Source: Endomicrobium sp.
GTDB taxonomy: Bacteria > Elusimicrobiota > Endomicrobiia > Endomicrobiales > Endomicrobiaceae
Assembly (NCBI GenBank): GCA_031273925.1
Contig: JAISQW010000001.1
Span: 113,944-177,943, forward strand
Length of the DNA stretch: 64,000 nucleotides
Direction: 5' to 3'
Shown: in pieces, positions 1 to 64,000 of the stretch
Layout: every line of letters starts with the position of its first letter
Position numbering within the stretch: position 1 is the stretch's first letter
The notes under the pieces: generated by a model
The model's input: the letters and a program-made list of their open reading frames with translations, nothing else
Databases searched by the model: none
What the model was told of the DNA's origin: nothing
Made by a program: the position numbers and the translations under genes

Positions 1-1
1 A

Positions 2-1045
2 AACATTTTTGAATCTGGATATGATTTTACTATTAATGTTATGGAAGGAGCAGGGGCTTTTGTATGTGGAGAAGAAACTGCGTTAATAGCTTCTATTGAA
101 GGAAAAAGGGGAATGCCTATTTCGAAGCCACCTTTTCCTAATCAAAATGGATTATTCCATAACCCTACAACTATAAACAATGTTGAAACTCTTTCTACAA
201 TTCCAATTATAATGAATTATGGAACAGAATTTTTTAGAGGAATTGGAACTGATTTGTCGCCTGGTACAAAAACGTTTGCATTAACAGGAAATGTTTTAAA
301 TACTGGTCTTATTGAGGTTCCATTAGGTACAACTTTAAGATATATAATATTTGATATTGGTGGTGGAGTAACTGATGAAATAGGAGAAATAAAATTAGAA
401 AATTTTAAAGCTGTTCAAATAGGTGGTCCATCAGGTGGATGTTTGAATGAAAAACACTTAGATATTCCTTTAGATTTTGATTCTTTAAAAAATGTTGGAT
501 CAATGATTGGTTCTGGTGGACTTGTTGTTATGAGTAAAAATAATTGTATGGTAAATGTTGCAAGATTTTTTATGCAATTCACACAAAATGAATCTTGTGG
601 TAAATGTGTATTATGTCGTGAAGGCACAAAACAAATGCTTTTAATGCTTGATGATATTTGTAAGGGCAATGCTAACGAATCTACAATTTATGTTTTAAAG
701 CAATTAGCTGAAGTAGTTTCAGTAGGATCTTTATGTGGTCTTGGAAAAACATCCCCAAATCCTGTATTGTCAACCTTAAGATATTTTGAACAAGAATATC
801 ATGCTCATGTAAAAGAAAAAATATGTCCAGCACATGAATGTATTGGGTTAGTGAATTATGAAATAACAAATAAATGTGTAGGTTGTACAATTTGTAAAAT
901 GAAATGTCCTGTTGAAGCAATAAGTGGTAAACCAAAATATCAACATGAAATCAATATTGAAAAATGTATTAAATGTGGTAGTTGTATAAATTCATGTAAA
1001 TTTAATGCTATAATAACGTTATCTTCGTCAATCGAAGTTGTTTAG
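2..1045 (+). CDS. hydB: NADH-dependent [FeFe]-hydrogenase subunit HydB / NuoF-like, 5' truncated by window edge
   Basis: Frame open from base 2 (NIFESGYDFTINVMEGAGAFVCGEETALIASIEGKRG); NuoF-type SLBB region, ESCGKCVLCREGT 4Fe-4S site, C-terminal 2x[4Fe-4S] ferredoxin domain; hydA follows. Confidence 0.9.
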   Translation, partial: NIFESGYDFTINVMEGAGAFVCGEETALIASIEGKRGMPISKPPFPNQNGLFHNPTTINNVETLSTIPIIMNYGTEFFRGIGTDLSPGTKTFALTGNVLNTGLIEVPLGTTLRYIIFDIGGGVTDEIGEIKLENFKAVQIGGPSGGCLNEKHLDIPLDFDSLKNVGSMIGSGGLVVMSKNNCMVNVARFFMQFTQNESCGKCVLCREGTKQMLLMLDDICKGNANESTIYVLKQLAEVVSVGSLCGLGKTSPNPVLSTLRYFEQEYHAHVKEKICPAHECIGLVNYEITNKCVGCTICKMKCPVEAISGKPKYQHEINIEKCIKCGSCINSCKFNAIITLSSSIEVV

Positions 1046-1090
1046 TGATTTTTTATTAGTATAAAGTTTTGTGATGTTGGGGTTAACATT

Positions 1091-3118
1091 ATGGAAAAAT
1101 ATTTAATAATTAATAATGAAAAAATTTCATTTGATCATGAACAAAACATATTGGAAATTATAAAAAAAACAAATATAAATCTTCCAACACTTTGTTATAA
1201 TGCTGACATAAGTATTTATGGTTCGTGCAGACTTTGCCTTATAGAAATTGATGGTAAAGGTATAACACCAGCATGTTCCACTTTACCAGAACATGGCATG
1301 AACATTAAAACCAGTACTGAAAAACTATTTAATATTAGGAGAATTATAGTTGAACTGTTACTTGCAAATCATGATAAAGAATGTACAATTTGTCAAAAAA
1401 GTGGAAATTGTAAACTTCAAACCTTATCAAGACAACTTAATATCAAAAATATAAGATTTAAAAATATTGTAAACAAAAAAAATAAAGATACATCAACACA
1501 TGCATTGATAATAGATTCAAATAAATGTATTCTTTGCGGCAATTGTGTGAGATTTTGTAGTGAGGTACAAGCTGTAGGAACTTTATGTTTTATGAATCGT
1601 GGACCACATTCCATTGTTTCTCCAAATTTTAATAAAAATTTAGCTTCATCAAAATGTGTTTATTGTGGACAATGTGCTAGAGTTTGTCCAACAGGTGCAA
1701 TCATACCTAAATCTGAAATAAGCTATTTGTGGAAAGTTTTAAATGATCCAACTAAAAAAGTAATAATAGCTATAGCACCTGCTGTACGTGCATCTATAGG
1801 AGAAATATTTGGATTAAAAAATTTAAATGGTGTTGATTTAGCAGGTAAAATTGTTACCTCATTAAAACTTATGGGTTTTTCAAAAGTTTTTGACATTTCC
1901 TTTATGGCAGATATGACAATAATAGAAGAAACTCATGAGTTTCTAAATCGAATTATTAATAATAATATCCCAATGTTTACGTCTTGTTGTCCGGCCTGGG
2001 TAAATTTTGTTGAGCAGTACTACCCAGATTTTATTAAATATTTGTCGACTTGTAGATCACCACAAGGGATATATGGATCACTATCTAGAAAAATTATGCC
2101 AAAAATACTTGATATTCCTGCCGAAAATTTAATCGTAGTTTCAATGATGCCATGTTTAGCTAAAAAATATGAAGCTATGAAATTCAAATTTCATTTGGAT
2201 AATTGTGTTTCAAATACTGAAATTGATTATGTGTTAACAACACAAGAATTTGCATTAATGATTGAAGCTAGTGGTATTAATTTTTGTAAAGTTAAATCTT
2301 CAGATTTTGATATGCCATTTGGGTTTAAAACAGGAGCAGGTATTCTTTTTGGTATTTCTGGTGGTGTGACTGAAGCTATTATAAGAAATATTAAAAATAA
2401 TAAAACTGTTAACAATGAATTATTTCAATCGGATTTTTTATACGAGGATAGTAATTTTAAGTCAATAAAAGTTAATATTAACAACAAAGATTTTAAAATA
2501 GCTATTATTCATGGGTTAAGAGCTGCAAAAAATCTTTTAGAAAACATTATAAAAACAAATAAAAGTATGTATGACTTCGTTGAAGTTATGGCATGTCCAG
2601 GTGGATGTATTGGTGGTGCAGGACAACCTATTTATAATGACCCAATGATAAGAAATAACAGAACTGAGATCTTATGTGAAAATGACAGTATTATGGAATT
2701 TCATAAATCAAAAGATAATTTACATGTTCAAAAAATATATGATGATTATATTGGTACACCTGGGAATCAAAAAGCTTATGAATATTTTCATACAAGTTAT
2801 AAACATAATAGACAATTTCCAAAAATTTCAATAATTTCTAATTTACCTAAAAAGGATACTATTAATATTGATGTTTGTCTTGGTAAAAATTGTATAAAAG
2901 TAGGAGCTCGTAAAATTTTGGAACATATTATAAATTTTTCTAATGATGTGAAATTTAAAAATCATATCAATATAAATATTATAATGTGTTTAGGTAAATG
3001 TTCAAAAGGTCCAAATGTAAGTATTAATGTAAAAATAATTGAATGTTGTACATTAAAATTTGTAGAAAAAACAATATTAAATGAATTAAATAAAATAAAT
3101 ATCTCATCAATAAAATAA
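1091..3118 (+). CDS. hydA: [FeFe]-hydrogenase catalytic subunit HydA (multidomain)
   Basis: N-terminal 2Fe-2S (CYNADISIYGSCRLC), His-ligated cluster (HDKECTICQKSGNC), two 4Fe-4S, H-cluster motifs FTSCCPAW, MPCLAKKYEA, MACPGGCIGGAGQP, C-terminal thioredoxin-like 2Fe-2S-type domain. Confidence 0.95.
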   Translation: MEKYLIINNEKISFDHEQNILEIIKKTNINLPTLCYNADISIYGSCRLCLIEIDGKGITPACSTLPEHGMNIKTSTEKLFNIRRIIVELLLANHDKECTICQKSGNCKLQTLSRQLNIKNIRFKNIVNKKNKDTSTHALIIDSNKCILCGNCVRFCSEVQAVGTLCFMNRGPHSIVSPNFNKNLASSKCVYCGQCARVCPTGAIIPKSEISYLWKVLNDPTKKVIIAIAPAVRASIGEIFGLKNLNGVDLAGKIVTSLKLMGFSKVFDISFMADMTIIEETHEFLNRIINNNIPMFTSCCPAWVNFVEQYYPDFIKYLSTCRSPQGIYGSLSRKIMPKILDIPAENLIVVSMMPCLAKKYEAMKFKFHLDNCVSNTEIDYVLTTQEFALMIEASGINFCKVKSSDFDMPFGFKTGAGILFGISGGVTEAIIRNIKNNKTVNNELFQSDFLYEDSNFKSIKVNINNKDFKIAIIHGLRAAKNLLENIIKTNKSMYDFVEVMACPGGCIGGAGQPIYNDPMIRNNRTEILCENDSIMEFHKSKDNLHVQKIYDDYIGTPGNQKAYEYFHTSYKHNRQFPKISIISNLPKKDTINIDVCLGKNCIKVGARKILEHIINFSNDVKFKNHININIIMCLGKCSKGPNVSINVKIIECCTLKFVEKTILNELNKINISSIK

Positions 3119-3140
3119 TAAAATACCTTTTTTTTAAAAT

Positions 3141-3566
3141 ATGAGTAGAATTATGGGTGTAGACTATGGACAAAAACGTACAGGTATTGCTATAAGTGAT
3201 AAGTTGCAAATTATTTCTATGCCATTTTGTACTTTTAAAAATGTATCTATAGAAAAAGATGCAATTAAAATTTTAAAAGTAGCAACGGATAGGAATGTTT
3301 CTATTATTGTTCTTGGTTTGCCTTTAAATATGAATGGAACAATAAGTATAATGGCAAAAATTATTTATAATCTTATCAAACAAATTATTTATTTTGAACC
3401 AACAATGCAAATTGTAACTATCGATGAAAGATTAACTACATTACAAGCTGAAAAAATGTTAATTAGAGAAATGAATATTTCTAGAAAAAAACGTAAATTT
3501 ATTAGAGATAAAATTGCTGCAACATTTATTTTAAAAGTCTATTTAGACTCTCAATCTACTTCATGA
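3141..3566 (+). CDS. yqgF: YqgF/RuvX-family putative pre-16S rRNA nuclease
   Basis: MGVDYGQKRTGIAISD, VLGLPLNMNGT, DERLTTLQAE motifs. Confidence 0.9.
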   Translation: MSRIMGVDYGQKRTGIAISDKLQIISMPFCTFKNVSIEKDAIKILKVATDRNVSIIVLGLPLNMNGTISIMAKIIYNLIKQIIYFEPTMQIVTIDERLTTLQAEKMLIREMNISRKKRKFIRDKIAATFILKVYLDSQSTS

Positions 3567-3596
3567 TGTATCTTTAAATTTGGAGTTAATTAAGTT

Positions 3597-4556
3597 GTGT
3601 TGAAAAAAATATTAATTATTGTTTTTTGGTTTATTATTTTATCGTTGTTTTTTATTTATATGTTTAATTTTGTTTTTCACTTGAGATTTTATAAAATAAA
3701 TAATAAAGTTATGAATAATACATTGAAAATATCTAAAGAGTTTAAAAAAATACGTATTTGTTCTAAGATATTATTTTTTGTTACTACTAAATTTGTAAAT
3801 TATTATATAAAAATTAAAACAAATGTTTATAATTTTTATCCTGTATCAAAAATATTAAAAAAGCTTAAAATAAAAAATGATAAAATTGTACGCATCACTA
3901 TTCCTGAAGGTAGTAATATAAAACAAATAGCTAATATTATATCTAAAGTAATGAATATTGATAAAGAAAAATTTATTAACATTGCAATGCATAAAAAATT
4001 AGAAGGATATCTTATGCCAGAAACATATTTTGTAAATTCTAAAATGGATGAAAAAAAACTTATTGAAATGATGTATATTGAATTCAACAAAAAAATTACA
4101 CCTGATATGCGTAAAAGAGCTAAAGAGAGAAATTTACCATTTAAAGATATAATTATAATAGCATCTATTATTGAAAAAGAAGCAGTGAAACCTGAAGAAA
4201 GATTTGTTATATCTGCAGTTTTTTATAATAGACTTAAAAAAAACATAAAATTGCAATCATGTGCGACTGTTTTATATGCGATTGGTAGTAATAAAAAAAA
4301 ACTTTCTATTGAAGATACAAAATTTAATTCTCCTTATAATACCTATCTAAATTTTGGGCTTCCACCAGGTCCTATAAGTAATCCTGGTATACAATCAATA
4401 AAAGCGGCCTTGTATCCAGATAAAAATAATAAAAATTTATTTTTTGTCGCTAATAATGATAATTTTACTCATTTATTTGCAACAAATTTTGATAAACATA
4501 GGCAAAATAAACAAATAATAAAATTAAAACAAAAACTTAAATATGCTTGTAAATAA
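3597..4556 (+). CDS. mltG: Endolytic transglycosylase MltG (YceG-like)
   Basis: Single N-terminal TM; ASIIEKEA and LPPGPISNPG motifs; GTG start. Confidence 0.9.
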   Translation: MLKKILIIVFWFIILSLFFIYMFNFVFHLRFYKINNKVMNNTLKISKEFKKIRICSKILFFVTTKFVNYYIKIKTNVYNFYPVSKILKKLKIKNDKIVRITIPEGSNIKQIANIISKVMNIDKEKFINIAMHKKLEGYLMPETYFVNSKMDEKKLIEMMYIEFNKKITPDMRKRAKERNLPFKDIIIIASIIEKEAVKPEERFVISAVFYNRLKKNIKLQSCATVLYAIGSNKKKLSIEDTKFNSPYNTYLNFGLPPGPISNPGIQSIKAALYPDKNNKNLFFVANNDNFTHLFATNFDKHRQNKQIIKLKQKLKYACK

Positions 4557-4575
4557 AATTGGAGAAAAAAACAAA

Positions 4576-5775
4576 ATGAAATATAAAAAAGTGTATTTAG
4601 ACAATAGTGCTACAACTATTATGCATCCTGAAGTTATAAAAGAAATGCAAAAATATTTTTATAAAATATATGGGAATCCTTCTAGTTTACATAATTTTGG
4701 TAAAAATGCTAAAATAGCTATAGAAAAAGCTAGAGAAGAAGTGGCTGTACTATTAAATGCAAACCCATCTGAAATATTTTTTACTGGTAGTGGAACAGAA
4801 TCCAATAATATTGCAATATTTGGTATAGTTAATAATGTTTGTGGTAAACAAATACATGTAATTACTAGTAAAATTGAGCATCATTCTGTTTTAAACTCAA
4901 TAAAACACATTGAAAAATGTGGACATGAAGTTACTTATTTAGATGTTGATAAACACGGCATTATTTCTGTTGAAGATCTTAAAAAAAATATAAAAAATAA
5001 TACTTTATTAGTGAGTATTATGCACGCAAATAATGAAGTTGGTTCTTTGCAATCAATAGATAAAATAGCCATAGAAATAAAAAAAATAAATAATAAAAGA
5101 GAACAAAAAATATATTTACACAGTGATTCTGTACAAACTGCTGGTAAGATTCCTATAGATGTTAAAAGAATTGGTGTAGATTTACTTAGCTTATCAGCAC
5201 ATAAATTTAATGGACCAAAAGGAGTAGGTGTTTTATATATTAAAAATGGGACACACATATCACCAATGTTTTTTGGTGGACATCATGAGAAAGGTATTCG
5301 TCCAGGGACTGAAAATGTTCCAGCAATTGTTGGGCTTGCAAAAGCTTTTAAAATTGCAAATAATAATCTTCAAAAAGATAAAATATATATTTCACATTTA
5401 CGCGAAAAACTAAAAACAGGAATAATTAATACAATTTCTGAAGTAACAATAAATGGTGATGAAAAAACTACTATTTATAATATTTTAAATGTGAGCTTTA
5501 ATCATGTAGAAGGTGAAGCACTTCTTTTGATGCTTGATATGAAGGGTATAGCTGTTTCTACTGGATCAGCATGTGCTTCAGAAACAATTTCTCCATCTCA
5601 TGTTTTATCTGCAATGCAAATCGATCCTGTTGTTATACATGGAACAATTCGTTTTTCTTTTGGACATTATAATACAAATAAGGATATTGATTATGTCCTT
5701 GGTGTTTTACATACAATCGTTGAAAAATTACGATCAATGTCACCTACTTTTAATAAAAAAAGTAGAAATATATAG
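4576..5775 (+). CDS. nifS: Cysteine desulfurase (NifS/IscS family)
   Basis: YLDNSATT start, SAHKFNGPKGVG PLP lysine, STGSACASE catalytic Cys; internal ATG preferred over the 4543 ORF start. Confidence 0.92.
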   Translation: MKYKKVYLDNSATTIMHPEVIKEMQKYFYKIYGNPSSLHNFGKNAKIAIEKAREEVAVLLNANPSEIFFTGSGTESNNIAIFGIVNNVCGKQIHVITSKIEHHSVLNSIKHIEKCGHEVTYLDVDKHGIISVEDLKKNIKNNTLLVSIMHANNEVGSLQSIDKIAIEIKKINNKREQKIYLHSDSVQTAGKIPIDVKRIGVDLLSLSAHKFNGPKGVGVLYIKNGTHISPMFFGGHHEKGIRPGTENVPAIVGLAKAFKIANNNLQKDKIYISHLREKLKTGIINTISEVTINGDEKTTIYNILNVSFNHVEGEALLLMLDMKGIAVSTGSACASETISPSHVLSAMQIDPVVIHGTIRFSFGHYNTNKDIDYVLGVLHTIVEKLRSMSPTFNKKSRNI

Positions 5776-5820
5776 TTTGTTGATGCAAGAGTTATTAAAT
5801 TTTGGAGTAAATATTAATTT

Positions 5821-7203
5821 ATGCGTTGTTTTATTTGGATACAAAATTTTTGTTTAACATTTGTATTAGTATTATCGTTAAATTGTTCAATATTTTGTGA
5901 AGTATTAACATTTAATAATTACTTAGATAACGTTATTAAAGACAATCCAGAACTAAAATCGATTCAATTAGATATTAATGCTACACTTGATAAACTTTCG
6001 AAAATTAAAATTCCCTACTTGTGTTTTTTAAATATGGAATTAAAATATGATTACAATAGTGACAATATTTTAACAAATTATTTAAAAAACTTTAATTGTG
6101 ATATAAGTATAAATAAGCAATTTATTTCAGGTACTAAATTTTCTGTTATTTTTGGCTGTTTATTAAATCAAAATAGATATAATTGTAATAACATAATTCC
6201 ATTATTACAGCTTCAGCAATCACTGTTGAAAGAGATGAAAAACAAATTCACGACAACAAAAATACTTTTGGATAAGACAAATGCATATTCAAATTTATAT
6301 TTTCTAGAGTATAAAAAACAGAATGTTTTATTGAAAGCAAAGTTTGCATATTGGGATTTATCTTATTTTACAACAGCTATAGATTTTATAAAAACTTCAT
6401 TAAATAGATCAATTAAAATTTTAGAGTTGAATAGGAAAAAATACAATATGAATCTTATTGATAAATCGGATTTATTACAGTCTGAGATTGCTGTTAAAAT
6501 GAAAGAATTAAAATTAAAACTTGCTTGTGATGATGAAAACACTGCAATTGTAACATTGAATACTTTTTTAAATACAAAATATAATCTACAATTTAAATAT
6601 AATATTGAGAAAATTGAATCCGAAACAGAAAAAATTAAAAAAAATGATGAATCTTTCAAAAAAGAGAATATGAGATTTGATGTTTTGGCTGTTTTGGAAC
6701 ATGCTAAAAGTACTTTATATGAAAAGATTTGTTTACAAAAGGATATTTGTCCAGATTTAATATTAGATGGACAATTTACAGTTAAACAAAACAATAATTC
6801 AAAATCCAGACCTTTTTATTCTATAAATTTAAGATACATATATCCAATAGATTTTAAATTTATAAAAACTGTAAATAATGGTTATGAATTAGCACAAATT
6901 TCAGCTGAAAAATATGCTGAGAGTATGATAATACAAGAAACAAATGATTGGTTTAAACTTATGGAAGATTTACACAATACAAAGTTAAAACTTGATATTG
7001 CTATAGAAATAGAAAAAAAACAATATCAAAAATATGAAGAAGATAAAAAATTATTAGAAAGAGGTAGATGTACTACATATCAAATTTTACAAAGTGAGCA
7101 AGAATTAAGCGATGCTTCTTTAAATATTCTAAAATATACACTAGAATTTATTAAAATACGTGAATATATAAAAACATTTTATGGTCCAATAGTTGTTTTG
7201 TAA
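5821..7203 (+). CDS. TolC-like outer membrane efflux protein
   Basis: Signal-like N terminus, long coiled-coil OEP repeats, directly upstream of an RND pump. Confidence 0.7.
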   Translation: MRCFIWIQNFCLTFVLVLSLNCSIFCEVLTFNNYLDNVIKDNPELKSIQLDINATLDKLSKIKIPYLCFLNMELKYDYNSDNILTNYLKNFNCDISINKQFISGTKFSVIFGCLLNQNRYNCNNIIPLLQLQQSLLKEMKNKFTTTKILLDKTNAYSNLYFLEYKKQNVLLKAKFAYWDLSYFTTAIDFIKTSLNRSIKILELNRKKYNMNLIDKSDLLQSEIAVKMKELKLKLACDDENTAIVTLNTFLNTKYNLQFKYNIEKIESETEKIKKNDESFKKENMRFDVLAVLEHAKSTLYEKICLQKDICPDLILDGQFTVKQNNNSKSRPFYSINLRYIYPIDFKFIKTVNNGYELAQISAEKYAESMIIQETNDWFKLMEDLHNTKLKLDIAIEIEKKQYQKYEEDKKLLERGRCTTYQILQSEQELSDASLNILKYTLEFIKIREYIKTFYGPIVVL

Positions 7204-7253
7204 TATTTTTTACTTGTTTTTGTTATGCTAAAAAAAAGTGAAAAAATAAATAT

Positions 7254-10200
7254 ATGAATATAGCAAAATTTACAATTAAACGACCTACATTTATTGTAGC
7301 ACTATTAATAATTATGTTGTTATTAGGTGTTACATCATTTACAAAACTTAACGTAAGAATGTTCCCAGATGTTGATTTTCCATATGTTCTTATTTTTACT
7401 GTTTATCGTGGAGCTGGTGTTTCAGAGGTAGAACAATTAATTACAAAGCCTATGGAAGACACTATAAGTGGGGTTTCTGGACTTAAACATATTAATTCTA
7501 TAAGTGAAGATGGAATTTCTATTTTATTAAATGAATTTGAGCTTTCAAAAAATCCAGATGTTGCTACACAAGAAATAAGGGATAAAATACATCAAATAAA
7601 ACCTAATTTACCAAGAGATATAGATGAACCTGTTATAATTAAGGCAGATATTAATAGTATGCCTATTATTTCGTTAAGTTTAAAGTCAAAAAATATGACT
7701 GTAAATGAACTGTATGATTTTGCTGATAATATAGTTTCTAAAGATTTAACAAAAATCTCAGGTGTTTCTAGGATAAATATAGTTGGTGGAACAAAAAAAG
7801 AAATTCATGTTAATGTAGATAAGGAAAAATTAAGGCAACATGAATTTACACTTATGTCAATGGCTTCAAAAATAAAAATGGGTTCTTTGAATATTCCAGC
7901 TGGTACAATTAATCAAAATCATCAAGAAATAAATTTCAAAACTATTGGCGAATTTAAATCTATAAAAGCAATTGAAGATGTTGTATTAAATTTTTTCGGG
8001 AATGATAAGCCTATTACTGTAGGTAATCTTGCAAATGTTACAAACGGATTTGAAAGTGAATCATCAAAAGCAAGATTTGATACTAAAGAAAACGGTAAAA
8101 TTATATATGAACAATCTCTTTTATTACAAATTTATAAACAAGCAAAATGTAATGATGTAATTATATCTGATACTATAAAAAAAAACATAGAGCAATTAAA
8201 TAAAAAATATAAAAAAATCAACGGAAAACCACATCTTACAATTATATTTGATGCTGCAAATAGGATAAGAGCTAACATTAATGATGTTAAATCTACAATA
8301 TTGGAAGGTATAATTTTATCTATTCTTATTGTTTATTTATTTTTAGGAAATTGGAAATCTACTTTTATTACAGCTTTAGCAATTCCAAATAGTTTAATAG
8401 GCTCTTTTATTCTTATTTATATTTTTGGATTTAGTTTAAATGTTCTTTCATTAATGGCTTTATCTCTTTCTATTGGACTGCTAATAGATGATGCTATTGT
8501 TGTACGTGAAAACATTTTTAGACATTATGAATCAGGTTCAAATCCAATGAAAGCAGCTATTGATGGTACAAATGAGGTGACTTTAGCTGTTATTGCGACA
8601 ACAAGTACTGTTATAGCTGTATTTTTACCAATTGCTTTTTTAGGTGGTATTGCAGGACGATTTTTTAGAGAATTTGCTTTAACCGTTATTTTTGCGGTAA
8701 TTATTTCTATTATTGATGCATTAACAATAGCTCCATTACTTTCGACTTATATTATTTCTGATAATAAAGAAAAAGAAAATATAAAAAGTAAACACCAAAA
8801 ACTAGTTTTTGGTGTTTTGAAATTTTTTACAATAGATTTAGTTAATAAAATTTTTGAATTCGTTAAACATCTATATATAAAAATTATCTCATTTATTATA
8901 AAAAAGAAATTTTTGAATTTTAAATTTCACCTTTTTGGTAAAAGATGTTTCACCATAAGTTGGAAAATTATCACATTATTTATTACTTTATTTGTATTTT
9001 TTGAAACAATTACATTAGCAAGTAAATATATAAAAATCTCTTTTATGCCATATATTGAATCTGATGAATTTAATATTAATATTAGAGCAAAACCAGGGAC
9101 ATCATTATGTAAAATGGATGAATATACAAAAGAGATAGAGCAACTAATTATGAATGATAAGAATATAGATTTTGTTTCGTCTGTTGTAGGATCAAACAAT
9201 CTATTGATAAATCTTTCAAATGAATCAAATATATATGTGAAATTAATACCAATCAAACAATATCATATTAGCGATATATTTAGTAAAAAATCAAAGATAA
9301 ATAACCTAATGAAAAGGATACATACAAGTTCAGAAATAAAAGATTATATTAGGAAAATTTTGAATAAGAAATATGGTAAAGAACTTGAATTTTCGATTGT
9401 TAGACAGTCTTTGAATAATAATAATGAAAATGAATTTATTATGGAACTTTCTGGTGCTGATGCAAATATTTTGTATGATTTTGCAAAACATCTTATACAA
9501 AAATATAAAACCATTATTTATCTTGTTGATATACAATCGAATTATAAGCCTGGAAAACCTGAGGTTAGAATACATCCAGATCCAAAAAAAATGATAAACT
9601 TTGGTGTTGATTCAGTTACAATTGGTAATGAAGTAAAGGCAATAATAAATGGTGTAAAAGCTGGTAAATACAGAGAAAATGGAATTGAATATGATATTTT
9701 AGTTAAGTTTCAAAATGATCAGCAAAACATAGAAAAAAATTTTAGTACGATTTATGTTAATAATATTAATAATAAACTTATAAAATTAAAAGATGTTACA
9801 ACTATGGAACATACACTATGCCCTACAAGTATATTTAAAAAAAATAGAGCACATTTTATTACAATTGAAGGTAATATTTCTAAAGGTGGAACAATAGGAG
9901 ATGTCCAAAAACAAGCATTAAAATTGTTTAATATAGAAAAATCTAATCCTAAATATTTTTCAAAATGGAAAAATATAGTTTGTAATTTTTCAGGAAATAT
10001 TGAAAATATGCATGATATGTTTAAAGATATTATTATAGCTGGAATGTTTTCTGTAATACTTGTATTTATGATTCTTGCTAGTTTATATGAATCTGTTATA
10101 ATACCATTAACGATTATGATAGCTCTTCCTTTTGCAATTATTGGTGGTGTGATTAGTTTACTTATTTCGAACCAATCAATTGATATTTTTACATTAATAG

Positions 10201-10592
10201 GTATGATAATGTTATTAGGAATTGTTGCAAAAAATTCAATTCTTTTGGTTGATTATATACAACAACAAATGCATAAAGGCGTAAGCATAGATGATGCTAT
10301 AATACAAGCCGGTAGTATAAGATTAAGACCTATACTTATGACATCTTTTGCTTTGATTGCTGGTATGTTGCCTACTGCTCTTGGACTTTCTGAAGCAGGT
10401 AAATTTAGAAAAGGTATGGGAATTGTTGTAATAGGAGGTGTGATCAGTTCTACAATTCTTACATTGATTATTGTCCCAGCATTGTTTGAATATATGGATA
10501 ATTTAAGACACTTCTTACGTAGAATTATAGGTAGACCAAAAAAAAGAATTATTGATTTAAATAAAGATGAATTTAAAAATAAAATTTCTTGA
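7254..10592 (+). CDS. RND-family (AcrB/HAE1-type) efflux transporter
   Basis: 1112 aa, MNIAKFTIKRPTFIVALLIIMLLLG start, two RND TM repeats, SIGLLIDDAIVVREN and GIVAKNSILLVDY motifs. Confidence 0.93.
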   Translation: MNIAKFTIKRPTFIVALLIIMLLLGVTSFTKLNVRMFPDVDFPYVLIFTVYRGAGVSEVEQLITKPMEDTISGVSGLKHINSISEDGISILLNEFELSKNPDVATQEIRDKIHQIKPNLPRDIDEPVIIKADINSMPIISLSLKSKNMTVNELYDFADNIVSKDLTKISGVSRINIVGGTKKEIHVNVDKEKLRQHEFTLMSMASKIKMGSLNIPAGTINQNHQEINFKTIGEFKSIKAIEDVVLNFFGNDKPITVGNLANVTNGFESESSKARFDTKENGKIIYEQSLLLQIYKQAKCNDVIISDTIKKNIEQLNKKYKKINGKPHLTIIFDAANRIRANINDVKSTILEGIILSILIVYLFLGNWKSTFITALAIPNSLIGSFILIYIFGFSLNVLSLMALSLSIGLLIDDAIVVRENIFRHYESGSNPMKAAIDGTNEVTLAVIATTSTVIAVFLPIAFLGGIAGRFFREFALTVIFAVIISIIDALTIAPLLSTYIISDNKEKENIKSKHQKLVFGVLKFFTIDLVNKIFEFVKHLYIKIISFIIKKKFLNFKFHLFGKRCFTISWKIITLFITLFVFFETITLASKYIKISFMPYIESDEFNINIRAKPGTSLCKMDEYTKEIEQLIMNDKNIDFVSSVVGSNNLLINLSNESNIYVKLIPIKQYHISDIFSKKSKINNLMKRIHTSSEIKDYIRKILNKKYGKELEFSIVRQSLNNNNENEFIMELSGADANILYDFAKHLIQKYKTIIYLVDIQSNYKPGKPEVRIHPDPKKMINFGVDSVTIGNEVKAIINGVKAGKYRENGIEYDILVKFQNDQQNIEKNFSTIYVNNINNKLIKLKDVTTMEHTLCPTSIFKKNRAHFITIEGNISKGGTIGDVQKQALKLFNIEKSNPKYFSKWKNIVCNFSGNIENMHDMFKDIIIAGMFSVILVFMILASLYESVIIPLTIMIALPFAIIGGVISLLISNQSIDIFTLIGMIMLLGIVAKNSILLVDYIQQQMHKGVSIDDAIIQAGSIRLRPILMTSFALIAGMLPTALGLSEAGKFRKGMGIVVIGGVISSTILTLIIVPALFEYMDNLRHFLRRIIGRPKKRIIDLNKDEFKNKIS

Positions 10593-10594
10593 GT

Positions 10595-10624
10595 TTGACT
10601 TTATACAAAGTAATTTTATATAAT
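10595..10624 (+). promoter_or_regulatory. Sigma70-type promoter for rpsO-pnp
   Basis: TTGACT (10595-10600), 18-nt spacer, TATAAT (10619-10624). Confidence 0.6.
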
Positions 10625-10679
10625 CACTGTCTGTGGTGAAAATTTAAATTAAATAGTGTTATATAAGGTTTTGAAAAAC

Positions 10680-10940
10680 ATGATATATAAAAAGAGTGAA
10701 GTGGTTGAACAATACAGATTGCACGTAGTTGATACTGGTTCGACTGAAATTCAGATTGCTCTTCTTACTACTAGGATTAATTATCTTTCTAATCATTTTA
10801 AGAAGTCACCAAAAGATTTTGCTTCGCGTGTTGGATTTTTAAAAATGATAGGTAAAAGGAGAAGATTATTAAATTATATAAAAAAACATAATGCAACAAG
10901 ATATTTTTCTATATTAAAAAAATTAAATCTTAGAAAATAA
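10680..10940 (+). CDS. rpsO: 30S ribosomal protein S15
   Basis: HVVDTGSTEIQIALLTTRINYLSNHFKKSPKDFASRVGFLKMIGKRRRLLNYI; precedes pnp. Confidence 0.95.
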   Translation: MIYKKSEVVEQYRLHVVDTGSTEIQIALLTTRINYLSNHFKKSPKDFASRVGFLKMIGKRRRLLNYIKKHNATRYFSILKKLNLRK

Positions 10941-10971
10941 AATTATAATGATGTTATAGAGGAGTTAGAAT

Positions 10972-13056
10972 GTGGAGTATTTTCAGAAAGAAATAGAAAT
11001 TTCCGATAAAAAAATTATCATCGAACTTGGTAAAACAGCTAAACAAGCAAACGGTTCATGTATTATAAGATTTGGTGATACAACAGTTTTGGTTGTTGCA
11101 GTTGCTTCGATAGATCGTAAAGTTGATATAGATTTTATGCCTTTAACAGTTGATTATAGAGAAAGAACTTATGCTGCTGGAAAAATTCCTGGTGGATTTT
11201 TTAAAAGAGAAGCTAGACCAAAGGACAGTGAAATTTTGATAAGTAGACTTATAGATAGGAGTATTAGGCCAATTTTTCCTAAATATTGGAAAAACGATAC
11301 ATATATATCTGCTGTTGTTTTATCTCATGATGGAGAAAATAGTTCCGATATTATAGCTATTTTGGGAGCATCAATTGCATTATATACATCAGATTTGCCT
11401 TTTAGTATACCAATAGCTTCTGTAAGAATAGGAAAAATAAATAACAAATTTGTTGTAAATCCATCAATTTCTAGTCAAAAAACATCAAGTACATTAGACT
11501 TAGTTGTAAGTGGTACTGAAAGTGCTATAACAATGGTTGAAGCTGGAGCGTATGAAATTTCAGAATCTGAAATGCTTGAAGCTTTGGATATTGCAAAGGA
11601 AACAATACAAAAAATATGTATTTTTCAAAAATCTTTACCTGTTTTTAAAACTAAAAAAGTAATTGATGAATCTATACAAGAAAATTATGCAATCAAAGAA
11701 GATATTGAGACAGTTATAATGTCAGAAGCTAAAGATTTTTTAAATTTAAACAAAATAAATAATGACAAAATAAAATTGTGGAATATTTTTAAAAGTGATA
11801 CACTTCAAAAGTTTATACAAAAATATCCAGAGAAGTCTTTATTTGAAATTAATGATATTTTTGAGAGAGTTTTTTCTAGATTAATGAGAGAATTTATTTT
11901 AAATAAAAAGATTCGTATGGATGGTCGTGAATTAAAAGAAGTAAGATCTATAGCTTGTGAAATTGATGTACTTCCTAGAGTGCATGGTTCAAGTTTGTTT
12001 ACAAGAGGTCAAACGCAAGTTTTAGCTACTGTAACATTAGGTACACCATGTGATATGCAAACTATGGATGAACTTACAGATGAGTATAAAGAGTCATTTA
12101 TGCTTCATTATAATTTCCCTGGTTTTGCTACTGGGGAACCCAGAGGTGAAAAATCAGTTAGTAGAAGAGAAATTGGACATGGTAATTTAGCTAAAAAAGC
12201 TTTAAGACCTATTTTACCTGATAAATGTGATTTTGAATATACTATAAGAATAGTATCAGACGTTTTAGAATCTAATGGATCATCATCAATGGCATCTGTT
12301 TGTGGTGGATCTCTTGCTCTGTTTAATGCTGGTATACCTGTAAAATCAAGTTGTGCTGGTATTGCTATGGGTCTTATAAAAGAAAATGAAAAATATGTTA
12401 TATTGACAGATATTAATGGATTAGAAGATCATTTTGGTGATATGGATCTTAAAGTTGCTGGTACAAGAAAAGGTATTACTGCACTTCAGATGGATATTAA
12501 AATTTCAGGTATTACAACTGAAATTTTAATGCAGGTTCTTTGCCAAGCAAAACTGGGAAGATTTTTTATATTAGATAAAATGGATGAATTAATTTTGGTT
12601 CCAAAAAATAATCTTTCAACTTTTGCTCCACGCATGGTAACTCTATCTATATCACCTGATAAAATAGGTGAACTTATAGGACCTGGTGGAAAGAATATAA
12701 GAAAATTGCAAGACGAATATAATGTTAAAATAGATATTGATGAGATGGGTAAAGTTTTTATTTCTGGTTTTAATTCAGATGATGTTAATGCTACAAAAGA
12801 ATATGTTGAAGCTATTATGGTAGAAGCTGTAGTTGGGGCTATATATGATGCAAAAATTACAAAAATAATGATATTTGGAGCCTTTGCAGAAATTTTACCA
12901 GGCAAAGAAGGTTTGATACATATTTCTCAATTATCAAATCATCATACAAAAAGAGTAAAAGATGTTGTAAAAGAAGGTGATATAGTCAAAGTAAAGGTGA
13001 TAGAAATAGATAAACAAGGTAGAATAAACTTAAGTATTAAAGCAGTTAGTTGTTAA
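10972..13056 (+). CDS. pnp: Polyribonucleotide nucleotidyltransferase (PNPase)
   Basis: Two RNase PH domains, KH (GPGGKNIRKLQ) and S1 domains; rpsO-pnp order; GTG start after GAGGAG. Confidence 0.97.
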   Translation: MEYFQKEIEISDKKIIIELGKTAKQANGSCIIRFGDTTVLVVAVASIDRKVDIDFMPLTVDYRERTYAAGKIPGGFFKREARPKDSEILISRLIDRSIRPIFPKYWKNDTYISAVVLSHDGENSSDIIAILGASIALYTSDLPFSIPIASVRIGKINNKFVVNPSISSQKTSSTLDLVVSGTESAITMVEAGAYEISESEMLEALDIAKETIQKICIFQKSLPVFKTKKVIDESIQENYAIKEDIETVIMSEAKDFLNLNKINNDKIKLWNIFKSDTLQKFIQKYPEKSLFEINDIFERVFSRLMREFILNKKIRMDGRELKEVRSIACEIDVLPRVHGSSLFTRGQTQVLATVTLGTPCDMQTMDELTDEYKESFMLHYNFPGFATGEPRGEKSVSRREIGHGNLAKKALRPILPDKCDFEYTIRIVSDVLESNGSSSMASVCGGSLALFNAGIPVKSSCAGIAMGLIKENEKYVILTDINGLEDHFGDMDLKVAGTRKGITALQMDIKISGITTEILMQVLCQAKLGRFFILDKMDELILVPKNNLSTFAPRMVTLSISPDKIGELIGPGGKNIRKLQDEYNVKIDIDEMGKVFISGFNSDDVNATKEYVEAIMVEAVVGAIYDAKITKIMIFGAFAEILPGKEGLIHISQLSNHHTKRVKDVVKEGDIVKVKVIEIDKQGRINLSIKAVSC

Positions 13057-13088
13057 TAATATTTTAAATCTAACATTAAATTTTATAT

Positions 13089-13529
13089 ATGATTGATATC
13101 CAAAAAGATAAAGTAAAAACTTTATATGAAGTAATGAAAGATGATGAAATTCAAGAACTTGAAGTAGTTAATTCTGGTGAATATAGTATTTATATAAAAC
13201 GTAAATGTAATAAAAATGCAGATGATTCTGATTTGTATAATCGTCAACATTTAAAAGCACAAGAAAAATTAGATAAAAAAAAGATAACAACGGAAACTAT
13301 AAAATCACCAATAGCTGGTATCTTTTATGCATCATCAACATTATCATATCATATATCTACAAAAGAAGGAGATATTGTTGAAGTCGGTAAAACTTTATGT
13401 ATAATTGAAGCGATGAAGGCAATGAATGAAATAAAAGCTACTTCTAAAGTAATGATATTAAAAATATTATCAAAAAGTGGTGAATTTGTAACTGAAGGAC
13501 AAGACTTATTTGAAGTTGAAAAATTGTAA
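13089..13529 (+). CDS. accB: Biotin carboxyl carrier protein of acetyl-CoA carboxylase
   Basis: C-terminal biotinyl domain with IIEAMKAMNEIKA. Confidence 0.88.
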   Translation: MIDIQKDKVKTLYEVMKDDEIQELEVVNSGEYSIYIKRKCNKNADDSDLYNRQHLKAQEKLDKKKITTETIKSPIAGIFYASSTLSYHISTKEGDIVEVGKTLCIIEAMKAMNEIKATSKVMILKILSKSGEFVTEGQDLFEVEKL

Positions 13530-13538
13530 CTTTTCAAA

Positions 13539-15572
13539 GTGAAAAAATACAAAAATCAAAAAAATATTACAATAAATATAAAGAAAGTTATTTTTTTATG
13601 TTTTATAACAGTATTAACTTTTTTTATATTTATTGTGCCAAGTAAAGTTGGAGTGATAGGTAGAACGTTTTATGTTATTTTATTTTTTTTGTTTGGAACA
13701 ACATCATATGTTTTACCATTTATATTTTCTTGGTTTTGCTTTATACATGTTATAAAAAATCCACAAAGTGTGTTAACATTAATAGGAAAATTTGATTTTA
13801 TATGGTCAACTATTTGGTTAATCTTATTGTCTGTATTTATTGAATCTATACATTTTATATTTAAATTGAGAATTTATGGTGGTATTATCGGATTGAAATT
13901 ATTTACTTTTCTTAAAGAGCTTTTTGGTATTTGGTTTGTTTTTTTTGTAATTATTACTGCACTTATAATTTTATGTATAAAATTCTTAAAAAATTTAAAT
14001 AAATTTTTTATACAAAAACCTCAGAATAATTTTGAGATAACACATCCAAATCCAAAATTATCTTCTAAAATTTTAAAACGTAATCAACAAGAAAAATATT
14101 TAACTTCTTCTAATGCAGTATCTAAAAAAAATATTAATAATATTAAATATGAACTTCCTTCTGTTAATTTATTACATAACGTTCCTTTACAAAGTTTTAC
14201 AAAAAATAAATCTTTAAGAATGGCAACACTTTTAAAAAAAACTCTTGCAGATTTTAATATTAGGGCAGAAATTCAAAATATTATACACGGCCCAATTGTA
14301 ACAAGGTATGATTTGGTTTTGGCACCTGGGACAAGAATACAAAGTATAGTAAATATTTCAGATAATATTTCATTAATAATGCGTACATCATCTATAAGAA
14401 TTATTCCTATACCAGAAAAAGCTGTTGTTGGTATAGAAGTATCTAATCATTCAAAAATTTTTGTAAGATTAAAAGAAATTTTTGAAAGTAGTGTTTTTAA
14501 AAATTCAGAATCTCTTCTTACTTTGGCTTTGGGAAAAACAATAGATGGATTTACTTATGTAACTAATTTAACTTTAATGCCACACATTTTAATAGCTGGT
14601 GCTACTGGTACTGGTAAAAGTATGGCGCTACATGCAATAATACTCTCTATTTTATATAAAGCTCGTCCAGATGAAGTAAAATTTATACTTATTGATCCAA
14701 AACGTGTTGAAATGACAATATATAAAAATATTCCACATTTATATAATCCTTGTGTAAAAGCTGATTTAGCGAATGTTATAACATCTCCAAAAGAAGCTGT
14801 AATGGTATTAAAAAAACTTGTTAAAGTAATGGAAGAAAGATATGTTAAATTTTCAAAAGTTATGGCAAAAAATATTGAAATTTATAATAATAAAATGGCA
14901 AAAAATAGTGGTGATAAAGAATTTTATATTGTAGTAATAATAGACGAATTATCTGATTTGATACTTACAATGCGAAAAGAAATAGAATGTTATATACAAC
15001 GTTTAGCACAAATGTCAAGAGCAGTTGGAATACATTTAATTCTCGCTACACAAAGACCTTCAGTTAATGTTATAACTGGTGTTATTAAAGCTAATTTCCC
15101 ATCTAGATTATCACTGAAAACTACATCTAAAATTGATTCAAGAATAATTTTAGATACGCTTGGTGCTGAATCATTAATTGGAAATGGTGATATGTTATTT
15201 TTACCTACTGGCAAAACACAGCCTATACATCTTCAAGGAGTTTATATTTCATCGGCAGAAATAGATGATATTATATCATTTATAAATAATCAAAATTTTC
15301 CAAATTCATATAATGTAATTATTGAACATAATATGAAAAATAATTTTGATGATAATGAAAAAATAACAAAAGATTTGATTTTTTCTTTAAAACTTATAAA
15401 TGAACGTAAACGAATATCTCAAGATTTACTGAGAGCGAATTTAGGCAGTTCTGCAAAAGCAACAAATATATTAAGTATTCTTGAAACAAAAGGCTTTGTA
15501 TTTAAACCTAATGGTATGAATAAATGGTGTATAAATTTTGATAAGGTAAAAGCATTTTTATCAAAATTGTAA
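13539..15572 (+). CDS. ftsK: DNA translocase FtsK/SpoIIIE
   Basis: N-terminal TM helices, GATGTGKSMALHA Walker A, IDELSDLI, C-terminal gamma-like winged helix (ISQDLLRANLGSSAKATNILSILETKGFV). Confidence 0.93.
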   Translation: MKKYKNQKNITINIKKVIFLCFITVLTFFIFIVPSKVGVIGRTFYVILFFLFGTTSYVLPFIFSWFCFIHVIKNPQSVLTLIGKFDFIWSTIWLILLSVFIESIHFIFKLRIYGGIIGLKLFTFLKELFGIWFVFFVIITALIILCIKFLKNLNKFFIQKPQNNFEITHPNPKLSSKILKRNQQEKYLTSSNAVSKKNINNIKYELPSVNLLHNVPLQSFTKNKSLRMATLLKKTLADFNIRAEIQNIIHGPIVTRYDLVLAPGTRIQSIVNISDNISLIMRTSSIRIIPIPEKAVVGIEVSNHSKIFVRLKEIFESSVFKNSESLLTLALGKTIDGFTYVTNLTLMPHILIAGATGTGKSMALHAIILSILYKARPDEVKFILIDPKRVEMTIYKNIPHLYNPCVKADLANVITSPKEAVMVLKKLVKVMEERYVKFSKVMAKNIEIYNNKMAKNSGDKEFYIVVIIDELSDLILTMRKEIECYIQRLAQMSRAVGIHLILATQRPSVNVITGVIKANFPSRLSLKTTSKIDSRIILDTLGAESLIGNGDMLFLPTGKTQPIHLQGVYISSAEIDDIISFINNQNFPNSYNVIIEHNMKNNFDDNEKITKDLIFSLKLINERKRISQDLLRANLGSSAKATNILSILETKGFVFKPNGMNKWCINFDKVKAFLSKL

Positions 15573-15633
15573 ATAATAAATTTACTTTTTTAACGATAAT
15601 TACTACAAATAATTTAAATATTTTTTAATAAAA

Positions 15634-16215
15634 ATGAACTTAGCAAATAAACTTACTATAATAAGAATATGCATAATTCCATTTTATGTTTTATTTATTG
15701 AACTTAATACGTTTTATAGTAACGTATTTGCATTGATTCTTTTTTGTATTGCATCTGTAACTGATTTTTTTGATGGACATATAGCTAGAAAAAATAAAAT
15801 TACTACATCATTAGGTATATTTTTAGATCCAATTGCTGATAAATTATTAATATCTGCAGCTTTTATATGTTTTGTTGGTATTCCAGTTCTTGGTATTGCA
15901 TCTTGGATGGTTATTACGATTGTATCTAGAGAAATTTTAATTGTAGGTCTTCGTTCTTTTGCAGCTTATAAAAATATAATAGTCCCAGCTGAACAATTAG
16001 GAAAAATTAAAACTACTCTTCAAACTATTGTAATAGTAATAATTATGATGGTTTTAATATTAGATATATATCTAATAACACCTAATAATCATAAAGACAT
16101 TATATTAGTATATATATTAAAAAAAATACCATTTTGGTTAACTCTTTTTACAACAATTTTTACATTCTTTTCTGGTATAAGTTATATATTAAAATATAAG
16201 AAAATATTACAATGA
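15634..16215 (+). CDS. pgsA: CDP-diacylglycerol-glycerol-3-phosphate 3-phosphatidyltransferase
   Basis: CDP-alcohol phosphatidyltransferase motif DFFDGHIARKNKITTSLGIFLDPIADK. Confidence 0.92.
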   Translation: MNLANKLTIIRICIIPFYVLFIELNTFYSNVFALILFCIASVTDFFDGHIARKNKITTSLGIFLDPIADKLLISAAFICFVGIPVLGIASWMVITIVSREILIVGLRSFAAYKNIIVPAEQLGKIKTTLQTIVIVIIMMVLILDIYLITPNNHKDIILVYILKKIPFWLTLFTTIFTFFSGISYILKYKKILQ

Positions 16216-16685
16216 AAAGAATAATAGTGTTTTTTTCATCTGGATTTTATATAGGATATATAAAATTTGCTTCAGGTACATTTGGTAGTTTACTTGGCCT
16301 TTTGTTTTGGATTTTATTTGTACAGTGTAACACATATAGTTATCATTTTTTATATCTTGGAGGAATATTTATATTTTCTATTTTACTTTCTTATATAGCT
16401 GAAAAAGTTTATGATGTTAAAGATGATTGTAAAATAATCATAGATGAAATTTGTGGATTATGGTTTGCCTTAGCATTTTTACCAAAAAATTTTTATTTTT
16501 TGACTACAGGTTTTTTGGTTTTTAGGTTATTTGATATAACAAAACCTTTTTTTATAAAAACATCTCAAAAATTGAATGGAGGATTTGGAATAGTAATAGA
16601 TGATGTGTTAGCAGGAATTTTAACAAATATAGTATTGCATTTTAGTAAAATAATATACTATAAATATAAGCAATTATTTTTTTAA
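16212..16685 (+). CDS. pgpA: Phosphatidylglycerophosphatase A
   Basis: ASGTFGSLLG, IIIDEICGLWFAL, RLFDITKPFFI, GGFGIVIDDVLAG; overlaps pgsA stop. Confidence 0.88.
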   Translation: MKRIIVFFSSGFYIGYIKFASGTFGSLLGLLFWILFVQCNTYSYHFLYLGGIFIFSILLSYIAEKVYDVKDDCKIIIDEICGLWFALAFLPKNFYFLTTGFLVFRLFDITKPFFIKTSQKLNGGFGIVIDDVLAGILTNIVLHFSKIIYYKYKQLFF

Positions 16686-16717
16686 AAAAATATATAAATA
16701 AGGGAATTTTAAAAATT

Positions 16718-17341
16718 ATGTTAAAAATTCATAAAATAATATCCGGAAATTTAGAAGAAAATTGTTATGTGATTTATGATTCAAAAACTTTAAATTCAAT
16801 GATTATAGATCCTGGAGAAAACGGTCACCAGATTATTTCAGAAATTAAAAAAAATGGATTCAAACCAGAAATTATTATTAATACTCATGGTCACTATGAC
16901 CATATATTTTCTGATGATAAAATACGTTCTGAATTTAAAATCCCATTAGCCATACATAAAAATGAAACTTCAATGCTTTATGACACTTATAAAAATGGAT
17001 CTAAAATATTTGGATCACCTTTAATTATTAAAAAACCCGATATTTTATTTGAATTTGAACAAAAAGTAAAATTATCTTTTGCAACTTTTAAAGTCATACA
17101 TACTCCAGGCCATACAAAAGGCAGTATATGTTTACTGTTTAAAAACTTTTTAATTACGGGTGATACTATATTCGCTGGTACAATAGGTAGAACAGATCTG
17201 TATGATGGTAATAATGAAGAAATGATGAAATCTATTTTTAAATTAAAAATGATAAAACCATCTAATGTTGATATTTATCCTGGTCATGGACAAAAAACAA
17301 ATTTATCAAACGAATTAAAATATAATGTATATTTAAAGTAA
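16718..17341 (+). CDS. Metallo-beta-lactamase fold hydrolase (glyoxalase II-like)
   Basis: NTHGHYDHIFSD, HTPGHTKGSICL, TGDTIFAGTIGRTDL, PGHG. Confidence 0.85.
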   Translation: MLKIHKIISGNLEENCYVIYDSKTLNSMIIDPGENGHQIISEIKKNGFKPEIIINTHGHYDHIFSDDKIRSEFKIPLAIHKNETSMLYDTYKNGSKIFGSPLIIKKPDILFEFEQKVKLSFATFKVIHTPGHTKGSICLLFKNFLITGDTIFAGTIGRTDLYDGNNEEMMKSIFKLKMIKPSNVDIYPGHGQKTNLSNELKYNVYLK

Positions 17342-18447
17342 TGAATAAAAAAATAAAAACACCTTACTATATTATTGATGAAAATAAATTGCTAAATAAT
17401 CTCAAAAAAATAGAATATATAAAAACTAATAGTGGAGCTAAATTAGTTTTAGCGTTAAAATGTTTTTCTACACTTGCAGTTTTTGATTTAATGAGTAAAT
17501 ATATGGATGGTACAACAAGTAGTTCATTGTACGAAGCAAAACTTGGCTATGATTATTTCGGCAAAGAAACTCATGTGTTTAGTGTAGCATATTGTGAAAA
17601 TGACATTGAAATATTAAAAAGTATTTGCAGTAAAATTATATTTAATTCTATCTCACAACTTAACATATTTTACAACAAAGTAAAACATGTTAAATTAGGT
17701 CTTAGAATAAATCCTGGTTTTGGTTTTTCACAATTTGATTTGGCTAATTCTACAAGAAAGTATTCTAGACTTGGTGTAACATCTGAAAATGAAATAATAT
17801 CTGTTTTAAATAAAATAAGCGGAGTAATGTTTCATTATAACTGTGAAAATGACAATTTTAAAATTTTTGAATATATGTTTGATAAAATAATTGTGAAATA
17901 TGAACAAATTTTCAAAAAAATTAAATGGGTTAGTTTTGGTGGTGGATTATATTTTACAAAAGAGAAATATCCATTAGATAAATTTTGTGAAAAACTAGAG
18001 AATTTTAGTAAAAAATATAATATTCAAGTTTATTTAGAACCTGGCGAATCATCAATTTTAAACATTGGTGAACTTGTGACAACTGTTTTAGATATTGTTA
18101 AAAATGTTAAAAATATTGCAATTGTTGATGCATCTATTGAGGCCCATATGCCTGATTTACTTATATATAGAACATCTGCAAAAATTGATGCAAAAAGTGG
18201 TAAAAATGAATATATTATTGCTGGAAATTCTTGCCTTGCAGGTGATATTTTTGGAAAATATAAATTATCACGTAAACTTAAAATTGGTAGTATAATACGT
18301 TTTATCGATGCTGCTGGATATACAATAGTTAAAAAAAATTGGTTCAATGGTGTTGCTATGCCATCAATTATTATTAAAAGACTTAACGGAAAAATAGAAA
18401 TGGTAAGAAAATTTTCATATTATGATTTTTTAAAAAATTTATCATAA
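17341..18447 (+). CDS. nspC: Carboxynorspermidine/carboxyspermidine decarboxylase
   Basis: Alanine-racemase-fold decarboxylase: LVLALKCFST, MFHYNCEN, VSFGGGLYFTKEKYP, YLEPGES; paired with lys1-like dehydrogenase. Confidence 0.87.
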   Translation: MNKKIKTPYYIIDENKLLNNLKKIEYIKTNSGAKLVLALKCFSTLAVFDLMSKYMDGTTSSSLYEAKLGYDYFGKETHVFSVAYCENDIEILKSICSKIIFNSISQLNIFYNKVKHVKLGLRINPGFGFSQFDLANSTRKYSRLGVTSENEIISVLNKISGVMFHYNCENDNFKIFEYMFDKIIVKYEQIFKKIKWVSFGGGLYFTKEKYPLDKFCEKLENFSKKYNIQVYLEPGESSILNIGELVTTVLDIVKNVKNIAIVDASIEAHMPDLLIYRTSAKIDAKSGKNEYIIAGNSCLAGDIFGKYKLSRKLKIGSIIRFIDAAGYTIVKKNWFNGVAMPSIIIKRLNGKIEMVRKFSYYDFLKNLS

Positions 18448-18473
18448 ATAATATTTAGAGGTTTACAAAAAAA

Positions 18474-19688
18474 ATGCAAAAAAACATACTTATTGTTGGG
18501 GCAGGTGGTGTATCACATGTTGCGTCTCATAAACTTGCACAAAATAATGATTTATTTAAGAATATTTATTTAGCTTCGCGTTCAATTGAAAATTGTAAAC
18601 AAATATTACTTAGTATAGAACGTAAAAAAAATTATAAAAATCCTTCTAAAAAAATTACAATTATTGAGATTAATGCTTTTGATATAAAAAAAATGATAAA
18701 ATTGATAAGAGACTTAAAGATTTCAATTACTATAAATTTAGCCTCTGCATTTTGTAATATGTCTATTTTGGAAGCCTGTATAGAAACAGGATCAGCTTAT
18801 ATAGATACAGCTATTCATGAGGATCCGGATAAAGTATGCGAAGATCCACCATGGTATGCAAATTACGAATGGAAACATAAAAATCGCTGTAAAAATAGTA
18901 GAATAACAGCAATTTTAGGTGTTGGATTTGATCCTGGTGTTGTAAATGCTTATGTAGCATATGCAAAAAATCATCTTTTAGATATTATAGATACAATAGA
19001 CATAATGGATGTAAATGCTGGAAAACATGATAAGTATTTCGCTACAAATTTTGACCCAGAAATTAATTTCAGAGAATTTGCTAAAGTTTGGGTATGGATA
19101 AATAAACAGTGGGTATGTATACCTGTTCATTCAGAGAAAAAAATATATAACTTCCCTGTTATAGGTAATCATACTATATATTTAACAGGGCATGATGAAA
19201 TTCATTCTCTTTCACAAAATATCGATGCAAACTCAATAAGGTTTTGGATGGGATTTAGTGATCATTATTTAAATTGTTTTAATGTACTTAAAAATACTGG
19301 ATTATTATCAGAAAAGCCTATTAAAACTTCTGAGGGTATTGAAGTAATACCTTTAAAAGTTGTTAAAGCTTGTCTTCCAAATCCAAAAACTTTAGCTCCA
19401 ACTTATAAAGGTGATACTTGTATAGGAGTTTTAATTGCAGGTAAAAAAAATTTTTATAACAAGCAATTTTTTATATACAATGTATCCAATCATGAAGCAT
19501 GTTATAAAGAAGTTGAAGCACAGGCTATAAGTTATACAGCTGGTGTTCCTGCTGCAACTGCAGCAATTTTAATTGCCAAAGGTGTTTGGGATGTTAAAAA
19601 AATGGTAAATGTTGAAGAACTTTTTGTTGACCCATTTATTGATTTACTCGAAATATTAGGTATAAAAACAGAAATAATTAGTATTTGA
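18474..19688 (+). CDS. Saccharopine dehydrogenase-family protein, likely carboxynorspermidine dehydrogenase
   Basis: N-terminal ILIVGAGGVSHVASHKLAQN Rossmann motif; adjacency to nspC. Confidence 0.85.
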   Translation: MQKNILIVGAGGVSHVASHKLAQNNDLFKNIYLASRSIENCKQILLSIERKKNYKNPSKKITIIEINAFDIKKMIKLIRDLKISITINLASAFCNMSILEACIETGSAYIDTAIHEDPDKVCEDPPWYANYEWKHKNRCKNSRITAILGVGFDPGVVNAYVAYAKNHLLDIIDTIDIMDVNAGKHDKYFATNFDPEINFREFAKVWVWINKQWVCIPVHSEKKIYNFPVIGNHTIYLTGHDEIHSLSQNIDANSIRFWMGFSDHYLNCFNVLKNTGLLSEKPIKTSEGIEVIPLKVVKACLPNPKTLAPTYKGDTCIGVLIAGKKNFYNKQFFIYNVSNHEACYKEVEAQAISYTAGVPAATAAILIAKGVWDVKKMVNVEELFVDPFIDLLEILGIKTEIISI

Positions 19689-19691
19689 ATT

Positions 19692-19719
19692 ATGTCCGAT
19701 AATATATATTATGTTAAGT
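19692..19719 (+). other. dif: Candidate dif (XerC/XerD recombination) site at chromosome terminus
   Basis: ATGTCCGATAA-TATATA-TTATGTTAAGT; right (XerD) arm matches E. coli dif TTATGTTAAAT at 10/11, inner left arm ATAA matches; sits at the gene-polarity switch. Confidence 0.8.
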
Positions 19720-19777
19720 TGTGAAATATTTGTAAGCTTATAAATACAAAAATAACATTCATTTATTTGTTAATAAT

Positions 19778-19825
19778 AAAAAAATACAAACATAATAAAG
19801 TTATTTATTATGTTTGTATTTTTTT
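19778..19825. terminator. Bidirectional intrinsic terminator between convergent genes
   Basis: Perfect 22-bp arms AAAAAAATACAAACATAATAAA / TTTATTATGTTTGTATTTTTTT, 4-nt loop GTTA, T tracts on both strands. Confidence 0.85.
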
Positions 19826-19879
19826 ATATTTAAAAACATGCATTTTATATTTAATATTAATATATTACTTTAAAAAAAA

Positions 19880-20914
19880 TTAAACATATTTTCTCTTTAT
19901 AAGAGTTTCTGCAATTTGTACAGCATTTAAAGCTGCACCTTTTAAAAGGTTATCAGATACAACCCATAAAACAAAAGCTCTGTTACTATTAATAGAAATA
20001 TCAGATCTAATTCTTCCTACATATGTCACTTCTTTATTTTCTGAAAATATAGGCATAGGATATTTCTCATTTTTAGGGTCATCTAAAAGACAAACACCAT
20101 TAGTTCTAGCTAATAATTCTTTTACTTTAGATAATGAAATAACTTTTTTTGTTTCAATCCATATACTTTCAGAATGCGAACGAAATACCGGGACCCTTAC
20201 GCATGTAGCACTAATTCCTATTGAGTCATCATTTAAAATTTTTCTTGTTTCATTTTTTATTTTCATTTCTTCTTTTGTATATCCATTTTTAGTAAAAATA
20301 TCTATTTGTGGTATTAAATTAAAAGCTATTTGATATTTAAATTTATCAAATTCAGTAATACATATATTTTTATTTTTAAGCCATATTTTGGTTTGTTTTA
20401 TTAGTTCATTAATCCCTCTTTGACCAGCTCCTGATACAGACTGATATGTTGAAACGACAATTCTTTTTATACTTGCAAAATCATGTAATGGTTTTAAAAC
20501 TAATACCATTTGAATTGTTGAACAATTTGGATTTGCAATAAGTTTTTTGTTTTTATTTAAAACATATTCATTTACCTCAGGAACTACAAGAGGAATATTC
20601 TTATCCATTCTCCATGCATTAGAATTATCTATAACAAAACTATTTTCTTTAATAAAAATAGGAATAAATTGTTTTGCTATTTTTGTTCCAGCACTAAAAA
20701 TAGCAATATCTATTCCTTTTCCACTTTCTCTTGTGAGTAATTTAACTTTTATCTCCCTTGAATTAAATATTAATTTTTTACCAACGGAATTTTTTGAAGC
20801 AAAAAAATCAATCGATAAAATAGGAAAATTTCTTTTTTCAAGCAATTTTATTATTTCAAGTCCGACAGCACCAGTAGCACCAATAATAGCTATTTTATAT
20901 TTTTTTTTATTCAT
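19880..20914 (-). CDS. asd: Aspartate-semialdehyde dehydrogenase
   Basis: KIAIIGATGAVGLEIIKLLE, NPNCSTIQMV catalytic Cys, STYQSVSGAGQRGI. Confidence 0.94.
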   Translation of the reverse strand: MNKKKYKIAIIGATGAVGLEIIKLLEKRNFPILSIDFFASKNSVGKKLIFNSREIKVKLLTRESGKGIDIAIFSAGTKIAKQFIPIFIKENSFVIDNSNAWRMDKNIPLVVPEVNEYVLNKNKKLIANPNCSTIQMVLVLKPLHDFASIKRIVVSTYQSVSGAGQRGINELIKQTKIWLKNKNICITEFDKFKYQIAFNLIPQIDIFTKNGYTKEEMKIKNETRKILNDDSIGISATCVRVPVFRSHSESIWIETKKVISLSKVKELLARTNGVCLLDDPKNEKYPMPIFSENKEVTYVGRIRSDISINSNRAFVLWVVSDNLLKGAALNAVQIAETLIKRKYV

Positions 20915-22097
20915 AAAGTATTTTTTCAATTTTCGTATCTGGATAGAAATGTGATAAAATTTCATTGTAAATCATACCATTTTCTGCCATTTTTATTGCT
21001 CCACATTGGCACAAACCAACTTTATGTCCATATCCTTTTCCTTTAAAATAAACTTTATTATCATAAATTTCAACGGAATCAAAGTCATGACTTTTAATTC
21101 CGTCTGAATCTACAATAATCCTAAATTCATAAGAATTAATAATAAAACTCCCATCAGAATGTAATATTTCTAATGATTCAGTTGTCCCAAATTGAGTTTT
21201 ATTATTAATTCTTATGTTTTCAATCTCACCAATAATAATATTATTTCTCATAAGTTTTTTTTTAATGAAATCTTTACTCATTACATGCATCCATTTTGTA
21301 TGAGGATTATCATCACAAAACCCACACTTTACTCCTTTTAAATAATTAGGTACATCGTTTTTACATTTCCATATATATTTTGGACTATCTGTATGTCCAC
21401 CACAATTTGCATGATAGACAGTTTCTGCAAGTTGTTCATTATATAATAGAACTTCATCCCGAGTATTACTTACAGCTTTATTGCTATCAATAGTTTCAAC
21501 TTCTATTCCACCGTAAACCTGGCAATGGGTAGTAGAACATACATTAAATCCTTGCGATTGATGCTTGTTAAAATTAACAAATGCATAAGTTCTACTTATA
21601 ATAGCCTGAACTTTAAGTGCTTCTATTCTTTTTGTCATACCCATTTCTTTTATTAAAACACCTTTAACATAATTATCTATATCTAAAACGTTAATAACAT
21701 TTATTTTGTTAATTGATTTATATAATTCTAAATATCCTCTATACGGTTTACAATTTACACAAATAATATCTTCATCAGATATTATTTTAATAGGTAAATT
21801 AATAAAATGTTCAGCACCATTTTGATCAACTATTTTTACATCAGATTGCATATAAATAGCTTCTAAAATTATATCTTTGGAAAATTGTAATTTATTATTC
21901 ATTGAATCCACTACAAAAAAAATACCTGAACTTCCAATTTTAACAGACGAAACGTTTATCATTATCCCAACTTTTATTGTCCTATAATACTGTTCTTTAT
22001 TTAATGTATAACAAATATTATTGTTGTGTTGTTTAAATATTACAATTAATAATACAAAAATTATAAATTTTATATTTTTATAAAGTATATTTCTCAT
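20907..22097 (-). CDS. SpoIID/LytB-domain protein (lytic transglycosylase-like)
   Basis: VLDIDNYVKGVLIKEMG, LKVQAIISRTYAFVN, YHANCGGHTDSPKYIW, KGYGHKVGLCQCGAIKMAENG. Confidence 0.88.
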   Translation of the reverse strand: MRNILYKNIKFIIFVLLIVIFKQHNNNICYTLNKEQYYRTIKVGIMINVSSVKIGSSGIFFVVDSMNNKLQFSKDIILEAIYMQSDVKIVDQNGAEHFINLPIKIISDEDIICVNCKPYRGYLELYKSINKINVINVLDIDNYVKGVLIKEMGMTKRIEALKVQAIISRTYAFVNFNKHQSQGFNVCSTTHCQVYGGIEVETIDSNKAVSNTRDEVLLYNEQLAETVYHANCGGHTDSPKYIWKCKNDVPNYLKGVKCGFCDDNPHTKWMHVMSKDFIKKKLMRNNIIIGEIENIRINNKTQFGTTESLEILHSDGSFIINSYEFRIIVDSDGIKSHDFDSVEIYDNKVYFKGKGYGHKVGLCQCGAIKMAENGMIYNEILSHFYPDTKIEKILYE

Positions 22098-22108
22098 AAT
22101 AAGAAATA

Positions 22109-23125
22109 TTAATTAATTTTTCTAAAATGAAATGACTTATCAAGATGTTGATATCCCATTTTTGTTACAATTCTACCTCTTGGTGTTCTTAAAAGAAAAC
22201 CTGATTGTATAAGATAAGGTTCATATACATCAGTTATTGTGTTTGGATCTTCAGATATTGCTACGGCTATAGTATCAATACCAACAGGCCCACCTTTAAA
22301 TTTTTTTATTAAAATTGTAAGAATTAATCTATCCATTTTATCGAGACCCATAACATCAATTTCTAAAGCATCAAGTGCTTCTTTTGCCATTAGATATGTA
22401 ATAATTTTATCACCCTTAACTTCTGCAAAATCCCTAACTCTTTTCAAAAGTCTGTTAACAATTCTAGGAGTACCCCTTGAACGCCTTGCAATTTCATTAC
22501 TTGCTTGATCGTTTATTTTTATATTCATTATTAAAGCTGAACGATTAATTATATGCGTAAGATCATTTACATCATAAAAATCTAAATGTTCTATGATACC
22601 AAATCTATCTCTTAATGGATTTAATAGTAATCCAAACTTTGTTGTTGCTCCTATTAATGTAAAATGATGAATTGGCAGCCTAATTATTTTTGCAGAAGGT
22701 CCACGCCCTATCATAATGTCAAGTTTAAAATCTTCCATTACAGAATATAGTGATTCTGCTACAAGTCTATTTATTCTGTGTATCTCATCTATAAAAAAAA
22801 CATCTCCTTCTGAAAGGTTTGTGAGTATTGAAGCTAAATCACCAACTTTTTCTAAAACAGGGCCAGATGTTACTTTTAGATTACATCCCATTTCTTTTGC
22901 AATTACATAAGAAAGAGTAGTTTTCCCGAGTCCTGGTGGAGAATATAACAAACAATGGTCTAAAGTTTCGTTTCTATTTTTTGCTGCTTCTATAAAAATT
23001 TTCAGATTATTTTTAAGTTTATTCTGACCTATAAAGTCATTAAAACTTTTTGGTCTTAAAAAATTTTCTATTTTATATTCATCATCAATTTTATCTACTT
23101 CTACAACTCTTTTTAATTCTTCCAT
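22109..23125 (-). CDS. ruvB: Holliday junction branch migration helicase RuvB
   Basis: [58 protein letters not shown]. Confidence 0.97.
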
Positions 23126-23128
23126 TTT

Positions 23129-23749
23129 TTATAAATCCTGTAAAGATTTTTTTATTAAACATTCCAATGTAATATCTTTGTTGCACTCATAAATTTTATT
23201 TACTACTTGACGTACATGTAATGGCTTATATCCTAACGCAACAATCCCTTTTATGGCCTCTGAAATTTTTTCATTATTTACAACAACATCGTTGTTTATA
23301 ATTTTATCTTCTTTTAAATTTACAATTAATATTTTATCTTTTAAAGCAGTAATAAGTCTATCTGCTGATTTTTTTGTGAAACCAAAATTTTCACTGAGCA
23401 TTGTTTGATTATTTGTAATTATTGCTTTTTTAAAACTTAAAAATGATTTTGAAATTTTATCTATGTATTCCATAGATTTTTTAGCACCTATTCCAGGAAC
23501 TTCATTCTTAACCAATATATACATTTCTTTTTCTTCTTTACTTAAAAATCCATAAAGTGATACAGTAAAGTTTTTGTTATACATACCAGCAATTGTTTCT
23601 ATAGTATACATTTTAATAATACAACCGATATCAGGTAATCTTGCAAAAGTTGAAAGAGAAATAAAAACCAAATAACCAACTCCTTTTATATCAATAACAA
23701 CATTGTTTGTTGATTTAGATTCAAGATATCCTTTTAAATATTCTATCAT
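23129..23749 (-). CDS. ruvA: Holliday junction DNA helicase subunit RuvA
   Basis: MIEYLKGYLESKSTNNVVIDIKGVGYLVFIS N-terminal OB fold, VPGIGAKKS HhH; between ruvB and ruvC. Confidence 0.92.
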   Translation of the reverse strand: MIEYLKGYLESKSTNNVVIDIKGVGYLVFISLSTFARLPDIGCIIKMYTIETIAGMYNKNFTVSLYGFLSKEEKEMYILVKNEVPGIGAKKSMEYIDKISKSFLSFKKAIITNNQTMLSENFGFTKKSADRLITALKDKILIVNLKEDKIINNDVVVNNEKISEAIKGIVALGYKPLHVRQVVNKIYECNKDITLECLIKKSLQDL

Positions 23750-23760
23750 TTTAAATAAAA

Positions 23761-24237
23761 TTATATTTTCATTATATTAGCATGACATATAGCTACTGCA
23801 AGTGCATCTGCAACATCATCTGGTTTTGGTATTTCTTCAAGTTTAAGAAAAACTTTTACCATACATTGTATTTGATTTTTACAAGCAGATCCATATCCAG
23901 TAAGTGCCATTTTAACAATTTTTGGATTATATTCAAACACTGAAATATCATTCATTGATGCAGTTAAAATTATCGCTCCTCTTGCTTGAGTAACTAATAC
24001 AACATTTTTTAGATTCTTTAAAAAAAATAATTCTTCTATCGCTGCGACATGAGGTTTATATTTATTTATAATAAGTTGCAGTTCTATATTTATAATTTTT
24101 AGTCTTTCTGCAAGGGATTTGGATGATGTTGTTTTAATATATCCATATTTTACAGCACTAATTATTTTATTATATGAAGTATCAATTATCCCCCATCCAG
24201 TAAGTGAAATACCAGGGTCAATGCCAAGTATCCTCAT
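23761..24237 (-). CDS. ruvC: Crossover junction endodeoxyribonuclease RuvC
   Basis: MRILGIDPGISLTGWGIID, AIEELFF, DDVADALAVAICH. Confidence 0.95.
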   Translation of the reverse strand: MRILGIDPGISLTGWGIIDTSYNKIISAVKYGYIKTTSSKSLAERLKIINIELQLIINKYKPHVAAIEELFFLKNLKNVVLVTQARGAIILTASMNDISVFEYNPKIVKMALTGYGSACKNQIQCMVKVFLKLEEIPKPDDVADALAVAICHANIMKI

Positions 24238-24980
24238 TTATAAATTTGATTTTTTAGAATATTAAAATTTGTGTAAATATTTTTAGTATCACTATGATTT
24301 TTAAGTTCATCAATTAATTTTAATGTACATTTAATATATTGTTCATCTAAAGAAATATAAACACGAGGTACCATGACAACTTTGTCTGATACAATTAATA
24401 TATTTTCTTTTTTAAAAATATTTTTAACATTTTCAAAATTTTCTAATCGTGTAATAATTTCATATGTATCACTATTTAATGAATTCTTAAAATCTTCTAC
24501 GCCATTATCTATAGATAAATTCATTATACTTTCTTCATCTGCTGTAAATTTATTAATTATAATATAACCTTTTTTCTCAAACATCCAACTGACACATCCA
24601 GACGTCCCAATATTAGCATTATTACTTAAAAATATTCTTTTAAAATCATATGTTGTCCTGTTTTTATTATCGGTCTTTGCTTCTATTATTAAAGCAACTC
24701 CTCCTTGTCCATAACCTTCATAAATCATTTCTTGAAGATTAATTTCTGAAGTTATTTCATTGCTTTTTTGAATAATCCTTTTTATATTATCATATGGCAT
24801 ATTTGCTTTTTTTGCATATTCTATAGCTTTTCTTAATTTAGAGTTATTTTCAACTTCTTTACCTGATTCCTTAATTGCATTAATTATTTCCTTTACAATT
24901 CTTGCAAACGTTTTACTTTTTTTAATATCCATTTCAGATTTTTTATGTTTAATACTTGCCCATTTATTATGTCCAGACAT
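24234..24980 (-). CDS. yebC: YebC/PmpR-family transcriptional/translational regulator
   Basis: MSGHNKWASIKHKKSEMDIKKSKTFARIVKEI; start refined to 24980. Confidence 0.94.
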   Translation of the reverse strand: MSGHNKWASIKHKKSEMDIKKSKTFARIVKEIINAIKESGKEVENNSKLRKAIEYAKKANMPYDNIKRIIQKSNEITSEINLQEMIYEGYGQGGVALIIEAKTDNKNRTTYDFKRIFLSNNANIGTSGCVSWMFEKKGYIIINKFTADEESIMNLSIDNGVEDFKNSLNSDTYEIITRLENFENVKNIFKKENILIVSDKVVMVPRVYISLDEQYIKCTLKLIDELKNHSDTKNIYTNFNILKNQIYK

Positions 24981-25081
24981 AATTTCTCCAAATTCAACCA
25001 TTATAAAAATAATAATTCTTAAAACACAAATATTAAAAAAGTAGCATAAAAAAAGTTTTCATATTTTATTTATTCTATAGA

Positions 25082-27557
<2,476 letters not shown>

Positions 27558-27563
27558 ATCAAC

Positions 27564-29093
27564 TTATTCATTTTCATTATAATTATTTATATTTTTAAAC
27601 TCATTTATTTCATTTTCAAGTTCATCTCTTAAAGAGGCGTCTATATTTTTACATATTGAAAGTTTTTTTAAAGTATCAGGATACATTTGAGCTATATATT
27701 TTATCATATGCTGCTCAACTTCAAAAATTTTTTCAATGTTTACTTTATCAAAAAAACCGTTTGTTACAGCAAATATCGATAATATTTCTGAAATTTCATC
27801 ATACGTTTTATATTGATACTGTTTTAAAATTTCAATAATTCTTTTACCTCTTTCAAGTTTTTTTAATGTATATTCATCTAAATCGCTACCAAATTGCGTA
27901 AAAGCTTGTAATTCTCTAAACTGCGAAAGTTCTAATCTAACAGAACCAGCCAATTGTTTCATTAATTCAGTTTGTGCTGCTCCACCTACGCGTGAAACAG
28001 AAAGTCCAATATTAATTGCCGGTCTTATACCTAAATGAAATAAATCAGATTCAAGATATATTTGTCCATCGGTAATTGAAATTATATTTGTTGGTATATA
28101 AGCTGATAAATCATTACTTTGTGTTTCAATAATTGGAATTGCAGTAATTGATCCATTACATTTGGTAGTGGAGACTTTTGCAGCTCTCTCCAAAAGTCTT
28201 GAATGTAAATAGAATATATCACCTGGATATGCTTCACGACCTGCAGGCCTTTTTATTAAGAGAGAAATTTGTCTATAAGCCCACGCATGTTTTGTTAAAT
28301 CGTCATAAATAACTAGTACATCTTCGCCTTGATTCATAAAATATTCAGCAATTGTACATGCTACAAAAGGAGCTATATATTGCATAGATGCAAGTGATGA
28401 AGCTGTAGCTGCAACAATAATACTATAATCCAAAGCACCTTCTTTTTTTAATTTATCAACAATTGAAGCTAAACTAGATTGTTTTTGACCTATAGAACAA
28501 TATATGCATATAACTCTTTTTAATTTCATATCACACTTTTGTTGATTTAGTATAGTATCAATAGCTATAGCTGTTTTACCAGTTGCTCTATCGCCTATTA
28601 TGAGTTCTCTTTGTCCTCTACCTATTGGAAGCAATACATCAATTGCTTTTATTCCAGTTTTTAATGGCGTATCTATAGGACATCTTTGAGTAATATCAGA
28701 AGCATCATTTTCTACTGAATAATAAACAGGATTTATGTGTTTTAATTCATATCCATCTATTGGTTCACCCAAAGCATCAACAACTCTTCCAATAAATTGA
28801 TTTGAAATAGCAATATCTATAGCCTTTCCAGTAGAAACTAATTTCATCCCCCTAACTAAATGACCAGAATTTTTAAGAATTACTATTGAGACAAAATCTT
28901 CATCAATATTTAAAACAAAACCTGATGAACCATCATCAAATTCTATTTTATCATAATATCCAACGTTTGAAAGTCCAGAAGCTATAACTATTTCATCGCC
29001 AACCGTTTCAATAATACCAAAATTTGTAATCTCTGATGTGTGTATAGAATATAATTCTTTTTTAATTTTTCTTATTATTTCTTCTGGTTTCAT
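27564..29093 (-). CDS. atpA: ATP synthase alpha subunit
   Basis: GDRATGKTAIAIDTILNQ, GREAYPGDIFYLHSRLLERAAK, RPAINIGLSVSRVGGAAQ. Confidence 0.98.
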   Translation of the reverse strand: MKPEEIIRKIKKELYSIHTSEITNFGIIETVGDEIVIASGLSNVGYYDKIEFDDGSSGFVLNIDEDFVSIVILKNSGHLVRGMKLVSTGKAIDIAISNQFIGRVVDALGEPIDGYELKHINPVYYSVENDASDITQRCPIDTPLKTGIKAIDVLLPIGRGQRELIIGDRATGKTAIAIDTILNQQKCDMKLKRVICIYCSIGQKQSSLASIVDKLKKEGALDYSIIVAATASSLASMQYIAPFVACTIAEYFMNQGEDVLVIYDDLTKHAWAYRQISLLIKRPAGREAYPGDIFYLHSRLLERAAKVSTTKCNGSITAIPIIETQSNDLSAYIPTNIISITDGQIYLESDLFHLGIRPAINIGLSVSRVGGAAQTELMKQLAGSVRLELSQFRELQAFTQFGSDLDEYTLKKLERGKRIIEILKQYQYKTYDEISEILSIFAVTNGFFDKVNIEKIFEVEQHMIKYIAQMYPDTLKKLSICKNIDASLRDELENEINEFKNINNYNENE

Positions 29094-29095
29094 AT

Positions 29096-29464
29096 TTATA
29101 ATCTCTTTCTTAGAGTATCAAACATTTTCTTAATTGTACCTGAAACACTATAATCTAAAATAAAATCTTCATATTCAATATACATACCACAAATAATATT
29201 TTTATCATCACGATTAAACATAATCGTTTTATTTTTGAATAAATTAATTATTATTTCTTTTTTAATTTCACTAAATTCCCCAGCAAAATTTATTAAAACT
29301 TTTTTGTTTTTAATTTCTTTTGCCAAAAAAAACATTAAAAGTTTAAGATCTTTTTTTGAAAAATTCATAGAAATCCACAAAAAATCTTCATCTGATAAAT
29401 GGTCATATTTTACAATAGATTTTGCAAGTTCTTTAATTTGGAATATTTGTTTTTTTTTCATCAT
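29096..29464 (-). CDS. atpH: ATP synthase delta subunit (short form, 122 aa)
   Basis: Position between atpF and atpA; C-terminal NIICGMYIEYEDFILDYSVSGTIKKMFDTLRKRL matches delta C-terminal pattern. Confidence 0.75.
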   Translation of the reverse strand: MMKKKQIFQIKELAKSIVKYDHLSDEDFLWISMNFSKKDLKLLMFFLAKEIKNKKVLINFAGEFSEIKKEIIINLFKNKTIMFNRDDKNIICGMYIEYEDFILDYSVSGTIKKMFDTLRKRL

Positions 29465-29954
29465 TTATTTTTTTTATCACACGTGACAGTAATTTTTGTT
29501 TTTCATCGTCATCAAAAAAATTAGAAAGAATTTTTTTGATGACTATATTTGCAATATCTAAAGACATTTTACTTATCTGTTTACTTGCAATTTCAAATTC
29601 AATAGAAGCCTTACGTTTAGCATCACTTAAAATTTGATCTGACAATTGTTTCGTTTGCATAATTGATTTTTGTTTGATTTTTTCAAGTGAAATACTAGTA
29701 GATGCTATCATTTTGTCAGCAACTTGCTTCGCATTCATAAGTATTATTTTTTTTTCTTCATTTGCTTTTGTTAAAGTTATTTTTATATGTTCTGTATCAT
29801 ATAGTAATTTTTTGATTTTATATTTTCTTTCATCTAGTATTTTTTTTAAAGGAAAGTATAAAAATTTTTTAAGAATAAAAACAACAATCAAAAAATTGAT
29901 AAGTTGGAACAAAAATAACCTTATATCAAATCCAAATTTATTTCCAATTTCCAT
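29433..29954 (-). CDS. atpF: ATP synthase b subunit
   Basis: FDIRLFLFQLINFLIVVFILKKFLYFPLKKILDERK TM plus coiled coil. Confidence 0.92.
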   Translation of the reverse strand: MEIGNKFGFDIRLFLFQLINFLIVVFILKKFLYFPLKKILDERKYKIKKLLYDTEHIKITLTKANEEKKIILMNAKQVADKMIASTSISLEKIKQKSIMQTKQLSDQILSDAKRKASIEFEIASKQISKMSLDIANIVIKKILSNFFDDDEKQKLLSRVIKKINDEKKTNIPN

Positions 29955-29978
29955 TTCTTTTTTTTACTTGTTCCTTTA

Positions 29979-30939
<961 letters not shown>

Positions 30940-30949
30940 AATTATTTAT

Positions 30950-30978
30950 ATATTAACTTTTACAAAAAAATATATCAA
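30950..30978 (-). promoter_or_regulatory. Putative sigma70-type promoter of atp operon
   Basis: Minus strand TTGATA, 17-nt spacer, TAATAT just upstream of atpB. Confidence 0.4.
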
Positions 30979-31063
30979 TTCTTTTTATAGTATACAGCAT
31001 ACTATAAATAGAATAACACCAAAATATTATATTAAAAAAACAAATATTATTCACATTACGTAA

Positions 31064-31136
31064 AGCCGATGAGAGGATTCGAACCCCTGACACATTGCTT
31101 ACGAAGCAATTGCTCTACCAACTGAGCTACACCGGC
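31064..31136 (-). tRNA. tRNA-Thr(CGT)
   Basis: Cloverleaf GCCGGTG...CATCGGC, anticodon stem-loop ATTGC-TTCGTAA-GCAAT, GGTTCGAATCC T arm; no encoded CCA. Confidence 0.95.
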
Positions 31137-31149
31137 ATACATAAAAACA

Positions 31150-31222
31150 TGCTGAGGGACAGAATCGAACTGTCGACACCAGGTTTTTCAGACCTGTGCT
31201 CTACCAACTGAGCTACCTCAGC
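31150..31222 (-). tRNA. tRNA-Phe(GAA)
   Basis: Acceptor GCTGAGG/CCTCAGC, anticodon stem-loop CAGGT-CTGAAAA-ACCTG; no encoded CCA. Confidence 0.95.
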
Positions 31223-31254
31223 ATACAAAATATAACTAAGTTTTACACTTATTT

Positions 31255-31470
31255 TTAATGTTCTTGTTTTTTACTTTCATAAACATTACATTTATTTTCT
31301 GCAAAATCTTCATCTAAATCATTAACTGTTTCAACTATTTCTTTTATAATTTTCTTTATATTAAATCTTATTTCTTTACCAGCTTTTGGAGCATATAATA
31401 TGCCAAATGTTAATCCAAATAAACCACCTAAAACAAACGCAATAAAACTTTCCTTAGTATTGTTACTCAT
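31255..31470 (-). CDS. YtxH-domain small membrane protein
   Basis: FVLGGLFGLTFGILYAPKAGKEIR motif. Confidence 0.75.
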   Translation of the reverse strand: MSNNTKESFIAFVLGGLFGLTFGILYAPKAGKEIRFNIKKIIKEIVETVNDLDEDFAENKCNVYESKKQEH

Positions 31471-31500
31471 CTATTTTATCTCCATATTATAATATATAAT

Positions 31501-31779
31501 TCATAAGTTTTTATTTTTTTTTTTTGTTATAAAATTATTGAATAAAAGAACAATCATTGAAGCAAAAGAATGCAATAACTTTTTATATACGAATTTGATA
31601 TTATTTGAGGCTTGATTGATGAGATCTAATTCAAAACTAATTTTACGTAAAACTAATTCGAACTCCCTTATTACATTTTTTAATTTAAAAGATATAATTA
31701 TGCAAATAAATAATAAAAATACAAAAAAAACAGTTGCTGAAATAATCATAACAATTAATATTATATCAATAAACTTCAT
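31501..31779 (-). CDS. Small single-TM protein, DUF948-like
   Basis: N-terminal TM then amphipathic helix; adjacent to YtxH gene. Confidence 0.5.
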   Translation of the reverse strand: MKFIDIILIVMIISATVFFVFLLFICIIISFKLKNVIREFELVLRKISFELDLINQASNNIKFVYKKLLHSFASMIVLLFNNFITKKKNKNL

Positions 31780-31861
31780 AACAATTATATTTTAATAAAA
31801 ACTTAAAAATATGTCAATTAATTGTTATACAAAAAAAACCATAATTCAAAAAATACAACGA

Positions 31862-32953
31862 TTAATATCTTATATATTTTTTAATATCATTTAGTATTAA
31901 TTTTTGGGGATAAATAAATGTATTTTTAGATATTTTTTTATTAATATTTTTCTTTTTAAACATATATATAATTTCACTTAAATGTTTTTTATTAAGATCT
32001 TTTTCGTTAATTATTATTATTTTATTATTTTTTTCTATTTGTTTTGCATTCCAATATTGATGATTATCTGTAGCATAAGAATATGGTACGAGAATAGCCG
32101 ATTTATTTAAGGCTAATAACTCAAAAACAGTACCTGCACCTGCTCTGCATATTACAATGTCACTTGCAGCATAAGCATATGAAATATTATGCATATATCT
32201 AAATAATTTATAATTACTATTTTCAAAACCACGTATTTGTTTTTTTATGAATATATAATCATTAAATCCCGATATGTGTAAAATTTGAATTTTAACATTC
32301 TTATATATTAAATCCAACAAAGTTTCGCAAATAATTTTATTAAAATTAAAAGATCCAAGACTTCCACCAAAAACTAAAATTGTAAAAATTCTTTTTTTTA
32401 GATTTAATTTTTTTATAGACTGTTTTTTTGATGTCATTAAAATATTTTTTCTTATTGGATAACCAAAAATAAAAACATTTTTATTTTTAAAATATTCTTT
32501 TGAACATGAAAAACTTAAAAAAATTCTATCTGATATTTTACTTAAAAATATATTTGCTTTTCCTGGAATTGCATTTTGTTCATGTATAAATATAGTTTTT
32601 TTTAATATTTTAGCAGCTACTACAACAGGAACAGAAATACATCCACCAGTACCAATTATGGCTAAAGGTTTTAAAATTAACATTTGTTTTAGAGATTTTA
32701 AAAAAACAAATGTTAATTTAATAAAAAATAAAACAAATAAAAGAGAAAATTTTTTAGGAATATTTATTATATCAAATGTAATATATTTAAAGTTACTTAT
32801 TTTCAAAATTTCTTTAGAAATTAAATTATTATTTATAAAAAAAATTACATTATATCCTACAGATATTAATTCTTCTGCTAAAACTACGGCTGGATAAATA
32901 TGTCCTCCAGTACCCCCAGCCACCATTATTATATATTTTTGAGAATTTTTCAT
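31862..32953 (-). CDS. murG: UDP-GlcNAc:lipid I GlcNAc transferase MurG
   Basis: MVAGGTGGHIYPAVVLAEEL, IGTGGCISVPVVVAA, FGGSLGS, CRAGAGTVFELLAL. Confidence 0.95.
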   Translation of the reverse strand: MKNSQKYIIMVAGGTGGHIYPAVVLAEELISVGYNVIFFINNNLISKEILKISNFKYITFDIINIPKKFSLLFVLFFIKLTFVFLKSLKQMLILKPLAIIGTGGCISVPVVVAAKILKKTIFIHEQNAIPGKANIFLSKISDRIFLSFSCSKEYFKNKNVFIFGYPIRKNILMTSKKQSIKKLNLKKRIFTILVFGGSLGSFNFNKIICETLLDLIYKNVKIQILHISGFNDYIFIKKQIRGFENSNYKLFRYMHNISYAYAASDIVICRAGAGTVFELLALNKSAILVPYSYATDNHQYWNAKQIEKNNKIIIINEKDLNKKHLSEIIYMFKKKNINKKISKNTFIYPQKLILNDIKKYIRY

Positions 32954-32967
32954 TTTAAATATTATTA

Positions 32968-34086
32968 TTATTTTTTAGTGTATTGTGATAAATTAATTAA
33001 TATACCTGTAATCATCATATTTGTAACAATAGATGTTCCACCAAAAGATATAAAAGGTAATGTAAGTCCTTTGGTTGGTAAAATTCCAATAGTTACAGAT
33101 ATATTTATAATAGCTTGAAAAACAATTATAAAAGTTATTCCTAAACATAAATACTTTAAAAAAATATCAGGCGTAGATTTACTTATTTTTATACCTTTTA
33201 AAAAAAAATAAACAAAAAATAAAAGAACCAAATTTACACCTATAAACCCTAATTCTTCGCCAATAACAGAAAAAATAAAATCAGTATGAGATTCAGGAAT
33301 ATACATAAATTTCATTTCACTTTTTCCAAGACCTTTTCCAAAAAAACCGCCAGATCCAACAGCATTTATTGATTGTTTTATTTGATATGAAGAAAGATTA
33401 ATATTTATAAAAGATAAAAAAAAATTTTTAAATCTTATTAATCTATATGGTTTTCTTATTGTTTCTTCCATTATTAGTAAAATTACAAATATAGATACTA
33501 ATAACATTTTTCTTTTATTTACACCAACATAAAACATCATTGCAAAACACGTTATTAATATTAAAATAGGAGTACCTAAATCAGGTTCCATTATAATTGG
33601 TATAAGAATTAAAAAAACTTCAATCATTAAAACTGTAAAAGTTTTTTTACTTTTTAATATAGCTTTTCCTTTAGATATAAAATTAGACATAATTAAGACT
33701 ACTGAAATTTTTGCAAACTCTGATGGTTGAATTGTAAAAAATATCATATTTAACCATCTTTTTGAACCAGATTGAGAAACACCAATAAATAAAACACAAA
33801 TAACTAAAATTAAGGATAACAAATAAATAAATTTAATGTTTTTTTTGTAAAACTTACAATCAATTAAAAAACTTGTTATAAACATTGCAACAAAACCTAT
33901 GATAATACAGAAAATTTGTTTTATAAAAAACTTATAAGGTTTATTCCATTTTATATAAGCCATTATGTTACTTGATGAAAATACCATAAACGATCCAAAT
34001 ATTATAAACAAACAAATTATTAATATAAATGTACAATCATATTTTTTGAAATTGATTTTGACATTTAAATTGCATAATTTTTTCAT
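32968..34086 (-). CDS. ftsW: SEDS peptidoglycan polymerase FtsW/RodA family
   Basis: Multi-TM, QPSEFAKISVVLIMSNFIS, GKGLGKSEMKFMYIPESHTDFIFSVIGEELGFIG; dcw context. Confidence 0.93.
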   Translation of the reverse strand: MKKLCNLNVKINFKKYDCTFILIICLFIIFGSFMVFSSSNIMAYIKWNKPYKFFIKQIFCIIIGFVAMFITSFLIDCKFYKKNIKFIYLLSLILVICVLFIGVSQSGSKRWLNMIFFTIQPSEFAKISVVLIMSNFISKGKAILKSKKTFTVLMIEVFLILIPIIMEPDLGTPILILITCFAMMFYVGVNKRKMLLVSIFVILLIMEETIRKPYRLIRFKNFFLSFININLSSYQIKQSINAVGSGGFFGKGLGKSEMKFMYIPESHTDFIFSVIGEELGFIGVNLVLLFFVYFFLKGIKISKSTPDIFLKYLCLGITFIIVFQAIINISVTIGILPTKGLTLPFISFGGTSIVTNMMITGILINLSQYTKK

Positions 34087-34096
34087 TTATTAATAA

Positions 34097-35425
34097 TTAC
34101 AATTTATTAACAAGTTGTTTAAAAAATATTCCACGTTCTTCAAAATTTCTAAATTGATCAAAAGAAGCGCAAGCAGGAGAAAGTAATACCACATCTCCTT
34201 TTTTTGCAATTTTATATATTTTATTTATAGCGTTTTCCATGGTTTTACAATTAAATAAAACAGTTGTCCCAATCAAGTCTTTTCGGATCTTATTACTTGA
34301 TGCACCTATAAGAAAAACAAATTTAACTCTTTTTTTTACAATATTTTTTAATGTATTAAATGAAGAATACTTATCACTTCCTCCCATAATGAGTAAAATA
34401 TTATGTTTAAATGATTTCACTGCAACTTTAGTTGAATCAACATTTGTTGATTTTGAATCATTATAATAACTAACACCATTCAAAATTCTTACAAATTCTA
34501 TTCTATGTTCAAGACATTCATAATTAGAAATAACTTTTTCAATACTTTTTGGTTTTATTCCTCCAACAACATGAGCTGTTGCAACAGCTGCCAAAATATT
34601 ATCTATATTATGCCTACCAAGTATATTAATTGTAGGTTTTATAACAATATGCTTATCATCAATTTTAATAATTATATTCCCATTATTATAGAATACACCT
34701 TGTTTTAAAGTATGTTTACTAAAAAAAATCTTTTTTGTTTTAATTTCAGGAATTATTTTTCTACAAATTCTATTATCATAATTTATTATTGTAAAATCAT
34801 TATGTTTTTGATTAATAAAGACTTTTTTCTTTGCATCAATATACAACTTCATATTTTTATGATGTTCGAAATGATCAGGTGTAATATTTAATAATACAGA
34901 TACATTGGGTTTAAATTGTGGAGTATCTTCAAGTTGATAACTTGAAACTTCAATTATAATATAAGTCTCTTTTGTTACTTTAAATACATCATTTGCTAAT
35001 GGTGATCCAATATTTCCTGAAACTATTAAATTTTTATAAGTAGACATCATAATTTTTGAAACTAAATCTGTTGTTGTGGTTTTGCCATTTGTTCCAGTAA
35101 TAGCAATGATTTTTTTGTAATTTAAATTTTTAAGAAAATCAAGAGAAAAAGCAAGTTCACTAATGATTTTTATTTTTTTTTCACGTGCTTTTTTTAAAAT
35201 AGGAATATTTGAATCAATACCAGGACTTTTTATAATTATATCCGAATTTAAAATTTTATTTGAATGCTCACCTATTTCTACTTCAATCTTTTGATTTAAT
35301 CCATTTGCTTCTATTTTTTTACTATTATCGCTTACAAAAACGTTATATCCAAGCTTAACAGCAAGATTAGCAACAGCTATGCCACTTTTACCAATACCCA
35401 AAACGCAAATATTTTTCGATTTCAT
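34097..35425 (-). CDS. murD: UDP-MurNAc-L-alanine:D-glutamate ligase
   Basis: VLGIGKSGIAVANLA, AITGTNGKTTTTDLV, YNDSKSTN; start refined to 35425, overlapping mraY stop. Confidence 0.95.
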   Translation of the reverse strand: MKSKNICVLGIGKSGIAVANLAVKLGYNVFVSDNSKKIEANGLNQKIEVEIGEHSNKILNSDIIIKSPGIDSNIPILKKAREKKIKIISELAFSLDFLKNLNYKKIIAITGTNGKTTTTDLVSKIMMSTYKNLIVSGNIGSPLANDVFKVTKETYIIIEVSSYQLEDTPQFKPNVSVLLNITPDHFEHHKNMKLYIDAKKKVFINQKHNDFTIINYDNRICRKIIPEIKTKKIFFSKHTLKQGVFYNNGNIIIKIDDKHIVIKPTINILGRHNIDNILAAVATAHVVGGIKPKSIEKVISNYECLEHRIEFVRILNGVSYYNDSKSTNVDSTKVAVKSFKHNILLIMGGSDKYSSFNTLKNIVKKRVKFVFLIGASSNKIRKDLIGTTVLFNCKTMENAINKIYKIAKKGDVVLLSPACASFDQFRNFEERGIFFKQLVNKL

Positions 35426-36497
35426 TTGTTCCATAAAACAAATAATATAAATGAAAATACAGAAAAAATAATACCCATTATCCAAAATCTAATTGTGATT
35501 TTAGTTTCAGACAAACCACTCATTTCAAAATGATGATGTATTGGTGCCATTTTAAACATTCTATTACCTGTTAATTTATAATAAAATATTTGAATTATAA
35601 CTGAAAGAGTTTCAATAACAAATATACCACTTAAACAGAAAAAAACAAATTCTTGTTTTATAAATACTGATACCATTCCTAAAATACCACCTAAAAACAA
35701 ACTTCCAGTATCACCCATAAAAATTTCAGCTGGATGAAAATTATACCATAAAAACCCTAAACTCGCTCCAATAACAGCAAATAAAAAAACTGCTATTTCT
35801 TCAGCACCTAAAACATTAATTACTTTAAAATAACTAGCTATTTTAGAACATCCAACAAAATACGATAAAATTGCTAGTGTAAACGCAACAATAATTATAT
35901 TCCCTATAACAAGTCCATCCAATCCGTCTGTTAAATTAACAGCATTAGAACTACTAACAATTATAATAACTATAAATAAAGCATATATATAAGAAAAATA
36001 TACAGTATTTATTGATATTATAAATTCTTGATTTGCAGAAAAAACATATAAATATATAGTTACAAATGCAGCAAAAATTGTTTGGCCGACAATTTTTTTT
36101 TTTACAGAAAGTCCTGTTGACTTTTTTTTTTAAATTTCAAATAATCATCATAAAAGCCTAATAATCCAAAACAAACAGTACCAATTATGAGGCATATAAT
36201 AAATTTATTATTTAATTTTGTCCATAAAAAAACTGATATTATAACAGCTAATAATATTACTACACCTCCCATAGTTGGTGTCCCATTTTTAATTAAATGT
36301 GTTGAAGGTCCATCAATTCTTATAGTTTGTATAACATTAAATTTATTTAATTTCTTTATAATATATGGACATACTACAAAGCAAACCAAAAAACTTATTA
36401 ATGCAGCTCCAATCGCCCTAAAAATTGGTTGCTGTAAAATACTAAATAAATATGATGAAGAAGTATTGTTAAAATAATTAAAAATATAATATAGCAT
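35422..36497 (-). CDS. mraY: Phospho-MurNAc-pentapeptide transferase MraY, reading frame interrupted at an A10 tract (~36122-36131)
   Basis: N half (THLIKNGTPTMGGVV, GFYDDYLKFKKK) and C half (NAVNLTDGLDGL, GASLGFLWYNFHPAEIFMGDTGSLFLGG, APIHHHFEMSG) in different frames. Confidence 0.9.
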
Positions 36498-36503
36498 TGT
36501 AAT

Positions 36504-37907
36504 TTACTTCCTTTTTTCTAAGAAATTATAAAATTTAAAAAAAATATCTTCCAATTTTAATTTTCGTGAAGCCTTAAATAAAAATACGGAATTATTATCT
36601 ACATTTAATTGCATAAGATTTTTTAAAATATCAGATTTGTTTTTTGAAAAGAAAACATTTTTATTTATAGACTTTTTTGTATTAAAACTCATTTCACCTA
36701 AAAGATTTACTGAATTTATCTTTTGATTATTAATAAATTGTCCTAATTCATAGTGGTATTTTTTTGATTTATCACCAAGTTCGAGCATATCACCAATAAT
36801 AATATTTATTTTTTTATCAATATATAATTCTGCAACAGCTTCTATTGATTTTTTCACTGATGATGGATTTGCATTATAAGCATCATTAATTAAAATAATG
36901 CCATCATGTGTTATAACTGTTTCCATTCGCATTTTAGGAGGTTTAAAATTTTCAATACCTATTTTTATATCGTTAAGTGAAAATCCTAACACAATAGCAC
37001 AAGATGCAGCAGCTAAAGCATTTGAAACATTAAATATACCATTCATTGGTATTGTAATGCTTATAGATTCTTTTTTAAAAAAAAGTTTAAATATTGTTCT
37101 GTCTTGATAAAATAAAATATTCCTAGCGTAAACATCCGCATGTGCTTTTAAAGCAAATGTAACAATTTTATAACCACTTGCTTTTAATTTTGGTATAGTT
37201 TTTAAAAGGTTATCGTCGTTATTAATAATAATATAACCATCCTTTTTTACATTTTTAAATAATTCTATTTTTTCATTAAATACATTATTAAGGGACCAAA
37301 AATATTCTAAATGTGACAATCCTATATTTGTAATAACTCCAAAATCTGGTTTTGCAATATCGGATAATGTTGAAATTTCTCCACATGATGAGGTTCCAAT
37401 TTCAAAAACAGCATATTTAACATTTGTAGTTAAGTCAAATATTGAAAGAGGAAGTCCTATTTTATTATTAAAACTGTGTTTACTGTAAACAATTTTGCCT
37501 TTAATACTTAAAATAGATGCTAATATTTCTTTTGTAGTGGTTTTACCATTAGATCCACTAATGCAAATTATTTTTGTTTTTGTAAATTTTTCTCTATATA
37601 CTTTAGCTAATTTCCCAATAGCACAAACAGTATTGTCAGTTCTAATTAATGGAAAAGTTTTAGCAATTGATTTATTCTTTATTAAATCAATATTATTTGA
37701 ATACACTACTGCTCTTGCTCCTCTGCTAATTGCTTCATCTATAAAATTATGTCCGTTATAGCGTTTCCCATGTATAGCAAAATATACTTCACCCTTTTTT
37801 ATTGTTTTTGAATTAATAGAAACACCATTTATTAAAACATTTATATCACCCGTAACAAAATCAGCTTTTATAGCATGTATCAATTCTTTAAGATGAAAAA
37901 CTTCCAC
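36504..37907 (-). CDS. murF: UDP-MurNAc-tripeptide:D-Ala-D-Ala ligase MurF
   Basis: CISGSNGKTTTKEILASIL, INDAYNANPSSVKKSIEA. Confidence 0.95.
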   Translation of the reverse strand: MEVFHLKELIHAIKADFVTGDINVLINGVSINSKTIKKGEVYFAIHGKRYNGHNFIDEAISRGARAVVYSNNIDLIKNKSIAKTFPLIRTDNTVCAIGKLAKVYREKFTKTKIICISGSNGKTTTKEILASILSIKGKIVYSKHSFNNKIGLPLSIFDLTTNVKYAVFEIGTSSCGEISTLSDIAKPDFGVITNIGLSHLEYFWSLNNVFNEKIELFKNVKKDGYIIINNDDNLLKTIPKLKASGYKIVTFALKAHADVYARNILFYQDRTIFKLFFKKESISITIPMNGIFNVSNALAAASCAIVLGFSLNDIKIGIENFKPPKMRMETVITHDGIILINDAYNANPSSVKKSIEAVAELYIDKKINIIIGDMLELGDKSKKYHYELGQFINNQKINSVNLLGEMSFNTKKSINKNVFFSKNKSDILKNLMQLNVDNNSVFLFKASRKLKLEDIFFKFYNFLEKRK

Positions 37908-37932
37908 AACAAATCTCCAAAAATTTACATTT

Positions 37933-39438
37933 TTAGTTTTTATTATATTTTAAATAAACATATTTTTTAACTATTGAAATATCACTAAAATATATATATT
38001 CTCTACCTATAACTTGATATGTTTCGTGACCTTTTCCTGCAATTAAAACAACATCACCTTTAGATGCCATTGTAATTGCTTCTTTTATTGCCATCTCTCT
38101 ATCAACTACAACTTTGTACTTTTTCTTATGTTCTTTTTTTATACCTATTTCAATATCTAAAATTATTTTCCTTGGATCTTCTTCTCTTGAATTATCAGAT
38201 GTTATAAAAACAAAATCACTCATTTTAGTTGCTATTTTCCCCATCAATGGTCTTTTTGTTTTATCTCTATTTCCACCACATCCAAATACAGTAACAATTT
38301 TTTTATATTTTATTTCTTTTAAAGTATACAAAACATTTTCTAAAGCATCTTTAGTATGAGCATAATCCACAAATATATCAAAATCTAGATATTCCATGCT
38401 AATTTTTTCACATCTTCCTGGAATTTGTCCTAAATTATCAAAACCTTGAGCAATTTTATTTAACGGAATACCACTACATATAGCTGCAGCAGAAGCAGCT
38501 AAAGCATTGGATATATTATATAGTCCAATACAGTTTTTTAAAACTATTTTTATTTCCTTATGTCCATAAACCAAATTGAATTTGCTATAAGTATTTGATA
38601 TTTTAATATTTTTTGCTAAAAAATCAACAACATTGTTTGCAATAATAGAATAAAGTTTAATTTTTGCATTAATATTTTCACATAAGAGTTTTTTTCCGTA
38701 TTTATCATCAAAATTGATGATAGCATATTTTTTATTATCCATCATATTTTTATGACCTTTAAACATAGTAGATTTGACTTTATAGTAATTTTTAATATTT
38801 TTATGAAAGTCTAAATGATCAGATGTTAAATTCGTAAAAATAGCAATATTAAAATTTATTCCATAAACTCTATTTAATCTCAACGCGTGCGAAGAAACTT
38901 CCATAATAAGATGCTTTATACCTCTATCAACAATTTGTCTCATAATACTATATAAATCTAACGATAAAGGAGTTGTGTTAATTGCTTTTAAAATTTTTCC
39001 TTTATATCTATAATTAATGGTTCCAATAACACAACATTCAATACCTACATTAAGAAATATACTTTCAATCATATATGTAACTGTAGTTTTACCATTAGTA
39101 CCTGTTACGCCAATAATATTTAATTTTTTATCAGGATAATTGTAAAATTTGGCACAAAAAACAGACATAAAACAAAAAATATCTTTAACTATAATTTGAA
39201 CAACATGTGACACATCACATTTTAATGTCGTAATAATAACAGATGCTCCATTATTTATTGCTTCATTAATATATTTTGCACCATTAGTAATATATCCAGG
39301 AAGCGCAAAGAAAGCACAATTTTTACTGACTGTCTTGGAAGTATATGATACATTAGATATGTCGATATTTCTGTATCCTATAACAATCATTTTAAAATTA
39401 TTAATTTTATCACAGTTCAAAATATCATACAATTTCAT
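37933..39438 (-). CDS. murE: UDP-MurNAc-tripeptide synthetase MurE
   Basis: GVTGTNGKTTVTYMIES, PGRCEKI, DYAHTKDALENVL, GCGGNRDKTKRPLMG. Confidence 0.95.
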   Translation of the reverse strand: MKLYDILNCDKINNFKMIVIGYRNIDISNVSYTSKTVSKNCAFFALPGYITNGAKYINEAINNGASVIITTLKCDVSHVVQIIVKDIFCFMSVFCAKFYNYPDKKLNIIGVTGTNGKTTVTYMIESIFLNVGIECCVIGTINYRYKGKILKAINTTPLSLDLYSIMRQIVDRGIKHLIMEVSSHALRLNRVYGINFNIAIFTNLTSDHLDFHKNIKNYYKVKSTMFKGHKNMMDNKKYAIINFDDKYGKKLLCENINAKIKLYSIIANNVVDFLAKNIKISNTYSKFNLVYGHKEIKIVLKNCIGLYNISNALAASAAAICSGIPLNKIAQGFDNLGQIPGRCEKISMEYLDFDIFVDYAHTKDALENVLYTLKEIKYKKIVTVFGCGGNRDKTKRPLMGKIATKMSDFVFITSDNSREEDPRKIILDIEIGIKKEHKKKYKVVVDREMAIKEAITMASKGDVVLIAGKGHETYQVIGREYIYFSDISIVKKYVYLKYNKN

Positions 39439-41122
39439 ATTTATCTTTTTTAATCCCTAAATATTCCGCAGTTCTTTTAGCAATATTTGCAAAAACAGGA
39501 GCAGCAACAGCAGCTGCATAGTAATTATTACTTTTTGGTTCATCAATAATAACAAGTATGACAAGTTTAGGATTTATTACTGGTAACATACCACAAAACG
39601 AAACTGTGTAAAATTTAGTAGAATAAGATTTTGTTTTATGATCAAATTTTTGTGCTGTACCTGTTTTACCAGCAACACTATATCCATTAACTTTAGCATT
39701 TTTACCAGTTCCTGATTCTACAACATTTCTTAAAAGTTTTTTTATTATTTGTGCTGTTTCATAAGAAACAACTCTTTTCCCTAATTTTTGATTATCTAGA
39801 ATATTAAAAGTTATTTTATTATTTACTTTTCTTATTTCTTGTACTACATACGGTTTTTTAAATACTCCGTCATTTGCAATAATAGAAAAAGCACTTAGCA
39901 TTTGTATTGGCGTTACAGCAATACCTTGTCCAAATGAAATTGTTGGTAATGTTAAATGATTCCAATATTTTAAATTCATTAAAATACCTTTTGATTCTCC
40001 AATTAAATCTATGCCAGTTAAAGAATGAAAACCAAATTTTTTTATATAATCGTAAAATTCTTTTTTTACTAATTTCTGTGCAATTTTGATAATACCTATG
40101 TTTGATGATATTTCCATAATTTTACTTAAAGAAACTGTTCCATTGATCTTATGATTATCTCTTATAATATGTCCACCAAGTTTTAATTTACCATTTTCTA
40201 AATAAAAACTATCTGAACATTTTATCTTTCCCATATCCAAAGCTGCTGCTATTGTGACAATTTTAAAAGTTGACCCTGGTTCATATACATCACTGATTGC
40301 AGAATTTCTTAAAATTTTTAGATTTTTAATCCTATTTGAAAAATCAAAATCTGGAAGCGATACCATAGCAAGTATTCCACCATTTTTTGGATTTTGAATT
40401 ATGCATATTGCTTTTTTTGCATTATATTTATCAAAAGCTTTTCTTAATTCTTGTTCAGCTATAAATTGTATATTTCTGTCTATACTAAGTATAACATTTT
40501 GTCCACACATTTTAGATTGATCAACAAGTTTATCTTGCATTATTATATGGCCATATCCATCTCTATACATTCTAGTCACAATTTTACTACCTAAAAGATA
40601 CTTATTATATTTTTTTTCTATTCCTTCGAGACCATTACCACAACAATCTGTTATACCTAAAATATGTGTAAGAAATTTACCTTCAGGATGATGTCTCGTA
40701 TATCGTACATCAAAACCAACACCTTCCAATTTTTGACTTCTTATTTTATTAGCAATATCTATATTTACATTATAAGCTATTGGAATATAAGATTTTTCTT
40801 TAAATTCAGTTATTTTTTGTTCTTTAATTTTTATACCATATTTAAATAAAATCATTTTTATTTTATTCAAATCCTTAATTATTTTTGAATCAAGAAAAAT
40901 AATATATTGTTTTACACTTGTAGCAAGAATATTTCCTTTTATATCTAAAATATCGCCTCGTTTTGAATTTTCAATATTATTTTTAGTTACCATTTTTTTT
41001 ACAACACGATCAATTTTAACATGAAGAATAATTTGTAAATACATAAGTTTGATAAATAAAATAAAAAAGAAAATTAATACAATAAAAATCAATAAACTAT
41101 CTCTATCACTATATTTTTTCAT
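39425..41122 (-). CDS. ftsI: Class B penicillin-binding protein FtsI
   Basis: SxxK in YEPGSTFKIVT, SxN in EISSNIG, KTG in VAGKTGTAQ. Confidence 0.95.
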   Translation of the reverse strand: MKKYSDRDSLLIFIVLIFFFILFIKLMYLQIILHVKIDRVVKKMVTKNNIENSKRGDILDIKGNILATSVKQYIIFLDSKIIKDLNKIKMILFKYGIKIKEQKITEFKEKSYIPIAYNVNIDIANKIRSQKLEGVGFDVRYTRHHPEGKFLTHILGITDCCGNGLEGIEKKYNKYLLGSKIVTRMYRDGYGHIIMQDKLVDQSKMCGQNVILSIDRNIQFIAEQELRKAFDKYNAKKAICIIQNPKNGGILAMVSLPDFDFSNRIKNLKILRNSAISDVYEPGSTFKIVTIAAALDMGKIKCSDSFYLENGKLKLGGHIIRDNHKINGTVSLSKIMEISSNIGIIKIAQKLVKKEFYDYIKKFGFHSLTGIDLIGESKGILMNLKYWNHLTLPTISFGQGIAVTPIQMLSAFSIIANDGVFKKPYVVQEIRKVNNKITFNILDNQKLGKRVVSYETAQIIKKLLRNVVESGTGKNAKVNGYSVAGKTGTAQKFDHKTKSYSTKFYTVSFCGMLPVINPKLVILVIIDEPKSNNYYAAAVAAPVFANIAKRTAEYLGIKKDKYEIV

Positions 41123-41134
41123 TAACTAAAAACT

Positions 41135-41386
41135 TCAATTAAGATAAACCACATTATTTCCATCAGGACGCATTAATCCATTTCTATCAGCAATTGAGTA
41201 CATTTTTTCAAGTGCAAGTAAAGAATTAATTTTTAATTTTAAAAGATCATTTTCAATACTAATTTTATTATATTTTGTTTGTAAATTACTAACTTTATAA
41301 GCAAATCTTATTGAAGTATTTTGTTGCCATAGATAAATAAATATACTTAAAATTATTAATATAATTAATAAGAAATATTTATACAT
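41135..41386 (-). CDS. ftsL: FtsL-like cell division protein
   Basis: Single TM plus coiled coil, C-terminal MRPDGNNVVYL; between rsmH and ftsI. Confidence 0.65.
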   Translation of the reverse strand: MYKYFLLIILIILSIFIYLWQQNTSIRFAYKVSNLQTKYNKISIENDLLKLKINSLLALEKMYSIADRNGLMRPDGNNVVYLN

Positions 41387-42263
41387 TATTTTCTACTGCT
41401 CTAATTTTTGCACTTCTACTTTTTGGGTTATTTATTTTCTCTTTTTGTGTTGCTGTAACAACTTTTTTCGTAAGCAATTTATATATTCCATTAGTAAAAT
41501 TTTGCTTAAAATTATTTTTAACAATTCTATCTTCTAAAGAATGAAAAGTCATTATTACTACTCTAGCTTTTGTATTTAGTAATCTTGGAATTGTCGATAA
41601 TAAAATTTCTAAATTATTAAGTTCATCATTAATAAATATTCTTAAAGCCTGAAAAACTTTCGTTGAGGGATTTATTTTTTTAGTATCATATTTTTTTACA
41701 GAACAAATTATTGATCGTAATTGGATTGCAGTACTTATTTTTCTTTTTTTTCTATATATAACAATTGCGTTTGCAATTTGTCTTGATTTATATTCCTCAC
41801 CATACTGATAAAAAATATTAGCTAGATCTTTACTAGAATAAGAATTAACAACATCCATAGCATTAATTTTTACCCTTTGATCCATCCTCATATCAAGCGT
41901 ATTTGAATTAAAAGAAAATCCTCTACTTAAATCATTGAACTGTTTTGAAGAAACACCTACATCTGCAAAAATACCATTAACTTTATTTATTTTAAGAGCT
42001 GCTAAACTCTTTTCTATATTTTTAAAATTATCTCTTATAAATATTATTCTTTTTTTGTCATTTTTTTTTTCAAAAAAAAAGTTATTATAAGCATCTTCAT
42101 CCCAGTCAAAAGCAATTATTTTTATATTTTTGAATTTATTAAGCAAATAAAAACTATGTCCACCTCCTCCAAAAGTACAATCAACATATATACCATAAGG
42201 TTTATTAATTAAAAATTGTGATATTTCATAAGACATAACAGGAATATGATACATGTTAATCAT
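41379..42263 (-). CDS. rsmH: 16S rRNA m4C1402 methyltransferase RsmH (MraW)
   Basis: YHIPVMSYEI, VDCTFGGGGHS, DVGVSSKQFNDLSRGFSF, MRMDQR, FHSLEDRIVKN. Confidence 0.95.
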   Translation of the reverse strand: MINMYHIPVMSYEISQFLINKPYGIYVDCTFGGGGHSFYLLNKFKNIKIIAFDWDEDAYNNFFFEKKNDKKRIIFIRDNFKNIEKSLAALKINKVNGIFADVGVSSKQFNDLSRGFSFNSNTLDMRMDQRVKINAMDVVNSYSSKDLANIFYQYGEEYKSRQIANAIVIYRKKRKISTAIQLRSIICSVKKYDTKKINPSTKVFQALRIFINDELNNLEILLSTIPRLLNTKARVVIMTFHSLEDRIVKNNFKQNFTNGIYKLLTKKVVTATQKEKINNPKSRSAKIRAVENNV

Positions 42264-42287
42264 TAATTGAATTTATCATATAAATAA

Positions 42288-42639
42288 AAAGACGGTCTAT
42301 ACACCGAATTCTGTCTTTTAAATTATAAAAGTGCAATCATTTCTCTGTTGTTAAAATTACTCTTAACAATCTAGCGGTTTATATTTCAACCTTGCTTTTC
42401 GGTAAGGATTTAGCCGTTTCATATTCTGTATTACTACAAAACTTACCCTTCTTAAAAAGAAGGGTACTTTTCCGTTTCCGGAAAAAGCGTCTCTGATCGC
42501 ACCTCTATTCTCACGAATGACAGGAATTACCTGCTACCGTTTACTGTTTATTGTACAAACAACTTCACACAATTAACAGTCAAAGTTCGGACTTTCCTCT
42601 TTATGACTTTCAACATAAAGCGATTGCACGACCGTCTTT
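42288..42639 (-). ncRNA. rnpB: RNase P RNA (bacterial)
   Basis: Perfect 10-bp P1 (AAAGACGGTC/GACCGTCTTT), GAGGAAAGTCCGAAC, AGAG..GTGCGATCAGAGACG, GACAGAATTCGGTGTATAGACC. Confidence 0.95.
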
Positions 42640-42652
42640 CATAAAAAGTTAT

Positions 42653-43381
42653 TTAGATAGTATTCCCCATTAATAATATTCTAGAACAATTGTCACAAAA
42701 CACAAGTGTATGTGCTTTTTTAATTTTATTAATCAATTGTGGTCTTAACATTATTCCACATACACTACAACTTTCTTTATAAACAAGTGACACACCTAAC
42801 CCGTTACAACATGTTGACAATCTTTCATACTCTAAAAATACTAAACTATTAATCATTAACTTATATATTTCTCTTTCTTTTTTTATTACAGAAATTTCTT
42901 TTTTAAGTAAATCAGCGCTGATTTCGATTTTTTCTGTTTCCTTTTGTGTTTGTTCTTTAAATTGTAGCAACTCTTTTTCTTTTTTTTTGATTAAACAAAC
43001 ATTTTTGTCAATAGCATCCATAAGCTTTATAAGCTCATCTTCTATAACATCCTTATCATCTTTTGCTTTTTCTATTTCTATAACTAACGTTTTATACATC
43101 ACGTTTGATTTAACAACATTCAGCTCTGTTAAATATTTCTTTATTGTATTTTCTTTTAAAGCAAGTAATGATTCTTTTTCCTTTCTTAAAAAAATTAATT
43201 TATTATTATTATTTTTTTCAATATCTATTTTCTTTTTTTTATCTTCCAAAACTTTATTTACTTCTTTAAGTATATTTGGTATGTGATTAATCTTTTCATT
43301 TATATTTTTAATTTTTATATCACATATTTGCAATTTATACAAAATCTCTAAATCTTTTTTTAAATATTTTATTTCATTCAC
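42653..43381 (-). CDS. Coiled-coil C4 zinc-ribbon protein (DUF164/CdsZ-like)
   Basis: Long coiled coil then CSVCGIMLRPQLINKIK...CDNCSRIL; GTG start at 43381 after GAGG, because the longer ORF start lies in tRNA-Val. Confidence 0.8.
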   Translation of the reverse strand: MNEIKYLKKDLEILYKLQICDIKIKNINEKINHIPNILKEVNKVLEDKKKKIDIEKNNNNKLIFLRKEKESLLALKENTIKKYLTELNVVKSNVMYKTLVIEIEKAKDDKDVIEDELIKLMDAIDKNVCLIKKKEKELLQFKEQTQKETEKIEISADLLKKEISVIKKEREIYKLMINSLVFLEYERLSTCCNGLGVSLVYKESCSVCGIMLRPQLINKIKKAHTLVFCDNCSRILLMGNTI

Positions 43382-43430
43382 ATTCGCCTCATTATTTTTT
43401 TTAAAAAAAAACAATAAATAAAACAAATTA

Positions 43431-43503
43431 TGGGTAGTGTAGGATTTGAACCTACGACAATTCGTATGTGATACGAACACTCTGCCAACTGAGTTAACTA
43501 CCC
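43431..43503 (-). tRNA. tRNA-Val(CAC)
   Basis: Acceptor GGGTAGT/ACTACCC, anticodon stem-loop TTCGT-ATCACAT-ACGAA; no encoded CCA. Confidence 0.93.
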
Positions 43504-43528
43504 TTTCTTCACAATAACTATTACATAA

Positions 43529-43602
43529 TGGGCCTGGCAGGATTTGAACCTGCGACCACTCGATTATGAGTCGAGCGCTCTAACCAACTGAGCTACAGGC
43601 CC
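43529..43602 (-). tRNA. tRNA with CAT anticodon (Met or lysidine-modified Ile2)
   Basis: Acceptor GGGCCTG/CAGGCCC, anticodon stem-loop CTCGA-CTCATAA-TCGAG; no encoded CCA; identity not settled. Confidence 0.93.
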
Positions 43603-43646
43603 ATCATAGCTTGTTATCTTTTGCATAATTAAAATTACACTGAACG

Positions 43647-43675
43647 ATCATATAACACTAAAAACAACTTGTCAA
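43647..43675 (-). promoter_or_regulatory. Sigma70 promoter upstream of tRNA(CAT)-tRNA-Val-zinc ribbon-rnpB
   Basis: Minus strand TTGACA, exactly 17-nt spacer, TATGAT. Confidence 0.75.
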
Positions 43676-43699
43676 TATTTTTATTTTTTAAAAAAAAAA

Positions 43700-45677
43700 T
43701 TAAAACATAATTTCTACAGATATAAAAACACTAAGAGATCTTTTTGAAAATTTAAAAAAATGCATTAATTTCTTTACACTTTCTTTTTTACACTTAATTA
43801 TTATATATTTTCTGTGAATATTATTAAGTTTTGCAATATACATATAATCAGGTACAGAAATTTTTAGATCTGACATATAATTTTTCGCAAAATTTTTTAG
43901 ACAAAAAAAAAACCTTAAAATTTTGTTCAACTTTTTCTTTTTCTTTATCTCTTATTGTAATTTTTATTATATTACAATACGGAGGATAAAATAACTTTTT
44001 TCTATATTGCATTTCAATGTCATAAAATGATAAATAATCATTTCTCTTTGCACAATTTATTGCATAATTGTCAGGATGACTCGTCTGAAGTACAACAGTT
44101 CCATCATTTGTGATATACCGTGCAATCTGAGTTACAAATTGAACAAATTTTTCAGTTGCTCTAAAATCTGGTGGATATAAAGATATATCTGCATTCAAAA
44201 CACAGATTAAACTAACTCTAAAAAAATAAAATCTTTTTAACATTATTTGCGTAGCGAGTAGTATATCATATTTTTTTACGTTAAACATTTTTTCAAATTC
44301 AAATTTATGAAGTATTGTTATTTTATCTTCATCAAATCTATAAATACTTGACATTTTAAATTTTTTTCTTAATTCTTCTTCAAGCATTTGTATTCCCCAT
44401 CCAAAAAGTTGCATCTTTTTACTTTGACATTTATCACATATTAATGGTAAATATTTAATTTTTCCACAATAGTTACACTTTAACAAATCTGGATTTTTAT
44501 ATAAAACCATTGATATAGAACAGCTTAAACATTTATATATTGTATTACAATTACCACACATAACAACTCTATAATATCCTCTATGATTAAAAAGAATAAC
44601 AATCTGTTCTTTTTTTTTTAGTTTTTCAGATATTATTTCAATTGTTTTAGAAAAGAGTAAATGTAATTTCTCTATTTTGTTTTTCTTAGATACGATTTCA
44701 ATTTTTGGTGAATACAATTTTTCTGTATATTTATTTCTCAATTCTATTAATTTTATTTTTTTTTCACGCGCTTTTGTATAATTTTCAAATGATGGACAAA
44801 CTGATTCTAAAATAACAACAGCATTATGATAATTACATCTCCATTGTGCAATATCTACGATATTATAGTTTATTTTTTCCTTATGTTTATACGTATATTG
44901 TTCATGCTCTTCATCTATAATTATAAGCCCCAAATTTTCTAAAGGAGCAAAAACAGCAGATCTCGTCCCAATTATTATTTTTTTATTTCTGGTTTTTACT
45001 TTTAAAAACATTTTATACTTTTCAACATCACTTACACTTTTATTATACCACATAACAATATCTGCTCCAAATTTTTGTTCTAAAATATCAAAAAGTTTAG
45101 CGACAAGAAAAGTTTCAGACAAAAGTATCATTGCTATTTTATTTTGTTTTAAAATATACATTACTATATTTATGTATATTTCTATTTTAAAATTCCATGA
45201 AACATTTATATTATGAAGAAGGAATGAATTATAAACTTTTTCTTTTATAGATTTAATTATTAAATCTATAACATAATTATACTGTAAATTTACAATATAC
45301 TTTTTAGTTGTCATAACTGCAGTAGTATTAATATTGCTTTTTATATTCTTTTTTGGCAATTTCATTGAAATAGGTATCATTAATGTCAAAGCCTCAGAAA
45401 AAGAACACATATAATTCTTAGAAATATAATTTGAAAAATCTATAGCTTCTTGATTTATAATTGGATGATCATCTAAAATTTTTAAAATATATTTCAATTT
45501 TAAAAAACTTATATTTGCAATTTCTTTATAAGAAATTGCAAAAGCATTGCAAACTCTTTTGCCAACTTGAACCTTAACTCGTCTACCTACTATATTTATA
45601 GGATCTATATTTTTTGGTGGCAAATAATACAACATTTTATTCAATGGAATAGGTATAGCTATTTCTAAAACTATCAT
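43700..45677 (-). pseudogene. priA: PriA-like primosomal protein, helicase motifs degenerate, C terminus shifted at a T10 tract (~43913-43922)
   Basis: GTRSAVFAPLENLGLIIIDEEHEQ, four CxxC pairs, ADISLYPPDFRATEKF; Walker A and motif VI not recognisable; C-terminal part continues in ORF 43700-43930. Confidence 0.8.
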
Positions 45678-45680
45678 ATA

Positions 45681-46397
45681 TTAACTAACATTTAATAAAT
45701 ACATAACTTTTTTAATGTCTTCCCAGGTTTTTCTTTTTAAATTAGGATTTCTAAGAAGAGCTGCTGGATGGTATGTAGAAATAAGTTTTATATTCTTATA
45801 TTTCATTATTTTACCTCTTATATCACTTAAAGATTCACTTATATTTATCAGTCCTTTTGTTGAAGTGGATCCCAAAGCTACAATGATTTTTGGTTGAATA
45901 ATTTCAATTTGGGAATCTAAATACTGTTTACAAATTTTCATTTCAGTTAAAGATGGCACTCTATTATTCGAATGTTTTTCTGAATTAAATGGATCAATCA
46001 TAGGATGACATTTAACTATATTTGTAATATAAACACTTTCACGTTTTCTACCCATTGCTTCAATAATTTTTGTCAAAAGTTGTCCTGCTTTACCAACAAA
46101 CGGTTTTCCAGTGTGATCTTCAAAATATCCAGGACCTTCTCCAATAAACATCAAATCTGTATTTAAATTCCCTTCTCCAAATACTGTATTTAAACGATAT
46201 TTTCCTAATGAACACTTTTTACAAAATTTTACTTTTTTTTCTAAAATATCCAATTTTTCCATTAAATTTGTGTAAAATTTAACATTATTCTTTTTTTCAA
46301 GAGAAGTTTTGTAAATTTCTGATTCACCCCAATTCGCATATTCACCGAAAGCAACTTCAATTAAATACAATATTTTAAAAAATTCAAATTGTTTCAT
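45681..46397 (-). CDS. udg: Uracil-DNA glycosylase family 4 ([4Fe-4S])
   Basis: CKKCSLGKYR, LMFIGEGPGYFEDHTGKPFVGKAGQLL, TNIVKCHP, TYHPAALLRNP. Confidence 0.93.
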   Translation of the reverse strand: MKQFEFFKILYLIEVAFGEYANWGESEIYKTSLEKKNNVKFYTNLMEKLDILEKKVKFCKKCSLGKYRLNTVFGEGNLNTDLMFIGEGPGYFEDHTGKPFVGKAGQLLTKIIEAMGRKRESVYITNIVKCHPMIDPFNSEKHSNNRVPSLTEMKICKQYLDSQIEIIQPKIIVALGSTSTKGLINISESLSDIRGKIMKYKNIKLISTYHPAALLRNPNLKRKTWEDIKKVMYLLNVS

Positions 46398-46446
46398 AAA
46401 AAAATATAATTAAACTAAGCAATACTATATAATATGTCCTTTATCA

Positions 46447-46635
46447 CTAATTTTTTACATATTTTACAATAATATCTTCTAATGCCATATTTATAAGCTT
46501 ATAATGATTGACTTTTTTATATTCTTCTTTGATTTGATTTACTAAAATCCATTCCAAAGCAAGTTTAACTATTTCATATCTTCCTAGTTTAGATGAAGAT
46601 AAAATAGTTTCTATTTGCATTTCTATGTTACTCAT
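46447..46635 (-). CDS. rpoZ: RNA polymerase omega subunit
   Basis: SKLGRYEIVKLALEWILVNQ; downstream of gmk. Confidence 0.75.
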   Translation of the reverse strand: MSNIEMQIETILSSSKLGRYEIVKLALEWILVNQIKEEYKKVNHYKLINMALEDIIVKYVKN

Positions 46636-47285
46636 TTTACACCTCTTATAAATCCATCTGTCCAAAAATCAAAAATATTTTGATCACTTTTATTCTTATA
46701 TTCTAAAGATTTTATAATTGTTTGTATAATATAGACAGTATTAATTAGTTCTTTATTTACAACAAGATATTCATATTGTTTAATATATTCAAATTCTTTT
46801 TTTGCATTGTTTAAACGAGTTTTTATTTTTCTTTTATTATCTTCATTTCTAATTATTAATCTTTCTTTAAGAATTTTTAGATTTGGTGTTATCATAAAAA
46901 TCGTACATGTATGTGAATACTGTTTTTTTATATTAACTCCACCTTTACCATCAATTTTTAAAATCACGTTTTTATTAGTTTTTAGTATATTTTTTAATTT
47001 TTTTTTTGATGTACCGTAATAATTACCATATATCTTTGTATATTCAATAAATTCTTTTTGATGCTTCATTTTTTGAAACTCAGATTTACTAATAAAAAAA
47101 TAATCTCTTCCATTTTTTTCATTTTGTCTTGGCATCCTTGTGGTGTATGATATTGAAGAAACAATATCTTTATTACGATTAATAATAAAGTCACACACAG
47201 TAGTTTTACCAGTTCCTGATGGAGCAGATATTACTATAAGATTACCTAATGATGAAACACAAGAAAGAGTGATTTTTTTATCCAT
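46632..47285 (-). CDS. gmk: Guanylate kinase
   Basis: LIVISAPSGTGKTTVCDFII, SISYTTRMPRQNEKNGRDYFFIS. Confidence 0.95.
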   Translation of the reverse strand: MDKKITLSCVSSLGNLIVISAPSGTGKTTVCDFIINRNKDIVSSISYTTRMPRQNEKNGRDYFFISKSEFQKMKHQKEFIEYTKIYGNYYGTSKKKLKNILKTNKNVILKIDGKGGVNIKKQYSHTCTIFMITPNLKILKERLIIRNEDNKRKIKTRLNNAKKEFEYIKQYEYLVVNKELINTVYIIQTIIKSLEYKNKSDQNIFDFWTDGFIRGVK

Positions 47286-47308
47286 TATTTAAATAATACA
47301 AAAATCTT

Positions 47309-47382
47309 TCGGGAAGGCGGGACTTGAACCCACAACCTCCTGCTCCCAAAGCAGGCGCGATATCCAATTACGCTACTTCCCG
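47309..47382 (-). tRNA. tRNA-Pro(TGG)
   Basis: Acceptor CGGGAAG/CTTCCCG, anticodon stem-loop CCTGC-TTTGGGA-GCAGG; no encoded CCA. Confidence 0.95.
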
Positions 47383-47978
47383 GTATCATGTTTTTTTATA
47401 ATATTTGTAATTTTATTCAAAGCTTTAGCTCTATGACTTATAGAATTCTTCAATTCATGACTTAATTCTGATAAAGTTTTTTTATATTTTTGAATATAGA
47501 AAACCGAATCATAGCCAAAACCATTATCGCCTATAATCTCGGTATGTATTGTACCAAATATTTCTCCATATGCAAAAAAAACATCTTTATTGGGATTCGC
47601 AATTGCAATTATTGTCTTTAATGTTGCTGTCCTTTTTGTTAAAGGAACACCTTTTAATGATGATAATAATTTTCTATTATTATCATTACATGTACATCCT
47701 TTACCAGCATATCTTTTTGAATAAATTCCAGGTGCACCTTTTAAGTAGTCAACCTCTAAACCAGAATCATCTGCCAGTGCCAATTTTTTAAAAAATATTG
47801 CTGCTGCTATTGCTTTTTTTGCTGCGTTTTCTTTAATTGTTTTTCCATCCTCTATAATATAAGGATATTTTGGAAAACAAATCATAGGTATAAGTTTTAT
47901 ATTTATATTTTTTAATATTGCTTTTATTTCTATTATTTTATATTTATTTGTTGTAGCTAAAATTATTTCCGTTATCAT
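47373..47978 (-). CDS. rdgB: XTP/dITP diphosphatase RdgB/HAM1
   Basis: EIILATTNKYKIIEI, ALADDSGLEVDYLKGAPGIYSKRYAG, GDNGFGYDSVF, ISHRAKAL. Confidence 0.95.
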   Translation of the reverse strand: MITEIILATTNKYKIIEIKAILKNINIKLIPMICFPKYPYIIEDGKTIKENAAKKAIAAAIFFKKLALADDSGLEVDYLKGAPGIYSKRYAGKGCTCNDNNRKLLSSLKGVPLTKRTATLKTIIAIANPNKDVFFAYGEIFGTIHTEIIGDNGFGYDSVFYIQKYKKTLSELSHELKNSISHRAKALNKITNIIKKHDTGK

Positions 47979-48202
47979 ATATTTTACACCTCATCATTAA
48001 ATTTTAAAAAACACAAATTAAAATAGAACTTGATTAATGATATATATTATATAATTTAAGATAAAGACTTTAAACTTTTATTATGTTTTTTATTTTTTAA
48101 ATTAGCTTCATTAAGTCTTATTTTTTTTCTATATCTGTTTTTGATTCTTTTTTAATTTTAATATTGTTTTGTTAATTTCTTATTTTTTAAAAATAATTTC
48201 TT

Positions 48203-50692
48203 TTAAAAGTCTTTTTTTTCTTTTTCAATATTAATAAAATCTCCTAAAACCAAAAATATTTCATATGTTTTTGTAACTATTGATACAGAATTTTTAGGTT
48301 TTGTAATATTTTTCCCAAATTTTATTAAATTTATGTTTGTAAAATATTTTATATATTTTTTGTTTTCTTTTATAATTTCCAATATATTATTATCATCCAA
48401 TACATTAAATATAGCTTCAATTTGAATTTTTGATGAAATATTCATTTCATTTCTAAAAGCTCTTATCTTAACAATTATATCTTGAATATTGAGCATTTTG
48501 TTAACAATATCATTTTTTTTTATGTTTTTATTTTTAATTAAACAGAAATTATTTTTTGAAACTATTTTAATTTTTTGATTTAAAATTTGTAATATTTCTG
48601 ACGTTATAAATGGTGTTATAGGATACATTAATTGTAATATATATTTAAATATATATATAAGTATCGAAAGAATACGTTTTTTGGTTTCTACACTATTAAC
48701 CATCATACGTATTTTTGAAAATTCTATGTACCAATTACAATATTTTGACCAAAAAAAATCATAAATTTCTCTTGTCACAATATTAATACTGTAAGATTCA
48801 TAAGCATATTTAACTTTTGAAACTGTGTTTTCAAGTTCTAATATAATCCATTCATCAATAAAGTCAAGAGAGTGTATACAATTTTTTACAATATCTATAT
48901 CAGTTATGTTCATAATTATAAACCTTGAAGCATTCCATATTTTATTAATAAAATTTCGTGATATTAAAAAAGCTTCATCTGAAATTTGTATATCTCTTCC
49001 AGGAACAGCTGATTGTGCTAATGCAAATCTTAACGAATCTGTGCCGTATTTTTCAATAATTTTAATTGGATCAACAACATTTCCTAAAGATTTTGACATC
49101 TTTTTTCCAAATTTATCTCTTACTATACCATGTATAAAAATATCGGCATAAGGTATTTTGCCAGTAAATTCTAATCCGAATTGAATCATTCTTACAACCC
49201 AAAGATATATAATTTCATAACCTGTAACCAAAACAGACGTAGGATAAAAATATTCCAAATCAAAGTTATTTTTATTGTCGCCCCAATTAAAAACACCTAT
49301 TGGCCATAAAGCTGAAGAAAACCACGTATCCAAGACATCTTTATCTTGAACAAAATTTTTATTTTTACAATAAATACAACTTTTTGGTTTATTATATGAA
49401 ACAATTGGGATACAATTAGTACGATGTCCATTATTATCAATACAGTAATAAACTGGTATTCTGTGCCCCCACCATATTTGACGACTTATACACCAATCTT
49501 TTATATTTTTCAACCACAAATTATATGATTTGCCCCAAGATTTCGGATGAAAAACAATTTTTCCTTCACTTACTACATCAATTGCTTTTTTTGATATTTC
49601 TTTAACTTTTAAAAACCATTGTTCTGACATTAAAAATTCAATTTTTGAAGAACATCTATAACATTTGCCAACTGAATGAACATAATCTTCTGTTTTTATT
49701 AAAAATCCTTTTTCTTTAAGTTTTAGTACTATTTTTTTTCTTGCTACTTCAATATTTAAACCATTATATTCTTCAGATGCATTTATTATTTTAGCATTAA
49801 TATCTATTGTTTCTATTGTTTCAAGATTATTTCTATTAGCTATTTCATTATCTATTATATCATGTGCTGGAGTTACTTTAATAACACCACTTCCAAATGA
49901 TTTATCTACAATATAGTCTGAAATTACTTTTAATTCTCTTTTAGTTAACGGTAAATTTACAATTTTATTAATTAAATTGATGTATCTTTCATCAGTAGGA
50001 TTTACAGCAACTGCAACATCTCCAAATATTGTCTCAGGGCGAGTAGTTGCTACTGTGACATATTCATTATTAGTAGAATCTTTTAATGGATATTTTATAT
50101 ACCACAAACTACTTCTTTCACTTTCATATTCAATTTCCATATCAGAAAGAACAGTACCACACTTATAACACCAATTTACAAGTCTTTTTTTTCTATATAT
50201 AAGGCCTTTGTTGAACAACCATATAAATGCTTTTTTAACAGATCTTGAATATTTTTTATCCATTGTAAACACAATTCTATCCCAATCCAAAGCACATCCT
50301 ATTACTTTAAGCTGATCCAATATCTTATTGCTTACTTCGTTTTTCCATTGCCATGTTTTTTTTAAAAAATTTGTACGACCTAAACTGTTTTTTGTTTCAC
50401 CTTCTTTTTTTATAAGTTTTTCAACTACATTTTGTGTAGCAATTCCACCGTGATCTATGCCAGGCACCCATAAAGTATTATACCCTTGAAGTTTTTTAAA
50501 TCTTATTAATATATCCTGTAAAACAACATTCAATGCATGTCCCATATGTAAAGATCCTGTTACATTAGCTGGTGGAATTAGTATAACAAACGGTTTTTTG
50601 TTATCATCAACTTTTGCATAAAATGTTTTGTTTTTTACCCAATATTCACACCATTTTTTTTCTATTGCTCTAAAATTAAATATTTTTTCCAT
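48203..50692 (-). CDS. valS: Valyl-tRNA synthetase
   Basis: PPANVTGSLHMGHAL, WVPGIDHGGIATQ, KMSKSLGNVVDP. Confidence 0.97.
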   Translation of the reverse strand: MEKIFNFRAIEKKWCEYWVKNKTFYAKVDDNKKPFVILIPPANVTGSLHMGHALNVVLQDILIRFKKLQGYNTLWVPGIDHGGIATQNVVEKLIKKEGETKNSLGRTNFLKKTWQWKNEVSNKILDQLKVIGCALDWDRIVFTMDKKYSRSVKKAFIWLFNKGLIYRKKRLVNWCYKCGTVLSDMEIEYESERSSLWYIKYPLKDSTNNEYVTVATTRPETIFGDVAVAVNPTDERYINLINKIVNLPLTKRELKVISDYIVDKSFGSGVIKVTPAHDIIDNEIANRNNLETIETIDINAKIINASEEYNGLNIEVARKKIVLKLKEKGFLIKTEDYVHSVGKCYRCSSKIEFLMSEQWFLKVKEISKKAIDVVSEGKIVFHPKSWGKSYNLWLKNIKDWCISRQIWWGHRIPVYYCIDNNGHRTNCIPIVSYNKPKSCIYCKNKNFVQDKDVLDTWFSSALWPIGVFNWGDNKNNFDLEYFYPTSVLVTGYEIIYLWVVRMIQFGLEFTGKIPYADIFIHGIVRDKFGKKMSKSLGNVVDPIKIIEKYGTDSLRFALAQSAVPGRDIQISDEAFLISRNFINKIWNASRFIIMNITDIDIVKNCIHSLDFIDEWIILELENTVSKVKYAYESYSINIVTREIYDFFWSKYCNWYIEFSKIRMMVNSVETKKRILSILIYIFKYILQLMYPITPFITSEILQILNQKIKIVSKNNFCLIKNKNIKKNDIVNKMLNIQDIIVKIRAFRNEMNISSKIQIEAIFNVLDDNNILEIIKENKKYIKYFTNINLIKFGKNITKPKNSVSIVTKTYEIFLVLGDFINIEKEKKDF

Positions 50693-50919
50693 AATTCAAC
50701 CTTTTTTAACCAAAAAATATAAAATAAAAACATTTATTATTGAATAACTTCGTTAATACCTTAATATACCATATAAAAACATAATTTACGTATATAACTA
50801 ATTTTGTAGATTGTATTTTAATTTATAAAATATTATAATCAAAGTTCAATCTGTATATTACAAGTTAATATTTTATTTTAATAATATAAGAAGATAATAG
50901 TAAGTTTTTAATATGAAAA

Positions 50920-51426
50920 ATGAAAAAAGTTATATTTATAACTGCTCCAAAATTATTTAGAGATGAAGAATATTATGAACCAAAGAAAATTTTGGAAACC
51001 AAACAAATAAAAGTTATAACAAGTAGTTTAAAAATAGGTGAACTTCTTGGTAAATTTGGGTTTAAAACAAAAAGTACTATTTTAATTAAAAATATTATCC
51101 CAAGTAATTTTGATGCTATAGCGTATATTGGAGGAACTGGTGCTAGTGTGTTTTTTAATGATTTTTACGCTTTGAAGTTAGCGAAGATCTTTGCTAAACA
51201 AGGCAAACCAACAGGAGCAATTTGTATTGCTCCTGTAATACTCGCAAATGCTGGTGTTTTAAAAAATAAAAAATCAACTGCCTTTGCAGAAGTTAAAAAC
51301 ATAATAATAAAGAAAGGAGCTATATACACTGGTAATGCTTTAGAAATTGATAATAATATTATCACAGCAAATGGTCCAAAATCTTCAAAAATATTTGGAG
51401 TTAGCTTTTTAAATAAACTGTTATAA
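50920..51426 (+). CDS. DJ-1/PfpI family protein
   Basis: DAIAYIGGTGASVFF, PTGAICIAPVILANAG nucleophile-elbow Cys. Confidence 0.87.
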   Translation: MKKVIFITAPKLFRDEEYYEPKKILETKQIKVITSSLKIGELLGKFGFKTKSTILIKNIIPSNFDAIAYIGGTGASVFFNDFYALKLAKIFAKQGKPTGAICIAPVILANAGVLKNKKSTAFAEVKNIIIKKGAIYTGNALEIDNNIITANGPKSSKIFGVSFLNKLL

Positions 51427-51507
51427 AAAATAAATTTTAGATTTAGAATTTTTTGTTTGATGTATTTTTCTTATCGATTTAATTTTTGTTATCAATATTA
51501 ACAATTT

Positions 51508-52473
51508 TCAACAATGTTTTGTACTATTTTTTCTCTTAATTACTTTTAACACAGCAGTTACAATATTCTTATCTTTTAATTCATATTTCTTCATTAGATC
51601 CATAGCATCTCCTGATTCACCAAATTTATCATTAACTCCTACCATTTCGATTGGTACAGTAAAGTTTTTAGCTAATACTTCAGCGATTGCTGAACCGAAG
51701 CCACCATAAATCTGATGTTCTTCAGCTGTTACTATCGCTTTACATTCCTTTGCTGTAGCAATTATTATTTTTTCATCTATTGGCTTTATTGTATGAATAT
51801 TGATAACTTTTGCTCTAATATTTTTTTTTTCTAATATCTCCGCTGCCATTAAAGATTCATAAACCATGGTACCACATGTTAAAATTGCAACATCATTGCC
51901 ATCTTTTAAAATATTTGCTGTGCCTATATTAAAAAATGTATTGTCAGTCGTTATTATAGGTGTATTTTCTCTGCCATATCTTATATATACAGGACCATCA
52001 ATATACGCACTTGCAATTACTGCTTTTTTTGTTTCTATGGAATCACATGGAACTATAATTTTCATATTAGGCAAGCACCTCATTATAGCTATTTCTTCTA
52101 AAGCCTGGTGCGTTGCACCATCTTGTCCTACCATAAGACCTGCATGCGAACCACCTATTTTAACATTTAAATTAGAATAACACACTGTTGTTCTAATTTG
52201 CTCCCACGCTCTTCCTGAAACAAATACACCGTAAGTTGATACAAATGGAATAAACCCAACAATTGCAAGTCCTGATGCCATACCTAATAAATTAATTTCA
52301 GCTATACCAACATTCAAAAATCTATCAGGAAACATATCTTTAAAATTATTTATACCAACGGAATTTACGGTATCCGCACCTAAAACAAACACTTTAGAAT
52401 TTGTTTTTCCTAATTCAATTAAACCATCTCCGAAACCAAATCTTGTAGCCTTCATTCCAAAAATCCTTGTCAT
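51508..52473 (-). CDS. Transketolase C-terminal half
   Basis: RFLNVGIAEINLLGMASGLA, SHAGLMVGQDGATHQALEEIA, TAEEHQIYGGFGSAIAEVLA. Confidence 0.93.
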   Translation of the reverse strand: MTRIFGMKATRFGFGDGLIELGKTNSKVFVLGADTVNSVGINNFKDMFPDRFLNVGIAEINLLGMASGLAIVGFIPFVSTYGVFVSGRAWEQIRTTVCYSNLNVKIGGSHAGLMVGQDGATHQALEEIAIMRCLPNMKIIVPCDSIETKKAVIASAYIDGPVYIRYGRENTPIITTDNTFFNIGTANILKDGNDVAILTCGTMVYESLMAAEILEKKNIRAKVINIHTIKPIDEKIIIATAKECKAIVTAEEHQIYGGFGSAIAEVLAKNFTVPIEMVGVNDKFGESGDAMDLMKKYELKDKNIVTAVLKVIKRKNSTKHC

Positions 52474-52517
52474 TATTATTATCTCCAATAAACATAATTT
52501 TATATAGTAAAATTTAC

Positions 52518-53363
52518 TTACGTAATTTTACTTTTAGATATATCTATTTCTTCAAGAGCTTCACTTATTAATTCATCTGAAGGTATTTTACCGTGCCATT
52601 CAGCTTTATTTTCCATATAAGAAACGCCTTTACCTTTAATTGTTTTTGCGATTATTACTGTTGGTTTATCTATTGTTATTTTAAATAATGAATATGCATC
52701 ATTTATATTATCAAGATTATGGCCATTTATTTCTAAAACATTCCAACCAAAAGCTTTATATTTATCACCTAATGGAGCGACATTCATTATATCCTTAGTT
52801 AATCCATCTATTTGTAATTCATTATCATCAATAATTGCACATAAATTATCAAGTTTAAAATGAGCAGCAGCCATTACTGCTTCCCAAATACTTCCTTCTT
52901 GCTGTTCACCATCACCCATGAGAACATATATTTTATTATTTTTTTTTAATTTTTTTATACCAACAGCTATACCAGCTCCTATTGATAATCCATAACCTAA
53001 AGATCCTGTAGATACTTCTATACCAGGAAGACCTTTATCAATTGCGGGATGTCCTTGAAGTTTACTACCAAGTTTTCTTAATGTGTATAGTTCTTCACTA
53101 TTAAAACATTTAAGATATGCTAAAACTGCATAAAGTAATGGACAAACATGTCCTTTTGATAAAATAAAATAGTCTCTATCAGGATCTTTTGTGTTGTTAG
53201 GATTAAATTTCATATGCTTAAAATATAGTGATACAATAAGTTCAACAGAAGATAAACTACCACCTGGATGTCCAGACCCTGAATTTTTTAGCATTTCAAT
53301 AATATTATTTCTAATATTTGCAGATATTAATCTTAGATTAACAATTCCCATTATACTCTCCAT
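52518..53363 (-). CDS. Transketolase N-terminal (TPP-binding) half
   Basis: SGHPGGSLSSVELIVSLYF, LSKGHVCPLLYAVLA, MGDGEQQEGSIWEA, GKGVSYMENKAEWHGK. Confidence 0.94.
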   Translation of the reverse strand: MESIMGIVNLRLISANIRNNIIEMLKNSGSGHPGGSLSSVELIVSLYFKHMKFNPNNTKDPDRDYFILSKGHVCPLLYAVLAYLKCFNSEELYTLRKLGSKLQGHPAIDKGLPGIEVSTGSLGYGLSIGAGIAVGIKKLKKNNKIYVLMGDGEQQEGSIWEAVMAAAHFKLDNLCAIIDDNELQIDGLTKDIMNVAPLGDKYKAFGWNVLEINGHNLDNINDAYSLFKITIDKPTVIIAKTIKGKGVSYMENKAEWHGKIPSDELISEALEEIDISKSKIT

Positions 53364-53419
53364 TTTATGATATTTCTTTATAATATAGAAACAATTTTGA
53401 TATAAAAATGAAAATATAA

Positions 53420-53872
53420 TCAATATTTATATTCTTCAATTTTTTTAATTTTTATTATTCTTTGTGTGTGTCTTTCTTCAAATAAAGTTTTTAAAAATAT
53501 GCTTATTCTGCAACAAATTTCATTTACAGTGGCTGTTCTTGAACCTAAACATAAAATATTTGCTTTATTATGTTGTGCAACAAGTTTAGCCGTATATTCA
53601 CTCCAACAAACAGCTGCAATTATACCTTTAACCTTATTTGCAGCTATAGACATACCTATACCAGTACCACATATAAGTATGCCTTTATCAGCTATTTTAT
53701 TTACAACTGCTTTTGCAACTTTTATAGCATAATCAGGATAATCACAAGGTGTATAGCCGAAAAAACCAAAATCGTAAACTTTATATTTTCTTTGTAAATA
53801 CTTTTTAACTGTATTCCTAATCTTATAAGCTGCATGATCAGTACCAAAAGCTAATTTATTATTTTTTATCAT
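53420..53872 (-). CDS. rpiB: Ribose-5-phosphate isomerase B
   Basis: FGTDHAAYKIRN, YPDYAIKVA, GILICGTGIGMSIAANKVKGI. Confidence 0.94.
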   Translation of the reverse strand: MIKNNKLAFGTDHAAYKIRNTVKKYLQRKYKVYDFGFFGYTPCDYPDYAIKVAKAVVNKIADKGILICGTGIGMSIAANKVKGIIAAVCWSEYTAKLVAQHNKANILCLGSRTATVNEICCRISIFLKTLFEERHTQRIIKIKKIEEYKY

Positions 53873-53906
53873 ATATTATTTTACATTTGTTATATATTTT
53901 AAAACA

Positions 53907-54656
53907 TTATGAATACCTAATAATTTTTATAAAAGACTCTATATCTAAACTTGCTTTACCTACTAAAGCACCATCTATATCATATTTTTTCATAAAGTCT
54001 GAGATATTATTTGAGTTTACAGAACCGCCATATATAATTCTTATTTTTTCTGCTGCATCCATATAAATTTCCGAATAGGTTTTTCTTATAAAGTAATGAA
54101 TTTCTTGTACTTGATTAAAAGATGCAGTTTTACCAGTTCCTATAGCCCATACTGGTTCATATGCTATAACTATTAAAAATGATTGTTCATATGTTAATCC
54201 TAGTAAACACTCATTTATCTGTTTCCTTATAACATTAAATGTAACACCACATTCTCTTTCTTTAAAAGTTTCACCTATACACAAAATTGGTATAAGACCT
54301 GCAGAAAGAGCGGTTTTTATTTTCTGATTTACTATTTTATTATTTTCTCCAAAAATTTCTCTACGTTCTGAATGACCAACTAAAACATAAGAGCAACCAA
54401 TATCTTTTAACATAATAGGTGAAATTTCACCTGTAAAAGCTCCTTCTGATTCCCAAAAAGAATTTTGCGATCCAATATTAATATTTGAACATTTAAGTAT
54501 ATTTGCAACAACATAAAGACTTGTAAAAGCTGGACAAATTAAGACTTCAAGATTTTTTACATTATGAATTGCACTTTTTAGAGTTTTCGCGGAATTGATA
54601 GCTTCAGTAATAGTTTTATTCATTTTCCAATTTCCTACTATTAATGGTTTTCTCAT
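53907..54656 (-). CDS. tpiA: Triosephosphate isomerase
   Basis: MRKPLIVGNWKMNKT, VLVGHSERREIFGE, IAYEPVWAIGTGKTAS, IIYGGSVN. Confidence 0.97.
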   Translation of the reverse strand: MRKPLIVGNWKMNKTITEAINSAKTLKSAIHNVKNLEVLICPAFTSLYVVANILKCSNINIGSQNSFWESEGAFTGEISPIMLKDIGCSYVLVGHSERREIFGENNKIVNQKIKTALSAGLIPILCIGETFKERECGVTFNVIRKQINECLLGLTYEQSFLIVIAYEPVWAIGTGKTASFNQVQEIHYFIRKTYSEIYMDAAEKIRIIYGGSVNSNNISDFMKKYDIDGALVGKASLDIESFIKIIRYS

Positions 54657-54714
54657 AATATACTCCTCTATATTAATAAATGTTTTTTTAAGTACATTAC
54701 ATAAAAAAAATATA

Positions 54715-55947
54715 CTATTCACTATTTAGTGATTTTATATAACTTTTTAGTGCCAATGGAAAAATTTCAAGAACTTTTTCTATAACATCACAAAAAACAG
54801 ATATAGCAATACCATAATTTGTTATTGATACTTTATTTTCCATACAATCGGCAAGTTTTATAAGCATGTTTTTTCTATTTAAAGTACATCCACCACAATG
54901 TATTATAAGTTTATAATTTGAAATATTTTTAGGATAATCACATCCAGACTTATGATCAATAATTATTTCTTTTTTTGTATAGCTTTTTATTAAAATTGGA
55001 AGTTTTACTTTACCTATATCATCTATTGATGCATGATGTGTACAAGCTTCGTATATTAATATTTTGTCGCCATTTTCCAATTTGTTTAATATTGCTGCTC
55101 CTTTTGCCATCTCAACAATATTTGATTTTTCAGCTGAAAAAATTATTGAAAACGTTGTAAGTTTTACATATTTAGGAGTTTTTGATGCTATTTGTTTAAC
55201 AAATTGAGAATCGGTAATTACAATTTTCGGAGGCATTATTGAATTTCGTAATACAAATTCATACTCAGTATCTTGAATTACATAAGAAACTGCATGTAAA
55301 TCTAAACTATCTCTTAATATTTGAATTTGAGGCATTATTATTTTTTTACTAGGAGCACCTAAATCTATAGGAGTAATTAAAATAATTGGATCATTCTGTT
55401 TTAGAATATTTTTCAAAACAGAATATTTTGTCGTATAACTATCAGGTAAAATTTTATTAAGAATTTTTTTTAAAGAATTAAGAAAAACATCCCTGTTTGT
55501 TTTGAATACAGAAAATAACATTACATTTTTTGTATATTTTTTTATCTTTTTTAAAAATACATGCTTAGGTTTTTGTAAATCTGATTTACTAATAACAATA
55601 ATAAAAGGTGTCTCATTTTTTTTCGCATTTTTTATAATATATTTTTCGTATTCATAAAATTTTTCGACTTCACATAATAACAATATAACATCAACAAAAT
55701 TAAATACCTTTCGTGTTTTTTCTTTTCTTGCATAACCTAAAACAGATCTATCATTTATTCCAGCTGTATCAAATAAAGTTATAGGCCCAAAATTGGTTAA
55801 TTCCATTTGTTTAGATACAACATCCGTTGTAGTTCCTGATAACTCTGAAACAATAGAAATATTTTGATTTAATATGAAGTTCATAAGTGACGATTTACCT
55901 ACGTTGGTCCTACCAAATATTCCAATTTGAACTGTTAATGCTTTCAT
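54715..55947 (-). CDS. hydF: [FeFe]-hydrogenase maturation GTPase HydF
   Basis: GIFGRTNVGKSSLMN, DTAGI, CTHH...HCGGCTLNRK cluster ligands. Confidence 0.93.
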   Translation of the reverse strand: MKALTVQIGIFGRTNVGKSSLMNFILNQNISIVSELSGTTTDVVSKQMELTNFGPITLFDTAGINDRSVLGYARKEKTRKVFNFVDVILLLCEVEKFYEYEKYIIKNAKKNETPFIIVISKSDLQKPKHVFLKKIKKYTKNVMLFSVFKTNRDVFLNSLKKILNKILPDSYTTKYSVLKNILKQNDPIILITPIDLGAPSKKIIMPQIQILRDSLDLHAVSYVIQDTEYEFVLRNSIMPPKIVITDSQFVKQIASKTPKYVKLTTFSIIFSAEKSNIVEMAKGAAILNKLENGDKILIYEACTHHASIDDIGKVKLPILIKSYTKKEIIIDHKSGCDYPKNISNYKLIIHCGGCTLNRKNMLIKLADCMENKVSITNYGIAISVFCDVIEKVLEIFPLALKSYIKSLNSE

Positions 55948-56023
55948 TTGTTTTTCGGTTAATTATTTTTATACTAAATTTTATATTAGACAATAAGATT
56001 CTAGATCATAATTTTATAATTTA

Positions 56024-57355
56024 TTAGCATATAAATTTTACTATCGCTTTGGCTGCTTTTTTTGCCATACCCATTGCTTCAATAACAGTACTTCCACCAA
56101 CAATATCTCCACCAGCAAAAACTCCAGATATTGAAGTCATAAAATTATCATCAATTATAACATAACCTAAGGAATCTGTATTTATTTTTTTACTAAGTAA
56201 AGATATAGTTGGATTTGGATGTAATCCTAGTGCTAAAATAACCATATCAGTTTTTATAATATGATTGGATCCAACAATTTTTTTAAACTGTTTTTCATTA
56301 GAATTAATTGACATTATTATTTTATTTTTTACACATTCAATAGCTTTAACATTTCCATTCTCATCTCCAATAAATTTGACAAGTTCAGTTAAAGTTATAA
56401 ACTCAACACCTTCATGTTTTGCATGAAATATTCCTTCTTTTCTTGCAGACATTTCATTTTCAGATTTTCTATAAATAAGCTTTACGTTGTTTACACCGGA
56501 ACGTAATATAGTTCTTGAAGAATCAATAGCAGTATTACCACCACCAATGACTACAACATTTTTACCTTTATATATTGGAGTATCATAATTAGGAAATTTA
56601 TAAGAATGCATTAAATTTATACGTACTAGAAATTCATTAGAACTATATATATGATTTAAATTTTCACCAGAAATCTTAGGTAATACAGGCAAACCTGCTC
56701 CTGTTGCAATAAATATAGATTTATATCCATCATCAAATAATTCTTGTAAAGACTTAGTTCTTCCAATAAAAGTATTTAAAACTATATTCATACCAAGTTT
56801 TTTTAAATTATTTATTTCTCTTTCTAAAATTTTTTTTGGAAGTCTAAATTCAGGAATACCATAACGTAAAACTCCACCTATACTATGAAGAGATTCATAA
56901 ACAGTAACATCATATCCAACTTTTAATAAATCGTATGTACAAGTAAGACCTGCAGGGCCAGATCCTATTATAGCAATCTTAATATTTTTTTTATTATTTT
57001 TTATTAAGTGAGGTTCAATTATTGTAGTGCTACTAGCAATATAATATTCGAGATTACCAATAGAAACACTCATGTTGTTATTATTTTTTTTATTTAAAAT
57101 ACAAAATTTTTCGCATTGCTTTTCCTGTGGGCAAACTATTCCAGATATAGTAGGAAAATTATTTTTTTGTTTTATAATTTTTATAGCTTTTTGTAAATTG
57201 CTTTCTAAAAAATATTTTATAAACATTGGGATATTAACTTCAATTGGGCAGCCTTTAATACATGGTGGATTTTTACATTGTAAGCACTTTTTTGCTTCGA
57301 TAAGCATTTCATGTAGTGTAGGTTTTTTTGTATTTTTATTATTTTTTTTTAACAT
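56024..57355 (-). CDS. nfnB: NfnB-like (GltD-type) NAD(P)-dependent oxidoreductase
   Basis: CLQCKNPPCIKGCPIEVNIP, IIGSGPAGLTCTYDLLKVGYDVTVYE, VVVIGGGNTAIDSSRT; coupled to nfnA. Confidence 0.85.
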   Translation of the reverse strand: MLKKNNKNTKKPTLHEMLIEAKKCLQCKNPPCIKGCPIEVNIPMFIKYFLESNLQKAIKIIKQKNNFPTISGIVCPQEKQCEKFCILNKKNNNNMSVSIGNLEYYIASSTTIIEPHLIKNNKKNIKIAIIGSGPAGLTCTYDLLKVGYDVTVYESLHSIGGVLRYGIPEFRLPKKILEREINNLKKLGMNIVLNTFIGRTKSLQELFDDGYKSIFIATGAGLPVLPKISGENLNHIYSSNEFLVRINLMHSYKFPNYDTPIYKGKNVVVIGGGNTAIDSSRTILRSGVNNVKLIYRKSENEMSARKEGIFHAKHEGVEFITLTELVKFIGDENGNVKAIECVKNKIIMSINSNEKQFKKIVGSNHIIKTDMVILALGLHPNPTISLLSKKINTDSLGYVIIDDNFMTSISGVFAGGDIVGGSTVIEAMGMAKKAAKAIVKFIC

Positions 57356-58187
57356 CTACACACCCCATATGTTGTTTAAATCTGTCTAACGATATTTTTT
57401 CAGAGTATTTAAATGATTCAAGTCTAAAATAAAGTTCATTCCAATTTACAGAATGAGCATCAAATTCAGGACCATCAACACAAACAAATTTTGTTTCACC
57501 TGCAACAGTAACCCTACATGCACCACATATGCCTGTTCCATCAAGCATTATAGGGTTCAAAGAAACAATTGTCTTTATACATTTTTTTTTTGTAAATTCG
57601 GATACAGCTTTCATCATAATAACTGGCCCTATGGCATACACAATATCAATTTTATTTTTACTCACAATGTCTTTTAAAATATCAGTAACAAATCCTTTAA
57701 TACCATATGATCCATCATTTGTAGCAAAAAAAATACTATCACTATATTGTCTTAGTTCAGATTCAAGAATAAGTAAATTCTTGGATCTTGCACCAACTAC
57801 AATAATAATGGTATTTCCTATTTTCTTAAACTCTTTCACAATAGATAAAATCCCTGCTACACCAATACCACCACCAATGACTACAACATTTCCATATTTT
57901 TTGATTTTTGTAGGATTTCCTAAAGGTCCTAAAAAATCTCTTATATAGTCACCTTTATTAAGTGAAGCAAGCTGAAATGTACTCTTTCCAATTTTTTGAA
58001 AAATGATTCTAACCAATCCTTTTTCTGGTTTAGTTTCTACTATCGTTATAGGAATCCTTTCACCCATACTGTTAATTCTAAATATAATAAATTGTCCAGC
58101 TTTAGCTGATATTGCAACATCAGGTGCATAAATCTCATAATCATATATACTATATCCTATTTCGTGCTTTTTTACGATTTCATACAT
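57339..58187 (-). CDS. nfnA: NfnA-like ferredoxin:NADP+ reductase flavoprotein
   Basis: FNR-type VVVIGGGIGVAGILSIVKEFK, 2Fe-2S DGTGICGACRVTVAGETKFVCVDGPEFDAH. Confidence 0.85.
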   Translation of the reverse strand: MYEIVKKHEIGYSIYDYEIYAPDVAISAKAGQFIIFRINSMGERIPITIVETKPEKGLVRIIFQKIGKSTFQLASLNKGDYIRDFLGPLGNPTKIKKYGNVVVIGGGIGVAGILSIVKEFKKIGNTIIIVVGARSKNLLILESELRQYSDSIFFATNDGSYGIKGFVTDILKDIVSKNKIDIVYAIGPVIMMKAVSEFTKKKCIKTIVSLNPIMLDGTGICGACRVTVAGETKFVCVDGPEFDAHSVNWNELYFRLESFKYSEKISLDRFKQHMGCVDVKKK

Positions 58188-58265
58188 ATTTTTTGCCTCT
58201 TTATCCATAAATAATCTTCATTTTTAAAAGACTTTATATGAACTTACAAAACATTTTTTTAAAAA

Positions 58266-59426
58266 TTATAATAAAATTATTCTTTTGAATTTTCTTTTCC
58301 CAACTTGTAAAAGAATTCTTTTTTTTGATTTAATCCAAAAATCCTTTTCGATCTTTATTGAATCTATTTTCACAGCTCCTTGTTTTATAAGACGTCTTGC
58401 TTCATTTTTACTTATAACCATATTACTTGTTGTAAGAATACTCGATAATTTCATTCCTGGACTTTTAAAAACATATTCATCTATATTATTTGGTATCTTT
58501 TTTTCTATAAAAGTTTCACAGAATTCTTTTTTAGCCTTTAATGCTTCATTTTTACCATGATATTTTTCAACAATCTCTTCAGCTAATGCCAATTTTGCGT
58601 ATTTAGGATGCATATTTTTTATAATTCGTAAATCATTTTGAGTAAGAAGTTCATAGTATTTATACATTAAACTATCTGAAATAGACATAACTTTTCCAAA
58701 CATATTTTTAGGAGGTTCATTCAAAGCTATACAATTATTATAAGATTTTGACATTTTTCTTACTCCAGATATTCCTTCTAAAAGAGGCATAGTAATAACT
58801 ACTTGAACATTTTTAATACCATAACTTTTTTGTATTTCTCTAGTTAAAAGAAGATTAAATTTTTGATCTTTACCTCCAAGTTCAATATCTGCGTTTAAAA
58901 CTACTGAATCATATGCTTGAAGTAAAGGATAAATAAATTCAATTATACTTATAGATATATTATTTTTATATCTTTTTCTAAAATCATCTCTTGTAAGCAT
59001 TTTAGCTACTGTACTTTTTGTTGCGAGTTTCAAAATACCATCTATTCCAATATTCTTAAACCATTTACTATTATATACAATTTCTGTTTTTTCTTTGTTA
59101 ATAATTTTAAATATATAATCAGTATAAGTTTTCATATTTATATTTATTTGTTTATCTGTCATAATTTGTCTAGTTTGTGATCTTCCTGAAGGATCGCCTA
59201 TTTTAGCTGTAAAATCACCAATCAAAAATATTATTTTATGGCCCATTTCTTGGAAAGTTTTTAGTTTATTTATAATAACACTATGCCCTAAATGCAAATT
59301 TGATGTTGTTGGATCAATTCCAAATTTTATTCTTAATTCTTTGCCAGTCGCAATTTTTGATTTAAGTTCTTCAAAAGATATAATTTCATCAATCCCTTTT
59401 GTTATTACTTTTAAGAAATCTTTCAT
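58266..59426 (-). CDS. tyrS: Tyrosyl-tRNA synthetase
   Basis: KFGIDPTTSNLHLGHSV, ELGGKDQKFNLLLTREIQ, KMSKSYNNCIAL, C-terminal S4 domain. Confidence 0.95.
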   Translation of the reverse strand: MKDFLKVITKGIDEIISFEELKSKIATGKELRIKFGIDPTTSNLHLGHSVIINKLKTFQEMGHKIIFLIGDFTAKIGDPSGRSQTRQIMTDKQININMKTYTDYIFKIINKEKTEIVYNSKWFKNIGIDGILKLATKSTVAKMLTRDDFRKRYKNNISISIIEFIYPLLQAYDSVVLNADIELGGKDQKFNLLLTREIQKSYGIKNVQVVITMPLLEGISGVRKMSKSYNNCIALNEPPKNMFGKVMSISDSLMYKYYELLTQNDLRIIKNMHPKYAKLALAEEIVEKYHGKNEALKAKKEFCETFIEKKIPNNIDEYVFKSPGMKLSSILTTSNMVISKNEARRLIKQGAVKIDSIKIEKDFWIKSKKRILLQVGKRKFKRIILL

Positions 59427-59656
59427 ATTTATTTTATATTAATTTTTTCTCATGATTTTAATATATTTACACAAATTAACTAGAAAAAATGATAACATAA
59501 TTTGTTTTTTTTTTCTAATTAACATAGAATAATGTTTTGTAGTAATAAACAATTAATATTATAGTTTTTTTAAAAAAATTGAAAATTTAATAAACAGTAA
59601 AAAAAATACATTCAAGACTGTGAAAAGAATTTTGTTATTTTAGAGGTGAAAAGCAA

Positions 59657-59842
59657 GTGTCATATAAATGTGTTATTTGTAGTAAAGCATCATCAGCCGG
59701 AAATACGATTAGCTATTCAAATAAGACATCAAGGAGATTTTTTAAACCAAATCTAAGAAAAATTTATTTTTTTTACAATGGCAAAAAATCTCAAAAATAC
59801 GTTTGTACATCCTGTATTAAATCAAATAAAATTAAAAAATAA
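59657..59842 (+). CDS. rpmB: 50S ribosomal protein L28 (zinc-binding form)
   Basis: CVICSKASSAGNTISYSNKTSRRFFKPNLRKIYF...YVCTSCIKS; two CxxC; GTG start. Confidence 0.9.
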   Translation: MSYKCVICSKASSAGNTISYSNKTSRRFFKPNLRKIYFFYNGKKSQKYVCTSCIKSNKIKK

Positions 59843-59872
59843 TGCTATTTGGTATATATAAGATTACTTACA

Positions 59873-60973
59873 TTATTTGTCATGAATTATAATTTTTGCT
59901 ACCCTTTTACTTACACCGTATGTACCGAGCATTTTTTTTATTTTAATAAACATTCTCATTTGTAACATATAATTTTTAGGGTTTAGTTGTTCAAGTACAG
60001 ATGATGCAATTTTTTTGGGAGTTGCATCAAATTGTATAAGTTCTGGAATAACAGCTTTATCTAATAAGATGTTTACTATGCTTATATATTTTATTTTAAT
60101 AAATGTTTTTATAATAAAAAAATTAATATATGAGAGTTTATATATCACAGACATTGGTATACCAATCAGAGCATTTTCGAGATTAACTGTTCCTGAAGGA
60201 CAAATCGCAAAATCAATAGATGCCCTTTTCTTATAATCTTGTGAAGTACTTAAATCAATATATTTTGGAAATTTATATTCAGTGTTGTTTTTAAAAAAAA
60301 ATATTATAAATTTTGCATTAATTTTTTGTCTTAATATTTTTGCAGTTTTAACAATTATTGGTATATGTTTTTTAATTATACTTTGACGACTACCTGGAAA
60401 CAATCCTATAACTGGAGGATTTAATATATCAAATTTTCTTTTTTCAATTTTTTTGTTTACATTTATTATATCTATCAAAGGATTACCGACAAACATTGCT
60501 TCTACCCCATTATCTGTATATAATTTTTCTTCAAAATGAAAAATTACAAATATTTTTTTTACAGTTTTTGCTATTTCTTTTATTCTTTTATAGCGAGATG
60601 CCCATATTTGAGGGCTTATATAATAATAAACTGGAATTTTTAGTTTTTTTGCAAGTTTAGCAATATGGACATGAAATCCATAATAATCTACAAGTATAAT
60701 TTTATCAGGATGATTTTTTTTTAAAAGTAAAGTAATTTTTTGGAATACTTTTCTTAAAAAGAATATTTGTTTTATTGGTAAAAAACCAAAAGCTCCAATA
60801 TTTACTATATCTTCCACAAAAAAATCAGCAACCATCTTTAAATTTTTGCCTCCAACTGCAAAAATATAAGATGAAAATGATGGTAGTAAATTTTTTATTT
60901 CTTTTACTAAATTTGAAGCATGTATATCGCCAGACAAATCTCCAGCAGATATAAAAAATTTTTGTATCATCAT
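59873..60973 (-). CDS. lpxB: Lipid-A-disaccharide synthase
   Basis: FISAGDLSGDIHASNLVKEIK, LVDYYGFHVHIAKLAKK, YYISPQIWASRYKRIKEIAK, FVGNPLID, GLFPGSRQS. Confidence 0.95.
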   Translation of the reverse strand: MMIQKFFISAGDLSGDIHASNLVKEIKNLLPSFSSYIFAVGGKNLKMVADFFVEDIVNIGAFGFLPIKQIFFLRKVFQKITLLLKKNHPDKIILVDYYGFHVHIAKLAKKLKIPVYYYISPQIWASRYKRIKEIAKTVKKIFVIFHFEEKLYTDNGVEAMFVGNPLIDIINVNKKIEKRKFDILNPPVIGLFPGSRQSIIKKHIPIIVKTAKILRQKINAKFIIFFFKNNTEYKFPKYIDLSTSQDYKKRASIDFAICPSGTVNLENALIGIPMSVIYKLSYINFFIIKTFIKIKYISIVNILLDKAVIPELIQFDATPKKIASSVLEQLNPKNYMLQMRMFIKIKKMLGTYGVSKRVAKIIIHDK

Positions 60974-61018
60974 AAATTTAATATACTAATTACGTTTTCA
61001 CTATATTTATTTTTTATT

Positions 61019-61951
61019 TTAAAAAATCATATTTTTTAAAATATCTATAGCAAGTTTTACTACATTCTTACCTTGATTTCCTGATATATCAGGGTTTTGA
61101 CCATTTATTACATTTGTTAAAAAATTGTCAAGCTCATAAAAAAGTGGTTCTCTTAATAATAATTTTGGTTTTTTAACATCTATATCTGAGATAGAATTAA
61201 TATTTTCCTTTTTTTTTGTATAAATTTTAAGATTTTTTTTTGCATAATCTATAGAAATGTAACTATTTGACTGAAAAATCCTTATTTTTCTATATTTTTT
61301 TAATGAAACTCTACTTGCAGACAAATCTGCTATACAACCATTTGAATATCTTAATCTAACTTTCGCAATATCTTCAGTATTTGAAAATACTTTTGCTCCA
61401 TAAGCTTCAAAAGAAATAACTTTTTCTTTCATAAAAAAGAATAAAATGTCTAAATCATGTATCATTAAATCTAAAACCACACCTATATTATTTATTCTAG
61501 AATCATAATAAGGTCCAAGCCTATTAACTTCTATAAATTTTGGATTATTTACGTAATTTACTGCTGCAATAATGGCGGGATTAAATCTTTCAATATGTCC
61601 TACTTGTAATATTAAATTTCTAGCTTTAGATATTCTAACAAGTTCTTCAGCTTCATAAATATCTGTAGTAAATGGTTTTTCAACAAGACAATGTATATCA
61701 TGTTGTAATAAAAATTTTGTAACATGGTAATGGTATTGAGTTGGAACAGCAATAATAGCAGCCTCGATTTTTCCAACCAAAGCATTATAATTTGTTAAAT
61801 ATTTTGTGTTATTTATTTTTGCAATTCTAATAGCTGTTTTTTTATTTATATCTACAACAAACTCAAGTTTAGATTTTGAATGTTGACTTAAAATCCTTGC
61901 ATGATGATGTCCCAACGATCCAACGCCAATTACAGCCGTTTTTATATTCAT
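61019..61951 (-). CDS. gnnA: Gfo/Idh/MocA oxidoreductase, GnnA-like (UDP-GlcNAc 3-dehydrogenase candidate)
   Basis: TAVIGVGSLGHHHARILSQH, LVEKPFTTD, VGHIERFNPAIIAA, LDLMIHDLDILFF; inside lpx cluster. Confidence 0.75.
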   Translation of the reverse strand: MNIKTAVIGVGSLGHHHARILSQHSKSKLEFVVDINKKTAIRIAKINNTKYLTNYNALVGKIEAAIIAVPTQYHYHVTKFLLQHDIHCLVEKPFTTDIYEAEELVRISKARNLILQVGHIERFNPAIIAAVNYVNNPKFIEVNRLGPYYDSRINNIGVVLDLMIHDLDILFFFMKEKVISFEAYGAKVFSNTEDIAKVRLRYSNGCIADLSASRVSLKKYRKIRIFQSNSYISIDYAKKNLKIYTKKKENINSISDIDVKKPKLLLREPLFYELDNFLTNVINGQNPDISGNQGKNVVKLAIDILKNMIF

Positions 61952-63045
61952 TTCTTATTATATTTTATAATAACATCAATTATTTTTTCTATATCAAGCA
62001 TTGAAAGAGATGGATGAACTGGAATCGATATAACTTTTTTAGAAATATTTTCAGCAACTTTACATGTATTAAATTTATATCCAAATTTTTTGTAAAATTG
62101 TTGTTTGTAAACAACAGAATTATAATAAATTCCAGTCTCTATACCATTTTTAGTAAGATACATAATAAACTTTTTTCTATTTTTAGCCAAAATTTTTATT
62201 GTATACTGATGAAAAACATGTTTACAATTATTAGGTATAAAAGGAACTTGTAAAAAACTTAGATTACAAAACGCTTCGTTATATATTGCAGCATTTTTAA
62301 TTCTTTTTATTATCCAATTTTCAAGTTGTCTAAGTTGAGCTATACCTATTGCTGCTGCAAAATTCGTAAGTCTATAATTATATCCTAAAATAGTATGTAT
62401 AGAACAATTATTTCTACCATGATTTATAATTTGCCTTCCATATTTGTTTGCTTTAGAACTATTTGTCAGAACAATTCCACCTTCTCCAGTTGTCATATTT
62501 TTTGTGGCATAAAATGAGAATGCTGCAACATCTCCAAAAGAACCTACTTTTTTATTTTTATATTCTGCACCATGTGCTTGACAAGCATCTTCTATTAAAC
62601 GAAATTTATATTTTTTTTTAAGTTCAAGTATTGCGCCCATATCACATGGAAGCCCATATAGATGAACTATTAACACAGCTTTCACATTTTTTTCTTTTTC
62701 CAAAATCTTTTCCAATTCTATTGGATTTATATTAAATGTTTTTGGATCTATATCCACAAAAACAGGTTTTGCTTGGCAAAAAAGAATTGAATTTACTGTT
62801 GCTATAAATGAAAAAGGAGTTGTTACAACTTTATCATTTGGCATAACACCTGCCATTAAAAGAGCTATATGCAGAGATGTTGTACCATTTGTATTTGCAA
62901 TACCAAATCTTGTCCCAGAAAATTTAGCAAAAGCTTTTTCAAACTCTAAAACATATTTTCCACTGGCAAGCATTCGTGAATCTAAAACACTATTTATTAA
63001 CAATCTCTCTTCATCGCCAATGATTGGACACGCCATTTTTATCAT
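61948..63045 (-). CDS. gnnB: DegT/DnrJ/EryC1 aminotransferase, GnnB-like
   Basis: NTNGTTSLHIALLMAGV, VHLYGLPCDM, EDACQAHGAEYK, FSFYATKNMTTGEGG PLP Lys; overlaps gnnA-like ORF. Confidence 0.75.
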   Translation of the reverse strand: MIKMACPIIGDEERLLINSVLDSRMLASGKYVLEFEKAFAKFSGTRFGIANTNGTTSLHIALLMAGVMPNDKVVTTPFSFIATVNSILFCQAKPVFVDIDPKTFNINPIELEKILEKEKNVKAVLIVHLYGLPCDMGAILELKKKYKFRLIEDACQAHGAEYKNKKVGSFGDVAAFSFYATKNMTTGEGGIVLTNSSKANKYGRQIINHGRNNCSIHTILGYNYRLTNFAAAIGIAQLRQLENWIIKRIKNAAIYNEAFCNLSFLQVPFIPNNCKHVFHQYTIKILAKNRKKFIMYLTKNGIETGIYYNSVVYKQQFYKKFGYKFNTCKVAENISKKVISIPVHPSLSMLDIEKIIDVIIKYNKK

Positions 63046-63047
63046 TT

Positions 63048-63854
63048 TTATATCCCAAATATAGTTACACCTATTTCATTTGCTTTTTTTATAACTTCAT
63101 TTTTACCTAACATCAAAGTTATATCAGACTCTAATGCCAGCACTCGAACTTTATTTTCACTTAAAGTATAAATGGTTCTAAGTCCTACAACTGGTATATC
63201 AAATCTAAAATCTTGATTTGGCTTTGCTACTTTAACAACTATTAAATTAGATCCACCTAATTCATATGCACGCTTTATACACTCATCTGTACCTTCAACA
63301 GATTCAACTGCAAGTACAGATTTATCCTTTACTACAACTGTTTGGCCTATATCAAAACTAGCTATGCCTTTTGCTATCTTATAACCAAATTCAATATTTT
63401 TAATTTCTTCAGAAGAAAGTTTATCACCTGCCATTAATCCTTTTGTTGCAAGCGAAGAAAATAAATAAATATGAGACGGCATTAAATTTATACCTTCTTT
63501 TACAAATTCTTTTGCTATTGTTTTTAAAATCGTATCAGTTTTTTTATCAGGCAAATTTTTCAGTAATTTTATTGCACGCCAATCCATATTTATAGCGGAG
63601 TAAATTGTAACATGTTTTACTTGTCCAGCCATGATAATGTTTTTAACATTTTCATTTTTAAATGTATCTATTATTTTTTGAAATTTACCAATTGAAATAC
63701 AATAAAATTTATCAGATTCTTTTCTCAATTCCATTTCTGTGTCAATTGCCTCTTTTAAAGCTATACAAATAACTTTATTACCACTGTTTTTAATTTCTTT
63801 AGAGATAAGTATAGGGAATTTATTATTACCAGCTATTAATCCAATATTTTCCAT
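63048..63854 (-). CDS. lpxI: UDP-2,3-diacylglucosamine pyrophosphatase LpxI
   Basis: GLIAGNNKFPILISKEIKNSG, IIMAGQVKH, GQTVVVKDKSVLAVESVEGTDECIKRA, FDIPVVGLRTI; adjacent to lpxA. Confidence 0.9.
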   Translation of the reverse strand: MENIGLIAGNNKFPILISKEIKNSGNKVICIALKEAIDTEMELRKESDKFYCISIGKFQKIIDTFKNENVKNIIMAGQVKHVTIYSAINMDWRAIKLLKNLPDKKTDTILKTIAKEFVKEGINLMPSHIYLFSSLATKGLMAGDKLSSEEIKNIEFGYKIAKGIASFDIGQTVVVKDKSVLAVESVEGTDECIKRAYELGGSNLIVVKVAKPNQDFRFDIPVVGLRTIYTLSENKVRVLALESDITLMLGKNEVIKKANEIGVTIFGI

Positions 63855-63862
63855 TAAATATT

Positions 63863-64000
63863 TTATTCCTTAATTGTAGTAGGTCTTACAATTCCTCGTT
63901 TTGAAACTTTTATAAAATTAACTATTTCCTGAACATAAACAGACTCACTTTGGTTAATTTTTTCTAATGCTTTAGTAAGTAAAAGTTTAGACATAAAAAG
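63863..64000 (-). CDS. lpxA: UDP-GlcNAc acyltransferase LpxA, C-terminal fragment (cut by window edge)
   Basis: Frame encodes SKLLLTKALEKINQSESVYVQEIVNFIKVSKRGIVRPTTIKE*, matching LpxA C-terminal FI..SKRGI.R; no ORF-track entry because the start lies outside. Confidence 0.75.
   Translation of the reverse strand, partial: LFMSKLLLTKALEKINQSESVYVQEIVNFIKVSKRGIVRPTTIKE

Follow-up and report, generated by a model that had tools for sequence, protein, structure and literature searches.

The dif locus and its neighbours

The window, by which we mean the whole stretch of 64,000 nucleotides that was analysed, is G000:C3:113944-177943. It comes from an Elusimicrobiota genome (G000) assembled as 535,010 bp in 5 contigs and about 80% complete. 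The gene beside the site described here has its nearest named relatives in Candidatus Endomicrobiellum and Endomicrobium species, with 72-78% protein identity. Both are termite-gut dwellers. On this basis the genome belongs to the Endomicrobiaceae. Endomicrobium proavitum is a cultured, free-living relative (PMC4505116).

At 19692-19719 of the window lies the 28-mer ATGTCCGATAA-TATATA-TTATGTTAAGT, read directly from the window, which has an 11-6-11 layout (Table 1). It begins 3 nt after the TGA stop codon (19686-19688) of the last plus-strand gene, and 160 bp separate it from the stop of the convergent asd gene. All main ORFs are on the plus strand to the left of this site and on the minus strand to the right, with one exception at 50920-51426. 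This is the gene-polarity switch at which a sequence-only reading of the same DNA had placed a dif-like XerC/XerD site and a probable replication terminus. Four relatives (G022, G023, G028 and G049) have the same arrangement of decarboxylase, dehydrogenase, dif and convergent asd, and dif adjoins the dehydrogenase gene in several named species. Elsewhere in the window, a match to RNase P RNA at 42284-42639 scores 100.4 bits against the Rfam threshold of 100, barely over it.

Table 1. Features of the dif region, in coordinates of the window.
Feature	Position	Strand	Basis
ftsK, DNA translocase, motor domains and divergent gamma domain	13539-15572	+	PF01580 and PF17854 over cut-off; no PF09397 match; gamma alignment
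Carboxynorspermidine dehydrogenase/synthase gene, conserved left neighbour of dif	18474-19688	+	NF043000, E 5e-132, under curated cut-off; synteny
dif left arm, ATGTCCGATAA, expected XerC-binding	19692-19702	+	Sequence; TCCGATAA conserved order-wide
dif central region, TATATA, 6 bp	19703-19708	+	Sequence; varies among genomes, like other dif sites
dif right arm, TTATGTTAAGT, expected XerD-binding	19709-19719	+	10/11 identical to the presumed E. coli XerD arm; nearly invariant order-wide
Perfect 16-bp inverted repeat with 4-base loop, then six T; overlaps extension block 1	19784-19825		Read from sequence
Displaced extension block 1, AAACATAATAAAGTTATTTATTAT	19788-19811	+	10.8 bits against relatives' profile, reached by 0/300 random stretches of this genome; shift +46
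Displaced extension block 2, degenerate	19821-19847	+	Weak alone (22% of random stretches score as high); same +46 shift
Displaced extension block 3, degenerate; overlaps asd 3' end	19858-19896	+	Weak alone (6.7% of random stretches); same +46 shift
asd, aspartate-semialdehyde dehydrogenase, conserved right convergent neighbour of dif	19880-20965	-	NF011456 over cut-off; synteny

Identity of the dif core

The 28-mer is identical at 20 of 28 positions to what we take to be the E. coli dif sequence (left arm 5/11, centre 5/6, right arm 10/11), and the count for the right arm is the one given by the sequence-only reading. The likeness to B. subtilis that it had also pointed out extends to 22 of 28 positions over the whole site, again compared with the sequence that we presume for that species. 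The 11-6-11 architecture is present as described, with a conserved XerD arm.

The dif motif of the relatives, TCCGATAANNNATATTATGTTAAGT, was run against 460,930 bp of this genome, where one match is perfect and no other lies within 1-3 mismatches. Shuffling the motif leads to about 0.03 matches at three or fewer mismatches in the same 460,930 bp. There is one good copy in the sequence searched, not several equally good ones, with the proviso that the genome is about 80% complete and a second copy in the missing part is possible. C2:99376, where the genome has its second-best match, was rejected as a second dif; its left arm is without TCCG and it lies near a tRNA-like sequence.

Across the order the motif is found at three or fewer mismatches in 62 of 84 genomes, mostly once in each, and a reversed control pattern has 5 matches in total. 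Several relatives that keep Xer genes are without a dif match, these being mostly fragmented or incomplete assemblies. A dif site has been predicted for one Elusimicrobia genome (Kono et al. 2011, PMC3025954). In the open-access literature our searches brought up neither an extended chromosomal dif nor any account of dif in Endomicrobium, subscription papers lying mostly outside this coverage.

Uniqueness, conservation, the switch in GC skew and the encoded protein partners, all as assessed from sequence, confirm the 28-mer as the dif site of this Endomicrobium/Endomicrobiellum-type genome. The core itself is an ordinary representative of the known dif type. All sequence-based tests by which the earlier reading might have been refuted were run, and it passed every one.

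Position of the terminus

The cumulative GC skew of the complete 177,943-bp contig rises steadily to a peak at C3:133679 and then falls. This peak, which fits the terminus proposed from the window alone, is 17 bp past dif (C3:133635-133662), in the direction of the extension described below. The reverse change of skew, as the origin should show, occurs near 105.7 kb of contig C2; a search for DnaA-box words near this C2 skew minimum found no cluster.

With dif always read in one direction, about eleven relatives have positive skew ahead of it and negative skew behind it; the polarity of dif relative to skew is thus conserved among them, as is the site itself. In most relatives of the genus the skew maximum is on the extension side of dif, and among the relatives its distance from dif often amounts to between several hundred bp and 2 kb. 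No clear skew switch is seen in the stretch examined in G009 and in three genomes that are more distant or GC-richer (G015, G016 and G076). A dif site marks the terminus region but is no proof that replication forks end at it (Kono et al., PMC3025954). The dif call provides a firm terminus landmark for an endosymbiont group with few cultured members.

XerC, XerD, RecA and FtsK

The genome encodes RecA and two Xer recombinases, one on C3 (297-aa frame) and one on C2 (307-aa frame), both with complete R-K-HxxR-H-Y catalytic residues. From the end of ftsK it is 2 kb to the neighbouring gene set and 4.1 kb to dif. The sequence-only reading had given this distance correctly, at about 4 kb, and had counted it in favour of dif. 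The proximity is uninformative because ftsK lies far from dif in relatives: in G049 it is at C1:253 kb and dif at C1:632 kb, and in many relatives ftsK is close to a xer gene and a long way from dif. The arrangement in the window is a local accident, specific to this lineage.

In none of the 42 genomes of the genus does the Pfam FtsK_gamma domain, the activator of XerD, reach its cut-off. The C-terminal domain of FtsK is strongly conserved over the order, with SSARATNILSILE in the place of GYNRAARIIEQME, which we take to be the E. coli sequence and used as the alignment reference. The E. coli residues that read KOPS, N1296, R1300 and E1303 (PMC2533119), align to A, N and S in the domain of this order, a nearby gap leaving some doubt. 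R1289, the key XerD contact of FtsK-gamma (PMC5052618), aligns to K or R and so to a positively charged residue. A PDB sequence search with the gamma region as query gave no meaningful match. Because the gamma domain falls under the Pfam cut-off and its KOPS residues are changed, FtsK control of dif recombination may differ here.

The KOPS sequence is not universal. The known KOPS words are almost lacking in this genome, where GGGNAGGG occurs in 5 copies and GAGAAGGG in 3, and neither points to dif (3 against 2 and 2 against 1 on the leading and lagging strands). Polar, over-represented 6-8-mers common to G000, G049 and G063 include no convincing KOPS-type candidate. Another guide sequence, or another route to dif, is likely.

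Three very reduced or incomplete genomes of the same genus (G038, G039 and G041) have no Xer gene and no convincing dif, G039 having only a 3-mismatch match. The ftsK match of G038 contains two in-frame stops, and its RecA is kept. It is possible that dimer resolution was lost in these three during genome reduction. The present genome is similar in size and keeps the Xer pair, RecA, FtsK and dif, so that reduction to about 0.5 Mb has left RecA and dimer resolution in place. A relative of 0.4 Mb that gave no dif match has an Xer gene that is apparently shortened at its N-terminus (L290, G040:C1:226003-226512, 258-aa frame).

A conserved extension on the XerD side

Alignment of the flanks reveals an AT-rich conserved extension of about 130 bp beside dif, on the XerD side only. 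In an ungapped comparison of 51 genomes, the 95% limit obtained by shuffling is exceeded in 54 of the 150 columns downstream and in 2 of the 150 upstream; the 51 genomes are mutually related, and the upstream flank is an equally related control. The elements of the extension have fixed positions, with a TTAAAGT-like core at +29/30, TATAAAT at +65/66, CTTTAA at +102/103 and ACTC or ATTC at +123/124, and its distance from dif is constant to within 1-2 bp in most genomes. It contains inverted TTAAAGTAA/TTACTTTAA cores. Extra XerD-like half sites were sought in it and rejected, the best profile match of about 6.8/11 being no better than other AT-rich DNA.

The pattern of the last block has 45 matches in the order, 40 of them where they are expected next to dif and the remaining 5 within the level of the reversed control (7). 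The extension is thus essentially confined to dif. Its last block is present in six families of the order (f1 to f6) and also in two further families of the class (f7 and f9); among the families compared at class level, f8 does not show it clearly. The AGCACTC end of the block is seen at +121 in G163, a genome from outside the class. The range of the extension is thus six families of the order and, in part, other classes.

Genomes that share the extension differ in their downstream genes and in the orientation of these genes. RNAalifold finds no consensus RNA structure in the extension and Rfam has no match to it in the sources scanned, and an RNA gene was rejected on these grounds. Because the downstream genes vary and both RNA searches were negative, we conclude that the extension is, as far as sequence can tell, a DNA element tied to dif.

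The window has a degenerate copy of the extension at 19788-19896, 46 bp further out from dif (Table 1). Its block 3 has CTTTAA at a distance of 73 bp from block 1, the same spacing as in G031, where the shift is 53 bp, and in G049, where there is no shift. The extension moves as one piece while its distance from dif can change. The constant 73-bp spacing despite the shifts therefore favours a discrete module, and it speaks somewhat against a rigid synapse shared with XerCD. With its degeneracy and its 46-bp displacement, the copy in the window may have lost its function. The inverted repeat that overlaps its block 1 is a possible terminator for the two convergent genes, and may have evolved from the extension element.

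Comparison with known Xer sites

Together these results make us highly confident that the 28-mer is a dif site which, in the group to which Endomicrobium belongs, has a conserved linked extension. It differs from the chromosomal XerC/XerD dif of E. coli and B. subtilis in its divergent XerC arm (5/11 against E. coli), in the changed KOPS residues of FtsK-gamma and in the XerD-side extension of about 130 bp. Like these sites and the one predicted in Elusimicrobia (PMC3025954), it is 28 bp long with an 11-6-11 layout and a near-identical XerD arm, and it is a single intergenic copy at a GC-skew switch in a genome that encodes XerC, XerD and FtsK. The single-recombinase sites difSL/XerS and difH/XerH and the XerL system of Legionella are also dimer-resolution sites at a skew switch; these systems do not apply to the present genome, which has two distinct Xer recombinases.

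In the plasmid sites cer (ColE1) and psi (pSC101), too, the core for recombination has a long and conserved sequence next to it, in our case one that may be protein-binding. The accessory proteins of these plasmid sites are ArgR or ArcA, and PepA. The accessory sequences of cer and psi are about 200 bp long and adjoin the XerC-binding site (PMC11724359), whereas the extension described here is chromosomal and on the XerD side, the XerC side being not conserved. What is new here is the dif-linked extension, which makes dif in this group a new variant; the core is already of a known type.

Possible function of the extension

Chromosomal dif is normally taken to need only XerCD and FtsK. The 28-mer is the single chromosomal dif. 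On the model that we favour, RecA recombination would join sister chromosomes into a dimer. We infer that XerC would bind on the left and XerD on the right, and that XerCD would cleave at the 28-mer, adding one crossover at the 6-bp centre under the control of FtsK at the septum and so yielding monomers. The module of about 130 bp on the XerD side would then provide, next to dif, the DNA to which at least one accessory or terminus protein binds and works together with dif.

Our best guess is that the extension has an accessory or terminus role as a module that probably binds a protein. A fuller proposal is that dif in Elusimicrobiota is composite, with a 28-bp core, a protein-bound XerD-side module of about 130 bp (accessory, fork-stopping or terminus-organising) and a reshaped FtsK-gamma that does not read known KOPS; we regard this as a serious possibility that falls somewhat short of probable. 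If true, a composite dif would amount to a novel way of resolving chromosome dimers or controlling the terminus, conserved across much of a phylum. The narrower idea, that the module binds proteins as an accessory site in Xer recombination itself, is a little more doubtful again. A long, conserved, one-sided partner sequence present over many genera points to a protein or a step that is missing from the model.

The extension could instead be a site for terminus organisation or condensin unloading, kept beside dif and having no effect on Xer recombination. In B. subtilis XerD unloads SMC at the terminus, which counts in favour of such a role, as does the behaviour of the module as a separate unit, shifted by 46 and 53 bp in two reduced genomes with its own 73-bp spacing kept. 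Most genomes hold the distance to dif fixed within 1-2 bp, however, which suggests a joint function, and we consider this explanation unlikely.

We rate somewhat lower the chance that the extension is a replication fork trap of the Tus-Ter or RTP-like kind, with forks ending within about 100 bp of dif. Its place at the terminus, on one side of dif and at a fixed spacing, would suit a trap, as would the inverted TTAAAGTAA/TTACTTTAA cores and a skew maximum that is displaced 17 bp towards the extension in the window and to the same side in most relatives of the genus. Ter sites come in oriented sets, whereas each genome has one copy of block 3, and skew maxima several hundred bp to 2 kb from dif, as often found in the relatives, do not agree with forks ending so close to it.

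It is improbable that the extension is a regulatory or transcribed element of a neighbouring gene, such as a promoter, small RNA or terminator. The extension is intergenic and block 1 in the window forms a hairpin followed by six T, but its spacing is fixed relative to dif and not to a gene, the downstream genes and their orientation differ, and there is neither RNA structure nor an Rfam match. We can practically dismiss the idea that the 28-mer is no dif but an AT-rich palindrome that arose by chance: the genome is about 75% A+T and has 26 places within three mismatches of an 18-mer of the core, but the full motif with TCCG is unique, conserved over the order and located at the skew switch.

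Phage genes and duplicated dif sites in relatives

Microviruses at dif have been described in Bacteroidetes (PMC3091885), and gokushovirus prophages are also found at dif (PMC7062461). A comparable small ssDNA-phage module is flanked by dif copies in G070, a member of the same family; here the host belongs to the Elusimicrobiota, and the module is in this relative and not in the window. The two dif copies of G070 are 4.1 kb apart in the same orientation. The microvirus-like module between them (L317 4473-8624, G070:C103:8472-12620) encodes a major capsid protein (phrog_514, E 6e-186), a pilot protein and a replication initiator (phrog_942, E 5e-74), and it was probably integrated at dif by Xer-type recombination.

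In G043, a genome of the same genus, dif copies on two contigs (L318 and L319, on C6 and C44) adjoin phage-type recombination genes, namely RecT-like, exonuclease, ssDNA-binding and resolvase genes; the C44 copy adjoins asd. Possibly one or two prophages have inserted at dif in this genome. Given the phage-type genes beside duplicated dif copies in both G070 and G043, dif would evidently be recombinogenic in this group, and these genes lend indirect support to the predicted binding and strand exchange by XerCD. Since phages use dif in relatives, the 28-mer of the window might be thought an attachment site left by an Xer-using mobile element and not the host's own dif; with one copy, between conserved housekeeping genes and in the same place in element-free species, the chance of this is negligible.

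G028 also has a degenerate second dif (L205 2536-2563, on G028:C2), which shares the orientation of dif and is located 7.4 kb upstream of it. There are no phage genes between these two copies, the interval being occupied instead by cobalamin-transport-like genes.
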